DNA of 64,000 nucleotides. Origin: Cytophagaceae bacterium. GTDB lineage: Bacteria > Bacteroidota > Bacteroidia > Cytophagales > Cytophagaceae. The position numbers and the translations under genes were made by a program. Location: assembly GCA_029237685.1 (NCBI GenBank), contig JAQZBV010000001.1:1-64000 (forward strand), read 5' to 3'. Under the pieces are notes generated by a model. It saw nothing but the letters and a program-made list of their open reading frames with translations, did no database searches and was not told the origin of the DNA. Positions 1 to 64,000 of this stretch are shown here, in pieces (position 1 is the first letter of the stretch; every line of letters begins with the position of its first letter).

Positions 1-1
1 T

Positions 2-313
2 CGCTTACTTTCAAAATTTGTCAAACCAAATGGCAGCGCGCCTGTTGGATCTTCACCATGTACCGTGACGAGTTCAAAGGACGAAGAGGAAACCACTGCG
101 ATCATGCTGTATCCCAATCCCTCTGATGAAGCGTTTCAACTGGAATTAAAAGGAAGTTTTCAACTAGTGATTTACAGTGCAGATGGTGCAAGGTTAGAAT
201 CATTGGATGGCCGTGATAAAATTAGTTTTGGTAAAAATCTTCCAGCAGGCTTTTACCAAATACGACTAACGGCAGGAGCGCGCACGAAAGTGTTGAAAGC
301 AGTGAAGTATTAA
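2..313 (+). CDS. C-terminal end of a T9SS-secreted protein (5' partial)
   Basis: The reading frame is open from the first bases of the window, so this is the 3' end of a longer gene. The last ~75 residues form a typical type IX secretion sorting domain: a YPNPSDEAF motif at the start, alternating beta strands, an LPAGFYQIRL segment and a terminal KVLKAVKY. Family knowledge says this domain directs export across the outer membrane and is then cleaved. The catalytic or binding part of the protein lies upstream of the window, so its function cannot be named. A GTG at 65 is in frame but is probably internal, because coding sequence with Cys and Gly/Ser-rich residues continues upstream of it. Confidence 0.8.
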   Translation, partial: RLLSKFVKPNGSAPVGSSPCTVTSSKDEEETTAIMLYPNPSDEAFQLELKGSFQLVIYSADGARLESLDGRDKISFGKNLPAGFYQIRLTAGARTKVLKAVKY

Positions 314-353
314 TTACTCGCCTTATCCTAAGTGCATCGTTAAAAAAATATTT

Positions 354-1463
354 ATGTCTATCAGCATAGACCACATCAACATTTACGCTTCACCGATCAA
401 ACTTAAAGAACCCTTTGTCATTTCTTTGGGTCCGTTGACGCATGCGGAAAATGTGGTGATTGAGATACGCACACAGCAAGGATTGACAGGCTTTGGCGAA
501 TGCAGTCCTTTTCTTACCATCAACGGAGAGAGCATGGGCACCTCGGTAGTCGTGGCACAATTGCTGGCCAAAGTATTGAAGGGAAAAAATGTGCTCGACA
601 TAGAAGGTTGTGTGGCAGCGATGGACAAAATCATTTACGGCAACTCAAGCATCAAGAGCGCTTTTGACATGGCCTTGTATGACCTTGCTGCGCAGCATGC
701 AGAATTGCCGCTGTATGCGTTTTTAGGAGGAACGAAGAATAAAATTATACAGACCGATTATACGATCAGTCTTGGCCCTTTGGAAAAAATGGTCCGTGAT
801 GCACAACGCATCAAAGACCATGGATTCCAGATCATCAAAGTAAAGCTGGGAGGTACCAAAGAAGACGATATACAGCGCGTCAAAAGTATACGTACGGCAA
901 TTGGTCCTGAGATCACTTTGCGTATTGATGCCAATCAGGGTTGGACACCTTTAGATGCTATCGAGATTTTAAAAACCATTGCTCCGTATGATATTCAGCA
1001 TTGTGAAGAACCGATTCCACGCTGGCAATTCATGAAGCTTCCTTTTCTCTGCGCACAAAGCCCTATCCCCATCATGGCCGATGAATCCTGCTTTGACGAA
1101 CACGATGCCGAACGATTGATCGAATTGCAGGCCTGCGATTCTATCAATGTTAAACTGGGAAAGTCAGGAGGAATCTTCAAGGCATTGAAAATTATTCGAT
1201 TGGCCGAACAAGCGAAGCGGGATATTCAGATCGGAGGGTTTTTAGAGTCCAGGTTGGCCTTTACCGCTTCCGCGCACCTGGCCTTGTGCAGCGATCAGAT
1301 TTTGCATTATGATTTTGATACCCCCATGATGTTTGAAGAAGATCCGGTACAGGGAGGAATTCAATACGGTGAAAAGGGAATCGTTGAGGTGCCGGATGGG
1401 CCGGGTTTGGGCGCCGTGATGGATGCGAATTATTTGAAACGATTGAATAAAATAACGGTTTAA
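354..1463 (+). CDS. Dipeptide epimerase (enolase superfamily)
   Basis: This 369-residue protein is a muconate-lactonizing subgroup enzyme of the enolase superfamily, predicted to epimerise the C-terminal residue of dipeptides, as in L-Ala-D/L-Glu epimerases of murein peptide recycling. Visible catalytic features are the KxK pair (K162, K164), metal ligands D192, E218/E219 and D243, the opposite-face lysine K267, and the DxD motif (D320, D322) that in dipeptide epimerases binds the substrate amino terminus. Length and sequence look very close to the structurally characterised Cytophaga hutchinsonii epimerase, recalled from memory. The exact dipeptide specificity cannot be read from sequence alone. 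It begins 41 bases after the preceding gene and ends before a strong palindrome. Confidence 0.93.
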   Translation: MSISIDHINIYASPIKLKEPFVISLGPLTHAENVVIEIRTQQGLTGFGECSPFLTINGESMGTSVVVAQLLAKVLKGKNVLDIEGCVAAMDKIIYGNSSIKSAFDMALYDLAAQHAELPLYAFLGGTKNKIIQTDYTISLGPLEKMVRDAQRIKDHGFQIIKVKLGGTKEDDIQRVKSIRTAIGPEITLRIDANQGWTPLDAIEILKTIAPYDIQHCEEPIPRWQFMKLPFLCAQSPIPIMADESCFDEHDAERLIELQACDSINVKLGKSGGIFKALKIIRLAEQAKRDIQIGGFLESRLAFTASAHLALCSDQILHYDFDTPMMFEEDPVQGGIQYGEKGIVEVPDGPGLGAVMDANYLKRLNKITV

Positions 1464-1480
1464 AAATATGGTTGGTACGC

Positions 1481-1529
1481 ATTAACAAACGGTATGGGGC
1501 AATGCATTGCGCCCATACCGTTTGTTAAT
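1481..1529. repeat. Near-perfect 49-bp palindrome centred on CAATGCATTG
   Basis: The arms ATTAACAAACGGTATGGG and CCCATACCGTTTGTTAAT flank a self-complementary GCAATGCATTGC core. It lies just after the epimerase gene and could act as a terminator. The same centre occurs in the palindrome at 37433-37478, which suggests a dispersed family rather than a simple terminator. Confidence 0.75.
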
Positions 1530-1555
1530 AATTTGATTAAAATAAAAATATAGAA

Positions 1556-2158
1556 ATGACAGATTTTTTTATTTTTCGCAGATTTGACACACCGTCACAA
1601 GCGAAAGAATTCGAATGTTTTTTACGTTTTCATAACGTGGACTGTAAGATTGAACAGGATGTAAGCCATGAAGTTCTGCTGATAATTCGAAAGACAGATG
1701 AAGATAAAACAAAGAGTTTACTAGATGATCCGCAATCTGGATACAATTTACTAGTCATGAGTCCTGAAGATTTATTGTCATGGATTCAACAAGCCCATGA
1801 AGGGCACAATAAAACACATCAGCTGGCGCTTGACCTTTTAAAGATCCATGTAAAAACGATTCACACAGTCAAAAGAAATGAGTTAGAAGAAGCACGTTTA
1901 ATGGAAGAATCCAAACCAGCCTATTTATCTGTCTTCATGTACTGGTTCATATTTGTCAGTACTCTTTTTGGTGGTATAGGAGTAATGCTTGCTATACATG
2001 TAATCACCTCAAAGCTAAAATTATCCAATGGCCAACGCATTCATTTATATGTGAAGGAAGACAGAGACATGATGAAATGGGCATTAAGTGTGTTTTCCCT
2101 TTTTGTAATCGCTTTTATTGTCTACTTGCTATTCAGTTTAAACAGAAAGATAAACTAA
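1556..2158 (+). CDS. DUF2007-type protein with two C-terminal membrane segments
   Basis: The first ~65 residues match the DUF2007 (putative signal-transducing protein) pattern, seen as FRRFDTPSQAKEFECFLRF followed by strands ending near LLDDPQSGYNLLV. A second protein with this pattern is encoded at 12073. The middle (about 70-120) is helical and charged. Residues ~124-150 and ~174-197 are hydrophobic and probably cross the membrane. The role of DUF2007 is not established; it resembles small alpha-beta domains that bind ligands. The gene converges on the DUF4197 lipoprotein gene, and the two stop codons overlap in a CTAA tetranucleotide. Confidence 0.65.
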   Translation: MTDFFIFRRFDTPSQAKEFECFLRFHNVDCKIEQDVSHEVLLIIRKTDEDKTKSLLDDPQSGYNLLVMSPEDLLSWIQQAHEGHNKTHQLALDLLKIHVKTIHTVKRNELEEARLMEESKPAYLSVFMYWFIFVSTLFGGIGVMLAIHVITSKLKLSNGQRIHLYVKEDRDMMKWALSVFSLFVIAFIVYLLFSLNRKIN

Positions 2159-2907
2159 CCCTTTCTTCCAAACACCTTTTTCAAAATATCTGTTACACGA
2201 GCGCTGGCATTCTTACGAATATCCGCTTCTTCTTCAGCCACTTTTAGAAACAGCCCGTCCAGAGCCCGTTGCGTGGCATATTCACTCAATGAATTAGACT
2301 GGACTTTCGGATAATTTTTCCCTGTCAGATTAGCTGCCGTAACAGCCAGATTATATTTTGAAATCAATTCACGGTAAGCAGATTCTGCGGAGACATTACC
2401 GATGATCTTTTTATTGAGCGAAGTTGAAACTTTCGGCTGAAAAGCATTTTGCAAAGAAGTATATGTTTTTTGTCGCAGGTAATTGGTTGCGGCATTGTTG
2501 GAACCGTTGAGAATCGTTAAGCCATCTGTAATGGTAATGGAAGTGATGGCATTAACAAAAATAGGTTTTGCTTCAGAAGCGGCATCTTCCGCGGCACGGT
2601 TAATTTTTTTAGTTACTTCATCGATGAGTAGTTGACCTCCGGGCAATACAGAAAGATGTTGAGTGATCACCTGAGCTTCTTGCGGAAGTAAAATTTTAAC
2701 GGCCTGGTCGCTGAAGTAACCATCCACACGGTGAAGTTTAGAGACAGAGGTATCTGTACCAATCTTTAAAGCTTCTTTCAAACCGCGAATGATTTCTTCG
2801 TTGCTAAGGCCTGTGGTGGTTTCCAAGGGAATAAGGTTTTGCAAATTTTCACAGGATGATAGACAAAGAGTAATAAGAAGTATAAATACAGGGAGTAATT
2901 TTTTCAT
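2155..2907 (-). CDS. DUF4197 family lipoprotein
   Basis: This is a 250-residue protein with a lipoprotein signal peptide: hydrophobic residues 5-18, then a lipobox ending LSSC with Cys19. The mature part is helical and matches DUF4197 proteins in features such as GLKEALKIGTD near residue 45, the VDGYFSD segment and the C-terminal RALDGLFLKVAEEEADIR block. Family members are periplasmic or membrane-anchored and of unknown function. It is transcribed away from the epimerase cluster. Immediately upstream on the same strand lies a tiny basic gene (2968-3117) with a hairpin between them. Confidence 0.85.
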   Translation of the reverse strand: MKKLLPVFILLITLCLSSCENLQNLIPLETTTGLSNEEIIRGLKEALKIGTDTSVSKLHRVDGYFSDQAVKILLPQEAQVITQHLSVLPGGQLLIDEVTKKINRAAEDAASEAKPIFVNAITSITITDGLTILNGSNNAATNYLRQKTYTSLQNAFQPKVSTSLNKKIIGNVSAESAYRELISKYNLAVTAANLTGKNYPKVQSNSLSEYATQRALDGLFLKVAEEEADIRKNASARVTDILKKVFGRKG

Positions 2908-2932
2908 GAGATGGGAGCTATGGTTTAGTAAA

Positions 2933-2956
2933 CAGGAGCCCGCCTAAGGGCTCCTG
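2933..2956 (-). terminator. Hairpin between two minus-strand genes
   Basis: CAGGAGCCC and GGGCTCCTG form a 9-bp perfect stem with a 6-base loop. It sits just downstream of the small gene at 2968-3117 in the minus direction. The following T-run is weak, so termination is likely but not certain. Confidence 0.55.
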
Positions 2957-2967
2957 CAAAGAGTTGA

Positions 2968-3117
2968 TTAGTCCTTAGAAAAAGGCGTTTCGTTTTTCTT
3001 TTTATTGGGTGTATTTTCTTTACGCTCTCTGCTGTCCAGGTTATCGCGGATTTCCGGACTCACTTTGTGTGAAGGTGCTTGTTTTGTCTTGCTGGGTTTA
3101 TTAGTTATATTTTTCAT
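2968..3117 (-). CDS. Small lysine-rich hypothetical protein (49 aa)
   Basis: The open frame runs from ATG at 3117 to TAA at 2968. It encodes 49 residues rich in Lys, Asn, Ser and Glu, with no Cys or Trp and no hydrophobic segment, so it is probably cytoplasmic and disordered (for example KVSPEIRDNLDSRERKE). Coding status is supported by its position between a terminator-like hairpin and the next gene, and by two other tiny basic genes nearby (4590 and 4761). I recognise no family. It could be a spurious frame, though its composition resembles small disordered basic proteins common in Bacteroidota. Confidence 0.45.
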   Translation of the reverse strand: MKNITNKPSKTKQAPSHKVSPEIRDNLDSRERKENTPNKKKNETPFSKD

Positions 3118-3208
3118 AGCGGTAATTGTTAGGTGAAATTAATTGGTAAAATGGTGAGAGGATTCTATAATAAAGCAATTAAAAACGGTCTATCTCTTCT
3201 ATCATAAT

Positions 3209-4519
3209 TTATAGTTTTATCCAGCCGTATAAGTTTTCGCCGGTTTTCACATAATTGAAACCTTTATACTGCGCCAATATTTCCAGCACCTCAGAGGCAT
3301 TCAGATTTTTCACCGGTAATGCCTGATCGCTTGCTGCCGACCATAGCGTGTCAGTATTTTTTAGCACCAATCTTTTTCCTTTAGTGGTGAGACTGATGTC
3401 GTTGCTTTGCACATAGGCTTGCTGACCTTCCGGAAGAACAACGCGGCTCCAGTTTTTGGTTTTCGCTACTTGTCTCACATAAGTCCCTTTAGGGTATTTG
3501 TATAAAACTTTGCTTTTTGTTTCCGGTGCACTATGTAAGGATCCTTCTTTGACTGACACCTTATATACTTTGGCAGACAGCGATGTATCCAACATCATGC
3601 TCGATATGGAAGAGGTGGTTTGTATGTAATGCAGTGGATCCAGACTACCGTTTCTATAAATGCCAAAGTGCAGGTGCGGCGCCGTGTTGCGCGCGTTGCC
3701 TGTATTGCCAACCTGTCCCAGGGTATCACCCTGTTTAAGAGACATGCTTGTGCTTACCCATTGAGAATCAAGGTGAGCGAAATAATACGTTTGTCCTCGT
3801 TGAAGATCATAGAGCCATACGACTTTACCGCCTAAATTATTGGTCCCTGTGCTGTACACGATACCATCTGTCGGAGCAAGGACAGGTGTTCCCTTTGCGG
3901 CGAAGATGTCTACGCCCTCATGCGAGCGTTTGCCTTCGTCACGGGCATTGCCATAAAAACTTCCGATGGATTTATTGGTAGCACCTTTCACCGGATTGAT
4001 CAAAGCCGGTTGAAGAGTGATGGTTAAGGTATACCAAGTCTCGCTTAACAGTTCAGGCTGAATGCGCAATAAACATAAAGCATCTTTGTCGAATTCGTGA
4101 ACGAGAGCAAGTCCGGAATCAGCGTGCACCAAGGATTGCCAGTGATCTTTTTTCCAGACAAAAACATCTGTGAAAAGACGGGAAGAAATCGACGTTTTCG
4201 TTTGTCCGCTGATCGTTAAAATTTGTCCTGCATGAACTTGAAAGCGATAAGCACGAGCCTCTGGCCTGGCGGCTTCAAAAAAACCGGTTTCTGCATAGGG
4301 CAAAGTAACAAGAATAGAATCATTCAATGCTTGTTCACCCGCTTTTATCCATTGCTTTGCCAGAGCGCTTTCTTTTAATCCCGCTTTACCTAATGATTGC
4401 ACATAATCATCATAAGGTGAAGTTTTAAGTAGAGCCTGCTTGACAGACTTTATGCTGTTGCAACCTAACATTAAAAAACACATCAATAATATATAAAGGA
4501 AGGATCTCATCCTGTACAT
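3209..4519 (-). CDS. M23 (LytM) peptidase lipoprotein with C-terminal SH3-like region
   Basis: This 436-residue predicted lipoprotein has a signal peptide ending in the lipobox LMLGC (Cys20). A beta-rich region (about 85-170) precedes an M23 zinc metallopeptidase domain (about 175-297). The zinc and catalytic residues are visible as SHEGVD (H200, D204), FAHLD (H249) and PHLHFG (H282, H284), so the enzyme should be active. The C-terminal ~110 residues look like two bacterial SH3-type units, which would bind peptidoglycan. The likely role is cleavage of cell-wall peptide crosslinks in the periplasm. A second in-frame ATG lies three codons downstream (4510) and would also leave a normal lipoprotein signal. 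Confidence 0.9.
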   Translation of the reverse strand: MYRMRSFLYILLMCFLMLGCNSIKSVKQALLKTSPYDDYVQSLGKAGLKESALAKQWIKAGEQALNDSILVTLPYAETGFFEAARPEARAYRFQVHAGQILTISGQTKTSISSRLFTDVFVWKKDHWQSLVHADSGLALVHEFDKDALCLLRIQPELLSETWYTLTITLQPALINPVKGATNKSIGSFYGNARDEGKRSHEGVDIFAAKGTPVLAPTDGIVYSTGTNNLGGKVVWLYDLQRGQTYYFAHLDSQWVSTSMSLKQGDTLGQVGNTGNARNTAPHLHFGIYRNGSLDPLHYIQTTSSISSMMLDTSLSAKVYKVSVKEGSLHSAPETKSKVLYKYPKGTYVRQVAKTKNWSRVVLPEGQQAYVQSNDISLTTKGKRLVLKNTDTLWSAASDQALPVKNLNASEVLEILAQYKGFNYVKTGENLYGWIKL

Positions 4520-4589
4520 TTAGCCAAATAGAATGCCAAATCAACTGGCACAGGCTTTGAACAAATGAGTGAGACCTAAACGCTCTGCT

Positions 4590-4745
4590 ATGAAAAAGAA
4601 CACGTCAAAAGGTATTCTGATTGAATCAGAATCGCTTAAAAAAGCCGGTACTTACAGAGAAAGCGAACACATTGCTTCTCCGTCACATCATGCACATGCC
4701 AAACCACTGGGTAAAGATGTACTGAAAAGAGGGAAAAAAAGTTAA
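4590..4745 (+). CDS. Small basic hypothetical protein (51 aa)
   Basis: The ATG at 4590 opens a 51-codon frame ending TAA at 4745, and the next small gene starts 15 bases later. The product is hydrophilic, with a histidine cluster (SPSHHAHAKP) and a Lys/Arg-rich end (VLKRGKKS). It has no signal peptide or membrane segment. It is transcribed away from the M23 gene and with the 64-residue gene at 4761, so the two probably share a transcript that ends at the terminator at 4957. I know of no characterised family. Confidence 0.5.
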   Translation: MKKNTSKGILIESESLKKAGTYRESEHIASPSHHAHAKPLGKDVLKRGKKS

Positions 4746-4760
4746 CATAAACTTACCATT

Positions 4761-4955
4761 ATGAGCAAGCTACAAAAAAACAGCCCGATGCCTTTAAAGG
4801 TACCTAAGAAAAAGGGCAAAGGTGATGAAGGAACGGAAGCTCTCAAAAGAAGCTCTACCCTTGTCGGACAGCCGGAGTTAACTGAAAAAAACGAAGCTGA
4901 AAAGCAAAGCCAGTTCAACGAAAGAGAAAACGGATCTCATGCATACACAGACTAA
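4761..4955 (+). CDS. Small charged hypothetical protein (64 aa)
   Basis: This is a hydrophilic 64-residue protein with a basic first half (PLKVPKKKGKG) and an acidic/polar second half. It has no hydrophobic segment and no cysteine, and is probably disordered. It follows the 51-residue gene by 15 bases and is followed directly by a strong bidirectional terminator, which supports its being a real last gene of a short transcript. Short stress-related proteins of this composition occur in soil Bacteroidota, but no function can be assigned. Confidence 0.5.
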   Translation: MSKLQKNSPMPLKVPKKKGKGDEGTEALKRSSTLVGQPELTEKNEAEKQSQFNERENGSHAYTD

Positions 4956-4956
4956 T

Positions 4957-4984
4957 AAAAGGGGTCAAATTTTGACCCCTTTTT
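4957..4984. terminator. Strong bidirectional intrinsic terminator
   Basis: AAAAGGGGTCAAA and its exact complement TTTGACCCCTTTT form a 13-bp stem with almost no loop, with A and T tracts on both sides. It follows the small gene ending at 4955. Confidence 0.85.
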
Positions 4985-5188
4985 ATTTTGCACAAGTCGG
5001 ACAGGTGTTGGGCAGAATAATCCACAACGTGACGATTGATCGTGTTGCATGAAGATATATGCATCAAAAACAAAAAGTCCTGGAAATGCTCTTGTACAAA
5101 GGGTTGAAGCATTCGTGTTTTTTAGAGCTTGAAACGGCATATCGTTTGAACAAAGCAAACCTGTTCAACTATACAAACAAAAACAGCT

Positions 5189-5815
5189 ATGAGAAAAATT
5201 TTATTTGCACTTGCATTAGCATGCGGTGCCTTTGCTTCTGCAATGGCACAAGAAACGGCCATTGGGGTGACGGCAGGCATCGGGCACTCTTGGTTATCGG
5301 ATCAGGCAGGAAGAACATTGGGTCATCCCGCTTGGAATGTAGGAGGTACTTTTCTTTACAGTACAACCAGACACTGGGGTTTTGGATTTGACATTAAGTA
5401 TTCGAGAGAAGGAAGAACCACTCGTTATGCGCCGGATGATCACGTAGAAAGAGCTAACCTTGATTATATACGCGTTCCTCTTCGTGCCACGTATTTCTTT
5501 AATGAATTGGATAAAGATGTACGCTTGAAAGTTTCCTTAGCACCCACACTAGGCTTTTTGGCTGCAGCGCGTTACATGATCAGAGATGCCGGAGGCGATG
5601 AAGTATCCAATAATAGTTTCAAAGATCAAGTGAATGGATTTGACTTTGGGTTAACATTCGGTGCGGGAGTAAACTTCCGTGTGAGTGAAAGAGCCTGGTT
5701 GACCACTGAATTGGCTTACTATAATGGATTCGCTAATGTAGCGAAAGACGGAGGGACTACCCTGAACAGAAATTTGGCGCTCAATGTAGGCGTGATGTTT
5801 GGTGTAGGCAAATAA
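5189..5815 (+). CDS. Outer-membrane beta-barrel protein (porin/PorT-like fold)
   Basis: The product is 208 residues with a clear signal peptide (about 1-20, cleavage after SAMAQ). The remainder consists of amphipathic strands with alternating aromatic and small residues (LGHPAWNVGGTFLYSTT, HWGFGFDIKYSREG, VPLRATYFF) and a final strand ending in a glycine-rich FGVGK. This is the pattern of small 8-10 stranded barrels common in Bacteroidota. The function, whether structural or transport, is unknown. It is monocistronic, lying between two intrinsic terminators. Confidence 0.85.
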   Translation: MRKILFALALACGAFASAMAQETAIGVTAGIGHSWLSDQAGRTLGHPAWNVGGTFLYSTTRHWGFGFDIKYSREGRTTRYAPDDHVERANLDYIRVPLRATYFFNELDKDVRLKVSLAPTLGFLAAARYMIRDAGGDEVSNNSFKDQVNGFDFGLTFGAGVNFRVSERAWLTTELAYYNGFANVAKDGGTTLNRNLALNVGVMFGVGK

Positions 5816-5830
5816 AAATTGACAACATTA

Positions 5831-5867
5831 AAAAGAGGGGATTCGTGCGAAAGCCGATCCCCTTTTT
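5831..5867 (+). terminator. Intrinsic terminator after barrel gene
   Basis: GGGGAT pairs with ATCCCC, extended by TCG/CGA with a one-base bulge and flanked by A and T runs (CCCCTTTTTG). It begins about 15 bases after the stop codon of the barrel gene. Confidence 0.75.
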
Positions 5868-5900
5868 GTTTTCACGAGTGAAATGTAGCTATTTTGCAAC

Positions 5901-6569
5901 ATGAACATCAATGAATTCCTGATCAAACGCTATCGCCTTTCACAAGAAGAAAGCATTTTATTTTTACAGGAGCATGAGGTGTTGATCAACGGCAAGAAAG
6001 CCAGCCAGCGAGAAAACATAAGCAAAGAAGACGGGTTGATCATCGACGGAGAATTGATCCGTGAACAACAGCTATACAGTTATTACGCCTACTATAAACC
6101 AAGAGGCATTGAGTGTACGCTGAATTCAGCAATAAAAAATAATCTGGCTGACATTCTCCCTTTTGAAGAACGATTGTATCCCATTGGCCGGCTGGATAAA
6201 GAGTCGGAAGGCTTGTTGATCCTTACCAATGACGGCCGTTTGTACAAAGACATCGCACAAGCGGATCGTTTCAAAGAAAAAGAATACGAAGTGAAGGTTG
6301 ATTCTCTGTTGAGCGAACAAGCGTTACGACACATGGAAGATGGATTGGTTATAAAAGGCCGGAAGACAAGACCGGCAGCCGTTCAACAAACAAGTCCCGA
6401 AAGTTTTCGCATCGTTTTGACCCAAGGCATCAACCGTCAGATCCGACGCATGTGCTACAAACTGGGTTATGAAGTGACGGAGTTGAAGCGCATACGGATA
6501 GCTGCTGTGCGGTTAGAAAAATTAGAGCCCGGGGCTTACCGTAAATTAAGTAAAGAAGAGATATATTGA
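5901..6569 (+). CDS. Pseudouridine synthase, RsuA/RluB/RluF family
   Basis: This 222-residue enzyme is predicted to isomerise uridine to pseudouridine in ribosomal RNA. An N-terminal S4-type RNA-binding domain occupies about 1-55 (FLQEHEVLINGKKA). The catalytic domain contains the family signature GRLDKESEGLLILTNDG, in which D99 is the catalytic aspartate, and the YKPRGI motif before it. A later block GINRQIRRMCYKLG (about 175-190) matches the conserved RQIRRM element. The short C-terminus and the overall pattern resemble RluF, but the target nucleotide cannot be assigned from sequence. A two-TM small gene follows by 27 bases. Confidence 0.9.
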   Translation: MNINEFLIKRYRLSQEESILFLQEHEVLINGKKASQRENISKEDGLIIDGELIREQQLYSYYAYYKPRGIECTLNSAIKNNLADILPFEERLYPIGRLDKESEGLLILTNDGRLYKDIAQADRFKEKEYEVKVDSLLSEQALRHMEDGLVIKGRKTRPAAVQQTSPESFRIVLTQGINRQIRRMCYKLGYEVTELKRIRIAAVRLEKLEPGAYRKLSKEEIY

Positions 6570-6596
6570 ACGGCTAACAGACAGACAAACATTACG

Positions 6597-6782
6597 ATGG
6601 CGATCTTAAAAAAAATAGTTTTATATGTAAGTCTTTTCATCGCCTGGTTGATCTGCACGTTTTGGATTGTAACCACCAATTTCTTCGAATTCAATTATCC
6701 GATGAGTTTGGCTTTGTTGCCGCTGCCTTTTCTGGCTTTAATGGGATTATTATTTTATTGGAGGCGAAAGGGCAAAAAATGA
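6597..6782 (+). CDS. Small two-TM membrane protein (61 aa)
   Basis: The product has two hydrophobic stretches (about 7-26 and 36-54) and a positively charged C-terminus (YWRRKGKK), which predicts an integral inner-membrane protein with a cytoplasmic tail. It starts 27 bases after the pseudouridine synthase and is probably cotranscribed. No family was recognised. Confidence 0.6.
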   Translation: MAILKKIVLYVSLFIAWLICTFWIVTTNFFEFNYPMSLALLPLPFLALMGLLFYWRRKGKK

Positions 6783-7135
6783 TTTCCTGCTCCTCTTTTC
6801 TTCAGTTTGTTGATTGATGTAACGCTTATATCCATTGCCATAGTAGCGCATTGTTCCCGAATGAAAAGGATAAAGCGGCAGCGTTTTTTCCAGCTGGCTG
6901 GTTCATTAACCGCAAAAGCTTTTGCGAACTAGAATTTTTTTTGATTTTTCTTTCTTTCCCGAATGATCGAATAATTTGCCATTACGTTGTTTTTAGCCCG
7001 AAACAATTGCGATCTGTTTGTTCACATTCGGAAACGAAAATTGTCTTTTCTATATTAGACGTGTGCACATGCACTTAAAGAACTAAGCATTAGCCCTTTT
7101 TGCTTACTCTGATCAGCTATTAAAAATTCGACTCC
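6783..7135. other. 353-bp non-coding leader region before beta-helix gene
   Basis: I see no convincing gene here. An in-frame stretch at 6851-7078 begins only with TTG and has no recognisable features. The sequence is AT-rich toward the 3' side and contains TATATTAG near 7051, a weak match to the Bacteroidota -7 element, so this interval probably carries the promoter and leader of the beta-helix gene at 7136. Confidence 0.4.
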
Positions 7136-9667
7136 ATGAAGTACTTAACCAGCCTGCCTTGCGGGATGTTGTTTTTTCTATTTTGTATGACCAGTCAAGC
7201 CGCCACACGCACCGTTACCAATACGGCTGACAGTGGGGCGGGAAGTTTCAGAAACGCGCTTTCTGCTTCCAGCAACGGAGACGTGATCCAATTTGGTATT
7301 GCAGGGAGCGGCCCCCATTTAATCTCGCTTACGGCTGTCATTGCTGTTACTCAAAACAATGTCACCATAGACGCCACCACTCAGACGGGTTATAGCTGCG
7401 GCAATCCTGCCATTATCATCGAATTGGGAGGAGCATGGCCTTGCACCTTCACGGTACAGGGAACCGGAAACACCATCAGAGGAATCTCCTTTCGAAACGT
7501 TTTGTTTGCTTTCAATGGTGGCGGCTCTCATACGCTACAGGGTTGCTGGTTTAACCTGAATAACACGGGTACAGCCACATCAGGCAACAACATGGGAAAC
7601 AGCCTCATGACCTTTACCAACTCTACAGGCAATACCATTGGTGGCACCGCTTGCGGGACACGCAATGTTTTTTCTATGGGTGGTGCTACCTATACCTCTG
7701 CAGGTGCCATACGCCTGAATACCGGCTGTAACAACAACAGCTTTATCGGCAATTACTTTGGCACAGATAAAACAGGCATGACCACCATGCTGAATCAAAA
7801 CAGTGACCATATCTTATGGATCACCAACTCTACCGGCATTACACTCGACCAAAATGTGATTTGCGGAGCAAGACCGGCAGGTGCCATAGGAGGCTTTGGC
7901 GTATACACCGACGGCGCGAGCGCCAATGGATTAACCATTACGAATAATAAAATCGGGGTTCGCTCAGACGGCACCGATGGTGGTACCGCATGGGGCAATG
8001 CTTATGGTGGTGTGGCCGTAGAATCGACAACCTGTAATAACTTTACTTTTAATGGAAATATCGTTTGTCAAAATGGATTGGTAGCGGGAGCTGACATTCA
8101 AAAATGCGGCTTGTACGTGTTATCGGCTTGTGCTACGGTAAACATCAGAAATAATTTTGTGGGAGTAACACCAACTTACCAATTGGCCGGCAACTACTTT
8201 ACCGGTATATTCATTAACGGTACATGCAGTGCGGTTACGATTGACAACAATGTGATCGGAGGCAATGGTTATACCTTATCCAATGGCGATGAGTCGCATG
8301 GTCTTTCCCTGGAGCAGGCTTGTACCAACGTGACGATCACCAATAATTACATCGGCACCAACAGCGCCGGTGCTGACCTGGGCAATTATTGTTCGGGTAT
8401 CACCATTTCAGGAGGAAGCAATTATACCCTGCGAAGTAATGTTGTCGGTTTTAACAAAGGTCGGCGTACAACAATTCCTAATGCTTGTATTGTTTTTACC
8501 AGTACAACCGATGTAGTCATACAAGGCAATACATTAGGGGGCTTCACTGCTGCAGGTCCTGCCGGACAAAAGAACCAAGGTGCTCATATTGATGGAGGAG
8601 CCGGAATTTTTATTTCAGGGGCTTCGTCCCGTTTTAGAATCGGTGGAATGAACACGGGAGAACAAAATAGTATTTCTTACAACCGCTCAAGCGGTATTGA
8701 GGTGCAGAATGGCGACTACATCGAGATGCGTTGGAACAGTATGTTTTGCAACGGCTTGAAGGGTATTGATTTGAATTATGGAACAGCACAAGCTGCCAAT
8801 AATAATTTTGGAAGAACAGGCTTGACCATTAATACACCTACAAGCACGACGCCAACCGGTCTCACCGGAACACGTCCTGCAAACAGTATCGTAGACATTT
8901 TCGGGACGGGCTCCTGCGCAAGCAGCGCTTCTTGCATCGCACAATCCGAATACCGCTATACCGGCACTTATACGCCGGCTACCTCAGGTGTCGCGGGAAC
9001 AACCTGGTCCTTTACCTATGGCGCGGCGATGTTCAATGATCTCAGCGGCCTGGCTACGGGTAGCGGTACAGACTGCAACAGCGGCTATTGCAGAACCTCA
9101 GAATTTTCTCCATGTTTTGATAACGTATTGCCGGTAACCCTGGTAAGCTTCACCGCCACATGGACCGGAAGATCCAGTGACTTGCACTGGAAGACGGCGC
9201 AGGAGGTCAATGCCAACCGCTTTGTCATTGAAAGAAGCCAGGACGGCGAACATTTTGTCACCATTGGCACTTTAGCCACCCAAGGGTCTGAAACCCGCGG
9301 TCACGACTACCTTTTCCAAGACGAAGAAGTACCGTCAGGCACCTCGTATTACCGCTTGCGTGAAGAAGACATTGACGGTCAGTTTTTTTACAGCGACATC
9401 AAAGCGGTATTCAGAGACAGTCAGGCATCCTTGTTCATCAGTCCTAATCCCAACAACGGCAGCTTCACTGTGCTGTTAAGCGGACAAACATCAGCCGTGG
9501 AGGTGCAGGTTCACAATGCTTTAGGAACACTCTTGTATCAGACCTCACATCCTGCAGCGAAAGAAATTGTTTTGCCGATCGCGTTGACCGGACAGCATCC
9601 GGGCATGTACATCGTCACAGTGATAAACGAAAAGACGAGCTTATCGTCGAAAATTGTGATAGAATAG
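7136..9667 (+). CDS. Secreted parallel beta-helix protein with T9SS sorting domain
   Basis: This 843-residue protein has a signal peptide (about 1-22, ending SQAA) followed by an ATRTVTNTADSGAGSFRNAL start, a motif typical of surface beta-helix proteins of the CSLREA type. About 550 residues of short Asn/Gly/Thr-rich rungs follow (repeated N-x-I-GG, NNFVG and NNYIG patterns), consistent with a right-handed parallel beta-helix. A fibronectin-like region begins at LPVTLVSFTATW (about 665). The C-terminal ~85 residues (FISPNPNNGSFTVLL to the end) are a type-A T9SS sorting domain. It is predicted to be exported to the cell surface or medium. The ligand, possibly a polysaccharide, is unknown. Related proteins are encoded at 48146 and 52731. 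Confidence 0.88.
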   Translation: MKYLTSLPCGMLFFLFCMTSQAATRTVTNTADSGAGSFRNALSASSNGDVIQFGIAGSGPHLISLTAVIAVTQNNVTIDATTQTGYSCGNPAIIIELGGAWPCTFTVQGTGNTIRGISFRNVLFAFNGGGSHTLQGCWFNLNNTGTATSGNNMGNSLMTFTNSTGNTIGGTACGTRNVFSMGGATYTSAGAIRLNTGCNNNSFIGNYFGTDKTGMTTMLNQNSDHILWITNSTGITLDQNVICGARPAGAIGGFGVYTDGASANGLTITNNKIGVRSDGTDGGTAWGNAYGGVAVESTTCNNFTFNGNIVCQNGLVAGADIQKCGLYVLSACATVNIRNNFVGVTPTYQLAGNYFTGIFINGTCSAVTIDNNVIGGNGYTLSNGDESHGLSLEQACTNVTITNNYIGTNSAGADLGNYCSGITISGGSNYTLRSNVVGFNKGRRTTIPNACIVFTSTTDVVIQGNTLGGFTAAGPAGQKNQGAHIDGGAGIFISGASSRFRIGGMNTGEQNSISYNRSSGIEVQNGDYIEMRWNSMFCNGLKGIDLNYGTAQAANNNFGRTGLTINTPTSTTPTGLTGTRPANSIVDIFGTGSCASSASCIAQSEYRYTGTYTPATSGVAGTTWSFTYGAAMFNDLSGLATGSGTDCNSGYCRTSEFSPCFDNVLPVTLVSFTATWTGRSSDLHWKTAQEVNANRFVIERSQDGEHFVTIGTLATQGSETRGHDYLFQDEEVPSGTSYYRLREEDIDGQFFYSDIKAVFRDSQASLFISPNPNNGSFTVLLSGQTSAVEVQVHNALGTLLYQTSHPAAKEIVLPIALTGQHPGMYIVTVINEKTSLSSKIVIE

Positions 9668-9713
9668 AAAGCTCATTTGAAAAGGCTTTTGTAGATTTGT
9701 CAAAAGCAATTGT

Positions 9714-9908
9714 ATGAACGGCACCATCAGAGCAAACATCCACCCCGGCGCTCGTGTTAAAATCGTATTGAAAAAAGACCAAAAGACCGGCACGCTTACA
9801 GAAGGCATTGTCAAAGATTTGCTCACCAGTGTACCCAAGCACCACCGTGGCATTAAGGTCCGTTTGCAGGACGGGCAGATTGGAAGAGTACAGGAAATTT
9901 TGGAATAA
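9714..9908 (+). CDS. ywbE: YwbE family protein
   Basis: This 64-residue protein matches the small YwbE family along its whole length, including GTIRANIHPGARVKIVLKKDQ near the start and GIVKDLLTSVPKHHRGIKVRL in the middle. The predicted fold is a compact beta-barrel similar to KOW-type domains. The molecular role is unknown. It stands alone, 46 bases after the beta-helix gene. Confidence 0.85.
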   Translation: MNGTIRANIHPGARVKIVLKKDQKTGTLTEGIVKDLLTSVPKHHRGIKVRLQDGQIGRVQEILE

Positions 9909-9990
9909 GCTTACTCTTTGATCAGCGGGTACTGAAATTCTATTTTTTCAAACGCCCTTGGGTGGCATCAAGCATTTGATACTCTTACAA

Positions 9991-11085
9991 ATGACCAATC
10001 AGCATATTTACAGCACACTACTTTCCGAGTTTCCCTACTTCAAAAAACTTGATGTAAAGAAAAGAGAATTGCTGTGTTCGCGTACGGCAGAGTTTATCAA
10101 ACTGACCAAGTTTGTTGGAAAACAAAACCTGGAAGTAACGGATAAAATGAAAATTTTAATCGCAGCATGCTCGCAGCAACTTACACTTTCTTTTAAGAGA
10201 AATTATCTTTACAATCATTTCGAACGGATTCTGGTTTACCCGGAAAAATATTTTTCTCCCTTCTCAAAAACACATAACATCGGAGAAATGAATACTGCCG
10301 GTGTCATCGTTTTCTCCTGGCCGGATTTTTACAACGGAATAAAACTGGACGACAACCGAAACGTAGGTTTGCATGAATTTGCACATGCGCTTGAGTTTAT
10401 AGACATCGCAAACAAAGACACAGACGATCGATTCAGCTATGCGTTAGATAAAGAATTTATGGTGGCTTACGATTACATCAAAAACCGGCCGGAAGAAATT
10501 TTTTTTAGAAGTTATGCCGCCACCAATCGCGCAGAATTTTTTGCTGTAGCTACAGAATACTTCTTCGAGTCACCGGTTGATTTTTCGAGGGCACATCCTA
10601 CTATATATGCCTTGTTTTGTAAAATCTATGGACAAGATCCTCGTCCCTCGCAGGTTTCCTTCGCGCCTTATAGTTCACCGCCAGTGAAAGAGAAAGGAGA
10701 CCTTTGGTTTGGGTATGGTGGTACGGAATCTATTAGCTTCTATGAGGAAGCAATGGTTATTCCTAATGATGCGATCTATAGACTTTTCTATTCTTTATTC
10801 ATGGGGATAAATAAACCAAGGGCAGAAGTAATTTCTTTTGACGATGTGTTTTCAGGAAATGTGACGGGGGATCTCGATTATGATGAGACGATCATTAAGA
10901 GCAGAAGTTATGAGGACAATTTACCTGTTTTGACTTTGCGTTATTATGTTAAAGGAAAAATAGAAAGTGTTAATATTGGCCTCGTTTCTCTTTCAGATAG
11001 AATGTCCTTTTTGCGAAAACTATATATGAAGAAGAAAGTGTGTATTCGCATCAATGGACAAATCAAACGGTTTGAGTTACAATAA
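9991..11085 (+). CDS. M90 (MtfA-like) zinc metallopeptidase with C-terminal extension
   Basis: The product is 364 residues from the ATG chosen here; an upstream in-frame TTG at 9958 would add 11 residues that do not look conserved. The zinc-binding HEFAH motif (H128, E129, H132) and a downstream Glu in NRAEFFAVATEYFFE define a gluzincin-like site as in MtfA. MtfA of enterobacteria interacts with the Mlc repressor, but Bacteroidota do not generally use that circuit, so the substrate here is unknown. The typical family length is about 265 residues. This protein carries an extra ~110-residue C-terminal region with no motif I recognise. No signal peptide is visible, so it is cytoplasmic. Confidence 0.85.
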   Translation: MTNQHIYSTLLSEFPYFKKLDVKKRELLCSRTAEFIKLTKFVGKQNLEVTDKMKILIAACSQQLTLSFKRNYLYNHFERILVYPEKYFSPFSKTHNIGEMNTAGVIVFSWPDFYNGIKLDDNRNVGLHEFAHALEFIDIANKDTDDRFSYALDKEFMVAYDYIKNRPEEIFFRSYAATNRAEFFAVATEYFFESPVDFSRAHPTIYALFCKIYGQDPRPSQVSFAPYSSPPVKEKGDLWFGYGGTESISFYEEAMVIPNDAIYRLFYSLFMGINKPRAEVISFDDVFSGNVTGDLDYDETIIKSRSYEDNLPVLTLRYYVKGKIESVNIGLVSLSDRMSFLRKLYMKKKVCIRINGQIKRFELQ

Positions 11086-11158
11086 ATTCTTAGATTTCTC
11101 AAATAAAATAGAACCCCGTGTGATTTTTTTCTTTTTCTTTACAAAAAACCATAACAAC

Positions 11159-11599
11159 ATGCCTGTTCAGGATTACAAGCACCACGTGCGCTATTATACC
11201 ACCCATCATTTTATCTTTTATCCCGTTGTACTCGGAGCGGCGTCTGTTAGCGCTTACTTTGCCGCTTCTGAACGCAATCAGCACCAATTGCTTTGGACAG
11301 CCATCACAGGCATATTTCTCGTCATGGCCTGGCTGTCTTATATGCTGCGGCAGCATTATGCCCTCAACAATCAAAACCGTATCGTGAGATTAGAAATGCG
11401 CTTTCGCTATTATGTCCTGACCCAGCAAAGATTGGAACCTATTGAAAACAAACTTTCTTTTGGACAGATCGCTTCTTTGCGTTTTGCGTCTGATGAGGAG
11501 TTGCCCGCGTTGGTACAGCGTGCCGTGAATGAAAATCTTTCCGCGGATGAAATTAAAAAATCGATTCATCAATGGCTGCCGGATCATATGAGGGTTTAG
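11159..11599 (+). CDS. DUF6526 family membrane protein
   Basis: This 146-residue protein starts at the ATG at 11159; upstream in-frame codons overlap the peptidase gene and are low-complexity. Two hydrophobic segments (about 18-36 and 42-62) precede a soluble part with RLEMRFRYYVLT and FASDEELPALVQRAV, the layout of DUF6526 proteins. The function is unknown. It lies 73 bases after the peptidase and its end is close to the next membrane-protein gene, so these genes probably form an operon. Confidence 0.75.
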   Translation: MPVQDYKHHVRYYTTHHFIFYPVVLGAASVSAYFAASERNQHQLLWTAITGIFLVMAWLSYMLRQHYALNNQNRIVRLEMRFRYYVLTQQRLEPIENKLSFGQIASLRFASDEELPALVQRAVNENLSADEIKKSIHQWLPDHMRV

Positions 11600-11601
11600 T
11601 C

Positions 11602-12060
11602 ATGGCAAGGGGAAAAAATGCAGGGCTCGTTTTATTCTATTTTATTTTGTCTGGTATACTGACTTGGGGATTCATTGCCCTATCTCCCTTATACATCAGT
11701 GCGGAACAAATGATGTGGTCTGGCGTCATTGCCGGCGGTAAATGGTTGATTCAGCTGGTAGCGGCATTCCTCTTTCTCCAAGAGAAAAAATGGGATTTTA
11801 TGCGACGCATTGGCTTTGTTTGTTTAATAGGATCCGCTTTGCTCATTCCTGCTTACCTTTTACTTGCTGCTGTTGGTTTTGAAACCAGTAACAATTTCCT
11901 GGGAGCATTATTTATTTCTGTAGCTGCGATGATCTTTTTGTATTATAGAGCCGTATTAAAAACAGAAATATCTTTACTTTGGTTAGCTGTATGGTTGCAA
12001 TGTCTGGCTATTGCCATAAGTCTTCAGTTGACTGTAATTTTTAATGTGTGGAATTTTTAA
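11602..12060 (+). CDS. Polytopic membrane protein, unknown function
   Basis: The ATG at 11602 lies two bases after the stop codon of the DUF6526 gene, which argues for coupled translation; an earlier in-frame ATG at 11572 would overlap that gene. The 152-residue product has four to five hydrophobic segments separated by short loops and few charged residues (EKKWDFMRR between segments two and three). No catalytic motif is visible and no family was recognised. Confidence 0.65.
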   Translation: MARGKNAGLVLFYFILSGILTWGFIALSPLYISAEQMMWSGVIAGGKWLIQLVAAFLFLQEKKWDFMRRIGFVCLIGSALLIPAYLLLAAVGFETSNNFLGALFISVAAMIFLYYRAVLKTEISLLWLAVWLQCLAIAISLQLTVIFNVWNF

Positions 12061-12072
12061 CTAAGATGAAAA

Positions 12073-12465
12073 ATGGAAACCATCATTCTAAAACGATTTG
12101 ACAGTCCGGTAGAAGCGAACATCGTCAAGGGATTTCTTGAGTCCAACGATCTGTTTTGCTTTTTACAGGATGAACATTCCATCGGCATGAATCCGCTTTA
12201 TTCCAATGCCTTGGGAGGCATCAAACTAATGGTCAGAGCAGAGGATGAGGAACGTGCGATAGACTTGCTTTCATCCAGCGCCATGGATTATAAGGCACAT
12301 AACACGTGCCCCCAATGCGGTTCTCAGGACATCCATTTTATCACAGAGAAGAAAAACAAGGCCAATTGGTTCTCTATTTTTTTATCCTTGCTTTTGGGAA
12401 GTCCCATGTATGTCAAAAAGAAATACGAGTGCAGCATCTGCAAAAACGTTTTTGAATCCGAATAA
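12073..12465 (+). CDS. DUF2007 domain protein with C-terminal zinc ribbon
   Basis: This 130-residue protein begins with a DUF2007 domain (KRFDSPVEANIVKGFLES, with GGIKLMVRAEDEERAIDLL). It is followed by a four-cysteine zinc-ribbon-like module: CPQCG near residue 79 and CSIC near residue 121, with a hydrophobic stretch of about 20 residues between the pairs (FSIFLSLLLGSPMYV). The arrangement suggests a small metal-binding protein, perhaps membrane-associated. It starts 12 bases after the preceding membrane protein and is probably the last gene of that operon. It shares its first domain with the protein at 1556. Confidence 0.75.
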   Translation: METIILKRFDSPVEANIVKGFLESNDLFCFLQDEHSIGMNPLYSNALGGIKLMVRAEDEERAIDLLSSSAMDYKAHNTCPQCGSQDIHFITEKKNKANWFSIFLSLLLGSPMYVKKKYECSICKNVFESE

Positions 12466-12495
12466 AAACATTCCGTAACAAAGAGGTGCTTAAAC

Positions 12496-14013
12496 TTATT
12501 CTGCCAGCGGCTTCGGCACCAAACGATTGAATAGCGCAAGCTGCTGTGTAATTTCTCGCGACAATTCAGTCGTAAGCGGATCACTGGAGTGCAAACGCCA
12601 CTGCCAGTTGTTGTCCATCGTACCCGGCCTATTCATGATGGCTTCCTGACCTAAACCTAACATGTCTTGCACCGGCCAAATGGCTACCTGCGAAACGGAA
12701 GAGATCGCCTGACGAATAAAATCTTTGTGACAAGAGTCGGCGCTTACCGTTTTATTGAAGTATAGGGAAATAAGGGCTCTTTTTTCATCGTTCACTTCAT
12801 GATCATACCAACCCCTTACAGTATTGTTGTCGTGTGTGCCGGTATACACAATGCCATGAGGCACATGATGGTGCGGACTGTGTATACTTTCAGGGGTATA
12901 TTCAGTAAAAGCGAATTGTAAAATCTTCATACCCGGCAGATGAAATTCATCCATGATGTCCCATACCGGTTGATCAATATCTCCTAAATCTTCCGCGATA
13001 AAAGGTAAATCTTCGTAATGTGTTTTCAATACCTTGAAGAAATCTCTTCCGGGACCTTTCATCCATTTTCCATTTTGCGCGGTAGCTTCTGAAGCATCTA
13101 CTTCCCAAAAGGCAGAGAAGGCACGGAAGTGATCCAGCCGCACGATGTCACACATGTTCAGTGTTTGCTTGATGCGGTTTACCCACCAGATGTATCGGTC
13201 CTTTTTTAATTCACCCCAACGGAAAATAGGCATGCCCCAAAGTTGACCCGTTTCTGAAAACAAATCAGGAGGAACGCCACAGACCTTTGCAGGTCGTTTA
13301 TTCAAATGGAGTTTGAAGTAATTGGGATGCATCCAAACATCGCTGCTGTCATGGCTGACATAAAACGGCATGTCACCGATGAAGCGGATGTTTTTAGTTT
13401 TGCAATAGGCACGTAGTTCATCCAATTGCTTGAAAAAGAGATACTGAAGAACTTTTTCTTTGTAAATTTCCTGTTCCAGGGTACGTGAAATTTTCTTTAA
13501 AGCCAGTGCTTGCCTGTCTCTTATCTCCACTGGCCAGTCTAGCCACCAGCAGTCGTTGTAGTGTTTTTTCAACGCCACAAACAACGCGAAGTCGTTTAAC
13601 CAATGCTTGTTCTTTTTGCAGAAAACCTTAAAATCCGTTTGATCTTGTTTTCCAAAAGTACGGCAAGCTTTTTCGAGCAAAGGTGTTTTGTAAGTAAAAA
13701 CTTTGTGAAATTCTACTTTATGTTCCTCGAATGAGGGCGGTTGAAGATCGCTTGGTTGCAATAATTTATCTTTGACCAGCTTATCAAGACTGATGTACAA
13801 AGGGTTGCCGGCAAAGGCAGACAAACAGCTATAGGGAGAATAACCCCGGCCCGCATCGGTATAATTAAGCGGTAAGGTTTGCCAGAAATGTATGCCGGTA
13901 CGTTCCATAAAATCGGCAAAGGCGTAGGCCGAAGGACCGAAGTCACCGATACCGTGTGGTGTATAAAGGGAAGAAATGTGAAGAATGACTCCACTGCTTC
14001 TTGGTAGATCCAT
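12496..14013 (-). CDS. malQ: 4-alpha-glucanotransferase (amylomaltase)
   Basis: This 505-residue enzyme belongs to glycoside hydrolase family 77, which transfers alpha-1,4-glucan chains between maltodextrins in glycogen and maltose metabolism. Conserved features are the N-terminal RSSGVILHISSLYTPHGIGDFG, the GDMPFYVSHDSSDVW segment, the nucleophile in RLDHFRAF, the acid/base Glu in FIAEDLG and the HDNNT motif. I chose the ATG at 14013 because the family consensus begins there; twelve extra in-frame codons upstream do not resemble the family. It is divergent from cbpA across 239 bases and ends 31 bases from the convergent DUF2007 gene. Confidence 0.95.
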   Translation of the reverse strand: MDLPRSSGVILHISSLYTPHGIGDFGPSAYAFADFMERTGIHFWQTLPLNYTDAGRGYSPYSCLSAFAGNPLYISLDKLVKDKLLQPSDLQPPSFEEHKVEFHKVFTYKTPLLEKACRTFGKQDQTDFKVFCKKNKHWLNDFALFVALKKHYNDCWWLDWPVEIRDRQALALKKISRTLEQEIYKEKVLQYLFFKQLDELRAYCKTKNIRFIGDMPFYVSHDSSDVWMHPNYFKLHLNKRPAKVCGVPPDLFSETGQLWGMPIFRWGELKKDRYIWWVNRIKQTLNMCDIVRLDHFRAFSAFWEVDASEATAQNGKWMKGPGRDFFKVLKTHYEDLPFIAEDLGDIDQPVWDIMDEFHLPGMKILQFAFTEYTPESIHSPHHHVPHGIVYTGTHDNNTVRGWYDHEVNDEKRALISLYFNKTVSADSCHKDFIRQAISSVSQVAIWPVQDMLGLGQEAIMNRPGTMDNNWQWRLHSSDPLTTELSREITQQLALFNRLVPKPLAE

Positions 14014-14252
14014 GAATTGAATGTCAGGTAATAGGCATATGCCTGACAAAATAGTTCAAGAACCATGCAAAGAATGAAAAGCGCTGCAGAAATGGCATAA
14101 GTCTTTATACCATAGAAGAGACAGTGGTATTGGAATAGAAGTTGTAATCTACATGTGGGTATATTATTGCACATCCTCCGATAAGGAAGGAAACAGCATA
14201 ACTTTCTATGCTGCCTAAAAATGAGTACTTTGGTTATAAGAGACAATCACAC

Positions 14253-15140
14253 ATGGAGTTTATTGATTACTACAAGATCCTGGAGTTGAATAAAAGTGCA
14301 ACGGATGCCGACATCAAAAAGGCATACCGAAAGCTCGCACGAAAACACCATCCAGACCTCAACCCCAATGACGCGGCGGCTAAAGCAAAGTTTCAGCAGA
14401 TCAATGAAGCCAACGAAGTATTGAGCGATCCTGAAAAAAGGAAGAAGTACGATACCTATGGCAAAGATTGGCAACACGGCGAAGAATATGAGAAGGCCCG
14501 TCAGCAACAGCAAAGGCAGTACAGTACAAGCGGAGACCAGGGGTATTCGAGTTCTACTGGCGGAGAAGATTTTTCAGATTATTTCGAATCGTTGTTCGGC
14601 GGTGCAGGAAGCAGAAGAGGCACGCGGCCTAAATTTAGAGGACAAGATATCCAGGCAGAATTGCAAATGAGTTTGCGCGATGCGTATACCACCCATCAGC
14701 AAACAATTAAAGTAGATAAGAACATCCGTCTCACCATCGCTGCCGGAGTGGAGAATGGACAGACCATTAAGATCCCTGGCCACGGCGGTCCTGGAGCGAA
14801 CGGCGGCCCAAATGGCGACTTGTATTTGACTTTCAACATTACAAATGATACCAAATTTAAACGCGACGGCAATGACCTATTCGCAACGGTAGAAATTGAT
14901 TTATACACGGCTTTGCTGGGTGGAGAATTGATGGTAGACACCTTTGACGGAAAAGCGAAACTGACGGTGAAGGAAGAAACACAAAACGGTACGAAAGTAA
15001 AATTGAAAGGCAAAGGATTTCCGGTGTATAAGAAAGAAGGGGAATTCGGTGATTTGTACCTGACCTATCAAGTCAAGCTACCGACTAATCTCACAGAAGA
15101 AGAAAAGGAATTATTCAGAAAGCTGGCCAACAGAAAGTAA
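14253..15140 (+). CDS. cbpA: CbpA-like DnaJ-family co-chaperone
   Basis: The product is 295 residues from the ATG at 14253; upstream codons to 14208 are not J-domain sequence. The J domain (about 3-70) contains the HPD motif (residues 33-35), needed to stimulate DnaK ATPase. A Gly/Ser/Gln-rich linker (about 75-120) leads to two substrate-binding beta domains. There is no CxxCxGxG zinc finger, which distinguishes CbpA from DnaJ. The family binds unfolded clients and hands them to DnaK. The stop codon is one base from the next start (cbpM), so translation is probably coupled. Confidence 0.93.
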
Positions 15141-15141
15141 T

Positions 15142-15438
15142 ATGGAAAAGGAAGCACTCATCTCTATTCAACAAGTTTGTACGCATTATAACATTGCGGT
15201 TTCTTTTTTTGACTCTTTGCAGGAATACGGTTTAATTGAAGTCGTCACCGTAGAAGAGGTTCAGTTTATTCCGGTAAACAAAATCAAGGAACTGGAGAAA
15301 ATCTGGCACATGCACGACGAACTGGAAATCAACTTACCGGGCATAGAAGCCATCACACATTTGTTGCAGCAAATGGAAAGCATGCAGGAAGAGTTGAATA
15401 GATTAAGAAATAGTTTGAACCGTTACCGCGAAGAATAA
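15142..15438 (+). CDS. cbpM: CbpM-like chaperone modulator
   Basis: This 98-residue protein has the MerR-like helix-turn-helix fold of CbpM: an N-terminal domain with ISIQQVCTHYNIAVSFFDSLQEYGLIEV followed by a helical, coiled-coil C-terminus (LLQQMESMQEELNRLRNSL). In Escherichia coli CbpM binds the J domain of CbpA and blocks its activity. Here it lies one base after cbpA and one base before the SET-domain gene, so it should be made together with both. No independent promoter is visible. Confidence 0.88.
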   Translation: MEKEALISIQQVCTHYNIAVSFFDSLQEYGLIEVVTVEEVQFIPVNKIKELEKIWHMHDELEINLPGIEAITHLLQQMESMQEELNRLRNSLNRYREE

Positions 15439-15439
15439 T

Positions 15440-15889
15440 ATGCCGGCACCTTCAGATTTTTCATTAGAACAGGAAGCAGAATTTTTAGAAGTCAGAGCAT
15501 CACAAATCCCGGATTCTGGCAAGGGATTATTTTTATTGAAAGAAAAAAAGAAAGGCGAAGTCGTAGCTTTATTCAGAGGTGAAGTACTGACTTATGAAGC
15601 AGCGGAACTCAGAGCACTTAGGCATGAGGACGGATACTTTATTAATATGTCCAACGGTACCATCTTAGATTCTATGCCAGTAGAATGTTTTGCGAAATAT
15701 GCCAACGACGCACACGGTCTGGGAAAAACGAAATTCAAAAGCAATACTGAAATTCAACTCAGCGGAAAACCGGACCTGGTTTATCTGATCGCTTTGCGCG
15801 ACATTAAGGCCGGAGAAGAAATTTTTACCAGTTACGGAAGAAAGTACTGGAAGAACTTTAAATCAAAAATGAAAACAACAAATCAATAG
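15440..15889 (+). CDS. SET-domain protein (putative protein lysine methyltransferase)
   Basis: The 149-residue product is essentially one SET domain, the S-adenosylmethionine-dependent lysine methyltransferase fold. Visible elements are SGKGLF (26-31), the KYANDAHG segment (86-93) where the canonical NHS motif lies, SNTEI (101-105), and GEEIFTSYG (125-133), which carries the E-x-x-x-x-Y element with the catalytic-site tyrosine. The histidine of the canonical NHS is changed (NDA), so methyl-donor binding may differ. There is no signal peptide. Its gene is one base after cbpM in the cbpA-cbpM unit. Inference: the substrate may be a chaperone or ribosomal protein, but nothing in the sequence proves it. 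Confidence 0.82.
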   Translation: MPAPSDFSLEQEAEFLEVRASQIPDSGKGLFLLKEKKKGEVVALFRGEVLTYEAAELRALRHEDGYFINMSNGTILDSMPVECFAKYANDAHGLGKTKFKSNTEIQLSGKPDLVYLIALRDIKAGEEIFTSYGRKYWKNFKSKMKTTNQ

Positions 15890-15893
15890 TGGC

Positions 15894-15936
15894 ATTATAA
15901 ATGGAATGTCTTGCTCAAAGACATTCCATTTATAAT
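15894..15936. terminator. Bidirectional terminator after SET gene
   Basis: An 18-bp perfect stem (ATTATAAATGGAATGTCT and its complement) with a 7-base loop lies between the convergent SET and CHAT genes, six bases before the CHAT stop codon. Confidence 0.8.
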
Positions 15937-15942
15937 CTCCAT

Positions 15943-18900
15943 CTATTTTTTCTTTAATACAAAGGCACCCCAATAATATGGCTCTTTGTATTTCAGCTGC
16001 ATTTCAGTCATCGCCTTTCTAAAGGATCCTTGTAAATCATTTGTTTTAGTGTAGTGACTGTAAAAAGCGATCATCAAATCTTTTGTAGCCAAATCATCCA
16101 CACTCCATAATGACATGATGACGGAATTGGCACCGGCTATCAAGAAGGCTCTTTGCAATCCATAAACACCTTCTTGATTTCTAATTTCACCTAAACCGGT
16201 TTCACAGGCACTCATTACCACACATTCCGTACCCGATAAATTCAAGGATAAAACTTCATTGGCATAGAGAATCCCATCGTCAAAGAATTTGGTGTCTTCC
16301 AATTCATGTGGTGACAAAGGCACGCCAGCACCAGAAAAGATAAGACCGGAACGCAATAAAGGATCTATGAAATAATTTTCTGAATAGTGTGATAAAGAAT
16401 CGTTGCTGCTTTCTTCAAAGAAACCATGAGTCGCGAGATGCACGATGCGTGGATGGTTCAGGCTTTTGACTTTATTTTCGATGGCTTTCTCTTCGGTGAA
16501 TTTGTTTACCTTCCATTGTGCCTTGTTCAAAATCTCTTCTATCTTCAACACTTCTTCTTTTGTTCCTGGCAAATCATTAATCGTAACCACATCCGAAGAA
16601 ATGGTTCTCGCAACAGGCTCTTTTCCTCTTGAATAGTTATTCAACGCTTCTTTCAAATCCAGGTAATAATTGGGGTGACCAATGAGAATAGCCTCATTCG
16701 GAGACTTGTTCAAGGCACCGATCGGATTGCCCAGGCTGGCCTTATTTTCAATGTTCAATTCTTCCAGCAGATACTTTTTTGTATCCGGATTGTACAAGGT
16801 ATTGAGGTTAATTTTGTTGTAAATGCCATCAGCAGAAAAATAGACTTTGTTGACTCCTGTTAATTTTTTGGCCAACTCACTCCAGTACGCGGGATAAGAA
16901 CTTTTGTCTTCCAGCTTGTATTGAATGTTGTTGCGGTAAGCGTTGTATTGTTTTTTCTCCAACTCTCTTCCGTTATTTAATACTAGCAAATCCGGTTGCG
17001 TTTGTCCATTTTTGATAATCAGGAAGGCGTAATATAAAACACGTGATTGCGCATAATTGTTATCCGCCACCCGGATCACTTCAATAGCAGCCTCTCCTGG
17101 CTTTAATCCATTGGCGACCGACTTCCAATTTGGCGTTTCTGATTTTACATTCAGGTATTCACTGTTTTTGTAAAGCTCTTTTTCCAGCTGTTCGGTTTTC
17201 TGAAATTCTGTTTCGAGTACAACACCTAATTTATGAAGGTCTCTTTTGCTCAAGCTTCTGTATTTAGCCAATTCTTTTTTGGCATCCATCGTCCGATTGT
17301 ATTGATCGATCAAGGCAGCGTTGTTGGAACCAAGGATTTTCTTTTTGGTTTCACCAAGCGATCTCATCACCAAAGATTTTGATTGCAGGCGCAGGTTAGC
17401 CATTTCACCGGATAGTGCAGGATATTGCGTGTAGTTTTTAATGCAAAAGGTATAGTAGTAATTCAGATCCGCCTGAGATTTTTGAAGGTAAAATTCTTTT
17501 TCAAATTCAGTCAGTGTTGGAAAAACCTCGGTAACTTTTGCCAAACGAAATTGCGCACTTTCCAATAAAGGAACAGATGCTTCCAGGTATTTACCTTGAA
17601 GGTTATAATCGTATGCCAGATTGGATTTGAACAAAAAGTAATAGTCGTGTTGTTTGCCATAGTGTTCTTCCGCCAGCTTCATTCCGCTTTGAAAGTCAGC
17701 CATGGCTTCACTGTGCCGATTGGTGTACATAGCGGCAGAACCTTTGTTATTCAAATAAGTGGCTACATCTTCAACGGGCAAAGTGGCCTTTAAAGCAGCA
17801 TACAGTTTACTTAATTGCTGGTAGTTTTGATAGGCAGTTTCCAGTTTAGTATCGTCTTCCAATAGCAAAGCAGAATAACCGTTCAGGGCTTGAAAATAGT
17901 CTATGGAGTTTGTTCCCTGACTTTTTTCTACAGCTTTGACGACCTGTTGTGCTTTTTGTTGTGCCTTGCTTATTTTTCCTTGAGCGACATAAATGGCGGA
18001 CAAATTATTAGCAAACAATAACTCTTGTTGTACATCTTCGGCATGATAGGCCTTTTGAATTTCAATTAATTCATCCATCATAATTTCAGCACGGTCCAGT
18101 TGGCCTATACTGTAGTAAAACATGGCCAGGTTATTACCAGCAGTCATTCGGCTGGGATGTTGCTTGTCGTATATTGATCGCTTGATTTCGTAGGCTTCTG
18201 TCAGGTAATCCTGCGCCAAACTGTAATTACCCACTTGTTTGTAAGCTTGACCAAGATTATTTACCGCCGCCGCATATTCCGGAGATTGCTTACCGACTGT
18301 TTTTTCCGCAATGCTTTTATCTTTCAATAAATTTGAAATCGCTTCCTTTTCCTGTCCGCGGTCAAGCAGCAACAGAGAGTAGTTGCCAAGCGTATTCAAA
18401 TAGTCCGGAGAGGAGTTGTCTTTTAGTTTTTCAAAAAAAGTCAACGACAAGTTATAATATTGATTGGCTTTGGTATAATCGTATTTGTTATGGAAGACAT
18501 CACCCAGGTTATTGTATAGAATAGCCAATTCAGCTTTATACTGTTCTTGGTCTTTTTCAAAAAAGACACGGCTTAATTCCAATGCACGAACGGACTTCGC
18601 TAATTCTCCGGTTTGAGAATACAGCATGCCGATGTTGTTTTCCAATTCAGCATAGTCGCGCGTATTCGTCAAGGATTTCTTTAGCAGAATATCGGCACTT
18701 TGTTCGTAGGAGTGAATGGCTTCTTCATAATAGCCTTTCATCTGATCAATAGAACCCAGAGCAGCAATGTAGGAAACGAGTGACGTATCTTCTTTCCCAT
18801 AGGCGTCGCTCAAAACGGAGATATAGTTTTTAGTAAGTGTAGTGGCCTCCTCTAATTGATCCGTGATGATCGTTGCCTCAATGGCTACATCGACCAATGC

Positions 18901-19092
18901 TCTGTAGTCGGAAGTTAGTTTGGAAGAAGAACTATTCATTCCCTGATTAGCGATGGAGTAAGCAGTTTCATAATCTTCTGCCAGTAAAGCTTGTTGTGCT
19001 TTTTGAACCAGCCCTGGAGCAATCTGGGCCTGAAGGGGATAGAACAATAGGGCGAAAGCAGATAAGAAAAAGAAGTGTTTCATAGAAATCAT
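15943..19092 (-). CDS. Exported TPR-CHAT protein (caspase-like peptidase domain)
   Basis: This 1049-residue protein has a signal peptide (about 1-23, ending LQAQ), roughly a dozen tetratricopeptide repeats (about 35-480, for example NNIGMLYSQTGEL, NNLGQAYKQVGNYSLAQDYL), a helical linker and a C-terminal CHAT domain (about 760-1049). The CHAT catalytic pair is present: His889 in LATHGFF and Cys963 in MSACETGLGE. CHAT domains are caspase/separase-like peptidases, and TPRs usually recognise a partner or substrate. The signal peptide places it in the periplasm or outside. No partner gene is adjacent. A second ATG three codons in (19083) gives the same signal peptide. A TTG-N21-TAATTTTC promoter-like match lies upstream. 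Confidence 0.9.
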   Translation of the reverse strand: MISMKHFFFLSAFALLFYPLQAQIAPGLVQKAQQALLAEDYETAYSIANQGMNSSSSKLTSDYRALVDVAIEATIITDQLEEATTLTKNYISVLSDAYGKEDTSLVSYIAALGSIDQMKGYYEEAIHSYEQSADILLKKSLTNTRDYAELENNIGMLYSQTGELAKSVRALELSRVFFEKDQEQYKAELAILYNNLGDVFHNKYDYTKANQYYNLSLTFFEKLKDNSSPDYLNTLGNYSLLLLDRGQEKEAISNLLKDKSIAEKTVGKQSPEYAAAVNNLGQAYKQVGNYSLAQDYLTEAYEIKRSIYDKQHPSRMTAGNNLAMFYYSIGQLDRAEIMMDELIEIQKAYHAEDVQQELLFANNLSAIYVAQGKISKAQQKAQQVVKAVEKSQGTNSIDYFQALNGYSALLLEDDTKLETAYQNYQQLSKLYAALKATLPVEDVATYLNNKGSAAMYTNRHSEAMADFQSGMKLAEEHYGKQHDYYFLFKSNLAYDYNLQGKYLEASVPLLESAQFRLAKVTEVFPTLTEFEKEFYLQKSQADLNYYYTFCIKNYTQYPALSGEMANLRLQSKSLVMRSLGETKKKILGSNNAALIDQYNRTMDAKKELAKYRSLSKRDLHKLGVVLETEFQKTEQLEKELYKNSEYLNVKSETPNWKSVANGLKPGEAAIEVIRVADNNYAQSRVLYYAFLIIKNGQTQPDLLVLNNGRELEKKQYNAYRNNIQYKLEDKSSYPAYWSELAKKLTGVNKVYFSADGIYNKINLNTLYNPDTKKYLLEELNIENKASLGNPIGALNKSPNEAILIGHPNYYLDLKEALNNYSRGKEPVARTISSDVVTINDLPGTKEEVLKIEEILNKAQWKVNKFTEEKAIENKVKSLNHPRIVHLATHGFFEESSNDSLSHYSENYFIDPLLRSGLIFSGAGVPLSPHELEDTKFFDDGILYANEVLSLNLSGTECVVMSACETGLGEIRNQEGVYGLQRAFLIAGANSVIMSLWSVDDLATKDLMIAFYSHYTKTNDLQGSFRKAMTEMQLKYKEPYYWGAFVLKKK

Positions 19093-19207
19093 TTGAAAGG
19101 GAAAATTACTGAATACTTTGGGTGAATTACAAGGGATTAGCTTTTTTTAAAAGGCGAATTCAGTGATTACGAAAAGATGATTATATTTAGTATAAAATAT
19201 CATCGAC

Positions 19208-19591
19208 ATGTACAGTATTCCTTTGGTTAATATGCTTTTATTTTACGGTTTCTTTTTAATCGTCAGCGGTATTGTTTCTGTGATTTTCATTGGCATGAAA
19301 GCAAAAACAGCGTTGATTTCCGGAGGCACAGCAGGAGGATTAGTTTTAGGAACAGCTTCTTTGATTTTAGGAGGACTTGCAGTAGCGGCATATGCGGGGT
19401 TGGCTTTATCTTTTGCTCTGTTCATTGTTTTTTCCTGGAGAGCGACGAAAACATTGTTTCGTCTGTTTGAAATGATTCCGGCGGGCCATGAAGATCTGAA
19501 AGGAAAAGGGATTGCCTTCCTTATTATTTCTTTAATGGCGGTAGTATCACTAGTCGTTTTTATGATCCAGATTGTTTTTTGGAACGCCTAA
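19208..19591 (+). CDS. Small polytopic membrane protein (127 aa)
   Basis: The product has about four hydrophobic segments (residues ~8-28, 34-52, 54-76, 101-124) with glycine-rich helices (ISGGTAGGLVLGTASLILGG). The glycine pattern is faintly reminiscent of TMEM14-type proteins, but I would not assign it. It is divergent from the CHAT gene across 115 bases. The upstream sequence contains TATATTTA at 19182-19189, one mismatch from the Bacteroidota -7 element. Function unknown. Confidence 0.6.
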   Translation: MYSIPLVNMLLFYGFFLIVSGIVSVIFIGMKAKTALISGGTAGGLVLGTASLILGGLAVAAYAGLALSFALFIVFSWRATKTLFRLFEMIPAGHEDLKGKGIAFLIISLMAVVSLVVFMIQIVFWNA

Positions 19592-19865
19592 ACAAAAAAT
19601 CGTATAACAAAATAACCTTAGTATAAGGCAATTATAAGAGTGTTAAAAAAAAAGGATAAACCTTCGTTACCTTTTGTCGTCTAACCTTCATATGCAGCGC
19701 AACTAAAAACGAATTGCTGCAAGAAGAAACTCAGAACAAGATGTAACACCTTTTAAGGCCTTTGCCATTACGACTTTTAACAAGCGCTGCTGCTGCAGCT
19801 AGCTTCCCGGGCCTTGTCGTTTCATTTATCTTCATTTGTATTTCAAACAATTAAACTATACCTCT

Positions 19866-19982
19866 ATGATCAGACTTGCGTTAGCCATTGGCTTCATGGC
19901 CGTATTCGGCTTTGTTGCTTATGCTTTGGTTCTATTACTCACCAAAGCCATGAAAGAAAAAGACAATAAAGACAACAACTAA
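19866..19982 (+). CDS. Single-TM micro-protein (38 aa) before SPFH gene
   Basis: The ATG at 19866 opens a 38-codon frame ending TAA at 19982. Residues ~4-26 form one hydrophobic helix (IRLALAIGFMAVFGFVAYALVLLL) and the tail is short and highly charged (KAMKEKDNKDNN). It ends 17 bases before the SPFH gene, a spacing that suggests cotranscription. The geometry resembles single-pass micro-proteins that associate with larger membrane complexes, but no homologue is known to me. Confidence 0.55.
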   Translation: MIRLALAIGFMAVFGFVAYALVLLLTKAMKEKDNKDNN

Positions 19983-19999
19983 TTTAAACAGCAAAAACG

Positions 20000-21232
20000 A
20001 TGATAAAAAACTACAAAAAGACCATCATATTAGGCATCGCCCTGATATTCGCTTTTATTTTATTTTCCATTGTCAATCCTTTTAGCTGGAACGACGCGGG
20101 AAACAGAACAGTGGTAGAACGTGCGGACGGCACGCAGATCGTACAGTTTGCACCGGGAGTTTTCTACGCGGGATTTTTCTCTAAAGAAAAAGAATGGCCA
20201 AATCAAATCTCGGTTGTTTACCAGGACTCTACACCGAACTACGAATTGGCCGATAACGGCATTGAGATCGGACAGATTTCTGTGCGATTCAACGACGCGA
20301 CAACTTCTTCCATCAAAGGCATCACGCAGTACATTTTACCTCAGGATGAAAAGGAAATGATCGCATTGCACAACGCACACCGTGCGCCTTTGTCTTTGGT
20401 AACAAAACGTTTGGCTCCTTACACCAAAGAGTGTTTGCAGTCTTCCGCTCAGTTGATGAGTTCGGAAATGCACTACGGCGGTGGACGCGCCCAAATGGCA
20501 CAGGACTTCGGTGACCAATTGAAAGAAGGCGTTTACTTGTTGAGTGTACAGGAAAAAATTGTATACGACAGTTTGGAAAAAGAAAATAAACGCATCTACG
20601 AAACAAAAATCCAATACGACGCGGCGAAAGTTCCGAAACGTAAAGTGTCTTCTATCAAAGAATACGGAATCACTGTAGCCGATGCTGCGATCACCGATGT
20701 GGACTACGAAGAGAAAGTAGACATGATGTTGTCCAAGAAAATTGATGCCGCAACGAAAGCCTCTGTTTCTAAACAAGAATTGATGACGGCGCAGCAACAA
20801 GCCTTGACTGCCAAAGCAAAGGGAGAACAAGCGCTGGTAGAGATCGAGTATACCCAGAAACAAGAGCAAACACGTCAGGTCGTAGAAGCACAAACAAAAG
20901 TGTTGATTGCCGAGCAAGATAAAGTTCAGCAAAAAATTGCCTACGAGGGTGCGGTATTAGAAGCAAAGAAGATCAAAGAGCTGGCCGATGCCGAAGCCTA
21001 CTCTAAAGCCCGTGTGATGCAAGCCGACGGAGCCTTGGACAAAAAGCTGAACGCTTATATCGAAGTTCAGAAATCATGGGCCAACGCCTTTGCCCAATAC
21101 CAGGGACAAGTGGCTCCTACCTACATGATGGGGGGAGGAACAGGCGGCGGTTACAACGCGGCGCACAACTTCATGGAGATCATGACCATGAAAGCAGCGA
21201 AGGACCTGAACTTGCAGATGCAGAATAAGTAA
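20000..21232 (+). CDS. SPFH/Band 7 (prohibitin/flotillin-type) membrane protein
   Basis: This 410-residue protein has one N-terminal membrane anchor (about 9-28), followed by an SPFH domain (about 30-220). A long alanine/glutamate/lysine/glutamine-rich coiled coil follows (about 240-345; MTAQQQALTAKAKGEQALVEI, EAKKIKELADAEAYSKARV), typical of flotillin and HflK/C-like proteins that assemble into large rings or membrane microdomains. A Gly-rich stretch (MMGGGTGGGY) precedes the C-terminus. The likely role is membrane organisation or quality control; a specific client is not evident. It ends before a nested terminator and a large inverted repeat. Confidence 0.85.
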   Translation: MIKNYKKTIILGIALIFAFILFSIVNPFSWNDAGNRTVVERADGTQIVQFAPGVFYAGFFSKEKEWPNQISVVYQDSTPNYELADNGIEIGQISVRFNDATTSSIKGITQYILPQDEKEMIALHNAHRAPLSLVTKRLAPYTKECLQSSAQLMSSEMHYGGGRAQMAQDFGDQLKEGVYLLSVQEKIVYDSLEKENKRIYETKIQYDAAKVPKRKVSSIKEYGITVADAAITDVDYEEKVDMMLSKKIDAATKASVSKQELMTAQQQALTAKAKGEQALVEIEYTQKQEQTRQVVEAQTKVLIAEQDKVQQKIAYEGAVLEAKKIKELADAEAYSKARVMQADGALDKKLNAYIEVQKSWANAFAQYQGQVAPTYMMGGGTGGGYNAAHNFMEIMTMKAAKDLNLQMQNK

Positions 21233-21293
21233 TTGGAATGAAAGAATTTAACGAGCTCTATTGGTAACAGTGGGCTCTGTTTTTACATTAACT

Positions 21294-21324
21294 GTCTAGC
21301 CCCTAAATCCCCTGAAGGGGACTT
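21294..21324 (+). repeat. Repeat family A, copy 1 (CCCCTAAATCCCCT element)
   Basis: The element reads GTCTAGCCCCTAAATCCCCT followed by GAAGGGGACTT. It contains an internal TCCCCT/AGGGGA hairpin. It pairs with the inverted copy at 21395-21425 and recurs at 44224, 44333, 55587 and 55688. Confidence 0.85.
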
Positions 21325-21336
21325 TACTTTTTACTA

Positions 21337-21381
21337 AACAAAAGAGCTCATCGCATATTATATGCAATGAGCTCTTTTGTT
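21337..21381. terminator. Nested bidirectional terminator inside inverted repeat A
   Basis: AACAAAAGAGCTCAT and its exact complement form a 15-bp stem, and the loop itself contains GCATAT/ATATGC. It lies between the convergent SPFH and NmrA-like genes and inside the larger inverted pair of repeat A. Confidence 0.8.
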
Positions 21382-21394
21382 TTATCTCACACTT

Positions 21395-21425
21395 AAGTCC
21401 CCTTCAGGGGATTTAGGGGCTAGAC
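21395..21425 (-). repeat. Repeat family A, copy 2 (inverted partner of copy 1)
   Basis: This is the exact reverse complement of copy 1 over 31 bases. It ends four bases before the stop codon of the NmrA-like gene. Confidence 0.85.
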
Positions 21426-21428
21426 CGA

Positions 21429-22313
21429 TTATGCCTTAAACGCCCCCGCAAACTCCTTCGCAAAATCTTCCAGTTTGGTTTTAGAAAGCGTTGTTGGATG
21501 CTTGCGGTAGTCTTCAAACATTTTTCCTGAACGTATCGAAGTTCCCATCTCAATGTAATTCTTAGCGATCTCTTCCGGTAAGCCTGCACCTATTGCACCG
21601 GCCAAGGCTTCTTCATCGCTGAAATTGATCCAAGGTAAATCGGCTTTGCCTATGGCAGTTCCCAATACTTTCGCAATTTCTGTTGTGCTGCGTTCGTCGC
21701 TTACTACATAGCGAACGGTTTTGCCTGTGAAGGAAAGACTTGTTAACTCTTCGAAGACAGCAGTTGCAATGTCAGCTGGGTGTACCAATACAATCTTAGT
21801 GTCTTCGCCATAATTACCTCCAATGATTCCTGCGCCTTTGATCATGCCAATGTTTGCGTAAAGATTGGTATAGAAATTACCCGGACGCAAGTGTTTAATA
21901 TCCACACCTTCTAATTTGTTCAAGGCCACTTCCGAACGGTGTATACCACTTACCGGTCCCACGCCTTCTGCCAGGTGTGCACCAATACTGCTCAAGTGAA
22001 CCACTTTTTTAACACCTGCCGCTTGGATGGCATCGGCGTAATTTTGCCCCATTTTACCGATGTAGCCTTTCCAGTCGGATGGTTCCAGCGTTGGGGGAAT
22101 CATGGCATAAACTGCATCCGCACCTTTGAACGTATGGGTGAGGAAGGCAACATCTGAGATAGATCCTACCGCAGCTTTCGCACCTAAGGCTTCGATTTCT
22201 GCTTTTCTATTTTCCTTCGACGTAACAACGGTTACGTCATGTCCTGCAGCGACTAACTTTTGAGTCAAAGGTTTGCTGATATTTCCGAGTGATCCTGTAA
22301 TGATGTATTTCAT
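21429..22313 (-). CDS. NmrA-like NAD(P)-binding oxidoreductase
   Basis: This 294-residue protein has an N-terminal Rossmann fold, seen as YIITGSLGNISKPLTQKL (about 3-20), a variant of the TGxxGxxG dinucleotide motif. It has the atypical short-chain dehydrogenase layout of NmrA/QOR2-type proteins, with no YxxxK catalytic pair (VVHLSSIGAHL and IHRSEVALNKLEG occur instead). Members are NADPH sensors, quinone reductases or azoreductases. It is divergent from an HxlR-type regulator and their promoters overlap (22329-22379), so expression is probably controlled by that regulator in response to electrophile or quinone stress. Confidence 0.87.
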   Translation of the reverse strand: MKYIITGSLGNISKPLTQKLVAAGHDVTVVTSKENRKAEIEALGAKAAVGSISDVAFLTHTFKGADAVYAMIPPTLEPSDWKGYIGKMGQNYADAIQAAGVKKVVHLSSIGAHLAEGVGPVSGIHRSEVALNKLEGVDIKHLRPGNFYTNLYANIGMIKGAGIIGGNYGEDTKIVLVHPADIATAVFEELTSLSFTGKTVRYVVSDERSTTEIAKVLGTAIGKADLPWINFSDEEALAGAIGAGLPEEIAKNYIEMGTSIRSGKMFEDYRKHPTTLSKTKLEDFAKEFAGAFKA

Positions 22314-22328
22314 AATTTTAAAAAGATT

Positions 22329-22358
22329 TTGGTTAACTGATGAGCAAATGTATATTTG
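22329..22358 (+). promoter_or_regulatory. Promoter for the HxlR-type regulator
   Basis: TTG at 22329-22331, a 19-base spacer and TATATTTG at 22351-22358 match the Bacteroidota consensus TTG...TAnnTTTG exactly. The predicted start is near 22364, giving a leader of about 38 bases to the ATG at 22402. Confidence 0.7.
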
Positions 22359-22375
22359 TACTTACTTTTAGACAA
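22345..22375 (-). promoter_or_regulatory. Promoter for the NmrA-like oxidoreductase gene
   Basis: On the minus strand, TTG (22375-22373), a 20-base spacer and TACATTTG (22352-22345) match the same consensus exactly. The -7 element overlaps that of the divergent regulator promoter. Confidence 0.7.
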
Positions 22376-22379
22376 GTAC
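22358..22379. promoter_or_regulatory. Probable HxlR operator (GTACTT-N10-AAGTAC)
   Basis: A 6-bp perfect inverted repeat with a 10-base spacer begins at the last base of the plus -7 element. It covers the predicted regulator start site and the spacer of the oxidoreductase promoter. This position would let one bound dimer repress both genes. Binding is inferred. Confidence 0.6.
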
Positions 22380-22401
22380 TCACCCTAAAGTAGGTATAGA
22401 A

Positions 22402-22752
22402 ATGACCGCGATAAAACTTTCTTCTACGAATCAACTCAATAAAGAACAAGCACTTACCTCTTGTCCGGTAACGTTTACATTGAGCAGAATAGGTGGGCGA
22501 TGGAAGCCTTTGATCATTTTTCAGCTCATGAGCGGCACCAAGCGCTACGGTGAATTGAAAAAAGCGATTCCCAACATCAGTGAAAAAATGCTGATCCAAC
22601 ACCTAAAGGAATTGGAAGCCGATGGCTTGGTACATCGTAAAGCCATGCCGGTAGTTCCGCCCCATGTTGAATACAGTTTGTCTGCTCAAGGCCAGGAACT
22701 GACTCCTATTTTGGGAGCGATGGTCTGCTGGGCAGAAAAATACAATAGATAG
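22402..22752 (+). CDS. HxlR-family transcriptional regulator
   Basis: This 116-residue protein is a winged helix-turn-helix regulator of the HxlR/DUF24 family. It has the family start SCPVTFTLSRIGGRWKPLIIFQL, recognition helix region around YGELKKAIPNISEKMLIQHLKELEADGLV, and wing residues near HVEYSLSAQG. Cys21, in the conserved position used for thiol-based sensing in YodB/HypR-like regulators, is present, so it may respond to quinones, diamide or aldehydes. It is divergent from the NmrA-like oxidoreductase gene, a common pairing for this family. A palindromic operator candidate overlaps both promoters. Confidence 0.92.
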   Translation: MTAIKLSSTNQLNKEQALTSCPVTFTLSRIGGRWKPLIIFQLMSGTKRYGELKKAIPNISEKMLIQHLKELEADGLVHRKAMPVVPPHVEYSLSAQGQELTPILGAMVCWAEKYNR

Positions 22753-22791
22753 AAAATCAAACAAATAATTTTTACTATAAACCCAACGATC

Positions 22792-23115
22792 ATGTTCAAA
22801 GCACCTTTTTCATTCAATGGCCGCATAAAGCGCGGGGAGTACATTTTGTCTTTTGTAATTTATGTAGTAAGTGCTATTACGTTTTCTGCTTTAAGCGAAG
22901 CAATTCCTCTTATTGGCTTAGTCCTTTTTCCGGTGCTCTGGTTTCTGTGGGCTCAGGGAGCAAAACGCTGTCACGACATTGGAAGAAATGGATGGTATCA
23001 GATTATTCCCTTTTATTTCGTGGTTCTCATGTCTACACCAAGTGATATGGGTTTAAATAAATACGATGGCGCTTACAAAGAATCTATTCCGGATGTATTG
23101 GATACGCACGAATAA
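22792..23115 (+). CDS. DUF805 family membrane protein
   Basis: The 107-residue product matches DUF805: FSFNGRIKRGEYILSF at the start, two to three membrane segments, and the conserved AKRCHDIGRNGWYQIIPF block with the RxHDxGxxGW signature. The function of DUF805 is unknown. It lies 39 bases after the HxlR gene, and the C-terminal tail (about 80-107) is hydrophilic. Confidence 0.87.
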   Translation: MFKAPFSFNGRIKRGEYILSFVIYVVSAITFSALSEAIPLIGLVLFPVLWFLWAQGAKRCHDIGRNGWYQIIPFYFVVLMSTPSDMGLNKYDGAYKESIPDVLDTHE

Positions 23116-23186
23116 TAGTTCTGGTCTTTAGGAAACAAAAAGCACAAGAAGTCTGTTAAGTCCATACATCCTAATAAAATCAGCAT

Positions 23187-24281
23187 ATGGTAGGCTACCG
23201 TTTTACCGAATACATTCCTCCCAAAACCAAGGAGGAAAACAAGTTTGATGATTTACTGAAAATATTTTTGGAACTCGTGACGATGAGTGGTGGCAATGTG
23301 GCGGAATCGTTAAGCTGGCTCACCAATTTGGATAAGCAATACAACCTGACCGACAAAGATTACGGCATCGGCAATTTCATTGAAGACCTGAAAAGTAAAG
23401 GCTACATTTCCGAAGGCGGAGAGAAAGGGGAAATCACAATTACACCGAAGAGCGAACAGAAAATAAGAACCAGCGCCTTGGATGAAATTTTCGGCAAACT
23501 TAAAAAATCAGGCAAAGGCAGTCACTCCACCAATTATACCGGTGTTGGCGATGAACAAGGTTCGGATCATCGCCCTTTTGAATTTGGAGATGGCATCGAT
23601 CAGATCTCTATTACAGATTCACTGCGCAATGCACAGATCAATAACGGTTTGGGTGGTTTCATGCTGACGGAAGGGGATCTGGAAGTCATAGAAAACGAAT
23701 ACAAAACACAAACCTCCACCGTGTTGATGATTGACATCAGTCACTCGATGATCTTGTATGGGGAAGACCGCATTACGCCGGCGAAAAAGGTAGCTATGGC
23801 TTTGGCGGAACTGATCACAAAAAACTATAAGAAAGACACCCTCGACATCATTGTATTCGGCAACGATGCCTGGCAGATTAAAATCAAGGACTTGCCTTAT
23901 TTGCAGGTTGGTCCCTACCATACCAATACCATTGCGGGATTGGAACTTGCCATGGACCTGCTTCGCAGAAGAAAAAACAAGAATAAGCAGATCTTCATGA
24001 TCACGGACGGAAAGCCGACCTGCATGAAACAAGGCATCAATTATTACAAAAACAGTTTTGGCCTTGATCCGCAGATCTTAAATAAAACATTGAATTTGGG
24101 TGCGCAATGCCGCCGCCTGAAAATTCCGGTGACGACATTCATGATCGCTTCCGATCCTTACCTGAAAGAGTTTGTGAGAGAGTTTACTGAAGTCAACAAT
24201 GGCCGTGCTTATTATAGCGACCTCAATGGATTGGGTGACCTCATTTTCGAAGATTATAAGAAGAATAGGAAGAAAAGATAA
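23187..24281 (+). CDS. VWA-domain protein paired with MoxR-like AAA+ ATPase
   Basis: This 364-residue cytoplasmic protein has a C-terminal von Willebrand factor A domain (about 175-350). The metal-ion-dependent adhesion site is visible as DISHS from Asp183 and MITDGKPT (Asp274). The N-terminal ~150 residues are helical and charged, with no known domain. VWA proteins next to MoxR-type ATPases usually form chelatase-like or assembly-factor pairs, in which the ATPase remodels a client held by the VWA protein. The partner gene begins 199 bases downstream, beyond a repeat-B element. Confidence 0.85.
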   Translation: MVGYRFTEYIPPKTKEENKFDDLLKIFLELVTMSGGNVAESLSWLTNLDKQYNLTDKDYGIGNFIEDLKSKGYISEGGEKGEITITPKSEQKIRTSALDEIFGKLKKSGKGSHSTNYTGVGDEQGSDHRPFEFGDGIDQISITDSLRNAQINNGLGGFMLTEGDLEVIENEYKTQTSTVLMIDISHSMILYGEDRITPAKKVAMALAELITKNYKKDTLDIIVFGNDAWQIKIKDLPYLQVGPYHTNTIAGLELAMDLLRRRKNKNKQIFMITDGKPTCMKQGINYYKNSFGLDPQILNKTLNLGAQCRRLKIPVTTFMIASDPYLKEFVREFTEVNNGRAYYSDLNGLGDLIFEDYKKNRKKR

Positions 24282-24309
24282 ATTTAGCATAGGTCAAGTG
24301 AGACCTATT

Positions 24310-24387
24310 GCGTGAGGGATTGAGCCATTGTCTGATCCCGCTATTTAGCGGGAGAGTGGCGAAAGCCCGACCCGAAGGGGCACGCCC
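24310..24387 (+). repeat. Repeat family B, copy 1 (structured ~80-bp element)
   Basis: The element starts GCGTGAGGGATTGAGCC and ends GGGGCACGCCC. It contains a CCCGC/GCGGG hairpin and a GGCGAAAGCC hairpin with a GAAA tetraloop. Its ends pair as GCGTG/CACGC. Related copies lie at 30940-31015 and 31113-31199. Confidence 0.85.
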
Positions 24388-24480
24388 TACTCTACATTCG
24401 TTTCCCTATAAAGCATAGCTATACCAAATAACAACAACTTAAACACTTCATCCATCATTAGTGCATTAATACACTCTTCT

Positions 24481-26001
24481 ATGAATTACCAAGACATCCC
24501 TTCCAATAAATTAACACAACTCTCCACACTTGGCGAACTCAAAGCGGCAGGTTACGAACCGATAGGGATCAAAGAAGAACTGAGAAACAATTTGATCACT
24601 CAGCTGAAGCAAAAGAAATCGGTCTTCGAAGGCATCTGGGGTTACGAAGACACCGTCATTCCGGAAGTAGAGCGAGCCATTCTTTCAAGACACAACATTA
24701 ACTTTCTAGGATTAAGAGGTCAGGCGAAAACGCGCTTGGCTCGCATGATGGTGAAGTTGTTGAACGAATATGTTCCCGTAATCAAAGGGTCTGAATTGAA
24801 CGACGATCCGCTTAACCCCATTTCCAGTTTCGGTTTTCAACAAATTGCGGAACACGGCGACAAAACACCCATCGCCTGGTTGCACCGTGACGAGCGCTAT
24901 ACAGAGAAACTCGCTACACCGGATGTGTCTATCGCGGATTTGATCGGTGATGTAGATCCTATCAAAGCAGCTACATTAAAACTACCCTATTCTGATGAGA
25001 GGGTAATCCACTATGGGCTAATTCCTCGCGCGCACAGGTGTTTGTTTGTCATCAATGAATTGCCCGATCTGCAAGCCAGAATCCAAGTAGCGCTCTTCAA
25101 CATTTTACAAGAAGGAGATATCCAAATCCGAGGATTCAAATTACGCTTGCCTTTGGATATACAATTCGTGTTTACAGCAAACCCCGAAGACTATACCAAC
25201 AGAGGAAGCATTGTTACACCTCTGAAAGACCGTATCGACAGCCAGATCATCACGCACTATCCCAAGTCAATTGAGATCGGAAGAAAGATTACAGGACAGG
25301 AAGCGGATTTCAAGAAGGAACAGTTGAGCAGAGTGGGTCAGTTTGAATTGACGAAGGACCTCATCGAACAAATTGCCATAGAAGCACGCACCAGTGAGTT
25401 TGTGGATGCAAAGAGCGGAGTCTCCGCACGATTGACGATCTCTGCGTATGAAAATTTAATCAGCACCGCAGAGCGTCGTGCCTTAATCAATGGAGAAGAA
25501 AAAACGCTAGTAAGGATTTCAGATTTAGCGGGCGCTATTCCAAGCATTACGGGAAAGATAGAATTGGTATACGAAGGCGAACAGGAAGGCAGCAACAACA
25601 TTGCACACAACCTGATCAGCAAAGCCATTAGAACACAGTTTATACAATATTTCCCCAATCCATTAGAAATAAAAAAGCTGAAGAAAGCGAATCCATACAA
25701 AGCCATTACCAATTGGTTTGAAAAAGGCAACATGGTCGATTTACTGCACGATTTAAAAGGTCCGGAATATGCGAAGACATTGGAGTCGGTTCCAGGTTTG
25801 AGAGACCTCGTAGAGTTTTATCAAAAAGATAAAGCGGAAGAAGAAAAATTGTTCCTGATGGAATTTGCGCTCTATGGCCTCGCCGAATACAGCATGCTGA
25901 GCAAGCACGAATTAGAAACCGGTACGAAGTTTAAAGATTTATTAAGTTCTATGTTTTCCATGCCAACCATGGAAGACGAAGAGTTGGATGATGAGAAGTA
26001 G
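24481..26001 (+). CDS. MoxR/ChlI-like AAA+ ATPase
   Basis: This 506-residue protein has a MoxR/magnesium-chelatase type AAA+ core. Walker A is GLRGQAKT (77-84), with the Ala-Lys-Thr form seen in MoxR. The Walker B position reads LFVINELPDL, with Asn192-Glu193 in place of the usual Asp-Glu. Sensor 1 is FTANPEDY and an arginine-finger candidate is TPLKDRI. A C-terminal helical region follows. Annotation pipelines often call such proteins magnesium chelatase or sigma-54 interacting; neither is supported by a pathway here. Together with the upstream VWA gene it is probably a remodelling pair. A strong terminator follows. Confidence 0.82.
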   Translation: MNYQDIPSNKLTQLSTLGELKAAGYEPIGIKEELRNNLITQLKQKKSVFEGIWGYEDTVIPEVERAILSRHNINFLGLRGQAKTRLARMMVKLLNEYVPVIKGSELNDDPLNPISSFGFQQIAEHGDKTPIAWLHRDERYTEKLATPDVSIADLIGDVDPIKAATLKLPYSDERVIHYGLIPRAHRCLFVINELPDLQARIQVALFNILQEGDIQIRGFKLRLPLDIQFVFTANPEDYTNRGSIVTPLKDRIDSQIITHYPKSIEIGRKITGQEADFKKEQLSRVGQFELTKDLIEQIAIEARTSEFVDAKSGVSARLTISAYENLISTAERRALINGEEKTLVRISDLAGAIPSITGKIELVYEGEQEGSNNIAHNLISKAIRTQFIQYFPNPLEIKKLKKANPYKAITNWFEKGNMVDLLHDLKGPEYAKTLESVPGLRDLVEFYQKDKAEEEKLFLMEFALYGLAEYSMLSKHELETGTKFKDLLSSMFSMPTMEDEELDDEK

Positions 26002-26017
26002 AAATTTAACGGTTTAT

Positions 26018-26053
26018 AAAAGGTTAGCCTGTTTTCTGGCTAACCTTTTTTTA
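26018..26053 (+). terminator. Intrinsic terminator after AAA+ gene
   Basis: AAAAGGTTAGCC and GGCTAACCTTTT form a 12-bp stem with an 8-base loop, followed by a T-run. Confidence 0.85.
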
Positions 26054-26080
26054 TTATACCGTTGCTATTGCTAGTTGTAA

Positions 26081-26130
26081 GTGATAAGTTGTAAGTAGTA
26101 AGGCGAATCTTATAACTTACAACTTATCAC
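26081..26130. repeat. Inverted repeat GTGATAAGTTGTAAG
   Basis: Fifteen-base perfect arms (26081-26095 and 26116-26130) flank 20 bases. The words GTTGTAAGTGATAAG are partly repeated just upstream, so the unit resembles the simple degenerate repeats seen at other intergenic sites here. It ends 6 bases before the next start codon. Confidence 0.65.
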
Positions 26131-26136
26131 TCATTC

Positions 26137-26862
26137 ATGAAAACCATAGAAATTTTATACAACTTCACTCCCTATCAGCTTTTTCTAGAAGAGCTCTACG
26201 AGAAAGAAAGCAAAGCCAATCCGGGTGTTCATTGGGAAAGAAGCATAGAGAATCAATACGGATTCATTTTTCTCAAAGTTGAATATGGGGAGAATACAGA
26301 GTATCGTCTTCAGACTGCCATAAAAATTACGTTTGAAATCAAAAACAACAAAATCGTATGCTCTGAAATTTACACGGAAGACCCTTTAAAGAAAGAGGCC
26401 ATAGAAAAATCAATCCAAGAAAGCGAAACCATCCGAGACGCACAGTGGCATACCGAACCCAACAACACCTGGTACCACGATGAAGAAACAACCGCTTACA
26501 TTAACATCGCGGATGAAATAGCACAAGCGGGAGCTAACTGCAGTGCAGGAGACAATTATGCACCGGGTCAGTTTAGTGAAATCAAAGTAAACAGCAAAGG
26601 GATATTTTTGAGTCAAATCAATTTGCACAATTCCAGATCCATCGATCATAAGAACAACTACCACATGCGGAAACTCCGTTTTTTTATACCTCTTTATAAA
26701 GAAATGAAAGCAACGCGCACTATAGATGATACGATGTATGAGATCGGCAAGATGCAGATTTCATTTTCAGACAATTCTTCACCAGTGAATAGAAAATGTG
26801 GCGAAAGAATCGTGGAACATATTCTACAACAACAGCAAATTTTTGAAAAATCAGGAAAGTAG
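26137..26862 (+). CDS. Hypothetical protein (241 aa)
   Basis: The product is soluble, acidic and rich in Glu, Ile and Asn, with no signal peptide, membrane segment or recognisable catalytic motif. It has two aromatic segments, HWERSIENQYGFIFLKVEY (about 32-50) and WHTEPNNTWYHDEE (about 104-117), and a probable alpha/beta composition. It stands between a terminator with an inverted repeat upstream and a histidine kinase gene downstream, and no operon partner is evident. I cannot assign a function. Confidence 0.6.
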   Translation: MKTIEILYNFTPYQLFLEELYEKESKANPGVHWERSIENQYGFIFLKVEYGENTEYRLQTAIKITFEIKNNKIVCSEIYTEDPLKKEAIEKSIQESETIRDAQWHTEPNNTWYHDEETTAYINIADEIAQAGANCSAGDNYAPGQFSEIKVNSKGIFLSQINLHNSRSIDHKNNYHMRKLRFFIPLYKEMKATRTIDDTMYEIGKMQISFSDNSSPVNRKCGERIVEHILQQQQIFEKSGK

Positions 26863-26988
26863 CTGACACCTTTTTACTGTTGTTCTCGTTGAACTACAAA
26901 TATTTATAGTATATTCATCATCTATCGTTCGGAAGCGAGAGCCGGGCACAAATGATTGATAAACGTGCAAACACAGACACAAAATAGT

Positions 26989-28203
26989 ATGCAGCGCCTG
27001 GTTCTGGCGGTTCAGGAATTGTCCCTGGCACGGGATCTGGAATCTGTAATGACCATTGTGCGCAAAGCAGCCAGAGAACTGACGGGAGCAGATGGTGCGA
27101 CATTTATTTTGCGTGATGAAGAACAATGTTTTTATGCAGACGAAGATGCCATTGGTCCTCTATGGAAAGGTCTCCGTTTTCCTATAAACGATTGCATCAG
27201 CGGATGGTCCATGATTCATCGGGAACAGGTAGTGATCGAAGACATCACGATCGACGAGAGGATTCCTCAGGAAGCCTATAGCCCTACATTTGTTAAGAGT
27301 TTGGTCATGGTGCCGATACGTACATTAGATCCTATTGGCGCCATTGGTAATTATTGGGGTTATCAGCATAGAGCAACACAAGAAGAAGTCATGCTTTTGC
27401 AATCACTGGCAGATGTCACAGCGGTGTCTTTGGAAAACATTAAACTATATAATGAGTTAGAAAAACGTGTAGTGGCACGCACAGAACAACTCGAAGACGC
27501 CAACAAAGAAATGGAAGCATTTTCTTATTCTATTTCTCATGACCTTCGTGCTCCTTTGCGCTCCATTCAGTTGTATACCGACATGTTGCAAACGGATTAT
27601 GCGGATCAGTTAAATGATGCAGGTAAAAAACTATTGGGCAAGCTGTTGAGCAAAACCCAAAACATGGAAAAACTCATCAAAGAACTGTTAGAGTTTTTCC
27701 GGATGGGTAAAAAGGAATTGGCCCATCAAAAAATTTCCATGTATAAGATGGTAAATGATTTGATTGCCCTCATCAAAGAAGAAGAAAAGGGAAGAGCCCT
27801 TGAATTTATCGTGCATCCTTTGCCGGATATACACGGAGATAATACTTTGATGAAACAAGTATGGATCAATTTAATTTCTAATGCGGTAAAGTATACGGCA
27901 TACAAAGAAAAAGCAGTGATTGAAATTGGGGCACAAGAAAAAGAAACTTCAATCATTTATTGCATCAAAGACAATGGTGCCGGTTTTGACATGAACTATG
28001 CCGATAAACTGTTTAAAATTTTTCAACGCCTGCATTCTCAGGAAAAGTTTGAAGGCATAGGGATCGGTCTTTCTTTTGTACACCGCATCATTCAAAAGCA
28101 TAAAGGAAAGGTATGGGCTGAGGCAAAAGAAGATCAAGGCGCAACGTTCTTTTTTGAATTGAATAAAGACAGCAGCGGTTTAATAAGCGAACTAATCGGT
28201 TAA
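26989..28203 (+). CDS. GAF-domain sensor histidine kinase
   Basis: The ATG at 26989 fits the start of the GAF domain; an in-frame TTG at 26956 would add 11 residues. The protein (404 residues) has a GAF domain (about 10-155), a short coiled linker, a HisKA dimerisation/phosphoacceptor region with His184 in ISHDLRAPLRS, and a HATPase domain with the N box NLISNAVKYT, the DNGAGFD G1 box and GIGIGLSF. There are no membrane segments, so it senses a cytoplasmic signal. No response regulator gene is adjacent, so it appears orphan. The kinase region resembles phytochrome-like kinases. Confidence 0.9.
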   Translation: MQRLVLAVQELSLARDLESVMTIVRKAARELTGADGATFILRDEEQCFYADEDAIGPLWKGLRFPINDCISGWSMIHREQVVIEDITIDERIPQEAYSPTFVKSLVMVPIRTLDPIGAIGNYWGYQHRATQEEVMLLQSLADVTAVSLENIKLYNELEKRVVARTEQLEDANKEMEAFSYSISHDLRAPLRSIQLYTDMLQTDYADQLNDAGKKLLGKLLSKTQNMEKLIKELLEFFRMGKKELAHQKISMYKMVNDLIALIKEEEKGRALEFIVHPLPDIHGDNTLMKQVWINLISNAVKYTAYKEKAVIEIGAQEKETSIIYCIKDNGAGFDMNYADKLFKIFQRLHSQEKFEGIGIGLSFVHRIIQKHKGKVWAEAKEDQGATFFFELNKDSSGLISELIG

Positions 28204-28334
28204 ACAATAATTTTTATCATTACAGAGCTGTTATTGCAAAAAATAACGGTTCAATTTTTGAATTGATCTGTTAAATCTGCAAATCACAAGAGACTCGCTT
28301 AGAGAGTACTCAGAACCTAACACATCGAATCTTC

Positions 28335-30914
28335 ATGGCTATGAATTGGCATTCCCTTACAACTGAAAAAGCACTACAGGAATTATCTTCCTCTTTTCAA
28401 GGCCTCGATGAGCAAGAATCATCAAACAGGCTGAAGCAACATGGAGAGAATAAGCTGAAGGAGAAAGACAAAAAATCTATCTGGGGAATTATTGCTGCTC
28501 AGTTTAAGGAATTAATGATCATCATTTTGTTTGTAGCAGCAATTATTTCTGCCTTGGTAGGTGAAGTGAGCGATGCCGCAGTGATTTTGGTTATTGTGGT
28601 ATTAAATGCAGTCGTTGGATTCATACAAGAATACAGAGCGGAGAAAGCCTTAGAGGAGTTGAATAAATTATCCTCTTCTCATGCTAAAGCAATAAGGAAA
28701 GGCCAACGCCTACAGCTGGAAGAAGCGCAATTGGTGCCGGGTGATATCGTATTGTTAGAGGCGGGAGATATCGTGCCTGCAGACATAAGACTACTGGAAG
28801 TGCATTCTTTAAAAGTAGAAGAAGCATCCCTCACCGGTGAGTCACATGCAGTAGATAAAAATACGGAGGCTTTGCAAAATGAAAATGCGGCGTTGGGCGA
28901 TCGCCTGAATATGGTTTTCAAAGGCACCATAGTCAGCAACGGCAGAGCAACCGGATTGGTGGTAGAAACCGGAATGAAAACCGAGATGGGAAAAATTGCA
29001 GGGATGCTGCAACAAGCCGAATCACAAACACCTTTGCAAAAAAGATTGGCAGACTTCAGTAAAAAACTGGCTGTTGTGATCTTCATCATTTGTGCGGTGA
29101 TTTATGGAATCGGTGTCTTGCGCGGAGAAGAACACTTGCAAATGTTACTCACGGCGATCTCAGTCGCAGTCGCTGCTATACCAGAAGCTTTGCCCGCTGT
29201 AATTACAATAGCTTTAGCCTTGGGTGCCAAGAAACTGGTCAAAAAAAACGCCCTCATTCGCAAACTCTCTGCGGTGGAGACCTTAGGTTCTGTGACTTAT
29301 ATTTGCACAGATAAAACAGGCACGCTGACTCAAAACAAAATGACCTATCAACATTCCTGGCTGTTGGATAAGGATAAAAAAACAGAAGGCGATTATAGCG
29401 TAGAACAACTTTTTCATCTGGCCCTGCTGTTGAATCAAGATACCCATCAAAACGACAAAGGTGAACGAACGGGAGATGCGACAGAATTGGCATTGGTAGA
29501 ACATGCCATTCAAAAAATTGAAGACCACGACATCAGCATGTTTTCACGCGTACACGAATTGCCCTTCGACAGCGATCGCAAAATGATGACCACCGTACAT
29601 CAGTTTAATGAGCGTTACCTGGTGTTTGCCAAAGGCGCAACGGAAGCAATCGTATCATTAGTGGATCAAAAAGATAAAGACGCCATACTACAGGAAACGG
29701 AGAAAATGGCTGAGCAAGGCATGCGTGTATTAGCCTATGCCTATAAGATAGTTCAGGAAGGCGAACAACAGAAGGGCATTCCGGAACTGGAGAGCAACAT
29801 GAAATTTTTGGGTATTGTCGGACTTATTGATCCACCGAGGGCAGAGGCGATGGAAGCCATAAAACGGTGTCGTCAAGCCGGCATTGTACCTGTTATGATT
29901 ACAGGCGACTATCCCAAAACAGCGCATAAGATAGCACGAGACCTCGGCATATTAAGAGACGAAACCGATCAGGTCATTACAGGAGAAGAGTTGCAGGCCT
30001 TATCTCCGGAACAATTGCAGGAGCGCATCGAACACATTAAAGTATATGCCAGAGTTAGTCCCGAACAAAAACTTAATATCGTTACGGCATTGCAAACAAA
30101 AGGCCATTACGTAGCCATGACAGGCGATGGCGTAAACGATGCGCCTTCTTTAAGAAAAGCAAACATAGGTGTAGCCATGGGCATCACGGGAACGGAAGTG
30201 TCGAAGCAGGCTGCACACATGATCTTGCTGGACGATAATTTTTCTACGATCATAAAAGCAGTAGAGGAAGGCAGAAGAGTATTTGATAATATCAGGAAAT
30301 TTATCCGTTACATCATGACGGGAAATGCAGGAGAAATTTGGACAATCCTGTTGGCTCCTTTGATTGGCCTTCCCATACCGTTATTACCTATTCATATTTT
30401 ATGGGTAAACCTGGTCACAGACGGCTTACCGGCTCTGGCGCTGGCCAACGAACCGGCAGAAGCCAATAACATGAATAGACCCCCGCGCAGCACAAGCGAA
30501 AGCATTTTCGCTCATGGAGTCGGACTTCATATTTTATGGGTGGGACTGCTCATTGGTTTGCTGTGTACCGGTATTCAATACTATGCTATAGGACATGATA
30601 AAGACCATTGGCAAACCATGGTTTTCACTACTTTGTCTTTTACCCAATTGTTTCACGTTTTTGCCATTAGAAGTGAATCCACATTAATCTTCAAGCATGG
30701 AATATTCGGCAATTTGCCGTTGTTGTTTTGCATCCTGTTTACGATTGCCGCACAATTGGCTTTGGTTTATCTGCCGTTCATGCAGCAGGTGTTTAAAACA
30801 AAACCATTGACTTTGGCAGAAGTGGGTATTTGCTTCATTGCTCCGGTGATTGTGTTTGTTGCCGTAGAAGTAGAAAAAATCATTCGGTATAGAGGAAAGG
30901 CGTTCGGTAGATAA
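28335..30914 (+). CDS. P2A-type cation (probably Ca2+) transporting ATPase
   Basis: This 859-residue P-type ATPase belongs to the SERCA-like group. Landmarks are an N-terminal cation-ATPase domain, the actuator motif TGES (167-170), the phosphorylation site DKTGTLTQNK (Asp326), the hinge TGDGVNDAP (596-604), and about ten membrane segments with a six-helix C-terminal part. The M4 segment reads IPEALPAVITIALALGAKKL, the position that holds PEGLP in Ca2+ pumps and supports P2A identity. The likely role is export of Ca2+, or possibly Mn2+, across the inner membrane. It is a single gene followed by a pair of repeat-B elements. Confidence 0.93.
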   Translation: MAMNWHSLTTEKALQELSSSFQGLDEQESSNRLKQHGENKLKEKDKKSIWGIIAAQFKELMIIILFVAAIISALVGEVSDAAVILVIVVLNAVVGFIQEYRAEKALEELNKLSSSHAKAIRKGQRLQLEEAQLVPGDIVLLEAGDIVPADIRLLEVHSLKVEEASLTGESHAVDKNTEALQNENAALGDRLNMVFKGTIVSNGRATGLVVETGMKTEMGKIAGMLQQAESQTPLQKRLADFSKKLAVVIFIICAVIYGIGVLRGEEHLQMLLTAISVAVAAIPEALPAVITIALALGAKKLVKKNALIRKLSAVETLGSVTYICTDKTGTLTQNKMTYQHSWLLDKDKKTEGDYSVEQLFHLALLLNQDTHQNDKGERTGDATELALVEHAIQKIEDHDISMFSRVHELPFDSDRKMMTTVHQFNERYLVFAKGATEAIVSLVDQKDKDAILQETEKMAEQGMRVLAYAYKIVQEGEQQKGIPELESNMKFLGIVGLIDPPRAEAMEAIKRCRQAGIVPVMITGDYPKTAHKIARDLGILRDETDQVITGEELQALSPEQLQERIEHIKVYARVSPEQKLNIVTALQTKGHYVAMTGDGVNDAPSLRKANIGVAMGITGTEVSKQAAHMILLDDNFSTIIKAVEEGRRVFDNIRKFIRYIMTGNAGEIWTILLAPLIGLPIPLLPIHILWVNLVTDGLPALALANEPAEANNMNRPPRSTSESIFAHGVGLHILWVGLLIGLLCTGIQYYAIGHDKDHWQTMVFTTLSFTQLFHVFAIRSESTLIFKHGIFGNLPLLFCILFTIAAQLALVYLPFMQQVFKTKPLTLAEVGICFIAPVIVFVAVEVEKIIRYRGKAFGR

Positions 30915-30939
30915 TGAATGGAACTTAGGTTGTTGCTTA

Positions 30940-31015
30940 GCGTTAGGGATTGAGCCATTGTCTGATCCCGCATTGGCGGGAGAGTGGCGAAAGCCCGGCC
31001 CGCAGGGAAACGCCC
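30940..31015 (+). repeat. Repeat family B, copy 2
   Basis: Begins GCGTTAGGGATTGAGCC and ends AAACGCCC. It keeps the CCCGC/GCGGG and GGCGAAAGCC hairpins of copy 1. Its terminal stem is GCGTT/AACGC instead of GCGTG/CACGC. Confidence 0.85.
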
Positions 31016-31112
31016 CGATTCTTATTTTATATTTTCTTGTTAAGAGTTACAGCTAGATTAATTATGAATTTCTTCATTCAGACTTAATCAACAATCTTTA
31101 AAAGATTCTTTT

Positions 31113-31199
31113 GGGCGTTCCCTTCGGGCCGGGCTTTCGCCACTCGCTTTCCCGCTGAAAAAGCGGGAAGAGCTCAGACAATGGCTCAATCCCTAACGC
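31113..31199 (-). repeat. Repeat family B, copy 3 (inverted to copy 2)
   Basis: Read on the minus strand it begins GCGTTAGGGATTGAGCC and ends GGGAACGCCC. The central hairpin is longer than in the other copies (TTCCCGCTTTTTCAGCGGGAA), but the pairing is preserved. Confidence 0.85.
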
Positions 31200-31300
31200 A
31201 AATCCACTGCTTAAACCATTTGATAAAAATAAATTCCCTGACCTTCTAAAATCTATTCTACGAAAACCTATTTTTGTAGAATGATCTATTTATTATTCAT

Positions 31301-31543
31301 ATGAAACACCTTTACTTTTTTATACTCCTTACTTTTTTCTTTCACACGGTAGCGAAAGGGCAAAACACCATAAAAAAAACAGGTAAAGAGATCGGTCATA
31401 CAGGAAAGAAAGTGGGCAAGGACATCGGTAAAACGGGAAAAAATGTAGGGCATGCATTCAAAAAGCCTGCGAAACAAGTAGGGAGAGAAGCAAAAAAGAC
31501 GGGTAAAGAAGTAGGCAGAGAAACTAAGAAGTTGGTGAATTAA
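31301..31543 (+). CDS. Small secreted lysine-rich repeat protein (LEA-like)
   Basis: This 80-residue protein has a signal peptide (about 1-21, ending AKGQ). A mature part of ~58 residues is built from repeats of a short amphipathic unit such as TGKEIGHTGKKVGKDIGKTGKNVG and KQVGREAKKTGKEVGRETKK, with Lys, Gly, Thr and Val at regular intervals. Periodic basic amphipathic repeats of this sort recall group 3 LEA or CsbD-like proteins, which protect during desiccation or osmotic stress. That comparison is by composition only. It lies between repeat-B copies and the DUF2062 gene. Confidence 0.62.
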   Translation: MKHLYFFILLTFFFHTVAKGQNTIKKTGKEIGHTGKKVGKDIGKTGKNVGHAFKKPAKQVGREAKKTGKEVGRETKKLVN

Positions 31544-31641
31544 CATGAACCTCCAGCAAGAGCTAATCGATAAAACAAACCACCACTTTTGTCCATGCGT
31601 ACATCCATAACAAAGCGAACTTTCAACATACTGTCTTAGCC

Positions 31642-32136
31642 ATGCGCACCAGGCTTTCTAATAATAACGTATTCCAAAAACTATCCGACCGCATGCTGGA
31701 TTTTTTACAGCAGGGGATCAGCCCGGAGAAAATGGGATTGGCACTGGCCATCGGCATTACCATCGGCATCATGCCTTTATTGGGAGCGACGACCTTGTTG
31801 TGCACCTTGCTTGCTTTTCGTTTCAAACTGAACATGGCGTTTTTACAATTGGTCAATTACATTGTATACCCGATTCAACTGCTCCTGTACATTCCGTTTC
31901 TAAAAATCGGAGCAGGATTTTTCTCCAGTGAAAAATTTGACTATTCATTGGAAGACATTACCAATATGCTGGCTCAGGACCTGATGGGAACGATCGGTAA
32001 GTTTTTTATGGTCAATCTTTACGGGCTGCTTTTGTGGTTTATGCTGGCTCCTGTGCTATTTGCATTGAGCTACTTTATTGGTCGTGCAGTGTTTCGATCC
32101 CTGGCAAAACAATTTTCAACAGAGCAGAAGAGATAA
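31642..32136 (+). CDS. DUF2062 family membrane protein
   Basis: The 164-residue product matches DUF2062: a hydrophilic start, then the ISPEKMGLALAIGITIGIMPLLGATTLLCTLLA segment with the characteristic G-x-x-P, then LVNYIVYPIQLLLYIP, and two or three more membrane helices. The family has no established activity, although it is sometimes fused to glycosyltransferases. It starts 98 bases after the LEA-like gene. Confidence 0.83.
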   Translation: MRTRLSNNNVFQKLSDRMLDFLQQGISPEKMGLALAIGITIGIMPLLGATTLLCTLLAFRFKLNMAFLQLVNYIVYPIQLLLYIPFLKIGAGFFSSEKFDYSLEDITNMLAQDLMGTIGKFFMVNLYGLLLWFMLAPVLFALSYFIGRAVFRSLAKQFSTEQKR

Positions 32137-32209
32137 GATTCGATTTTTTTTAGCAACTTGTTTCTGTATTTAACTCATCCACTTCATCTACAGTAAGCAA
32201 GCGTTGATC

Positions 32210-33658
32210 ATGAATCTATTTAAGAACAAACTTCATTACGTTTTCGCTGCCTTGCTGTTGTTAGATATCGCCTATTCTTTTCATCAACACACACAGGTAG
32301 AACTGGATGGAGACATGGCGAGCGTAGCACTGCCTTCACCGAGCTACCAAAAGGTGTTGGAAGATCCATTTGGACTAAGTGTGCTATTCAACCATGAAAA
32401 ATATGCGGCACCGAATCGGTTCTTCGCACATTTTTCCATGTCTGCTTATTTTAAAACAGTGCCGTCTCTTTTTCAATCCATCAGCACACCAATAGACAGC
32501 GTTTACCTGGCAGCAGCGGCTGGCAAAACAGTCATCCAGGCGGCACTCATTTATTTGCTGGCACTATACATTTCAAGACAAGGAAAGCCGACCGGTAAAA
32601 AATGGTTGCTGGCCGCTGTATTGATCACACCCTTATTTCAAACCGCTGGTTACAACGGTTTGATGGGCATTATAGACAAATCGGTCGACTATACTTTTTT
32701 CTATGCCTTGTCTATGATTCCTTTGTTGTTATTCTTTTATCCTTTTTTCACTTCGTTGTATAGTGAGAAACCGTTTGATAAATCATGGGCACTTAAATTG
32801 AGCCTCCTTTTTTTAGCGGTAGTAATGGCTTTCAATGGCCCTCTGGTACCGGGTGTGGTAATCATTACCTGTACTATGATTGTTGTTCATCTGTTCCTGA
32901 TTCAATATAGAAAGTCAATAACAGGATCATTCGTACAGCGAATAATAAAATCGATCATACCATTGAATGGCACTATGCTGGCTTTGCTATTCTTTGTCGG
33001 TATGTTGTGTTTGTATTCCTTATACCTGGGCACACACAATTTAGAAAACAATGGATCTATACCCTTGCTGGATCGCTATGCCAGAATGCCTTTCGGCTTG
33101 CTGGAGATCTTCACACAAAAAATAGGCATGCCCTTGCTCTTGATTGCATTGGCTGTAAATTTCTTGATCATCCATAAATACCATAGACAAGAAACAGAAG
33201 CCATTAAAATGATGCGGTTGTTTAAGGGCTTGTTATTGTTTTCGATTCTTTACATTCTTATTCTACCGCTTGGAGGGTATCGTGCCTACCGCCCGGATAT
33301 TTTGAGAAGAGACACCATTCAGCCGGTGCTGTTGTGTTTGTTTTTTATGTTTGGCTATTCTACTTACTATATCATTCAGCAGGTCGTATTCGCACCTAAG
33401 AAATTCTATTACGGATTTGTAACACTCATACTACTAATCTTTACGATAGCGGATGCACCCATTGACGCCGACAATGCCTGTGAGAAAAAGGCCTTGCAAG
33501 CCATCGCCGATTCACCCTTGGATGTAGTAGAAGTAAATGCCGATTGCAAAGTGATGGCTTGGGATAAAATAACAGATCCTAAACACTCCAGAGTAAATGG
33601 TGAAATGCTATACTTATGGGGAATTACAGACAGGCCCAAGTTGTATTATCAAAAATAG
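32210..33658 (+). CDS. Polytopic membrane protein, unknown function (482 aa)
   Basis: The ATG at 32210 is used in preference to a TTG two codons upstream. Ten or eleven hydrophobic segments are spread over the chain. After the first segment there is a conserved-looking extracytoplasmic loop (DGDMASVALPSPSYQKVLEDPFG) with an acidic DGDMA, similar in placement to GT-C glycosyltransferase active-site loops but lacking a clear DxD or ExD. It has a short soluble C-terminus. It could be a lipid-linked glycosyltransferase or another integral protein. It converges on the GT-C-like gene at 33722. Confidence 0.62.
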   Translation: MNLFKNKLHYVFAALLLLDIAYSFHQHTQVELDGDMASVALPSPSYQKVLEDPFGLSVLFNHEKYAAPNRFFAHFSMSAYFKTVPSLFQSISTPIDSVYLAAAAGKTVIQAALIYLLALYISRQGKPTGKKWLLAAVLITPLFQTAGYNGLMGIIDKSVDYTFFYALSMIPLLLFFYPFFTSLYSEKPFDKSWALKLSLLFLAVVMAFNGPLVPGVVIITCTMIVVHLFLIQYRKSITGSFVQRIIKSIIPLNGTMLALLFFVGMLCLYSLYLGTHNLENNGSIPLLDRYARMPFGLLEIFTQKIGMPLLLIALAVNFLIIHKYHRQETEAIKMMRLFKGLLLFSILYILILPLGGYRAYRPDILRRDTIQPVLLCLFFMFGYSTYYIIQQVVFAPKKFYYGFVTLILLIFTIADAPIDADNACEKKALQAIADSPLDVVEVNADCKVMAWDKITDPKHSRVNGEMLYLWGITDRPKLYYQK

Positions 33659-33668
33659 TTGTTTATTA

Positions 33669-33717
33669 AACTAACAACTAACAACTAACAACTAACAACT
33701 AACAACTAACAACTAAC
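33669..33717. repeat. Seven tandem copies of AACTAAC
   Basis: The heptamer AACTAAC is repeated seven times without interruption between two convergent genes. Its 7-base period is out of frame with both genes. Confidence 0.9.
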
Positions 33718-33721
33718 ACTA

Positions 33722-35197
33722 CTATTTTTTCAGCAGATAGATTTCCAGATCTGTGCCCTGGTAATCCAAGCGTTTTGCCAGATAAGGCTTCGCAAACTCA
33801 GGCATAGGATTTCTTTTGTCCCAAATCAGGTAAGTAGAATTTTTGCGGATTTTCTTTTTCAACCATCGTTCGTGGAATTCATGAGGCCATCTGAAGGTAG
33901 ATCCTTTGGTATGCGTAAAATAATGGTAGATGGTCCAGGAGTAATCAGGTCCTACAATGCATAGGGCATCGTCAGGAATTAAATCATCAAGGGCTTGTCG
34001 TTGTTCCGGATTGTAAAAGTCTTTCGGCAGAGATTTGTTTTCATTGACAAAATTATGAAACGTACCGGCGAAGGCAACGATCGGCAAACTGATCAGAATC
34101 AAAAGTACCAGCAGACGCTTGCTCTTTTCTAAAAGCAGTTCATATCCTTTCGCCGCTACAATAAATAAAGCAGGGAGATAAGGAAACATATAATACATGT
34201 GTTCTTCCATCTGATGCAGTTCGATAATGTGGTAGGCAAAAAGCCCCAATGCCCAAATCCCAAACATCCATCCAATTTCTTTGTTCGCCAATTTTCCTTT
34301 CACTACCCAATACATGGCCATGAAAAAAGGAATAAGGTTTGGAATACTAATGAGCTGTTCGGTGAAATGCGTGTAAACATTTTTAGATAAAATATCTAAG
34401 GCTTTCATAAAACTTTTAGCCGGCTTGAAAGAGATCCCAAAATCTTTTAACCCTGATACATCAATGAGGTACAGCGCATAGTCATACCAGGCAAAGGATA
34501 AACCAATAACAAACAGAGCAAACAATAGGAGCAGCAAGTAATCTACGGCAGTATATTTTTTCTGGATAAAAGATGAAACGACCACTACTGCGATAGGAAA
34601 ACCAATGGCCAGGTATTGCAGTTTCGTCATACCGGCCAGGGTAGTAAAAAATAAACTGAGTAAAAGTAAGTAGTGTCTTTTGCTTTCGTTCCAAACTAAA
34701 AAGTAATACAATCCGGCAATGGAAGTGGACAAAGCCACGACATCGGGCAAGGCCGTGATGGAATGGTAATATAAAATCGGACTGAAGGTAAAGGCCCAGG
34801 TTCCGCAGAAGGCGACCGTATTATTTTTAAAGAAGAATAAAAGCAAGGCATAGAAGTACCAGATGCCCAATCCAAAATACAAGAAAGCAACCAATCGGTT
34901 AAACCCTTCGTGGTAGCCTCCGAAGGCTTTGCTGATCAGGGCTACCGTGTATTCAAAAGAAGGAAACTGCATGCCGGTAACTCCACTACTTTTGCCGCGG
35001 TTGTCTATTCTGGGTTTTAGAATATTCATACTCTCTTCCGCGAAATTACGCGCTACGGTAGAAGTATGGCATTGTCTCCACACGTGATTTCCTTTAGGAG
35101 GAAGGTGAAGGAAAAAAATATGGGTAAGGGTATAGAATAGAAAAACTACAAGAAGGCCTTTTTGTTTATGAGCGAAGATGCCGAATAGGTAGTCCAT
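33722..35197 (-). CDS. GT-C fold glycosyltransferase-like membrane protein
   Basis: The product is 491 residues with about ten or eleven membrane segments. Residues 35-85 hold the PMT/ArnT-like (GT39-related) pattern: a first loop with HVWRQCHTSTVARNF, a G/N-rich stretch, then GVTGMQFPSFEYTVAL, where lipid-linked sugar and acceptor are handled in the family. The last ~100 residues are soluble and predicted to face the periplasm. Such enzymes transfer sugars from polyprenyl-phosphate donors to proteins or envelope glycans. The exact substrate is unknown. It is flanked by a heptamer repeat downstream and a terminator shared with a barrel gene upstream. Confidence 0.72.
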   Translation of the reverse strand: MDYLFGIFAHKQKGLLVVFLFYTLTHIFFLHLPPKGNHVWRQCHTSTVARNFAEESMNILKPRIDNRGKSSGVTGMQFPSFEYTVALISKAFGGYHEGFNRLVAFLYFGLGIWYFYALLLFFFKNNTVAFCGTWAFTFSPILYYHSITALPDVVALSTSIAGLYYFLVWNESKRHYLLLLSLFFTTLAGMTKLQYLAIGFPIAVVVVSSFIQKKYTAVDYLLLLLFALFVIGLSFAWYDYALYLIDVSGLKDFGISFKPAKSFMKALDILSKNVYTHFTEQLISIPNLIPFFMAMYWVVKGKLANKEIGWMFGIWALGLFAYHIIELHQMEEHMYYMFPYLPALFIVAAKGYELLLEKSKRLLVLLILISLPIVAFAGTFHNFVNENKSLPKDFYNPEQRQALDDLIPDDALCIVGPDYSWTIYHYFTHTKGSTFRWPHEFHERWLKKKIRKNSTYLIWDKRNPMPEFAKPYLAKRLDYQGTDLEIYLLKK

Positions 35198-35335
35198 TGA
35201 AACAAGTAGAATGCGTTGGAAGATATAAACTTAACACCATTCAACAGATTAATAAACTTTTTTGATTAAAACTTGAAGGGGGATTGTTGGGGAAACTTTA
35301 CCGATTTGTTGTTAGCGCGAACCTTGATGAGTAAA

Positions 35336-35375
35336 CAACAAAAAGCCATCTCATTGGGAGAGATGGCTTTTTGTT
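35336..35375. terminator. Bidirectional terminator CAACAAAAAGCCATCTC
   Basis: A 17-bp perfect stem has a 5-base loop and A/T tracts on both sides. On the minus strand it follows the barrel gene (35391-36113). Confidence 0.85.
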
Positions 35376-35390
35376 GGAGATAGCTTTGAT

Positions 35391-36113
35391 TTAGAATTTC
35401 ACAGCTAGTCCTGTAGTCAGTTCTCCATTGATCAATACATAGCGAAAACCTTTATTCAGATCATATGTTCCTTGATCGGATTCAACTTTATTGGTTTTGT
35501 AAGAATAAACACCAACACCTATGTCTGCAAACATTCCTAAGTGTTCAGTGAAATACAATCGCATACCAAAAGAAGGTTTAGCATAAGCCCCTTTCATTTT
35601 GAATACAAAAGAGTTATTGGTCGTGGGTATATAAGAATCCGAAGGATCATGATATACGCCGTAGTCAGTGTCAAGATCTCCTTCGCTATACTCTAGAAAA
35701 CTATAGCCTAGAATCAGACGGGTATATAATTCTATTTTACGACGACTCATAAAGTGCAATGCTCCAAACACACCGAAATTATTATTACTTGATTTGTGTG
35801 AATCAGAATTGATATAAGAACCGCGTTGATAGGCCAGTCCTAAACCGAATTTATTACTGATAGCGTATTCTGCTGTCAACGGAAAGAGGGCGGCAACGGA
35901 ATAATGTACGCTGAAGTTATAATTGTAGTCTCCGTAATAATTGTTGTAAAAATCATCTCTGGTATAATTTTGATAGCTGTAGCCGAAGCCCACACCGAAA
36001 CCACCGTTAATAATAAAATCATTTTTTTGATAAGCTTCTTCTGATTGAGCAAAACTAGAGGAGCTGCTGAAAAGCAACAGCAAAAGGCCCAGGGCCGAGA
36101 TACCTTTTTTCAT
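35391..36113 (-). CDS. Outer-membrane beta-barrel protein
   Basis: This 240-residue protein has a signal peptide (about 1-22, SSSFAQ). The mature chain is rich in Tyr, Gly, Asn and Phe with alternating hydrophobic residues (FIINGGFGVGFGYSYQNY, RRKIELYTRLILGYSFLEY) and ends in an amphipathic strand with a terminal Phe (GLAVKF), the usual barrel signature. It is probably 8-10 stranded. No ligand or partner is evident. Confidence 0.8.
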   Translation of the reverse strand: MKKGISALGLLLLLFSSSSSFAQSEEAYQKNDFIINGGFGVGFGYSYQNYTRDDFYNNYYGDYNYNFSVHYSVAALFPLTAEYAISNKFGLGLAYQRGSYINSDSHKSSNNNFGVFGALHFMSRRKIELYTRLILGYSFLEYSEGDLDTDYGVYHDPSDSYIPTTNNSFVFKMKGAYAKPSFGMRLYFTEHLGMFADIGVGVYSYKTNKVESDQGTYDLNKGFRYVLINGELTTGLAVKF

Positions 36114-36152
36114 AAAAAAGAGAAAGGAAAAGTGAGGAGATAAAAAAGGAAA

Positions 36153-36180
36153 CCCGGTTTCGCCTTCTGACGAAACCGGG
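36153..36180 (-). terminator. Intrinsic terminator after slyD
   Basis: CCCGGTTTCG and CGAAACCGGG form a 10-bp stem with an 8-base loop. On the minus strand a T-rich run follows. It lies just after the slyD stop codon. Confidence 0.8.
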
Positions 36181-36188
36181 CAAATAAA

Positions 36189-36695
36189 TTAATGGTGGTG
36201 ACCGTGTGGACCATGCACGTGTCCATGATCCAATTCTTCTTCGGTAGCTTCTCTTACACTAGAAATCGTGCCTGAGAAGAATAAATTTTTGCCAGCCAAC
36301 GGATGATTAAAATCCATTACGATGACATCAGACTTTACTTCTACTACGGTGCCGTTCATGGCATGGCCGTCCTGGTCGCGCATAGGAAGGACGTTGCCGG
36401 CCTTCACCATGTTTTCATCCAATTTACCATCTACTTCGAAAATGGTTTTAGGCAGCTCAACGATAGCTTCCTGGTCGTATTCACCGTAACCGTTTTCTGA
36501 AGAAATAGAAAAATAAAATTTATCTCCGGCTTTCAAACCGTTCAGGTGAGTTTCAAAATCAGGAAGTACATTGTTTGCACCAAACAAAAACACGAATGGG
36601 TTTTCTGGTGTAGTAGTTTCAAAGGCTTCGGTGTTTGCGTTGTCAAGACGAAGTTCGTAGTTCAACTCCACCACTTTGTTGTTTGCTATTTGCAT
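36189..36695 (-). CDS. slyD: SlyD-type FKBP peptidyl-prolyl isomerase
   Basis: The 168-residue product has the FKBP fold with an inserted-flap domain, as in SlyD: VELNYELRLDNANTEAFETT at the start, the PFVFLFGANNVLPDFETHLNGLKAGD strand-loop-helix, an insert-in-flap region about 70-120, and the MDFNHPLAGKNLFFSGTI strand. It catalyses proline cis-trans isomerisation and assists folding. The C-terminus ends in a short histidine-rich tail (HGHVHGPHGHHH) that can bind nickel or zinc. It is divergent from the thioredoxin-like gene. Confidence 0.92.
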   Translation of the reverse strand: MQIANNKVVELNYELRLDNANTEAFETTTPENPFVFLFGANNVLPDFETHLNGLKAGDKFYFSISSENGYGEYDQEAIVELPKTIFEVDGKLDENMVKAGNVLPMRDQDGHAMNGTVVEVKSDVIVMDFNHPLAGKNLFFSGTISSVREATEEELDHGHVHGPHGHHH

Positions 36696-36833
36696 GTTAT
36701 CAGGCGTTTTTTGGAAAGAGCGTAAAGGTAGATTTATTTGGTTTCAAATCCTCTTTTTCCCATGAAAAATGACACAGGCGATCAAAAAAGGCACAAACCG
36801 GAATTATAAGTGGATTTGTGGTGTTTGAGTGTC

Positions 36834-37445
36834 ATGGAAAAAACGGCAGCCCCCCTCACCATTCCGGTGAGTGAACTTTCAGGTACTTATACCTATACAC
36901 AATACCGTCAGTTGATTGATCAGTTATTAACCAAAAATAACACGACAGGTAATAACCAATCTGCTTTTTACATCGACTATACCCGTCAGAATGTAAAACG
37001 CATGAAACGCGCGGAACATTTGGTCAATATTCCGACAGAGGTGTCGCAACAGATCACCAAACCGTATCAGTTTTTATTGATTTCAGAAGCCTGGTGTGGA
37101 GATGCTTCCTATACCGTCCCTGTTATTGCGGCATTGGCCAAAGTCTTTCCTGCAGTAGACCTTAGCATCATTTTGCGGGATGAGCATTTAGAAATCATGG
37201 ATAAATTTCTGACCAACGGAGGAAGGTCCATTGCGAAGCTCATCATCATAGATCCTTCTACTCATCAGGTGTTGGGAGATTGGGGGCCTCGTCCTGAAAA
37301 AGCACAACAAATCGTCATGGAAATGAAACAACGCCCTGATTTCAATCAAAAAGAGATGGCAGAGGCATTGTTTAAATGGTATGAAGAGGACAAGGGGGAA
37401 AGTACAGTAAATGAAATCATGTCAGTTTTATCAAACCTCGAGTAG
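36834..37445 (+). CDS. Thioredoxin-fold protein with single-cysteine WCGDA motif
   Basis: The ATG at 36834 gives 203 residues. A thioredoxin-like domain is suggested by FLLISEAWCGDASYTVPVIAALAKVFP, in which the second active-site Cys of CxxC is absent (WCGDAS, Cys88). Proline-rich and charged regions surround it. Proteins of this form are common in Bacteroidota and may act in monothiol chemistry or as redox-inactive folds. No signal peptide is present. It is divergent from slyD and converges on the broken MEKHLA gene. A long palindrome spans its stop codon. Confidence 0.8.
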   Translation: MEKTAAPLTIPVSELSGTYTYTQYRQLIDQLLTKNNTTGNNQSAFYIDYTRQNVKRMKRAEHLVNIPTEVSQQITKPYQFLLISEAWCGDASYTVPVIAALAKVFPAVDLSIILRDEHLEIMDKFLTNGGRSIAKLIIIDPSTHQVLGDWGPRPEKAQQIVMEMKQRPDFNQKEMAEALFKWYEEDKGESTVNEIMSVLSNLE

Positions 37446-37478
37446 GGTCACAATGCATTGTGACCCTACTCGAGGTTT
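37433..37478. repeat. 46-bp perfect palindrome over two convergent gene ends
   Basis: The sequence AAACCTCGAGTAGGGTCACA plus ATG and its reverse complement form a perfect palindrome with no loop and centre CAATGCATTG. It holds the stop codon of the thioredoxin-like gene (37443-37445) and touches the TAA of the MEKHLA gene (37477-37479). It can serve both genes as a terminator. Confidence 0.85.
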
Positions 37479-37944
37479 ACAAATATTCCCATCGGTCAAA
37501 CATCGCCGCCTGCCCACGATTTACGCCCTCTTCATCCATTACATTCCATAAAGTCACATTACGAATGTAGAATTCTTTTCCTTGCGCATCGATTCTAATG
37601 CCCTCGTAATTTTCTATGTAACCCTTTGCGAAAGCCTCTTTTAATGCAGCTTCCCGCTTCTCTACCTTGTCTTCTCTAGCTCACAAACGGGAAGGCATTC
37701 GGGTAAATTGTTCCCAATCCATTCCCCAAAGTTCTTGCGCCGCACGATTGGCGTAGTTGAACACCGGATCTTTTTCCGTGCCGTGAGATACAATACAAGA
37801 AGAACTATAATATAAAGCCTCTGCCAGCGGGCGGTTTGAGAAGTCCACGGGAAAAGGTTTTCCACATACCTTTTCATAACTTTCGCTTAATAAAAGAGCG
37901 TGTTTTTGAACGGCAAGGTTTGTTAAAATGTCGTTATGCTGCAT
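37477..37944 (-). pseudogene. MEKHLA-domain protein, interrupted by in-frame TGA
   Basis: Starting at 37944, 87 codons encode the first part of a MEKHLA domain (PAS-like: TEKDPVFNYANRAAQELWGMDWEQF, ending MPSRL), then a single TGA at 37681-37683. The same frame continues without shift for another 67 codons and gives a convincing second part (AREDKVEKREAAL, GYIENYEGIRI, FYIRNVTLWNVMDEEG, GQAAMFDRW) to TAA at 37477. Family proteins are about 150 residues and usually read RLS at this spot, so one substitution (TCA to TGA) explains the break. It may be a pseudogene, a readthrough case or an assembly error. Confidence 0.82.
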
Positions 37945-38110
37945 TTTTCAGGGGATAAATCGAATAACGCATTAAAATTAACCAAAAGTATTTGTTGTGG
38001 TAATGCTAACTCTCTGAAAGTAAGGCTTGAACTTATCCACAATGGGCACCATGTGGCATGGTTTAGCGTATATAGAGAAGTGAATCAAACCTTTAAACAA
38101 GGAGGCTATT

Positions 38111-38521
38111 ATGGCAATGAAGATTCGTACCTCGCTGTTGCAATTCCTTAATCCGATTGCAAAAAAGCCCATGCAGCAATTGCATCGTCAATACTGCAGG
38201 ATCAAAGGGAAATTATATTTCTCTTCCACTTCTATTCCTTTAATGAAAGCCAAGGTCTGGATTGAAACGGCCAATGGTGTGAAGTTCCCGATCACTTATT
38301 CAGCGGAAGATGGAGCGTTCATCATGGACATGCTTACCGGAAGAGGCACATCAACGTTAAGAGTAAGTTATTTCGGTAAGGAATATACGTTTGAGAACAT
38401 TGCAGGATCGCTGGGCTCCGTATTCCATCCGGGCTTTATGATCGCAGAGGACTTGGCGCTGGTGCTGGATGTAGAGAAAAATGCAGTGCCGTTTATACGA
38501 CTTGTTAAAGAAGAAAACTGA
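38111..38521 (+). CDS. Hypothetical protein (136 aa) with a strong Shine-Dalgarno
   Basis: The start is fixed by AAGGAGG ending six bases before the ATG, which is uncommon in Bacteroidota, where most starts here lack it. The product is soluble and basic at the N-terminus, with a beta-rich middle (IPLMKAKVWIETANG, LRVSYFGKEYTFENI) that could be a small beta-sandwich like carboxypeptidase regulatory domains. No catalytic residues are visible. The function is unknown. It converges on the DUF3127 gene through an inverted repeat. Confidence 0.6.
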   Translation: MAMKIRTSLLQFLNPIAKKPMQQLHRQYCRIKGKLYFSSTSIPLMKAKVWIETANGVKFPITYSAEDGAFIMDMLTGRGTSTLRVSYFGKEYTFENIAGSLGSVFHPGFMIAEDLALVLDVEKNAVPFIRLVKEEN

Positions 38522-38526
38522 AAACG

Positions 38527-38565
38527 GAGAACTGAAAACAGAAAGATAATCAGTTTTCAGTTCTC
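38527..38565. terminator. Inverted repeat GAGAACTGAAAAC between convergent genes
   Basis: Thirteen-base perfect arms (38527-38539, 38553-38565) separate the gene at 38111 and the DUF3127 gene. The surrounding words (ACTGAAAACAGA) recur in degenerate form at 52519 and 55425. Confidence 0.7.
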
Positions 38566-38578
38566 AGTTATCTGTTCA

Positions 38579-38959
38579 CTAAAACGGAAGGTCGTTCAAC
38601 TCATTCGCGTTTCCGGAAGTGAATGTTTGACCTGAAGGAAAGTCGTCTCCGCCGCTGTTGTTATTATTTTTTGAAGACGGAGAAGAAGGCACGCCGTTAT
38701 CCGCTTCTACTTTCCAGGCTTTCGCATCTGTATACCATTTGCCATTGTATTCTCTGCTCTCCACATCAAAGGAAACCTTTACTGCTGTGCCTTCAGACAA
38801 TGGACTTTGATCTATTTTATCTCCCCATAAACTGAAACACACTTTTTTAGGGTAATTGCCCGAAGTTTCAATGACAAACTCCTGTTTTTTCCAACCGCCG
38901 TTTTTACCGTCGCCTTTTTGCAGCGCAAGCAACTGCACTATTTTTCCTGATAGTTCCAT
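38579..38959 (-). CDS. DUF3127 protein with SSB-like C-terminal tip
   Basis: The 126-residue product has a DUF3127 domain (about 1-85; GKIVQLLALQKGDGKNGGWKKQEFVIETSG, VCFSLWGDKI, VSFDVESREYNGKWYTDAKAWKV), which is predicted to adopt an OB fold. A disordered Asn/Ser/Gly-rich linker follows (about 90-117), ending in ELNDLPF. That tail copies the acidic DDxPF tip by which single-stranded DNA binding proteins recruit partners, so it is probably a single-strand nucleic-acid binding protein that docks SSB partners. This is inferred from layout, not shown. Confidence 0.82.
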   Translation of the reverse strand: MELSGKIVQLLALQKGDGKNGGWKKQEFVIETSGNYPKKVCFSLWGDKIDQSPLSEGTAVKVSFDVESREYNGKWYTDAKAWKVEADNGVPSSPSSKNNNNSGGDDFPSGQTFTSGNANELNDLPF

Positions 38960-39028
38960 TCTTAATCGTTTGCTAACAAATTATTTTTTAATATTATCCG
39001 CTGTCTGAGCGCTGTCAAAACTACAAAA

Positions 39029-40063
39029 ATGAGTGCAAGAAAACTATTAAATACGCCTCTTCAATTCTGGACCTTTGTCTTGCTCAGTACCTTTGCGGCG
39101 TTCCTCATTTATGAGCTTAGAGATTATGCCAATGCCTTTCTGGGCACGATCATCTTTTACGTTCTTTTCAAGCCGGTCATGCGTCGTTGGTACATGGAAA
39201 AAGGTTACAACAAGCATCTCGTGGCGTCTATCATCGTCTTTCTTATTTTAGCGATCATGGTTTTACCCTGTGTGATGATGGCCGCCTTCTTTATACCTAA
39301 ACTCAGTTTGTTTCTCAGTGACTCTTCCTTTTTGATCCAGTCTTTGTATGAACTAGAGGGCAAAATTGTTAAACTCATCGGCTATAAAATCATTACGCCT
39401 GAAAACCTGACCAATCTTCGCATATACCTTGCGGAATGGGCGAACGTAGTGGTGGGCGAAACACTCAATTTATTGGCCAACCTCCTGCTGATGTTTTTTA
39501 TGGTGTACTTCGCTTTGATCAACATTGGAAAGTTGGAAGACTACCTGGAAGAATTTCTGCCATTTAAGCCGCAAACCTTGCGTCGCTTTGCTGTAGAGCT
39601 GAGAACCATGACCTATACCAATGTCATCCTGGCTCCCTTGCTGGCTTTGTTACAAGGCTTTTGTTCCTTCCTTGCTTATTGGTACTTAGGTCTCGATCAG
39701 CCCTTATTCTGGGGAATTATGACTGCAGTATTTTCCTTCTTACCGGTTATAGGTTCAGCCATCATTTGGGTGCCCGCTGCTATATACCTCTATACCTCAG
39801 GGATGCATTGGCAGGCTTATGTTATGATCGGGTATGGGATTGCCATCATAGGCGTTTCAGACAACTTATTCCGATTTATTTTTGCCCGTAAAATAGGGGA
39901 TGTTCACCCGATGATTACTATATTGGGCATATTGTTGGGGGTTCATTTGTTTGGTATAGCGGGTTTTATTTTTGGTCCACTATTGTTGTCCTACTTCTTT
40001 TTGATGTTGGACATTTACAAGCAAACCTACTTAAGCGAGCAACAAGAGGTTGTCAACAGCTAA
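39029..40063 (+). CDS. AI-2E family transporter (PerM/YdiK-like)
   Basis: This 344-residue protein has seven to eight membrane segments: two pairs near the N-terminus, a soluble linker (about 95-130), and a C-terminal set with PLLALLQGFCSFLAYWYLGL and the conserved FLPVIGSAIIWVPAAIYLYTSG and GDVHPMITILGILLGVHLFGIAGFIFGPLLL blocks of the family. Named for the E. coli autoinducer-2 exporter TqsA, members also include Na+/H+ antiporters and permeases. The substrate is not predictable. It lies 76 bases before the MarR gene. Confidence 0.88.
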   Translation: MSARKLLNTPLQFWTFVLLSTFAAFLIYELRDYANAFLGTIIFYVLFKPVMRRWYMEKGYNKHLVASIIVFLILAIMVLPCVMMAAFFIPKLSLFLSDSSFLIQSLYELEGKIVKLIGYKIITPENLTNLRIYLAEWANVVVGETLNLLANLLLMFFMVYFALINIGKLEDYLEEFLPFKPQTLRRFAVELRTMTYTNVILAPLLALLQGFCSFLAYWYLGLDQPLFWGIMTAVFSFLPVIGSAIIWVPAAIYLYTSGMHWQAYVMIGYGIAIIGVSDNLFRFIFARKIGDVHPMITILGILLGVHLFGIAGFIFGPLLLSYFFLMLDIYKQTYLSEQQEVVNS

Positions 40064-40139
40064 GAAAATAAAATGTGAACTTTATAGAGCGCAAACTTGT
40101 ATAACATTTTGCATGCACGCATCGTTTAATTAAATAAAA

Positions 40140-40580
40140 ATGAAACCAAGAGACACCGTTGACTTTCATATCAAGTCGGCATGGCATCACATTTCAAAAG
40201 TATACAATGAACAGGGTGCGCCTTACGGAGCTACCGCTGCTACGGGTTTTGTGCTGCTCAACATTGATGCAGTAGAGGGTTCCCCGGTAACGACTATTGG
40301 TCCGGCCTTGGGAATGGAGCCGGGAAGTTTATCCCGTATTTTGAAAAAATTAGAAAAAGAAGGCATTATACAACGGATTCAGGACCCTAGCGACAAAAGG
40401 TTGGTCAGGGTTTTTTTGACAGAAAAGGGAAAGCTATTCAGAGAAGTAGCTCGAAAAACGGTCAAGGCATTCAATGTCAAAGTGAAGGAAGAAATTCCGG
40501 AAGCGAAGCTGACAGTGTTTTTTGAAGTCATGGACAAGATCCACGAGATCATTCAGAAGAAGAATATTTATAATCAATAA
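40140..40580 (+). CDS. MarR-family transcriptional regulator of fatty-acid cluster
   Basis: The product is 146 residues with a winged helix DNA-binding domain: dimerisation helix (VDFHIKSAWHHISKVYN), DNA recognition region (TTIGPALGMEPGSLSRILKKLEKEGIIQR) and wing with the DPSDKRLVRVFLTEKG signature. It lies 20 bases before fadN, so it probably regulates and is cotranscribed with the beta-oxidation genes, likely responding to acyl-CoA. Confidence 0.9.
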   Translation: MKPRDTVDFHIKSAWHHISKVYNEQGAPYGATAATGFVLLNIDAVEGSPVTTIGPALGMEPGSLSRILKKLEKEGIIQRIQDPSDKRLVRVFLTEKGKLFREVARKTVKAFNVKVKEEIPEAKLTVFFEVMDKIHEIIQKKNIYNQ

Positions 40581-40600
40581 TTCAATCCGCTGTATTTATT

Positions 40601-43000
40601 ATGAAGAGGAGAATAGCAAAGGTTGTTGTCTTGGGATCAGGCGTGATGGGTTCTCGCATCGCTTGTCATTTTGCCAACATTGGTGTTCAGGTTCTGCTAC
40701 TGGACATCGTACCCAAAGAACCCAACGATCAGGAAAAGGCGAAAGGCCTTACACTGGAAAGCAAGTCGGTTAGAAACCGCATCGTGAACGACGCACTGCT
40801 TGCTGCCGTGAAATCAAATCCTTCTCCTCTTTACGATCCCGCTTTCGCACAACGCATAGAGACTGGCAACTTCGACGATGACATGTCGCGCATTGCCGAA
40901 TACGATTGGGTATTGGAAGCGGTGGTAGAAAACCTTGACATCAAGAAAAAAGTTTTCGAACAAGTAGAAAAATACAGAAAAGCAGGAACGCTCATTACGT
41001 CCAACACGTCGGGTATTCCGATGCACGACATGAGCGAAGGACGCAGCGAAGACTTTCGCAAACATTTTTGCGGCACACACTTTTTCAATCCTCCGCGTTA
41101 TTTACAACTTCTTGAAATCATTCCGAACTCCGCCACAGATCCTGAAGTCATTGACTTCCTGATGCATTATGGCGATCGTTTCTTAGGTAAAACCACGGTA
41201 TTGTGTAAGGACACTCCGGCATTCATCGCCAATCGAGTGGGTATCTACAGCATGATGGAAGGCCTGAGCGTGATGACGCAATTGGGTTTAACAGTAGAAG
41301 AAATTGATAAGCTAACGGGTCCTGTCATTGGCAGACCAAAGTCTGCCACCTTCCGTACCATTGATGTGGTCGGTTTGGATACATTGACCAAAGTAGCGAG
41401 AAACTTATCCAACCTTCCAAACGACGAGAAGAAAGATTTGTTCATCGTGCCCGAGATCCTGAATAAAATGGAAGCCAACAAATGGTTGGGTGACAAGACA
41501 GGACAAGGGTTTTATAAGAAGACAAAAGATGCGAGTGGCAAAACAGAAATCTTAGCCTTAGATCTTCAAACTTTAGAATACAAACCACAAGGCAGACCAA
41601 AGTTCGCGACACTAGAAGCAACCAAAACCATTGACGGATTGAAGGACCGTTTCAAAGTCTTGCTTTCCGGTTCTGATAAAGCAGCAGACTTCTACCGCAA
41701 AACATTCCTGGGTTTGTTCGAATACGTTTCCAAACGCATTCCTGAAATCTCCGATGAAGTGTACCGCATCGACGATGCCATGAAGACGGGCTTCGGTTGG
41801 GAACTTGGTCCTTTCGAAACATGGGACGCTATTGGTTTGGAGCGTTCGCTGAAACTATTCGAGAAAGAAGGCAAGAAGCCTGCAGCCTGGGTAGAAGAGA
41901 TGATCGCTGCCGGTCACAAATCATTTTATAAAGTGGAGAACGGCTTGTCGAGCTACTACGACGTCGCTTCCAAATCCTACAAAGTCATTCCGGGCACGGA
42001 ATCCTTTATCATCCTTGATAACTACAGAGAACGTAAACCGGTATTCAAAAACTCCGGCGTTACCTTGCACGATATTGGCGATGGTGTTTTGTGTTTAGAG
42101 TTCCATACCAAGATGAACACCCTTGGCGGTGAAGTCATCGAGGGAATTAACAGAGCCATTACAATTGCAGAAAAGGATTACAGAGGATTGGTCATTGGTA
42201 ACCAAGGGCCTAACTTCTCTGCCGGTGCCAACCTGGCGCTGGTATTGATGTATGCGGTAGAACAAGAGTACGACGAAATCGATTTCATGATCCGTTCTTT
42301 CCAGAACACGATGATGAGAGCGCGTTACTCTTCTATTCCTGTTGTGGTTGCTCCTCATCATTTGACATTAGGGGGAGGTTGCGAAATCACTTTACACGCT
42401 GATCATGTTCAGGCGCTTTCTGAAACCTACATTGGTTTGGTTGAGTTTGGTGTCGGTTTGATTCCTGCCGGTGGCGGAACAAAGGAATTGACCTTGCGTG
42501 TATCGGATTCGTTCGAAGACGGAGATATCCAATTGAATAATTTGAAAAATGCTTACATGAACATTGCCATGGCTAAAGTTGCTACTTCAGCACATGAAGC
42601 TTTAGCCATGAATATTTTAAGAAGAGGCGACGGTATTTCTATCGGTCCCCGCATGCAATTGACGGATGCCAAGAACGCAGCCATCGCTTTGGCGGATGCA
42701 GGTTACACACAACCGAAGCAACGCAAAGACATCAAAGTATTGGGTCGTCAGGCATTGGGCATGTTCCATGCCGGTGCACATACCATGGTTTCAGGAAAAT
42801 ACATCAGCGAACACGATCGTAAAATTTCTGAGAAGTTAGCGTACATCATGTGCGGTGGAGATTTGTCTTCGCCAACATTAGTTTCCGAGCAGTATTTACT
42901 GGACTTGGAGAGAGAAGCGTTCTTGTCACTCACCGGTGAGAAGAAAACATTAGAACGTATTCAAAGTATATTAACCAGTGGTAAACCTTTACGCAATTAA
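40601..43000 (+). CDS. fadN: 3-hydroxyacyl-CoA dehydrogenase / enoyl-CoA hydratase (FadN-like)
   Basis: This 799-residue bifunctional enzyme places the dehydrogenase first and the hydratase last, as in Bacillus FadN. The Rossmann motif is LGSGVMGSRIACHF (about 10-23), and the catalytic His160 is in GTHFFNPPRYL. A second dehydrogenase C-terminal domain lies at about 365-430. The enoyl-CoA hydratase part (about 480-680) has GLVIGNQGPNFSAGANLAL for the oxyanion hole and HHLTLGGGCEITLHAD. It converts enoyl-CoA to 3-ketoacyl-CoA in beta-oxidation, in the cytoplasm. The thiolase gene follows after 12 bases. Confidence 0.95.
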   Translation: MKRRIAKVVVLGSGVMGSRIACHFANIGVQVLLLDIVPKEPNDQEKAKGLTLESKSVRNRIVNDALLAAVKSNPSPLYDPAFAQRIETGNFDDDMSRIAEYDWVLEAVVENLDIKKKVFEQVEKYRKAGTLITSNTSGIPMHDMSEGRSEDFRKHFCGTHFFNPPRYLQLLEIIPNSATDPEVIDFLMHYGDRFLGKTTVLCKDTPAFIANRVGIYSMMEGLSVMTQLGLTVEEIDKLTGPVIGRPKSATFRTIDVVGLDTLTKVARNLSNLPNDEKKDLFIVPEILNKMEANKWLGDKTGQGFYKKTKDASGKTEILALDLQTLEYKPQGRPKFATLEATKTIDGLKDRFKVLLSGSDKAADFYRKTFLGLFEYVSKRIPEISDEVYRIDDAMKTGFGWELGPFETWDAIGLERSLKLFEKEGKKPAAWVEEMIAAGHKSFYKVENGLSSYYDVASKSYKVIPGTESFIILDNYRERKPVFKNSGVTLHDIGDGVLCLEFHTKMNTLGGEVIEGINRAITIAEKDYRGLVIGNQGPNFSAGANLALVLMYAVEQEYDEIDFMIRSFQNTMMRARYSSIPVVVAPHHLTLGGGCEITLHADHVQALSETYIGLVEFGVGLIPAGGGTKELTLRVSDSFEDGDIQLNNLKNAYMNIAMAKVATSAHEALAMNILRRGDGISIGPRMQLTDAKNAAIALADAGYTQPKQRKDIKVLGRQALGMFHAGAHTMVSGKYISEHDRKISEKLAYIMCGGDLSSPTLVSEQYLLDLEREAFLSLTGEKKTLERIQSILTSGKPLRN

Positions 43001-43012
43001 TTTTTGACGATC

Positions 43013-44197
43013 ATGGCAAACAGAGAAGTATACATAGTAGCAGGATATAGATCGGCTGTGGGTAAAGCTCCAAGAGGCGCTTTCCGTTTTACGAGACCCG
43101 ACGATTTGGGCGCAGCAGTCATTAAACATTTAGTAGCATCCGTTCCGCAATTAGACAAAGAACAAATAGACGATGTCATTGTTGGTAACGCCACTCCTGA
43201 AGCAGAGCAAGGGCTGAACATCGGTCGTATGATTGCCTTGATGGGTTTGGATACCGTAAAAGTTCCCGGTATGACAGTGAACCGTTATTGCTCTTCCGGT
43301 TTAGAAACGATAGCTATTGCTGATGCGAAAATTCGCGCGGGCATGGCAGAGTGCATCATCGCAGGTGGAGTAGAATCGATGTCACCGATTCCTTTCGGAG
43401 GCTGGAAAATCGTTCCGAATTTTGAAGTCACCAAATCCAATGCCGATTACTATTGGGGCATGGGCTTAACAGCGGAAGCCGTAGCGAATGATTTTAAAAT
43501 TTCCAGAGAAGACCAGGACGCTTTTTCTTATAAGTCACACGTAAAAGCAGCGAAGGCGATCAAAGAAGGGAAATTCAAAGACGACATCGCACCGATCAAA
43601 GTGACGGAAGTTTACCTGGACGAAAAAGAAAAGCGAAAAACACGTGAATACATCGTCGATACAGACGAAGGACCAAGAGCAGATACTTCAGTAGAAGCCT
43701 TGGCCAAACTGAAACCTGTATTTGCCAATGGCGGTTCAGTAACAGCCGGTAACTCTTCGCAAACTTCAGACGGCGCGGCTTTTGTGTTGCTGATGTCTGA
43801 AGACATGGTAAAAAAATTAAATGTGAAACCAATTGCCCGACTGGTCTCGTATGCAGTAGCAGGGGTGGAGCCTCGCATCATGGGTATTGGCCCGATCGAA
43901 GCGATTCCGAAAGCCTTGAAACAAGCGAATATGACGTTGGATCAGATTGACCTGATCGAATTGAACGAAGCCTTTGCTTCTCAATCGTTAGCGATTATCC
44001 GCACGTTAGGCTTGAATGAAGAAAAATTGAATGTCAACGGAGGAGCCATTTCATTGGGTCACCCGCTGGGATGTACCGGAGCGAAATTGTCGGTGCAATT
44101 GTTCAACGAACTGCGTCGCCGCGGCGGAAAATACGGCATGGTGACCATGTGCGTAGGAACCGGACAAGGCGCGGCGGGGATCTTTGAATTGCTGTAA
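43013..44197 (+). CDS. fadA: Acetyl-CoA C-acyltransferase (3-ketoacyl-CoA thiolase)
   Basis: The product is 394 residues from the ATG at 43013. It cleaves 3-ketoacyl-CoA to acetyl-CoA and a shorter acyl-CoA. Catalytic residues are Cys93 (NRYCSSGLETI), His350 (SLGHPLGCTGAK) and Cys380 (MCVGTGQGAA). Length and pattern match FadA. It lies 12 bases after fadN and 208 bases before the acyl-CoA dehydrogenase, with an inverted pair of repeat A in the gap. Confidence 0.96.
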   Translation: MANREVYIVAGYRSAVGKAPRGAFRFTRPDDLGAAVIKHLVASVPQLDKEQIDDVIVGNATPEAEQGLNIGRMIALMGLDTVKVPGMTVNRYCSSGLETIAIADAKIRAGMAECIIAGGVESMSPIPFGGWKIVPNFEVTKSNADYYWGMGLTAEAVANDFKISREDQDAFSYKSHVKAAKAIKEGKFKDDIAPIKVTEVYLDEKEKRKTREYIVDTDEGPRADTSVEALAKLKPVFANGGSVTAGNSSQTSDGAAFVLLMSEDMVKKLNVKPIARLVSYAVAGVEPRIMGIGPIEAIPKALKQANMTLDQIDLIELNEAFASQSLAIIRTLGLNEEKLNVNGGAISLGHPLGCTGAKLSVQLFNELRRRGGKYGMVTMCVGTGQGAAGIFELL

Positions 44198-44223
44198 ATA
44201 ATTACTCGGGTTGTTAGACCAAT

Positions 44224-44255
44224 TGTCTTGCCCCTAAATCCCCTGAAGGGGACTT
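44224..44255 (+). repeat. Repeat family A, copy 3
   Basis: TGTCTTGCCCCTAAATCCCC followed by TGAAGGGGACTT, near-identical to copy 1. It lies in the gap between fadA and the acyl-CoA dehydrogenase gene. Confidence 0.85.
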
Positions 44256-44332
44256 AAAATAAGAAATAGAAGCAGAGTGAAAAAAAGAACTTCGCTATTA
44301 GTAATAAGACATTATAAGTATACTCCGCAGCA

Positions 44333-44364
44333 AAGTCCCCTTCAGGGGATTTAGGGGCGAGGCA
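44333..44364 (-). repeat. Repeat family A, copy 4 (inverted to copy 3)
   Basis: AAGTCCCCTTCAGGGGATTT then AGGGGCGAGGCA, the reverse complement of copy 3 except at its outer end. The 77 bases between the arms hold no hairpin of note. Confidence 0.85.
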
Positions 44365-44405
44365 GTTAGATTAAACAACAAACAACGACCTAAATCAATA
44401 CCACT

Positions 44406-46193
44406 ATGGCAGCATCTACTGATACGAAAAGAACAAGAGGCGGGGAATTCGCCATCAAGCAATTGGGTTTTAATGACGTGTTCATTCCGGAACAATTTGA
44501 TGAAGAACAAAAAATGATTGCCGGCATGGCAAAAGATTTTTTGAATGCGGAAGTAATCCCTCACTTGGATCGTATCGATAAGCAGGAAGAAGGTTTGATG
44601 GAGTCGCTGATTGAAAAATCAGGAGAGCTCGGTTTACTGGGAACCTCTATTCCGGAAGCATACGGTGGGTTTGGTAAAGATTTCAATACGTCTCTATTGA
44701 TGACGGAAACCGTAGGTGCCGGTCACTCTTTTGCTGTGGCCTTAGCTGCACATACAGGGATCGGAACACTACCGATTTTATATTTTGGTAACGACGCTCA
44801 AAAACAAAAATATTTACCCAAACTCGCTACCGGTGAGTGGAAAGCCAGTTATTGTTTGACAGAGCCAGGCTCAGGATCTGATGCATTGGCTGCCAAAACA
44901 AAAGCTGTATTGTCTGCGGATGGCAGTCACTACGTGTTGAACGGACAGAAGATGTGGATCACCAATGCAGGTTTTGCTAACGTGTTCATTGTGTTTGCTC
45001 AGATTGATGGTGATAAATTTACAGGCTTCATCGTTGAAAAAGGAGAAGGTCTTACGCTTGGAAATGAAGAACATAAAATGGGGATCAAAGGATCTTCAAC
45101 ACGTCAAGTATTTTTGAGTGACTGCAAAGTACCGAAAGAAAATTTGTTGGGAGAAATTGGAAAGGGGCACTTGATTGCCTTCAACATTTTGAACATCGGC
45201 CGTATCAAGTTGGCGGCCGCGGCGATTGGCGCGAGCAAGCAGACTTCTACTTTATCTATCCGTTACGCAAAAGAAAGAATACAATTCAAGCAACCGATTG
45301 CGAACTTCGGTGCGATACAATATAAACTAGCGGAACAAGCCATTCGTATTTATGCTTCTGAATCAGCGATGTACCGTGCAGGTATGGACATCCACCACGA
45401 AGAGGAGCGCCTGATGTCAGAAGGCAAATCTGCTGAACAAGCTTTATTAGGAGCGGCACAGGAATTTGCTATCGAGTGCGCGATCTTGAAAGTAGCGGGT
45501 TCTGAAACATTGGATTATGTAGCCGATGAAGGGGTACAGATTTTAGGCGGTTACGGATTCTCTGCGGATTATCCGATGGATAGAGCGTACCGTGATTCCC
45601 GTATCAACAGAATCTTTGAAGGAACCAACGAAATCAACCGCATGCTGATCATGGACATGTTCCTGAAGAAAGCGATGAAAGGCGAATTGGATCTCATGAC
45701 GCCGGCTATGGCCATTCAAAAAGAATTGATGGCTATACCGGATTTCGGAGAAGAAGCGGAAGGTTTGTTTGCCGAAGAACATAAAGCGTTGAAGAATTTC
45801 AAAAAAGCCTTGTTGATGATCGCCGGTTCTGCTGCGCAGAAGTTCATGGACAAATTAGCCACAGAACAAGAGATCTTAATGAACCTGGCAGACATAGCGA
45901 TCAACATCTACATGGCTGAATCAGCGGTATTGCGCGCGGAGAAAGTAGCGAGCATCAAAGGAGAAGAAGCAGCCAAGATTCAAATCTTAATGGCTAAAAC
46001 ATACACCTTCGATATGGCCGATCAAATCAACATCGCCGGTAAAAACGCAATCAACTCGATGTCAGACGGTGACATGCAACGCATGTTGCTCATGGGCTTG
46101 AAGCGTTTTACGAAAATAGCACCGTTGAATACAAGAGATTCAAGAAGAGCAATCGCTGCGAAGTTGATTGACTCGGATCAGTATACGGCATAA
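44406..46193 (+). CDS. fadE: Acyl-CoA dehydrogenase (FadE-like, long form)
   Basis: The 595-residue product is an FAD-dependent acyl-CoA dehydrogenase of the long form found in Bacillus fadNAE operons. Conserved blocks include CLTEPGSGSDALAAKTKA (FAD contact), KMWITNAGFANVF, KMGIKGSSTRQVFL, the FAD-binding GGYGFSADYPMDRAYRDSRI and IFEGTNEINRML with catalytic Glu405. The extra ~170 C-terminal residues are helical. It performs the first step of fatty-acid beta-oxidation. Gene order and sizes with fadN and fadA strongly support this assignment. Confidence 0.94.
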   Translation: MAASTDTKRTRGGEFAIKQLGFNDVFIPEQFDEEQKMIAGMAKDFLNAEVIPHLDRIDKQEEGLMESLIEKSGELGLLGTSIPEAYGGFGKDFNTSLLMTETVGAGHSFAVALAAHTGIGTLPILYFGNDAQKQKYLPKLATGEWKASYCLTEPGSGSDALAAKTKAVLSADGSHYVLNGQKMWITNAGFANVFIVFAQIDGDKFTGFIVEKGEGLTLGNEEHKMGIKGSSTRQVFLSDCKVPKENLLGEIGKGHLIAFNILNIGRIKLAAAAIGASKQTSTLSIRYAKERIQFKQPIANFGAIQYKLAEQAIRIYASESAMYRAGMDIHHEEERLMSEGKSAEQALLGAAQEFAIECAILKVAGSETLDYVADEGVQILGGYGFSADYPMDRAYRDSRINRIFEGTNEINRMLIMDMFLKKAMKGELDLMTPAMAIQKELMAIPDFGEEAEGLFAEEHKALKNFKKALLMIAGSAAQKFMDKLATEQEILMNLADIAINIYMAESAVLRAEKVASIKGEEAAKIQILMAKTYTFDMADQINIAGKNAINSMSDGDMQRMLLMGLKRFTKIAPLNTRDSRRAIAAKLIDSDQYTA

Positions 46194-46230
46194 AAGTGGT
46201 CAGTGGACAGTAGTCCGTGATCAGTAGGCA

Positions 46231-46269
46231 AAACAACAAAGGCTCGCTTTAGGCGAGCCTTTGTTGTTT
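46231..46269. terminator. Intrinsic terminator after fadE
   Basis: AAACAACAAAGGCTCGC and GCGAGCCTTTGTTGTTT form a 17-bp perfect stem with a 5-base loop. It lies 37 bases after the stop codon of fadE. Confidence 0.88.
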
Positions 46270-46595
46270 ATACCTTTCTTAGGCTAAATCTATTTCCACC
46301 ACTCATCTCCAATTATCAACGGCTCGTCCGAATTGGCTAGCCTTTTAGGCAAAAATTTTAAAATTTGGAAAAAAGAAAATTGAGGTCCTATCATTTCTTC
46401 CGCATGCACCAGATTGCTATTTTAAAGTAACACTTGAGTAAAAACAGAACAACATTTTCTTTAATAGTTAGTTAAGTGGGGAAAATGATACCTATCATCC
46501 GAAAAATAAGACTTGATAATACCATTTTATCTGCAATAGCGTTAACTTTGTACTCTCAATTAAGCGTAAGCTTTACCTGAAATTAAATCCACACC
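46270..46595. other. Non-coding upstream region of desaturase gene
   Basis: No gene is visible in these 326 bases. The 3' part is AT-rich and contains TAACTTTG (46543-46550), an exact Bacteroidota -7 element about 45 bases before the ATG at 46596. The nearest upstream TTG (46514) is about 26 bases away, slightly too far, so the -33 element is unclear. Confidence 0.5.
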
Positions 46596-47708
46596 ATGTC
46601 CTTCGTTAAATTAAGATTCATTGACAAAAACAAGTCTCAGTTTTTTGCGACCGTAAGAAGCAGAGTCGATCAGTATTTCGAGGAAAAAGGAATTTCAAAA
46701 AAGGCGAACGGCCTGATGATTTTCAAATCAGTTTTCTACCTGGGCACTTTCTTTGGTTTATACGGGCTGATTTTATCGAATCAGTTTCAGCCCTGGACAA
46801 TGTTCTTTATGGCGCTCGGAATGGGAGCCTTTGCTGCCTTCATTGGATTCAATGTAGCACACGATGCGATCCATGGGGCATACAGTTCCAATGATAATGT
46901 GAACGAAGCCATATCAATCTTTTTCAATTTATTAGGTGCAAACGTATACGTTTGGAAAGTCACACATAATGTGGTGCATCACACGTATACCAATATTCCC
47001 GGTCATGACGAAGACATTGAAATCGCACCGGGTCTGATGCGGGTAACAGATCACGACCAATTAAGGCCACATTATAAGTACCAGCACTTCTATGGTTTCT
47101 TTTTATACTGCCTGGCGAGTTTATCCTGGGTATTCAGAAAGGACTATGTGAAATTCTTCAAGGAGCGCATCGGACAAACCGATAACTCTATGCCTCCTAA
47201 AGCAGAGATCTACAAATTGTTTTTCTTTAAAATCCTTTACTACATCATGTTCATCATCATTCCTTTGATTGTATTGGATGTTACCTGGTGGCAGTTTGTG
47301 ATCGGTTTTGTATGCATGCACTTTGTAGAAGGCGCTGTATTGGGTCTGGTATTTCAACTGGCTCATTTGGTAGAAGGAACAGAATTGATTGATGCGAACG
47401 AAGACGGCAACATTGAAGAAGCCTGGGCGATTCATCAAATGCAAACAACGGCCAATTTCGGTTCAAGAAGTGCTTTGACGACCTGGTTATGCGGAGGCTT
47501 GAACATGCAGGTGGAGCATCATTTGTTCCCTAAGATTTGTCACATACATTATCCTAAAATCTCACATATCGTTCGTGAAACGGCGTTGGAATTTGGAGTA
47601 CCTTATCATGATAACACCAGCTTTTTTACGGCGCTAAAATCACATTATAAGGTATTGAAACATTATGGAGCCGATGCTTTGGCTCAGCAAAAATTAGCTC
47701 AGGCTTAA
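46596..47708 (+). CDS. Membrane fatty-acid desaturase (front-end type)
   Basis: This 370-residue di-iron desaturase has three histidine boxes: HDAIH (89-93), HNVVHH (124-129) and QVEHH (305-309). The glutamine in the third box is typical of delta-6 front-end and linoleoyl-CoA desaturases. Four membrane segments lie around residues 42-85 and 205-245. There is no fused cytochrome b5 domain, so electrons must come from a separate donor. It inserts a double bond in acyl chains of membrane lipids; the position cannot be assigned. Family members are often cold-regulated. Confidence 0.92.
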   Translation: MSFVKLRFIDKNKSQFFATVRSRVDQYFEEKGISKKANGLMIFKSVFYLGTFFGLYGLILSNQFQPWTMFFMALGMGAFAAFIGFNVAHDAIHGAYSSNDNVNEAISIFFNLLGANVYVWKVTHNVVHHTYTNIPGHDEDIEIAPGLMRVTDHDQLRPHYKYQHFYGFFLYCLASLSWVFRKDYVKFFKERIGQTDNSMPPKAEIYKLFFFKILYYIMFIIIPLIVLDVTWWQFVIGFVCMHFVEGAVLGLVFQLAHLVEGTELIDANEDGNIEEAWAIHQMQTTANFGSRSALTTWLCGGLNMQVEHHLFPKICHIHYPKISHIVRETALEFGVPYHDNTSFFTALKSHYKVLKHYGADALAQQKLAQA

Positions 47709-47736
47709 GAATAAGTAAAATAAAAACTCTTTTTAC

Positions 47737-47769
47737 AGCAGGTTTCTTTAAAGGGAACCTGCTTTTTTA
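47737..47769 (+). terminator. Intrinsic terminator after desaturase
   Basis: AGCAGGTT and AACCTGCT pair, extended by weaker inner pairs, with a T-run following. It lies about 30 bases after the desaturase stop. Confidence 0.75.
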
Positions 47770-48145
47770 TAGTCTGAAAAGCCGCCCTAGAGTATGTAAG
47801 TTTCCAAAAAGAACAGAAAAAAACAGGGATGTTATTTAAATCACTAATCTCTTTTAGCGCCATTTGATTTTAGCGCTGTTCTCACTTTTGTTGGTTACTA
47901 AGTGTAACAATACCCCTTTTTGGCTTACTAAAACGCTTTTTAGAAGACATCCTTACAGATGTCCCACATTCTCTAACAAATCCTGCGTTCCTTTCTTTGA
48001 AACTATATTTTCCTTCGATGAGCTCATCATTGGAAGGAAAACGCTTTACTTATGATCAACCCGGCTAACTAACTTTTCATAAATCCAAGCCGTAAAATTC
48101 CAAGCTTTACTTTTTACCAGGAATACTTTTAAAACCAGAATTGAA
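47770..48145. other. 376-bp non-coding leader of giant beta-helix gene
   Basis: I see no convincing gene. An open frame at 47864-48055 starts only with TTG and resembles no family. The region probably contains the promoter of the gene at 48146, but no good -33/-7 pair was found. Confidence 0.4.
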
Positions 48146-51100
48146 ATGAGAACATTTTACTTTTATGTGGTCATGCTGTGGTTTGCCATACAAAGCCAAC
48201 CTTTATGGGCGGCAACTTTTGTGGTGGACAATACCAGTAATGTAGACCCTATGACAACCTATACTTTGGGAGATGGGACAAACAGTCTGAGAAAATGCAT
48301 ACGACTGGCCAATGCTTTGGCAGGAGCCGATGTCATTAATTTCAATATCCCCGGTGCTGGTCCTTATATTATTTCCAGTGCTTCCACATTGACCGTTACG
48401 GGAAGTGTTTTGATAGACGGCTTTACACAACCCGGCGCGGCTGCAGGCAGTCCTGTCATTCAAATCCTTGGCATCACCAATAATATACAGTTACTCTCTC
48501 TCAGCGCCGGTTCAGACGGCAGTACAATTCGCGGATTGGTGCTTTATACCAACAACACAGGAGTCACTGGTATTCTGGCGAGCGGTAGTAACAACCATAT
48601 CATTTGCGGAAACTTTATCGGTACGAATAGTGCAGGAACGGTAGTAGGCGGTTCCCTATCCCTGCAGTATGGCATTGATTTGAATACGGCAACAGGTTGT
48701 ACGATTGGAGGCACGAGTGGTGCCGCTACACGCAACATCATTTCCTCCTGCTCGAACATTGCGGTGCGAATTCGTGTGGCTTCGCACAATACAACAATAG
48801 CAGGAAATTATATAGGCACTACTTCATCCGGCAATGTTGCACTGGCAAACGCCAACAACGGCATAGACATCAATGCCTCTAATAACCAAACCATAGGCGG
48901 CAGCACTTACGCGGCAAGAAATGTTATCTCAGGAAATGTTATTGGAATCAATGTTCAGATTTGTAACACCCTGGTGGTGAAAGGTAATTTTATCGGCTTG
49001 GGAGCGGATGGATCAACGGTGATCGCCAATACACAACAAGGTCTGAGGGTACAGAACAATGGTACAGCAACTACTGCAGTAACCATTGGTGGTCCATTGC
49101 GTCAGGAAAGAAATGTAATAGGAGGCAACACCAACGACGGCTTACAATTCAATCATGTCAACGGCCTTACCATTCAAAATAATTATATAGGTTTTGACTC
49201 TACCGGTTTGGTCTCCAAGACGAATGGAGCAGACGGCATTCGAATAGCCAATACCTGCAGTACGGTATTGATTGGCGGCTCTTCGTATAACCTGCGCAAT
49301 GTGATTGGAAACAATAACGGAGTAGGCGTAAGAATGTCAGGCAACCTCGTATCAACAGTTGTTAAAGGAAACTTTATAGGTCTGGCAGCAAACGGTAATA
49401 CAGCAGCACCGAATACCGGCCAGGGGATTCAAATTTCATCGGGAGTGGCGGTAACAATCGGTGGGCCCATATTGGCGGAAAGAAATGTCATTTCATCCAA
49501 TGCTAACGATGGGCTTAACTTTTCAGGAACAATTACCGGTGTTACGATCCAAAACAATTACATCGGTTTCGATTCAACAGGCCTGCTCGCCAGAGGAAAT
49601 ACAGGCGATGGCATTGACATGAACGGAGGCAGTACTATTTTAATTGGAGGCTCTGCGTATAATTTGAAAAATGTAATAGGCAATAACACGCAGGTCGGTG
49701 TCAGGTTATCGAACAGCTCAGTGTCAACAGTAATCAAAGGGAATTTCATCGGCTTGGCGGCTAATGGTACGACTGCTGCAGGAAATACCGGGAATGGCAT
49801 ACAAAGCAATACCGCTGTAGCAATGACCATAGGAGGGCCTTTACTGGCTGAACGAAATGTAGTCGCTTCTAACGGAGGCGATGGTCTGAATCTCAATCTC
49901 ACCACTGGTCTGACGATACAAAACAATTACATCGGTTTTGATTCAACAGGGTTATTAGCCAGAGGAAATGTAAACGACGGAATAGAAATTTCAGGCACAA
50001 GCAGCAGCACCGTATTGGTCGGAGGTTCGGCTTACAACTTACGAAACGTTATCGGAAATAATTCACAAGTTGGTTTGCGCATCAGCAATACCATCGTATC
50101 AACAACCATCAAAGGAAATTTCATCGGCTTAGCGGTTAACGGAAACACCGCTGCGCCAAACGGTAACCACGGGATGGAGATCAACTCCGCGGTCAGTCTG
50201 ACGATCGGAGGTCCTTTGTTAGCTGAACGCAATATTGTTTCATCCAATGTACAGCGAGGCATGACCATCAATAACTCCACACCTCTTCTCATTCAAAACA
50301 ATTATGTGGGTACGGATTCAACAGGGTTAATCGCGAGAGGAAATACACAGCGGGGAATCAGTGTCAACAATGCCGCCAGTCTAACGATCGGAGGTACGGC
50401 TTATAACCTTAGAAATGTGGTAGCCGGTAATGGGCAGGTGGGTATTGCAGTAGACAATTCGCCGGGTGTAATCTTCAAAGGCAACTTTATAGGACTCTCC
50501 AGAAACGGCACAACGGCTATGGGTAATTTGCAGCATGGCGTATTGATCGAACGCAGCAACGGCGCTTTGATTGGAGGTCCTACTGCACCTGAGCGCAACG
50601 TAGTATCGTGCAACTCGCAACGGGGTTTTGAAATCAACCAGTCCAGTAACATCCTCTTTGTCAACAATTATGTAGGCGTCGACTCCACCGCTACCTTGAT
50701 GAGAGGCAATACACAAGTGGGTGTCGCCATTAACAATTGCAGCAATGCAACAGTCGGAGGCACTACTGTATCTGTGAGAAATATTGTTTCCAATAATGGT
50801 TACGACGGGATACGCCTTGACAACAGCGCAACTCCTGTAGTACAAGGAAATTATGTCGGTGTGGACATTACCGGTTTGCTGGATTTCGGTAACGGTGAAA
50901 CAGGCATCAACGTGTACAATGCCGGTGTAGCAACAATCGGTGGTACGACGTACAGCGCCAGAAACATTTCCAGCGGCAACGGGCAAGATGGGATTTTCCT
51001 TCACGACAACTGTGCAGGTTCTATCATCAAAGCCAATTTTACAGGTTTAGGGATAGACGGAACCACCATTATCGGTAATGGAAACAGTGGCATCCGCGTA

Positions 51101-52507
51101 TGGGGCGGAGCCAGCTCTAACGGCATCATCATTGGCGGTGCGAATTATGCAGAACGCAATGTAACAGCTGCCAACGGAGCCACAGCTACGAGTGATTCCA
51201 GAGATGGTATCCGAATGGAAGGCAATGCCGGGGGACATATCGTGAAAGGCAATTTCTGCGGAACAGATTCAACAGGTACCCTAACGACAGGATATGGCAA
51301 TACCTGGGCTGGGATTTCTATCAACGAAGTAAACGGCGGGATCATTGGAGGGACGGGTGTTAACGAAGGCAACGTGTCCGGTAACAATGGCCACGAAGGC
51401 ATCTGGTTAAGAAACGCCACGAACAATATCATCATCGGCAATTTTGTAGGAACAGATAGAACGGCCACTGTGCAGATGGGCAACGGGCAATTCGGAATCA
51501 ACATCCGCTTTGCGAGTTTGAACAATACCATTGGTGGAAGTGCGGCAGAACAAAATAGTATAGCGTATACCCAATCGGACGCTGTCGATAGTTCAGGCAC
51601 AGGCGTTTTTGTTGGGGATGGCAGCCGCTACAATAGAATTACACACAATAAAATTTATTGCAACGACGGCATGGGTATCGCGCTTCAAACATTGGCCAAC
51701 GAAGCCATCGCTACACCTACCGTTACCGCAGCGGATGCTAATTCGGTAAGCGGTACGGGCGCTATTGACGGAGACATCATTCACGTCTACCACAACAGAC
51801 CTCCTTCCGGTGCCTGCGACTGCGAAGGCGAAACATTCATCGGCACCGCTACCGTTTCGGGCGGTGCATGGACCTTGACACACGGTTTGAATTTATCCAT
51901 ACCGGCTGCCTATGATGTGACAGCAACAGAAACAACGGCGTTGAACAGCACCTCGCAGTTTTCGATTTGCAATACGGCTTTGCCGGTAGAGTTTGTTTCT
52001 TTTACCGTCAAGAAATTTTCAGAACGAAACATCGCCATCCAATGGTCCACTGCCTTGGAGATCAACAACAGTTATTTCTTAGTCGAAAGAAAAAATGAAA
52101 AAGGCGAATTTGTAGCCATTGACAGAGTAAGCGGTAAGGGCAATTACCAGGGCTTGTCGAACTACAGCTCAGAAGATCAAAACCCTTTAATAGGGATCAA
52201 TTACTACCGCATCACACAAGTAGATGTTGACGGACGTTTTTCTTCAACGGCCATCAGAGCCATACAAGTTGATGGCGATGGATTACAAATTTTATTGACA
52301 ACAGAAGGCGTGGGCATCCTCTCGCCGGAAGCCACTACAGCCACCTTGAGCATTTATTCCGAACTCGGACAAGAATTGCTGCAGAAACAAATTCAGTTGA
52401 ATGCCAATACCTATTATCCGATTTCCGTCGGTTTGCAAAACGGCGTCTACTTATTTTATGTTTCGACGCTAGAGAAAAGTGTGTGGAAGAAAGTACCGGT
52501 GAGGTAA
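48146..52507 (+). CDS. Giant secreted parallel beta-helix repeat protein (1453 aa)
   Basis: A signal peptide (about 1-22, LWAATFVVDN) leads into a VVDNTSNVDPMTTYTLGDGTNSLRKCI start typical of CSLREA-like beta-helix proteins. From about residue 60 to 1190 the chain is rungs of a parallel beta-helix. Between about 375 and 875 a ~124-residue unit repeats several times and keeps the blocks GGSAYNLRNVIGNN, KGNFIGLAANG, GGPLLAERNV and QNNYIGFDSTGLLARGN. A fibronectin-like part (LPVEFVSFTV) and a T9SS sorting domain end the protein. It is predicted to be a surface adhesin or polysaccharide-binding protein. Confidence 0.88.
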   Translation: MRTFYFYVVMLWFAIQSQPLWAATFVVDNTSNVDPMTTYTLGDGTNSLRKCIRLANALAGADVINFNIPGAGPYIISSASTLTVTGSVLIDGFTQPGAAAGSPVIQILGITNNIQLLSLSAGSDGSTIRGLVLYTNNTGVTGILASGSNNHIICGNFIGTNSAGTVVGGSLSLQYGIDLNTATGCTIGGTSGAATRNIISSCSNIAVRIRVASHNTTIAGNYIGTTSSGNVALANANNGIDINASNNQTIGGSTYAARNVISGNVIGINVQICNTLVVKGNFIGLGADGSTVIANTQQGLRVQNNGTATTAVTIGGPLRQERNVIGGNTNDGLQFNHVNGLTIQNNYIGFDSTGLVSKTNGADGIRIANTCSTVLIGGSSYNLRNVIGNNNGVGVRMSGNLVSTVVKGNFIGLAANGNTAAPNTGQGIQISSGVAVTIGGPILAERNVISSNANDGLNFSGTITGVTIQNNYIGFDSTGLLARGNTGDGIDMNGGSTILIGGSAYNLKNVIGNNTQVGVRLSNSSVSTVIKGNFIGLAANGTTAAGNTGNGIQSNTAVAMTIGGPLLAERNVVASNGGDGLNLNLTTGLTIQNNYIGFDSTGLLARGNVNDGIEISGTSSSTVLVGGSAYNLRNVIGNNSQVGLRISNTIVSTTIKGNFIGLAVNGNTAAPNGNHGMEINSAVSLTIGGPLLAERNIVSSNVQRGMTINNSTPLLIQNNYVGTDSTGLIARGNTQRGISVNNAASLTIGGTAYNLRNVVAGNGQVGIAVDNSPGVIFKGNFIGLSRNGTTAMGNLQHGVLIERSNGALIGGPTAPERNVVSCNSQRGFEINQSSNILFVNNYVGVDSTATLMRGNTQVGVAINNCSNATVGGTTVSVRNIVSNNGYDGIRLDNSATPVVQGNYVGVDITGLLDFGNGETGINVYNAGVATIGGTTYSARNISSGNGQDGIFLHDNCAGSIIKANFTGLGIDGTTIIGNGNSGIRVWGGASSNGIIIGGANYAERNVTAANGATATSDSRDGIRMEGNAGGHIVKGNFCGTDSTGTLTTGYGNTWAGISINEVNGGIIGGTGVNEGNVSGNNGHEGIWLRNATNNIIIGNFVGTDRTATVQMGNGQFGINIRFASLNNTIGGSAAEQNSIAYTQSDAVDSSGTGVFVGDGSRYNRITHNKIYCNDGMGIALQTLANEAIATPTVTAADANSVSGTGAIDGDIIHVYHNRPPSGACDCEGETFIGTATVSGGAWTLTHGLNLSIPAAYDVTATETTALNSTSQFSICNTALPVEFVSFTVKKFSERNIAIQWSTALEINNSYFLVERKNEKGEFVAIDRVSGKGNYQGLSNYSSEDQNPLIGINYYRITQVDVDGRFSSTAIRAIQVDGDGLQILLTTEGVGILSPEATTATLSIYSELGQELLQKQIQLNANTYYPISVGLQNGVYLFYVSTLEKSVWKKVPVR

Positions 52508-52561
52508 GGAAGCAGTAAACGGAGAGCTGAAAACTGAAAACAGATAAATAAAAGAAACAGG

Positions 52562-52596
52562 AATAGGTTAGCATGGATGTGCTAGCCTATTTTTTA
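52562..52596 (+). terminator. Intrinsic terminator after giant beta-helix gene
   Basis: AATAGGTTAGCA and TGCTAGCCTATT pair over 12 bases with one G-T pair, followed by a T-run. Confidence 0.75.
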
Positions 52597-52730
52597 ACAA
52601 ACTGAGTCAGACAGTTAAGATTTATTTCGAGCAATCGTTTTATCTGCATGCATCTAAATATAAAACCGTTTTCCTGTAAGGAATCAAGATTAAAGGGCTA
52701 TTATACAATACCATCAGCTAAGGATTTTGC

Positions 52731-54620
52731 ATGAAAATAAATTGGGGAATTTATATCATGGCGCTGTGCATTTTTTCTTCTTTGAAAAGCATAGCCGTCA
52801 CTATTGTTGTTGCTCCAGCCGGAGCGGCGTATACCACCATACAAGCCGGAGTCAATGAGGCAAATGCCGGCGACACTGTTTTGGTAAGAGCAGGTACTTA
52901 CAATGAAAACGTTACGTTCCCACGCAGCGGCTCTTTGGCGACGGGTCATATTACCTTAATGGGACAAAGCGGAGCCATACTCGATGGCACTGGACGGGGG
53001 CAACTGGGCATTTACATCAACAACAGGAATTACATTCGTGTTATCGGCATGGAAATAAGAAATTTCACCGCAGCCGGCACACCAATAGGCATCAGTGTAA
53101 GAGGAAGTTCTAGCAACATCGAGATCCTCAACAACAAAGTGCACAACATTGAAAATGCAAACGACAACGCACACGGCATTGCTTTTTACGGCACTGCGGC
53201 TACACCCATGACCAACATTCTGGTCGATGGAAATGAAATCAGGAATTGTTTGTTGGGTCAAAGCGAATCACTCGTCTTGAATGGCAATGTCACCAATTTC
53301 ATTGTATCAAATAACCTGGTACACGACAACGACAACATCGGCATTGACTTCATCGGTTTTGAAGGGGTGGGCCCAAACGGTTCAGATCAGGCGCGTAACG
53401 GACTGTGTATAGGAAACACGGTTTATAATATTTCTACCGCGACCAATCCTACCTATGGCGGAGATCTCAATGCCGATGGGATCTATGTGGATGGCGGTGC
53501 AAACATTACCATCGAAAGGAATACTGTATATAACTCCGACATTGGCATTGAACTAGCGAGTGAGCATGCCGGTAAGAACACAGAAAACATTATCGTAAGA
53601 AACAATTTTGTTTCCGGATCCTACCAGGCTAATATTATGGCTGGTGGTTATGACGATGACAGAGGCAATGCAGTCAACATTGTCATCGTTAACAATACCA
53701 CCTATCAGGCATCACAGGGAGAATTGGCACTGCAGTTTAATTGCAGTAACATTACCATCAAGAATAATATTTTTTATGGCATAGTAGGTCAAGATTACCT
53801 GCAAGAATGGGGAAACAATAATACGGGTATCAGTGTCAGTAACAACTTGTATTTTGGACAAAGCACCACATCGCCCGGTTCATGGGCAGATGCACGAGCA
53901 AGGTATGTAAACCCGCGGATTACCGCTAATCCCTACATGCACCTTACAGCTACTTCACCGGCGATAGATGCCGGATTGAACTTGGGTAACGACGGCAGTG
54001 GTAGTCCTATATCAGGCGTGTACGACATCGACAAGGAGGCACGCGTGGCGGGAGCAGCCATTGACATTGGAGCAGATGAATACGGCTCAACATTACCTGT
54101 AGATTGGCTTCATTTTGAAGGTGTCCGGCAAGATCCTGGTGTCTTGTTGACTTGGCAGACCACCTTCGAATTCAACAACAATTATTTTGAGGTACTGCGT
54201 TGCATGGACCTAGAAACGGAAAGTTGGGAAGCGGTCGGACGTGTAAAGGGAGTGGGCACTACTTCTGTGATACATTCGTATGCCTGGATGGACCATCCTG
54301 TATCCGGCATCTCTTATTATAAAATAAAGCAAGTGGACGAAGACGGTCATTTTTCATACAGCGCCGTGCGAGCTGTTCACGTAGACAAAGACGAATTGCA
54401 AATTTTGCTGACAGCAGAAGGAATAGGTCTTGTCTCCACGGAAACAACAACAGCAACGTTATGTATTTATTCAGAATTGGGCCAGGAATTATGGAAGCAA
54501 CACCTTCAGTTAGCTGCCCATACGTACTACCCGCTTTCTACGGGGTTAAAAAGCGGTATCTATTTCTTCGACCTTTCTACCGGAGAGCAGCGAGTTTGGA
54601 AAAAGGTGCTCGTGAAATAA
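52731..54620 (+). CDS. Secreted beta-helix (pectate-lyase-like) protein with T9SS tail
   Basis: This 629-residue protein has a signal peptide (about 1-23). It starts with TIQAGVNEANAGDTVLVRAGTYNENV, a motif of DUF1565/pectate-lyase-like beta-helix proteins, followed by rungs with repeated NNKVHNI, NNLVHDN, NNFVSGS and NNIFYG (about 100-400) and the SPAIDAG motif near 405. The C-terminal ~180 residues (LPVDWLHFEGVRQ onward) closely parallel the end of the giant protein before it, including YYKIKQVDEDGHF and LQILLTAEGIG, so the two share a secretion tail. It may be a polysaccharide lyase or binding protein; catalytic residues were not identified. Confidence 0.85.
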   Translation: MKINWGIYIMALCIFSSLKSIAVTIVVAPAGAAYTTIQAGVNEANAGDTVLVRAGTYNENVTFPRSGSLATGHITLMGQSGAILDGTGRGQLGIYINNRNYIRVIGMEIRNFTAAGTPIGISVRGSSSNIEILNNKVHNIENANDNAHGIAFYGTAATPMTNILVDGNEIRNCLLGQSESLVLNGNVTNFIVSNNLVHDNDNIGIDFIGFEGVGPNGSDQARNGLCIGNTVYNISTATNPTYGGDLNADGIYVDGGANITIERNTVYNSDIGIELASEHAGKNTENIIVRNNFVSGSYQANIMAGGYDDDRGNAVNIVIVNNTTYQASQGELALQFNCSNITIKNNIFYGIVGQDYLQEWGNNNTGISVSNNLYFGQSTTSPGSWADARARYVNPRITANPYMHLTATSPAIDAGLNLGNDGSGSPISGVYDIDKEARVAGAAIDIGADEYGSTLPVDWLHFEGVRQDPGVLLTWQTTFEFNNNYFEVLRCMDLETESWEAVGRVKGVGTTSVIHSYAWMDHPVSGISYYKIKQVDEDGHFSYSAVRAVHVDKDELQILLTAEGIGLVSTETTTATLCIYSELGQELWKQHLQLAAHTYYPLSTGLKSGIYFFDLSTGEQRVWKKVLVK

Positions 54621-54644
54621 CGCGATAGAATCGGGAAGAAAAAT

Positions 54645-54670
54645 AAAACAGCCGCGGGTGCGGCTGTTTT
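54645..54670 (+). terminator. Intrinsic terminator after beta-helix gene
   Basis: AAAACAGCCGC and GCGGCTGTTTT form an 11-bp stem with a 4-base GGGT loop, with T bases after it. A second hairpin (GGTGCCGG/CCGGCACC, 54676-54697) follows between the convergent genes. Confidence 0.85.
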
Positions 54671-54709
54671 GATGTGGTGCCGGCATTGGCCGGCACCGGT
54701 CTCGCATTT

Positions 54710-55153
54710 TTATTTCTTCTTTTTCAAATAATACTCATACAACAATCCCGCTTGCAGCGACCCGTCGGAAAGCTTCAATTCCTCGCAGGCATACACACTG
54801 ACGTTATACTGCCCGCTTCCTGAGCCGGAGGCCGTGTTCGTGTAAATGACCGTTCCATCTGAGGAATAAGTAGCAGGAGCCGTGTTGCCGTTAAAGCCAA
54901 AGGCCGATGCCGTAACATTGACCGGAAAAGTGGGGTCAAAAAATGTTTTGGTTCCGCCATTGATGACACGTGCATACACCACCCATTCGCCGCTTTGCAA
55001 AGCCTTGGCTTGGATGCAGCCGGAGGTATCCGTTACGTCTGTTGTGTCCACCGGATCAGTAGTGCCACCGTTTGATGCTTGTGGTTGGGCCTCTTCTTTT
55101 TTACAGGAAACGAGCAATAAAACGATACCTAAAAGCAGGATGATTTTTTTCAT
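54710..55153 (-). CDS. Small lipoprotein, unknown function
   Basis: The 147-residue product has a lipoprotein signal peptide with lipobox LLVSC (Cys17), then a Thr/Asp-rich linker (about 25-45, DPVDTTDVTDTSG). A beta-rich domain follows with GEWVVYARVINGG, FDPTFPVNVTASAFGFNG and IYTNTASGSGSGQYNVSVYACEE. Two cysteines (in GCIQA and YACEE) could form a disulfide. It is probably membrane-anchored in the periplasm or at the surface. It converges on the beta-helix gene and has no operon partner. I recognise no family. Confidence 0.65.
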   Translation of the reverse strand: MKKIILLLGIVLLLVSCKKEEAQPQASNGGTTDPVDTTDVTDTSGCIQAKALQSGEWVVYARVINGGTKTFFDPTFPVNVTASAFGFNGNTAPATYSSDGTVIYTNTASGSGSGQYNVSVYACEELKLSDGSLQAGLLYEYYLKKKK

Positions 55154-55449
55154 AAGCTTGGATTAAAAATGCTAAAAGTGAAGTCTATTTATAGAATTGT
55201 AAATTTATAATTTACAAACGTAAACTTATTTTGTAAAAATAAAAATTAATTGATTAAAATTGCGGAGGGCTTAAACAGGGAACTTCGTTTAGAACAAATA
55301 AGAGCGGAGCTTTCTAATACGGGTATATAGTGCCATGCAATTAGTTGGCTGATATGATAGGTGTTTTCACATCTATTAGAAATAAAATAAGAAAAAGTTG
55401 GTGAGGTATTAATCGTGAGCTGAGGACTGAAAACAGAGAACTGAATTGT

Positions 55450-55490
55450 AAGAGCCGTCCCGATAATTTCCGGGACGGCTCTTTTTATTT
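55450..55490. terminator. Terminator-like hairpin AAGAGCCGTCCCG
   Basis: A 13-bp perfect stem with an 8-base loop and a T-run. It is not next to a gene on the plus strand (the next plus gene starts at 56076). Confidence 0.7.
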
Positions 55491-55586
55491 GTCATAGGTA
55501 AGACCGCGGGGACTGTTTACTCTAACAAATGTTTCGGCCTGTCAGGGGACAGGCCGAGGAATACTGACTTTATTTTCTCCGAAGCA

Positions 55587-55619
55587 AAGTCCCCTTTAGG
55601 GGATTTAGGGGCTAGACAG
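55587..55619 (-). repeat. Repeat family A, copy 5
   Basis: AAGTCCCCTTTAGGGGATTT then AGGGGCTAGACAG. It differs from copy 2 by TCA to TTA in the loop. Confidence 0.8.
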
Positions 55620-55687
55620 TATGGAGTACGAGCGCGAGTATGGAGAAGGAAATCTCAATACTCAAGCTCCATACTCTATTCTGTAAT

Positions 55688-55718
55688 GTCCCCTTTAGGG
55701 GATTTAGGGGCCAGACAG
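55688..55718 (-). repeat. Repeat family A, copy 6 (direct to copy 5)
   Basis: GTCCCCTTTAGGGGATTTAG then GGGCCAGACAG. It has the same orientation as copy 5, 101 bases downstream. Confidence 0.8.
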
Positions 55719-55771
55719 AGGGACAAAGAACAGTTGTCATAAAACAAAAAACGGTGTTTTTCATACCATCA

Positions 55772-55795
55772 GTGTCAGGTCGAAAGACCTGACAC
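55772..55795. repeat. GTGTCAGGTC hairpin with GAAA tetraloop
   Basis: A perfect 10-bp stem closed by a GAAA loop, with no gene next to it, resembles a small dispersed palindrome. Confidence 0.7.
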
Positions 55796-56075
55796 CCAAA
55801 AAAAAGCAGAAGAGAAACAGAAAGTGTCGATCACTTTTTCAAGGTCATGTGTTTTTGCTATAAAACCTTTCTCCTAAAAAATCTCCGATTAATCCCAGAA
55901 TGGGGAATAAACAAATGGCTTATCCGACTGTCAAAGGACTGCTTGGTGCTTAAAAAACACTATCTGCCTGTTTGTTAGGCAAAAACAGCAGGTATTTCGA
56001 AAGAATTTCTTGCGTAATTCATCATAAAGTTACACCACTCTCTTATCTTTACAACTTACACGAATATTGACTTTT

Positions 56076-59000
56076 ATGAGGAATAGCAGATTGATCTTTA
56101 CCCTCTTGTTTACCGGCATTATTTTTCAATGCTTTGCCCAACCAGGAGCCTTAGACCTTAGCTTTAATAAAACAGGTAAACAGTCTTTTACACTTAAAAC
56201 AAACCGTTCAGACGATCACATTACCGCAAGCTTCCTGCAACCGGACGGCAAGCTGCTGGTGGCGGGATACTATAATGGAAATTTCGGACAGCTTGGATTT
56301 ATCAGCCGTTTAAATGCAACAGGAGAAACGGATGCCACCTTCGGCAACAATGGGCGGGTGCGCTTTCAGGATTTTGAAACAGACGGTGTGTACATGAGCG
56401 ATTTCATTCCTCAATCCATTGCTTTGCAGAGTACAGGTAATATTGTGTTAGTGGGTCATTATGGCAGCGACGGTTATCAACCGGCCATCGCCAACTTGCT
56501 TTCTGATGGCAGTTTAAATAAAGAATTCAATACCAACGGATATAAAATCATTGAGGATGCTGAAGACGCGTTTGGAACCCGGGCTTCCCTTCAAACAGTT
56601 CAAATTCATCCTTCTACAGATAATATCATTGCTTGTGGAGGCACGGATGCTGAGGCTGTGTTACTAGAAGGTTCTGCTACAGTAAAAATGCTTGTGGTGG
56701 CTTTAACCAAAACCGGAACTCCTTTTACATACTCCAACAAAGAGTTTATAACACATTCGCTATTCAACGCCACCGGTTCCAACATTACCTGTTCCGTGCG
56801 CTTTCATCCAGATTCCATGTACATTGGGGTGAATAACAACCCCGATGGCTTTTATCATGCAGGCGTTGCTTCACTCAGCATGATTACCGGCGAATTCAAT
56901 GCGTTGTTTGCTAACGATGAGGAAGCATTCTTACTAAACGATTTTGGTGCTTACGAGGCAAATTACTGTCATACTATTGCTTTGACCAAAGACAACGACA
57001 TTCTTTTTGGTGGATACGTCAGCGAAGGCGCCGGTGGGACAGAACCACAGCATTGCGTTGTTACAAAAATCCTTGCTGCATCCAAGTCTGTGGATCCGCT
57101 TTTTGGTGATGCAACATCACCGGGCTCAAAAGTTCTTCAGTTTGAACTATCCGACCAACAACAATTTTTAAGCCTTGCATTAGATCAAAACAACAACATT
57201 TTTGCAGGTGGTTATTACACCGATGAATCCGGCGACCGATATTGGGCGTCGGCACGTTTGAGTAGTGGCGGACAGCTCTTAACTGAATTTGATACAGACG
57301 GCAAAAAAACGTTCCCGATAAGAACGAACTATGGTATTTCCACCATTCATCCCGTCAGCGGAGGATACCTGCTGGCTGGTACTCTTTCCATCAGTGAGCC
57401 TACGGTAGCCGATGGAATTGTTAAAAAGATAGACAACAATGGCAATGCGGCAACAACCTACGCCAATGCTTCCGAAGCCACGGTATGGGCAAGAGACTTT
57501 TTTGCTACGGCGGAAAACATGACCCTCTACAACGGCAGGTTATGGGTATGTGGCAATATACCCAATAACAGTACGCAGCAAAATGGAGGAATCACAGTAT
57601 TAAATTCGAGTACAGGAGCAATTGACGCATCCTTCGGCGGCAAGCTGGGCGCAGCTCCCGGAGCCTTTCTTCTTCCTGGCAGCAGCGCTTATCCCAACAT
57701 GTGGATCAGAAACCTTCGTTTTCAAGGCAACAAATTGATTGTGGCCGCTACTTATTTTAACAACTTAACTGATGCCGACGAATTGCTCCTCATGCGTTTT
57801 AACCTGGTAGATAATTCCCTGGAGTTGGATACCGAGTTTGGTGAAAACGGCTACGCTATCTCCACCCTCAATGCCGGAGGAATTCATCGCGTGCAGGGAC
57901 TGCTTGTTCAGAACAATGGAAAAATCATTGTTTACGGTTATTTTGGTGGCGAAAGTGCCATTACTGTCTTAGGTTTTACAGCAGAAGGTGACGTGGATAC
58001 GTTCGCAGGCACAGGAGCATATATTCATGCGGAAAGCCCTACAGATCCGGGAGAACGCAAAACCATGGACGGTAAAATTTTATCCAACGGCAACCTGGCT
58101 TTCACCACATCTGTTTATGGCCCGGTTTCCGGCAGCAGTGATATGCTAGTGTTTATTCTTGCAGCTGATGGATCTTTGATCAGCAATCAAGTTTATGACC
58201 TTTTTGGAGAATCATCAGACGGTGCCTGTGCATTGGCAGAAAAGGCGGACGGTTCACTGTTTATTGGAGGTTATTCCAACGATGCTTATACAATCCTTTC
58301 TTTGAAAACGAACGGTGTGCCGGATACGGATTTTGATGGCGACGGTAAATGGGTTATCCCGAACAAAGACAACACATACAATGAAAGAATCGTTGGCTTA
58401 TACGTCAATGGACAAAGCCTTGTAGCAGTAGGCCGGGCGAATAACGAAGAAGGAGGAGAAGAGCTAATCACCGCCATGCGTTTAACATTGAAAGGAAGAA
58501 ACGACAGTACCTTTACAGGAAAAGGATATACTGAGATTGCGTATAGCAAAGGAAAGAGTTCCCTGCTGGCAAACGATCGTTTATACATAGCCGGACATAT
58601 AGAAGAAGATGGGGCAGACATGGTCTACGGAGATGTTTACAAAATACAGCTTGGCACAGGCCCTGTGATCAAAGAAACGAAATTGGTACTTTCCAACGAG
58701 GTCAAAACTTTTGGTACAGGCCCTTTCCTTCTCAAAAAGGTCACCAACAGTCCGGCACCGATTACTTATAAAATTACACAAGGCACAAATAAAGCCACCG
58801 TCCATCCGACTACAGGTTTGGTGACGATGCTGCATTCTACTTACGAAGCAGGGCCTGTAGTTGTATCAGCAACGCAAGCTGCGATTCCGGGTTATTCATC
58901 AGCCACGGCAGAAGCTTACATCACCATCAACAGAGGCATACCGACCATTGTTTTCACGAACCAGGGAGGTATCGTAGAAGACACATTGAAATTAGTCTTC

Positions 59001-59792
59001 AGCTCTAATTCCGAAGGCTATCATTATTTCAATAGCGTTGGTTCTGGCGACGTGTATGAATTTTACGGAGAAGATCATGTCGTCATTATAGGCGTCGGCG
59101 AAAGTAAGATTGGATTGTATTATTACAGTTCTCAAGATTACGAAGAAGGTTATGCAGAAGCGATCATTTTCGGTTATACAGCCCTCGTTGCTCCTGTAGC
59201 CAACAACGATCAGGCGGAATTAATTTATGGTCAGCAAGAAACCATCAAATTTAACGTGCTAAGTAACGACGAAGCATATACAGGTGCCATCGTATCAAGT
59301 AAGGTCGATCTGGATCCGGGTACTGCGGGAATACAAAGTGTATATGTTTCTCCTTCCTTGGGTTTATTTGAAGCAGATACCAACGGAGAGATTACTTATA
59401 CGCCATTCTCCGGCTTTATAGGTTCAGGACAAATAACATATACCATTACCGATACAAAAGGTATATCGTCTAAGCCGGCTAATATTTCCGTAGCGGTAAT
59501 CTTACAAGGAGAGGCGCCTGCCTTGAAAGCAACAGAATTGATTACGCCAAACAACGATGGGTTGAATGATGCATTTGTCATTGGTTATGTAGACCTGGAG
59601 AAAGAGAATATCTTAAAGATATACGACCGCACAGGCGCAGAGCTGTATTCAAAAACCAATTATAGCAACGATTGGAAAGGCGAGTTGTCTAATGGCAATG
59701 CTGTTGAAGATGGTGTTTACTTTTTCTTGTTTGTAGAAGAAGGGAACGGAAGGAAAAGAGAATTAAAGGGCGCTATTGAAGTTAAAAGATAA
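56076..59792 (+). CDS. Delta-60 repeat surface protein with gliding-type T9SS domain (1)
   Basis: The ATG at 56076 gives 1238 residues; a TTG three codons upstream also exists. A signal peptide (about 1-22, CFAQ) leads into many delta-60 repeats: LDLSFNKTGKQSFTL, QPDGKLLVAGYYNG, GFISRLNATGETDATFG and similar units across about 25-870. These are predicted to make a beta-propeller or solenoid-like structure. After that come Ig-like/cadherin-like regions, including LSNEVKTFGTGPFLLK and YGQQETIKFNVLSNDEAYTG. The final ~90 residues (ATELITPNNDGLNDAFVIG onward) are the gliding-motility-associated T9SS C-terminal domain. It is a predicted exported surface protein of unknown binding role. Confidence 0.88.
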   Translation: MRNSRLIFTLLFTGIIFQCFAQPGALDLSFNKTGKQSFTLKTNRSDDHITASFLQPDGKLLVAGYYNGNFGQLGFISRLNATGETDATFGNNGRVRFQDFETDGVYMSDFIPQSIALQSTGNIVLVGHYGSDGYQPAIANLLSDGSLNKEFNTNGYKIIEDAEDAFGTRASLQTVQIHPSTDNIIACGGTDAEAVLLEGSATVKMLVVALTKTGTPFTYSNKEFITHSLFNATGSNITCSVRFHPDSMYIGVNNNPDGFYHAGVASLSMITGEFNALFANDEEAFLLNDFGAYEANYCHTIALTKDNDILFGGYVSEGAGGTEPQHCVVTKILAASKSVDPLFGDATSPGSKVLQFELSDQQQFLSLALDQNNNIFAGGYYTDESGDRYWASARLSSGGQLLTEFDTDGKKTFPIRTNYGISTIHPVSGGYLLAGTLSISEPTVADGIVKKIDNNGNAATTYANASEATVWARDFFATAENMTLYNGRLWVCGNIPNNSTQQNGGITVLNSSTGAIDASFGGKLGAAPGAFLLPGSSAYPNMWIRNLRFQGNKLIVAATYFNNLTDADELLLMRFNLVDNSLELDTEFGENGYAISTLNAGGIHRVQGLLVQNNGKIIVYGYFGGESAITVLGFTAEGDVDTFAGTGAYIHAESPTDPGERKTMDGKILSNGNLAFTTSVYGPVSGSSDMLVFILAADGSLISNQVYDLFGESSDGACALAEKADGSLFIGGYSNDAYTILSLKTNGVPDTDFDGDGKWVIPNKDNTYNERIVGLYVNGQSLVAVGRANNEEGGEELITAMRLTLKGRNDSTFTGKGYTEIAYSKGKSSLLANDRLYIAGHIEEDGADMVYGDVYKIQLGTGPVIKETKLVLSNEVKTFGTGPFLLKKVTNSPAPITYKITQGTNKATVHPTTGLVTMLHSTYEAGPVVVSATQAAIPGYSSATAEAYITINRGIPTIVFTNQGGIVEDTLKLVFSSNSEGYHYFNSVGSGDVYEFYGEDHVVIIGVGESKIGLYYYSSQDYEEGYAEAIIFGYTALVAPVANNDQAELIYGQQETIKFNVLSNDEAYTGAIVSSKVDLDPGTAGIQSVYVSPSLGLFEADTNGEITYTPFSGFIGSGQITYTITDTKGISSKPANISVAVILQGEAPALKATELITPNNDGLNDAFVIGYVDLEKENILKIYDRTGAELYSKTNYSNDWKGELSNGNAVEDGVYFFLFVEEGNGRKRELKGAIEVKR

Positions 59793-59858
59793 ATTAAGAG
59801 GTTGTCTTTTATCGGCAGCCTGATCGATTTTATTGAAAATGCTATTTGATTTTACTGT

Positions 59859-62800
59859 ATGAAGAAACATTTACTATTGTTTTTTTTAGGGTGTCTGTAT
59901 GTCAACCGGCTTGTCATAGCCCAACCTGGAAGACTGGATCTTAGCCTCAATGGCAATGGCCTGGCTACTTTTTCATTCAAGCAAAATGTATCACAAGATT
60001 TTGTGACGGCAACGTTTTTGCAAGCTGATGGGAAATTATTGATTACAGGCTATGATACCCTTTCACAAAGAGAAGGTTTTGCGATTCGCTTGCTTGCTAA
60101 CGGATCGCTGGACAAAAACTTTGGGAAAAACGGCAAAGTATACCTTGATGAAGAATTTTCTTTATCAAGGTTTATTCCAAATGCACTCACGGTATACGAA
60201 GACGGCACAGGAGATATCATCATCGCCGGCCATCTTCAATTAGGCAATCCGGTAATCAGTACGACACCGACATTGGTTTGCCTCACAAATGAAGGAATTA
60301 AAAAAAATATGTTTGGCTCCAACGGGTCTGCGACGTTTACGAATATCGTATCTGGCAACGGGGCAACTTTTAGAACGGTCCAGATCCATAAAACTACTGG
60401 TAATGTTTTAGCAGCCGGAGGAACAAACAGTATACAGGATTTCTCATCTACTTTTGCCATCGTTTCCTGCGACAGAAATGGTAATTTCACGGCCTTCAAT
60501 GACTTCAGCGGATACAAGTTGTACAGCGTAGACGGCGGTAGACGTGGGCAGATCACCAGTTCGGTCATACTTGATTCGGATACGATGTACATCGCAGGGA
60601 ACACATGGGACGACAATGGGTTTTCAAGTATCGCTGTTGCCAGCGTGAACATGCTCACGGGAGAAGTTGGTCCGAATTACCAATCTTTAGGAAGCATCAT
60701 TGCTTTGAGCAAGCAAGGCTATAGCAACAACAGTTGTGAAGCCATCGCCTTAACAGCGGGTAAAAGTCTTTTGTTGAGTGGTTCCGCTTATAATTTTAGT
60801 GACAGTTTATTCATTGTGCGCAAATTGAAACCGGCACTCATTTCCAATGATACTTCTTTTGGTCTTAATGGAGATGCTTTTACAAATGTTGCTACCACAG
60901 GCGATGAGCGTGGGTATACACTCGCTGTCGGTTCAGACGGCAAGATCATGCAAGGTGGCTTTTATACGGAAGGTGGATTAAAAAAATGGGTGATTGTTCA
61001 ATTGAAAGCGAATGGAACAATAGAAAACACATTTGGAACAGCAGGCATTTTAAAACCAGGAAAAACTACAAATGCCAGCGGCCCGCTGATCAACAGCTTA
61101 TCCAATGGATCTTACATACTCTCAGGAAACTTTGTGACCGCAGGCACAGGGGCATCTGATGTGATTGTGAAAAAGATTAACAGCAACGGTTCTTCTGACA
61201 ACAGTTATGGTACCAATTCAGAAAGTAAAGTTTGGGTGCGCGATGCCAATACGTTATTGAAAGACATTATCGTCAAGTCAGACGGTAAAATATTATTGAT
61301 TGGAAACATCATCAAAGAAAACCTACAACGTGCAGGGGTGGCTTTATTAAACGCAGATGGCACACCAGACGGAAGTTTTGGAGGATTAAACGGAGCTGAC
61401 CCGGGTGTTGTTTTTTTACCGGATTCATTGCCTAACATGTTGCTCTTTTTAGGGAAACAACTGAACAACGGAAAAATGTTGCTAGCAGGTGTATGCCATT
61501 CCTCCTTACCTGCAGAACAGGAGGATATATTTCTAATGCGGCTCAACTCCAATGGAATCATTGACAACACATTTAACGGAACAAAAGGATATGTCAGGGT
61601 TCAGGACGATTCGTTAAGTGGAGCAGACTATCCGCATAGCATTTTGATTCAATCTAATGATAAGATCATTGTAACCGGAGTGTTAAAAATTGGCAATGAC
61701 AGGATGGCTGTCATGCGTTTCAATGCGGCAGGCTCATTGGATATGACGTTTGCCGGAGGCAAGGGCATTCATTTGGATGACAGCAGCGATGTTTCAGAAC
61801 CAGATGTGTTCGGTGCAGTAAAAGCGGTATTGCAACCCGATGATAAAATCGTATTTTCTGGTTCACACGATGCGGATGGAGAAACTACAGATATGGCCGT
61901 GTTGCGACTTACTAAAGACGGGCTGCTTGACGCGACATTCGGGGTAAATGGAAAATACAAACATGATTTTGACGGCAGTAACGATGAAGCTACCTGTATC
62001 GCATTAAAGCCAAACGGTTCCATTGTGGTAGGAGGATATGGAATTAAAAATGGTACCGGACAATACGCTTTGGTGCAATTGAAAACGAACGGCATGGCCG
62101 ATACTTTGTTTGGAACCAAGGGTACTGTATTGTTCGGCAAAGGATATGATTATCAACAGTTGATGAATGTATCGATAGAAAACGACCGCATCGTGGCAAT
62201 GGGTATAGCACAAGGATCAGACGATAAGATCTATACTACAGCACTTCGCTACACCGCTACGGGCGAATTGGACCGAAGTTTTTTGGGTCAGGGACATCAC
62301 CTGGTATCAGAAGGTTATGCGACACAAGCCTTATTAAGTGGAAGCAGTTATTACATCTTAGGCTCTACAAAATTTGTGGAGGAACCTCGCATGATAGGTT
62401 TTGTAGCTAAGCTAAAACTGGGAACGGGTCCTGTCATCAAAACCACCAGTCTTAACCTCGCTAATTTGGTCAAGACTTATGGTGATGAACCATTCCTTTT
62501 AAAACCCATCAGTAATAGTGCGGCACCTGTGCGTTATGCTGTAACTACTTCGGGAAGCAGCTGCGCTACCGTTCATCCAACTACGGGATTGGTTAAATTA
62601 ACTTGCGGTACGCCCTTTGGCTATGTGCAAATCATGGCTATACAGGATGCTGTATCAGGATATACGGCCGATACGGCCTATGCACAAATCAAGATCAACC
62701 GTGCGATACCCACCATTGTTTTTCCTAACCAGGGAGGTGTGTATGTAAGCGGGCCCGACAAAGACACCATTACATTATCCTACAGTTCTAACTCCGACGG

Positions 62801-63578
62801 GTATTTTTATTTTAACAAAATGACGTTTGACACCGTCATTTCGCAAAGCGGAGAAAGCAATGTGGTGGCCATTACTGGTATAGGAGAATCTATTGTGAGA
62901 TTGACTTATGATCAGACCGACAATTATGAATCTCACTATGTAGAGGCGAAAGTATTGGGCAGTATTGTGTTAAAAGCTCCAGAGGCCAATGAAGATAATG
63001 CGGTAATGATCTACGGACAGCAGACGAAGATTACTTTTAATGTACTGAGCAACGATGAATCCTATGCGGGCTCTTTGGAAGCAAGCCTTATTGATCTCGA
63101 TCCTTCTACACAAGAAATAGATCATATATACTTGTCTTCTTCACTGGGTTATTTTGAAGCCGACACAACGGGCCTAATTACTTATATTCCTTTTTCAGGT
63201 TTTATTGGTTCAGGCTTTATAACCTATACGATCCGCGACAGTAAGGGCTCTGTTTCTGCGCCTGCTAAAATTGCAGTGGAGGTTACTTTGCAGGGAGAAG
63301 CTCCTGCCCTAAGAGCGACGGAGCTAATCACACCTAACAATGATGGATTGAATGATGCTTTTGTCATTGGCAATATCGTGCTGGGGAAAACAAATCAATT
63401 GAAGATATTTGATCGCAATGGAGCGGAACTATTTACAAAAAACGATTATGCTAATGATTGGCGCGGGGAATTATCTAATGGTAAGCAAGTAGAAAACGGC
63501 ATATATTATTATTTGTTTGTAGAAGGAGATGTAGGCAATCAGCGTGAACTGAAAGGTGTAGTGGAATTGAGAAGATAA
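59859..63578 (+). CDS. Delta-60 repeat surface protein with gliding-type T9SS domain (2)
   Basis: This 1239-residue paralogue of the preceding protein has the same plan: signal peptide (about 1-21, VIAQ), delta-60 repeats from LDLSLNGNGLATFSF onward, two Ig-like parts (LNLANLVKTYGDEPFLLKPIS; YGQQTKITFNVLSNDESYAG) and the LITPNNDGLNDAFVIG gliding-type tail. The last ~370 residues align with its neighbour almost residue for residue, while the delta-60 part has diverged. It is 66 bases downstream of the first gene, so they are probably one transcript. The pair looks like a recent tandem duplication. Confidence 0.88.
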   Translation: MKKHLLLFFLGCLYVNRLVIAQPGRLDLSLNGNGLATFSFKQNVSQDFVTATFLQADGKLLITGYDTLSQREGFAIRLLANGSLDKNFGKNGKVYLDEEFSLSRFIPNALTVYEDGTGDIIIAGHLQLGNPVISTTPTLVCLTNEGIKKNMFGSNGSATFTNIVSGNGATFRTVQIHKTTGNVLAAGGTNSIQDFSSTFAIVSCDRNGNFTAFNDFSGYKLYSVDGGRRGQITSSVILDSDTMYIAGNTWDDNGFSSIAVASVNMLTGEVGPNYQSLGSIIALSKQGYSNNSCEAIALTAGKSLLLSGSAYNFSDSLFIVRKLKPALISNDTSFGLNGDAFTNVATTGDERGYTLAVGSDGKIMQGGFYTEGGLKKWVIVQLKANGTIENTFGTAGILKPGKTTNASGPLINSLSNGSYILSGNFVTAGTGASDVIVKKINSNGSSDNSYGTNSESKVWVRDANTLLKDIIVKSDGKILLIGNIIKENLQRAGVALLNADGTPDGSFGGLNGADPGVVFLPDSLPNMLLFLGKQLNNGKMLLAGVCHSSLPAEQEDIFLMRLNSNGIIDNTFNGTKGYVRVQDDSLSGADYPHSILIQSNDKIIVTGVLKIGNDRMAVMRFNAAGSLDMTFAGGKGIHLDDSSDVSEPDVFGAVKAVLQPDDKIVFSGSHDADGETTDMAVLRLTKDGLLDATFGVNGKYKHDFDGSNDEATCIALKPNGSIVVGGYGIKNGTGQYALVQLKTNGMADTLFGTKGTVLFGKGYDYQQLMNVSIENDRIVAMGIAQGSDDKIYTTALRYTATGELDRSFLGQGHHLVSEGYATQALLSGSSYYILGSTKFVEEPRMIGFVAKLKLGTGPVIKTTSLNLANLVKTYGDEPFLLKPISNSAAPVRYAVTTSGSSCATVHPTTGLVKLTCGTPFGYVQIMAIQDAVSGYTADTAYAQIKINRAIPTIVFPNQGGVYVSGPDKDTITLSYSSNSDGYFYFNKMTFDTVISQSGESNVVAITGIGESIVRLTYDQTDNYESHYVEAKVLGSIVLKAPEANEDNAVMIYGQQTKITFNVLSNDESYAGSLEASLIDLDPSTQEIDHIYLSSSLGYFEADTTGLITYIPFSGFIGSGFITYTIRDSKGSVSAPAKIAVEVTLQGEAPALRATELITPNNDGLNDAFVIGNIVLGKTNQLKIFDRNGAELFTKNDYANDWRGELSNGKQVENGIYYYLFVEGDVGNQRELKGVVELRR

Positions 63579-63634
63579 ATGGGAGAGGAGAAATGAGATA
63601 GAATAAGAGAACAATGCAGCTAGCTAGGAATACC

Positions 63635-64000
63635 ATGAAAAAACAACTTTTAAGCAGGATGCTTCCGGTAGCGATCGGAATGGCCCTCGGCACCTGCGCA
63701 CTGGCACAGCCAGGTACGCTGGATGAGTCTTTTAATGGTAAAGGCATCAAGGAAATTGCCTTTCGTCAAAACATCTCCAGCGATTCGGTGGTCGCTACGG
63801 TCTTGCAGCCGGACGGAAAATTATTGGTTGCGTTGGTTGACAATGCCGGTATTCTGCCCACGGAAAATGCGGTAGTGATCCGTTTGAACAGCAATGGAGA
63901 AAGAGATAACTCTTTTGGAGTCGGAGGAAAAGTAAACGTGAGTAATTCTGTCATCACCAATTTTCACCACAATGCCATTGCTTTACAAAGTGATGGGAGA
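63635..64000 (+). CDS. Third delta-60 repeat paralogue (3' end outside window)
   Basis: The ATG at 63635 opens a frame that is uninterrupted to the end of the window (122 codons). It encodes a signal peptide (about 1-25, GTCALAQ) and then the same start as the two preceding proteins: PGTLDESFNGKGIKEIAF, LQPDGKLLVA, VIRLNSNGERDNSFG. An earlier in-frame ATG at 63614 adds seven residues. It is a third member of the tandem family, 56 bases downstream of gene 2. The full length and T9SS tail are not visible. Confidence 0.85.
   Translation, partial: MKKQLLSRMLPVAIGMALGTCALAQPGTLDESFNGKGIKEIAFRQNISSDSVVATVLQPDGKLLVALVDNAGILPTENAVVIRLNSNGERDNSFGVGGKVNVSNSVITNFHHNAIALQSDGR

Follow-up and report, generated by a model that had tools for sequence, protein, structure and literature searches.

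Interlocked divergent promoters and a conserved tandem operator in an hxlR/oxidoreductase gap of a Cytophagaceae bacterium: a probable redox switch

Introduction

Do the promoter-like and operator-like sequences crowded into the short gap between an oxidoreductase gene and a divergent hxlR gene form a genuine two-way switch, or is their resemblance to known elements accidental? The gap lies in a 64,000-nucleotide stretch of DNA from a Cytophagaceae bacterium (positions 1 to 64,000 of contig JAQZBV010000001.1; hereafter, the window), which belongs to a 4.02-Mb assembly. The sigma-A (sigma-ABfr) promoters of Bacteroidota feature a -33 TTG/TTTG and a -7 TAnnTTTG element (PMC7366714 and PMC9723704, in their accessible parts), and the excerpt of PMC9723704 places the TAnnTTTG box of F. 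psychrophilum at -12 to -5. An earlier note on this DNA had recognised overlapping divergent promoters of this type with an operator touching both. Here, we examined the elements of the gap, their chance level and their conservation. Sequence comparison makes it very probable that the gap does hold a two-way switch, and one of a broadly familiar type.

Results

Two divergent genes and two interlocked promoters

The plus-strand gene of the pair (Table 1) encodes a regulator with an HxlR/DUF24 domain (PF01638, 117.4 bits; curated cut-off, 20.8). B. subtilis YodB and S. aureus QsrR are sequence matches of this regulator in a PDB search, and the NCBIfam cut-offs for RrpB (90 of 175 bits) and RrpA (82.4 of 185 bits) are not reached. 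Cys21, the N-terminal cysteine expected of the redox-sensing subgroup, is present in 28/28 orthologue rows aligned from residue 1. B. subtilis YodB is a MarR/DUF24 family protein with a reactive N-terminal Cys and a response to quinones and diamide (PMC8063818, accessible part). It differs in having a second cysteine (Cys101), whereas a cysteine near residue 108 occurs here in just 3 of the 28 rows. The conserved Cys21 combined with the rarity of the other cysteine suggests one-Cys thiol sensing. Members of the HxlR family respond to quinones and diamide (excerpts of PMC8063818 and PMC6943732), and this family knowledge, together with Cys21, makes quinone/diamide sensing by the regulator plausible. 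hxlR is followed directly, in the same orientation, by a gene for a small DUF805 protein (22792-23115). The product of the minus-strand gene was identified by profile search as an NmrA-type, NAD(P)H-binding oxidoreductase (PF13460, 52.8 bits; PF05368, 41.4 bits; both above cut-offs).

Table 1. Features of the hxlR/oxidoreductase locus (window coordinates)
Feature	Position	Strand	Details
NmrA/NAD(P)H-binding oxidoreductase gene	21429..22313	-	294 aa; ORF, divergent target
Gap	22314-22401		88 bp; separates divergent oxidoreductase (-) and hxlR (+)
-33 TTG, hxlR promoter	22329..22331	+	N19 to -7
-7 TACATTTG, oxidoreductase promoter	22345..22352	-	predicted start ~22340
-7 TATATTTG, hxlR promoter	22351..22358	+	predicted start ~22363
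Operator site A	22358..22379	.	GTACTTAC-N6-ACAAGTAC, = GTACTT-N10-AAGTAC
-33 TTG, oxidoreductase promoter	22373..22375	-	N20 to -7; inside site A
Operator site B	22376..22397	.	GTACTCACCCTAAAGTAGGTAT; 22-bp dyad
HxlR/DUF24-family regulator gene (hxlR)	22402..22752	+	116 aa ORF

Exact TTG-N19/20-TAnnTTTG matches facing opposite directions are present, as previously claimed, with N19 on the plus strand and N20 on the minus strand. Both have the -33 TTG and -7 TAnnTTTG of Bacteroidota sigma-A promoters, and both are conserved (see below). The -7 elements had been said to overlap by eight bases, but the overlap comprises just two, the TA at 22351-22352, creating a 14-bp fused CAAAnnTAnnTTTG (22345-22358). 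It is this common TA that sets the locus apart from the sigma-A promoters described for the phylum. The start positions in Table 1 are predictions that follow from taking TAnnTTTG as -12 to -5.

Taken alone, the promoter matches are not significant, since the window contains three exact TTG-N19/20-TAnnTTTG matches, two of them at this locus, against 2.76 expected from 100 dinucleotide shuffles. TAnnTTTG by itself is not enriched in the window (54 seen, 63 expected), and CAAAnnTAnnTTTG occurs once against 0.23 expected from dinucleotide shuffles. A second back-to-back TAnnTTTG pair, both TACGTTTG, is found at 46939-46954, where the two elements abut without a common TA. In 19 genomes of the family, CAAAnnTAnnTTTG has 486 sites against 405 and 380.5 per strand for spacing-shifted controls, and its count exceeds both controls in just 11 of the 19. 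With the excess so weak and uneven, we rejected a general rule by which Bacteroidota promoters are paired via a common TA.

Conservation of the block in relatives

The chance-level frequency of promoter matches in the window and the weak CAAAnnTAnnTTTG excess over shifted controls would both suit the explanation that a single promoter is used and that the -7 palindrome arose by chance or merely accompanies the operator. Comparison with relatives makes this highly improbable. We counted 27 distinct hxlR/NmrA loci (distinct if the last 100 upstream bases differ), chosen without any motif: hxlR had to align from residue 1 and reach 53% identity, with a divergent NmrA match no more than 130 bp away. 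All were also recovered by protein searches. Left out were L024 and L090, both from one genome (gap 283; block present), and L064 (gap 229, 56%). In L024 (1205-1500), an extra stretch accompanies the block and lengthens the predicted hxlR leader to ~180 nt. Named relatives belong to Chitinophagaceae, Cytophagaceae and Mucilaginibacter (8 loci). At E <=1e-30, hxlR orthologues are present in 24/291 genomes of the order. As there are close relatives among the 27 loci, a thinned set of 10 was used as well.

Fused CAAAnnTAnnTTTG with both -7 elements is kept in all 27 loci. The CAAA and TTTG parts are retained throughout, while the first nn drifts among TG, AG, GG and GC and the second among TA, TT, TG and AC, a pattern that speaks against a mere by-product, as does the E. 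coli gap discussed below, which has the operator without CAAAnnTAnnTTTG. For the plus TTG, the spacing is N19 in 19 loci, N20 in three and N18 in one (L056); L050, L051, L058 and L009 have no TTG at N18-20. The N19/20 spacing thus accounts for 22/27 loci, the next commonest spacing being N12 (9/27). In the thinned set, 8/10 loci have the plus TTG at N19/20 compared with a mononucleotide-shuffle mean of 1.0, and none of 2000 shuffles reaches 8. The minus TTG is found at N20 in 25/27 loci (missing in L008 and L049); since it falls within site A, this -33 element is inseparable from the operator.

Conservation extends over the whole block 22345-22397. In the 26 anchored loci (L009, which does not have the full 53-base block, was excluded from block columns), 42/53 columns are at least 90% identical as opposed to 0/25 adjoining flank columns; for the thinned set, the corresponding values are 41/53 and 0/25. 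A 40-base core of the block was detected at <=3 mismatches in 14/296 genomes of a phylum sample, in 12 of these 14 (own included) as an exact copy, and the reversed control gave 0. The phylum pattern search listed 15 places with the core. Ten of them, own included, yielded loci for inspection, and in eight of these ten hxlR is accompanied by a divergent NmrA match of nearly full length. L172 has lost the plus -7, and its NmrA match extends over residues 1-120 only; around 1515 its site A is present and site B altered. This locus seems to be decaying. The HxlR of L176 is less closely related (52% over residues 21-103), and the plus -7 is lost here too. The locus gave no NmrA match at E 1e-5; a divergent 297-aa frame alongside resembles an NmrA-type protein by eye.

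Conservation thus strongly supports the overlapping divergent promoters with an operator touching both. It also justifies the view of the earlier note that the locus is a good test site, although the exact consensus match given there is not the reason.

A tandem operator

The operator proposed earlier, GTACTT-N10-AAGTAC, is present as an exact copy (site A), but it turned out to be half of a larger element, as a second 22-bp dyad (site B) had been missed. The two sites overlap by 4 bp (GTAC), and their dyads are 18 bp apart. Four nucleotides separate the end of site B from the hxlR ATG. Among the relatives, site B has the consensus GTACTTACCCyAAAGTATGTAT; its distance to the ATG is 1-8 bases in 26/27 loci, and in L009 the site reaches 2 bases into the ATG. 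Relative to the predicted starts, site A occupies -5 to +17 in the hxlR promoter and -18 to -39 in the oxidoreductase promoter; for site B, the corresponding positions are +14 to +35 and -36 to -57. The conserved tandem dyads lend support to the idea that the regulator binds an inverted repeat beside its own gene. Control of both genes by a single HxlR dimer, as had been suggested, is geometrically possible on site A. However, it is two 22-bp dyads in tandem that are conserved as a unit, which makes two dimers more likely than one.

Exact GTACTT-N10-AAGTAC has a mean of 0 in window shuffles and one copy in the assembly, where base composition alone would give ~0.4 by a rough estimate. The 13 one-mismatch copies in the assembly besides the exact one are at about chance level, again by estimate, and no second copy of the tandem core was found in the genome at <=3 mismatches. 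We therefore rejected a many-site regulon; the uniqueness of the tandem core in the genome fits a local autoregulator.

We also inspected the upstream regions of 98 other HxlR genes, a set that excludes the ortholog motif, includes mutual relatives and has start codons assigned by a simple rule. Another 26 'ortho' upstreams had been picked by motif, making their site counts circular, and were not used. TAC-N6-GTA is present in 31/98 upstreams compared with 5.3 in shuffled ones (z 12), the top value for spacings 3-21. Spacings 4, 8-11 and 13-15 are enriched less strongly, N10 among them (22/98 vs 5.3, z 7).

These counts bear on whether the dyads are read in the right register. The regulator might instead bind as a single dimer, or recognise TACT-N8-AGTA, which is found twice in the block (22363-22378 and 22377-22392), is close to the TACT-7-AGTA preferred by YodB (PMC8063818, accessible part) and could draw on the N10 enrichment of TAC/GTA pairs. 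We consider this rather improbable, given that TAC-N6-GTA is the more enriched spacing, that the 22-bp model predicts N10 too, and that site A of the E. coli gap, ACTTAC-N5-GTAAGT, is centred as in the 22-bp reading. TACT is separated from AGTA by N8 and N12 in the block, and the N7 of the YodB-type box is not among its spacings; the dyad here is instead a tandem GTACTTAC-N6-ACAAGTAC.

Pairs of dyads 18 bp apart occur in 11/98 upstreams (1.6 expected). In this dyad count, one of the two upstreams counted for E. coli is an unrelated frame of L129. Pairs 14 bp apart (10 vs 2.7) and 19 bp apart (8 vs 0.15) are enriched too, indicating that 18 is not a strict rule of the family and that the offset differs between subgroups. 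Two dyads 18 bp apart also lie upstream of four HxlR paralogues (L026, L028, L029 and L035) that have no divergent NmrA match, and the tandem may accordingly be a trait of a wider HxlR subgroup. In the own genome (C172), a differently worded dyad pair, also 18 bp apart, lies upstream of another hxlR (L002).

The E. coli qorB/ytfH gap has the operator without the fused -7 palindrome

A counterpart of this locus exists in E. coli K-12, where qorB/ytfH is listed among divergent pairs (PMC3946193, accessible part). There, the HxlR-like YtfH, 45% identical over 92 aa to the regulator studied here, diverges from an NAD(P)H:quinone oxidoreductase across a gap that is likewise 88 bp long. Orthology of the two enzymes is at most a possibility: in one pairwise comparison, our oxidoreductase has 25% identity with QorB (E 5e-06). 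Structures of QorB exist, and no QorB-named chain is among the five PDB matches of our oxidoreductase at E 0.001.

The E. coli gap contains ACTTACTTTTAGTAAGTACGTACAAAAAGGTAAGTAT, that is, site A with N5 and site B with N6. As in our locus, the dyads overlap in GTAC; their centres are 17.5 bp apart compared with 18 here, where site A has N6. Site B ends 3 bases before the ytfH ATG. Scored against the 12 positions of TACnTACn6GTAnGTA, E. coli site B has all 12 and site A 8, owing to its N5, while our own sites B and A have 11 and 10, respectively. CAAAnnTAnnTTTG is absent from the scanned E. coli gap, so the operator does not require CAAAnnTAnnTTTG, and operator and promoter are separable. By both gene arrangement and operator, our locus is qorB/ytfH-like. 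YtfH itself is treated as a function-unknown factor in the accessible part of PMC9308461.

Discussion

Our results suggest that the gap carries a redox switch in which a local, autoregulating, thiol-based HxlR repressor, bound to the tandem operator, shuts both interlocked promoters until electrophiles release it. We regard this as probable. Each -33 element lies beyond the -7 of the other promoter and the central TA belongs to both -7 elements; since the promoters interlock in this way, RNA polymerase would occupy one of them at a time. The repressor, the HxlR-family product of the gene at 22402, would bind the tandem operator, probably as two dimers. On site A, it would cover the plus start region as well as the spacer and -33 of the minus promoter and so block both promoters; one dimer there could suffice to shut the two. 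Site B might make binding cooperative and act as a roadblock across the hxlR leader. Once quinones, diamide or similar electrophiles had modified Cys21, the repressor would be released, and the NmrA-type oxidoreductase and the repressor itself would be induced.

Repression is not assured, because related B. subtilis proteins are activators: HypR is described as one, and HxlR is a positive regulator by the title of a reference cited there (PMC6943732, accessible part). The regulator, once redox-activated, might accordingly activate the oxidoreductase gene, or control it in both directions, while autorepressing hxlR. Such an activator could use site B, which falls at -36 to -57 relative to the predicted minus start, with site A in the N20 spacer; N20 is found in all 25 of the 27 loci that have the TTG and exceeds N19, the commonest plus spacing, by one base. 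We nevertheless hold an activator to be unlikely, considering that site A over the minus -33 and spacer is in a usual place for a repressor and that both -7 elements match the consensus exactly.

A similar pair is C. glutamicum QorR/qor2, in which a redox-sensing, autorepressed DUF24 regulator diverges from a quinone oxidoreductase. Our literature search by gene names found no paper on QorR/qor2. Among the matches listed, the HxlR/quinone-oxidoreductase literature, taken mostly from outside subscription journals, does not describe this tandem operator, and none of six operator terms was found in PMC7835342, which deals with HxlR sensors. This is weak evidence for the novelty of the tandem operator.

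We thus view the locus as very probably a real redox switch, well conserved and ordinary in its class, with a double operator like that of the E. coli qorB/ytfH gap. A bolder reading may be offered tentatively: the locus could represent a symmetrical bidirectional promoter, in which the common TA forces a choice of direction, while a tandem two-dimer operator, recognisable in Bacteroidota and E. coli alike, adjusts the two strengths jointly. If this were true, the operator would be an old cassette, a protein-DNA code that has outlived the change of sigma consensus, and lineage-specific promoters would have been built around it. For the HxlR subgroup to which YtfH belongs, the redox-switch reading provides a sequence-based operator model common to E. 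coli and Bacteroidota. It also points to a small natural site of <100 bp in which two Bacteroidota promoters would compete for one TA step and on which promoter spacing, direction choice and repression are all testable.
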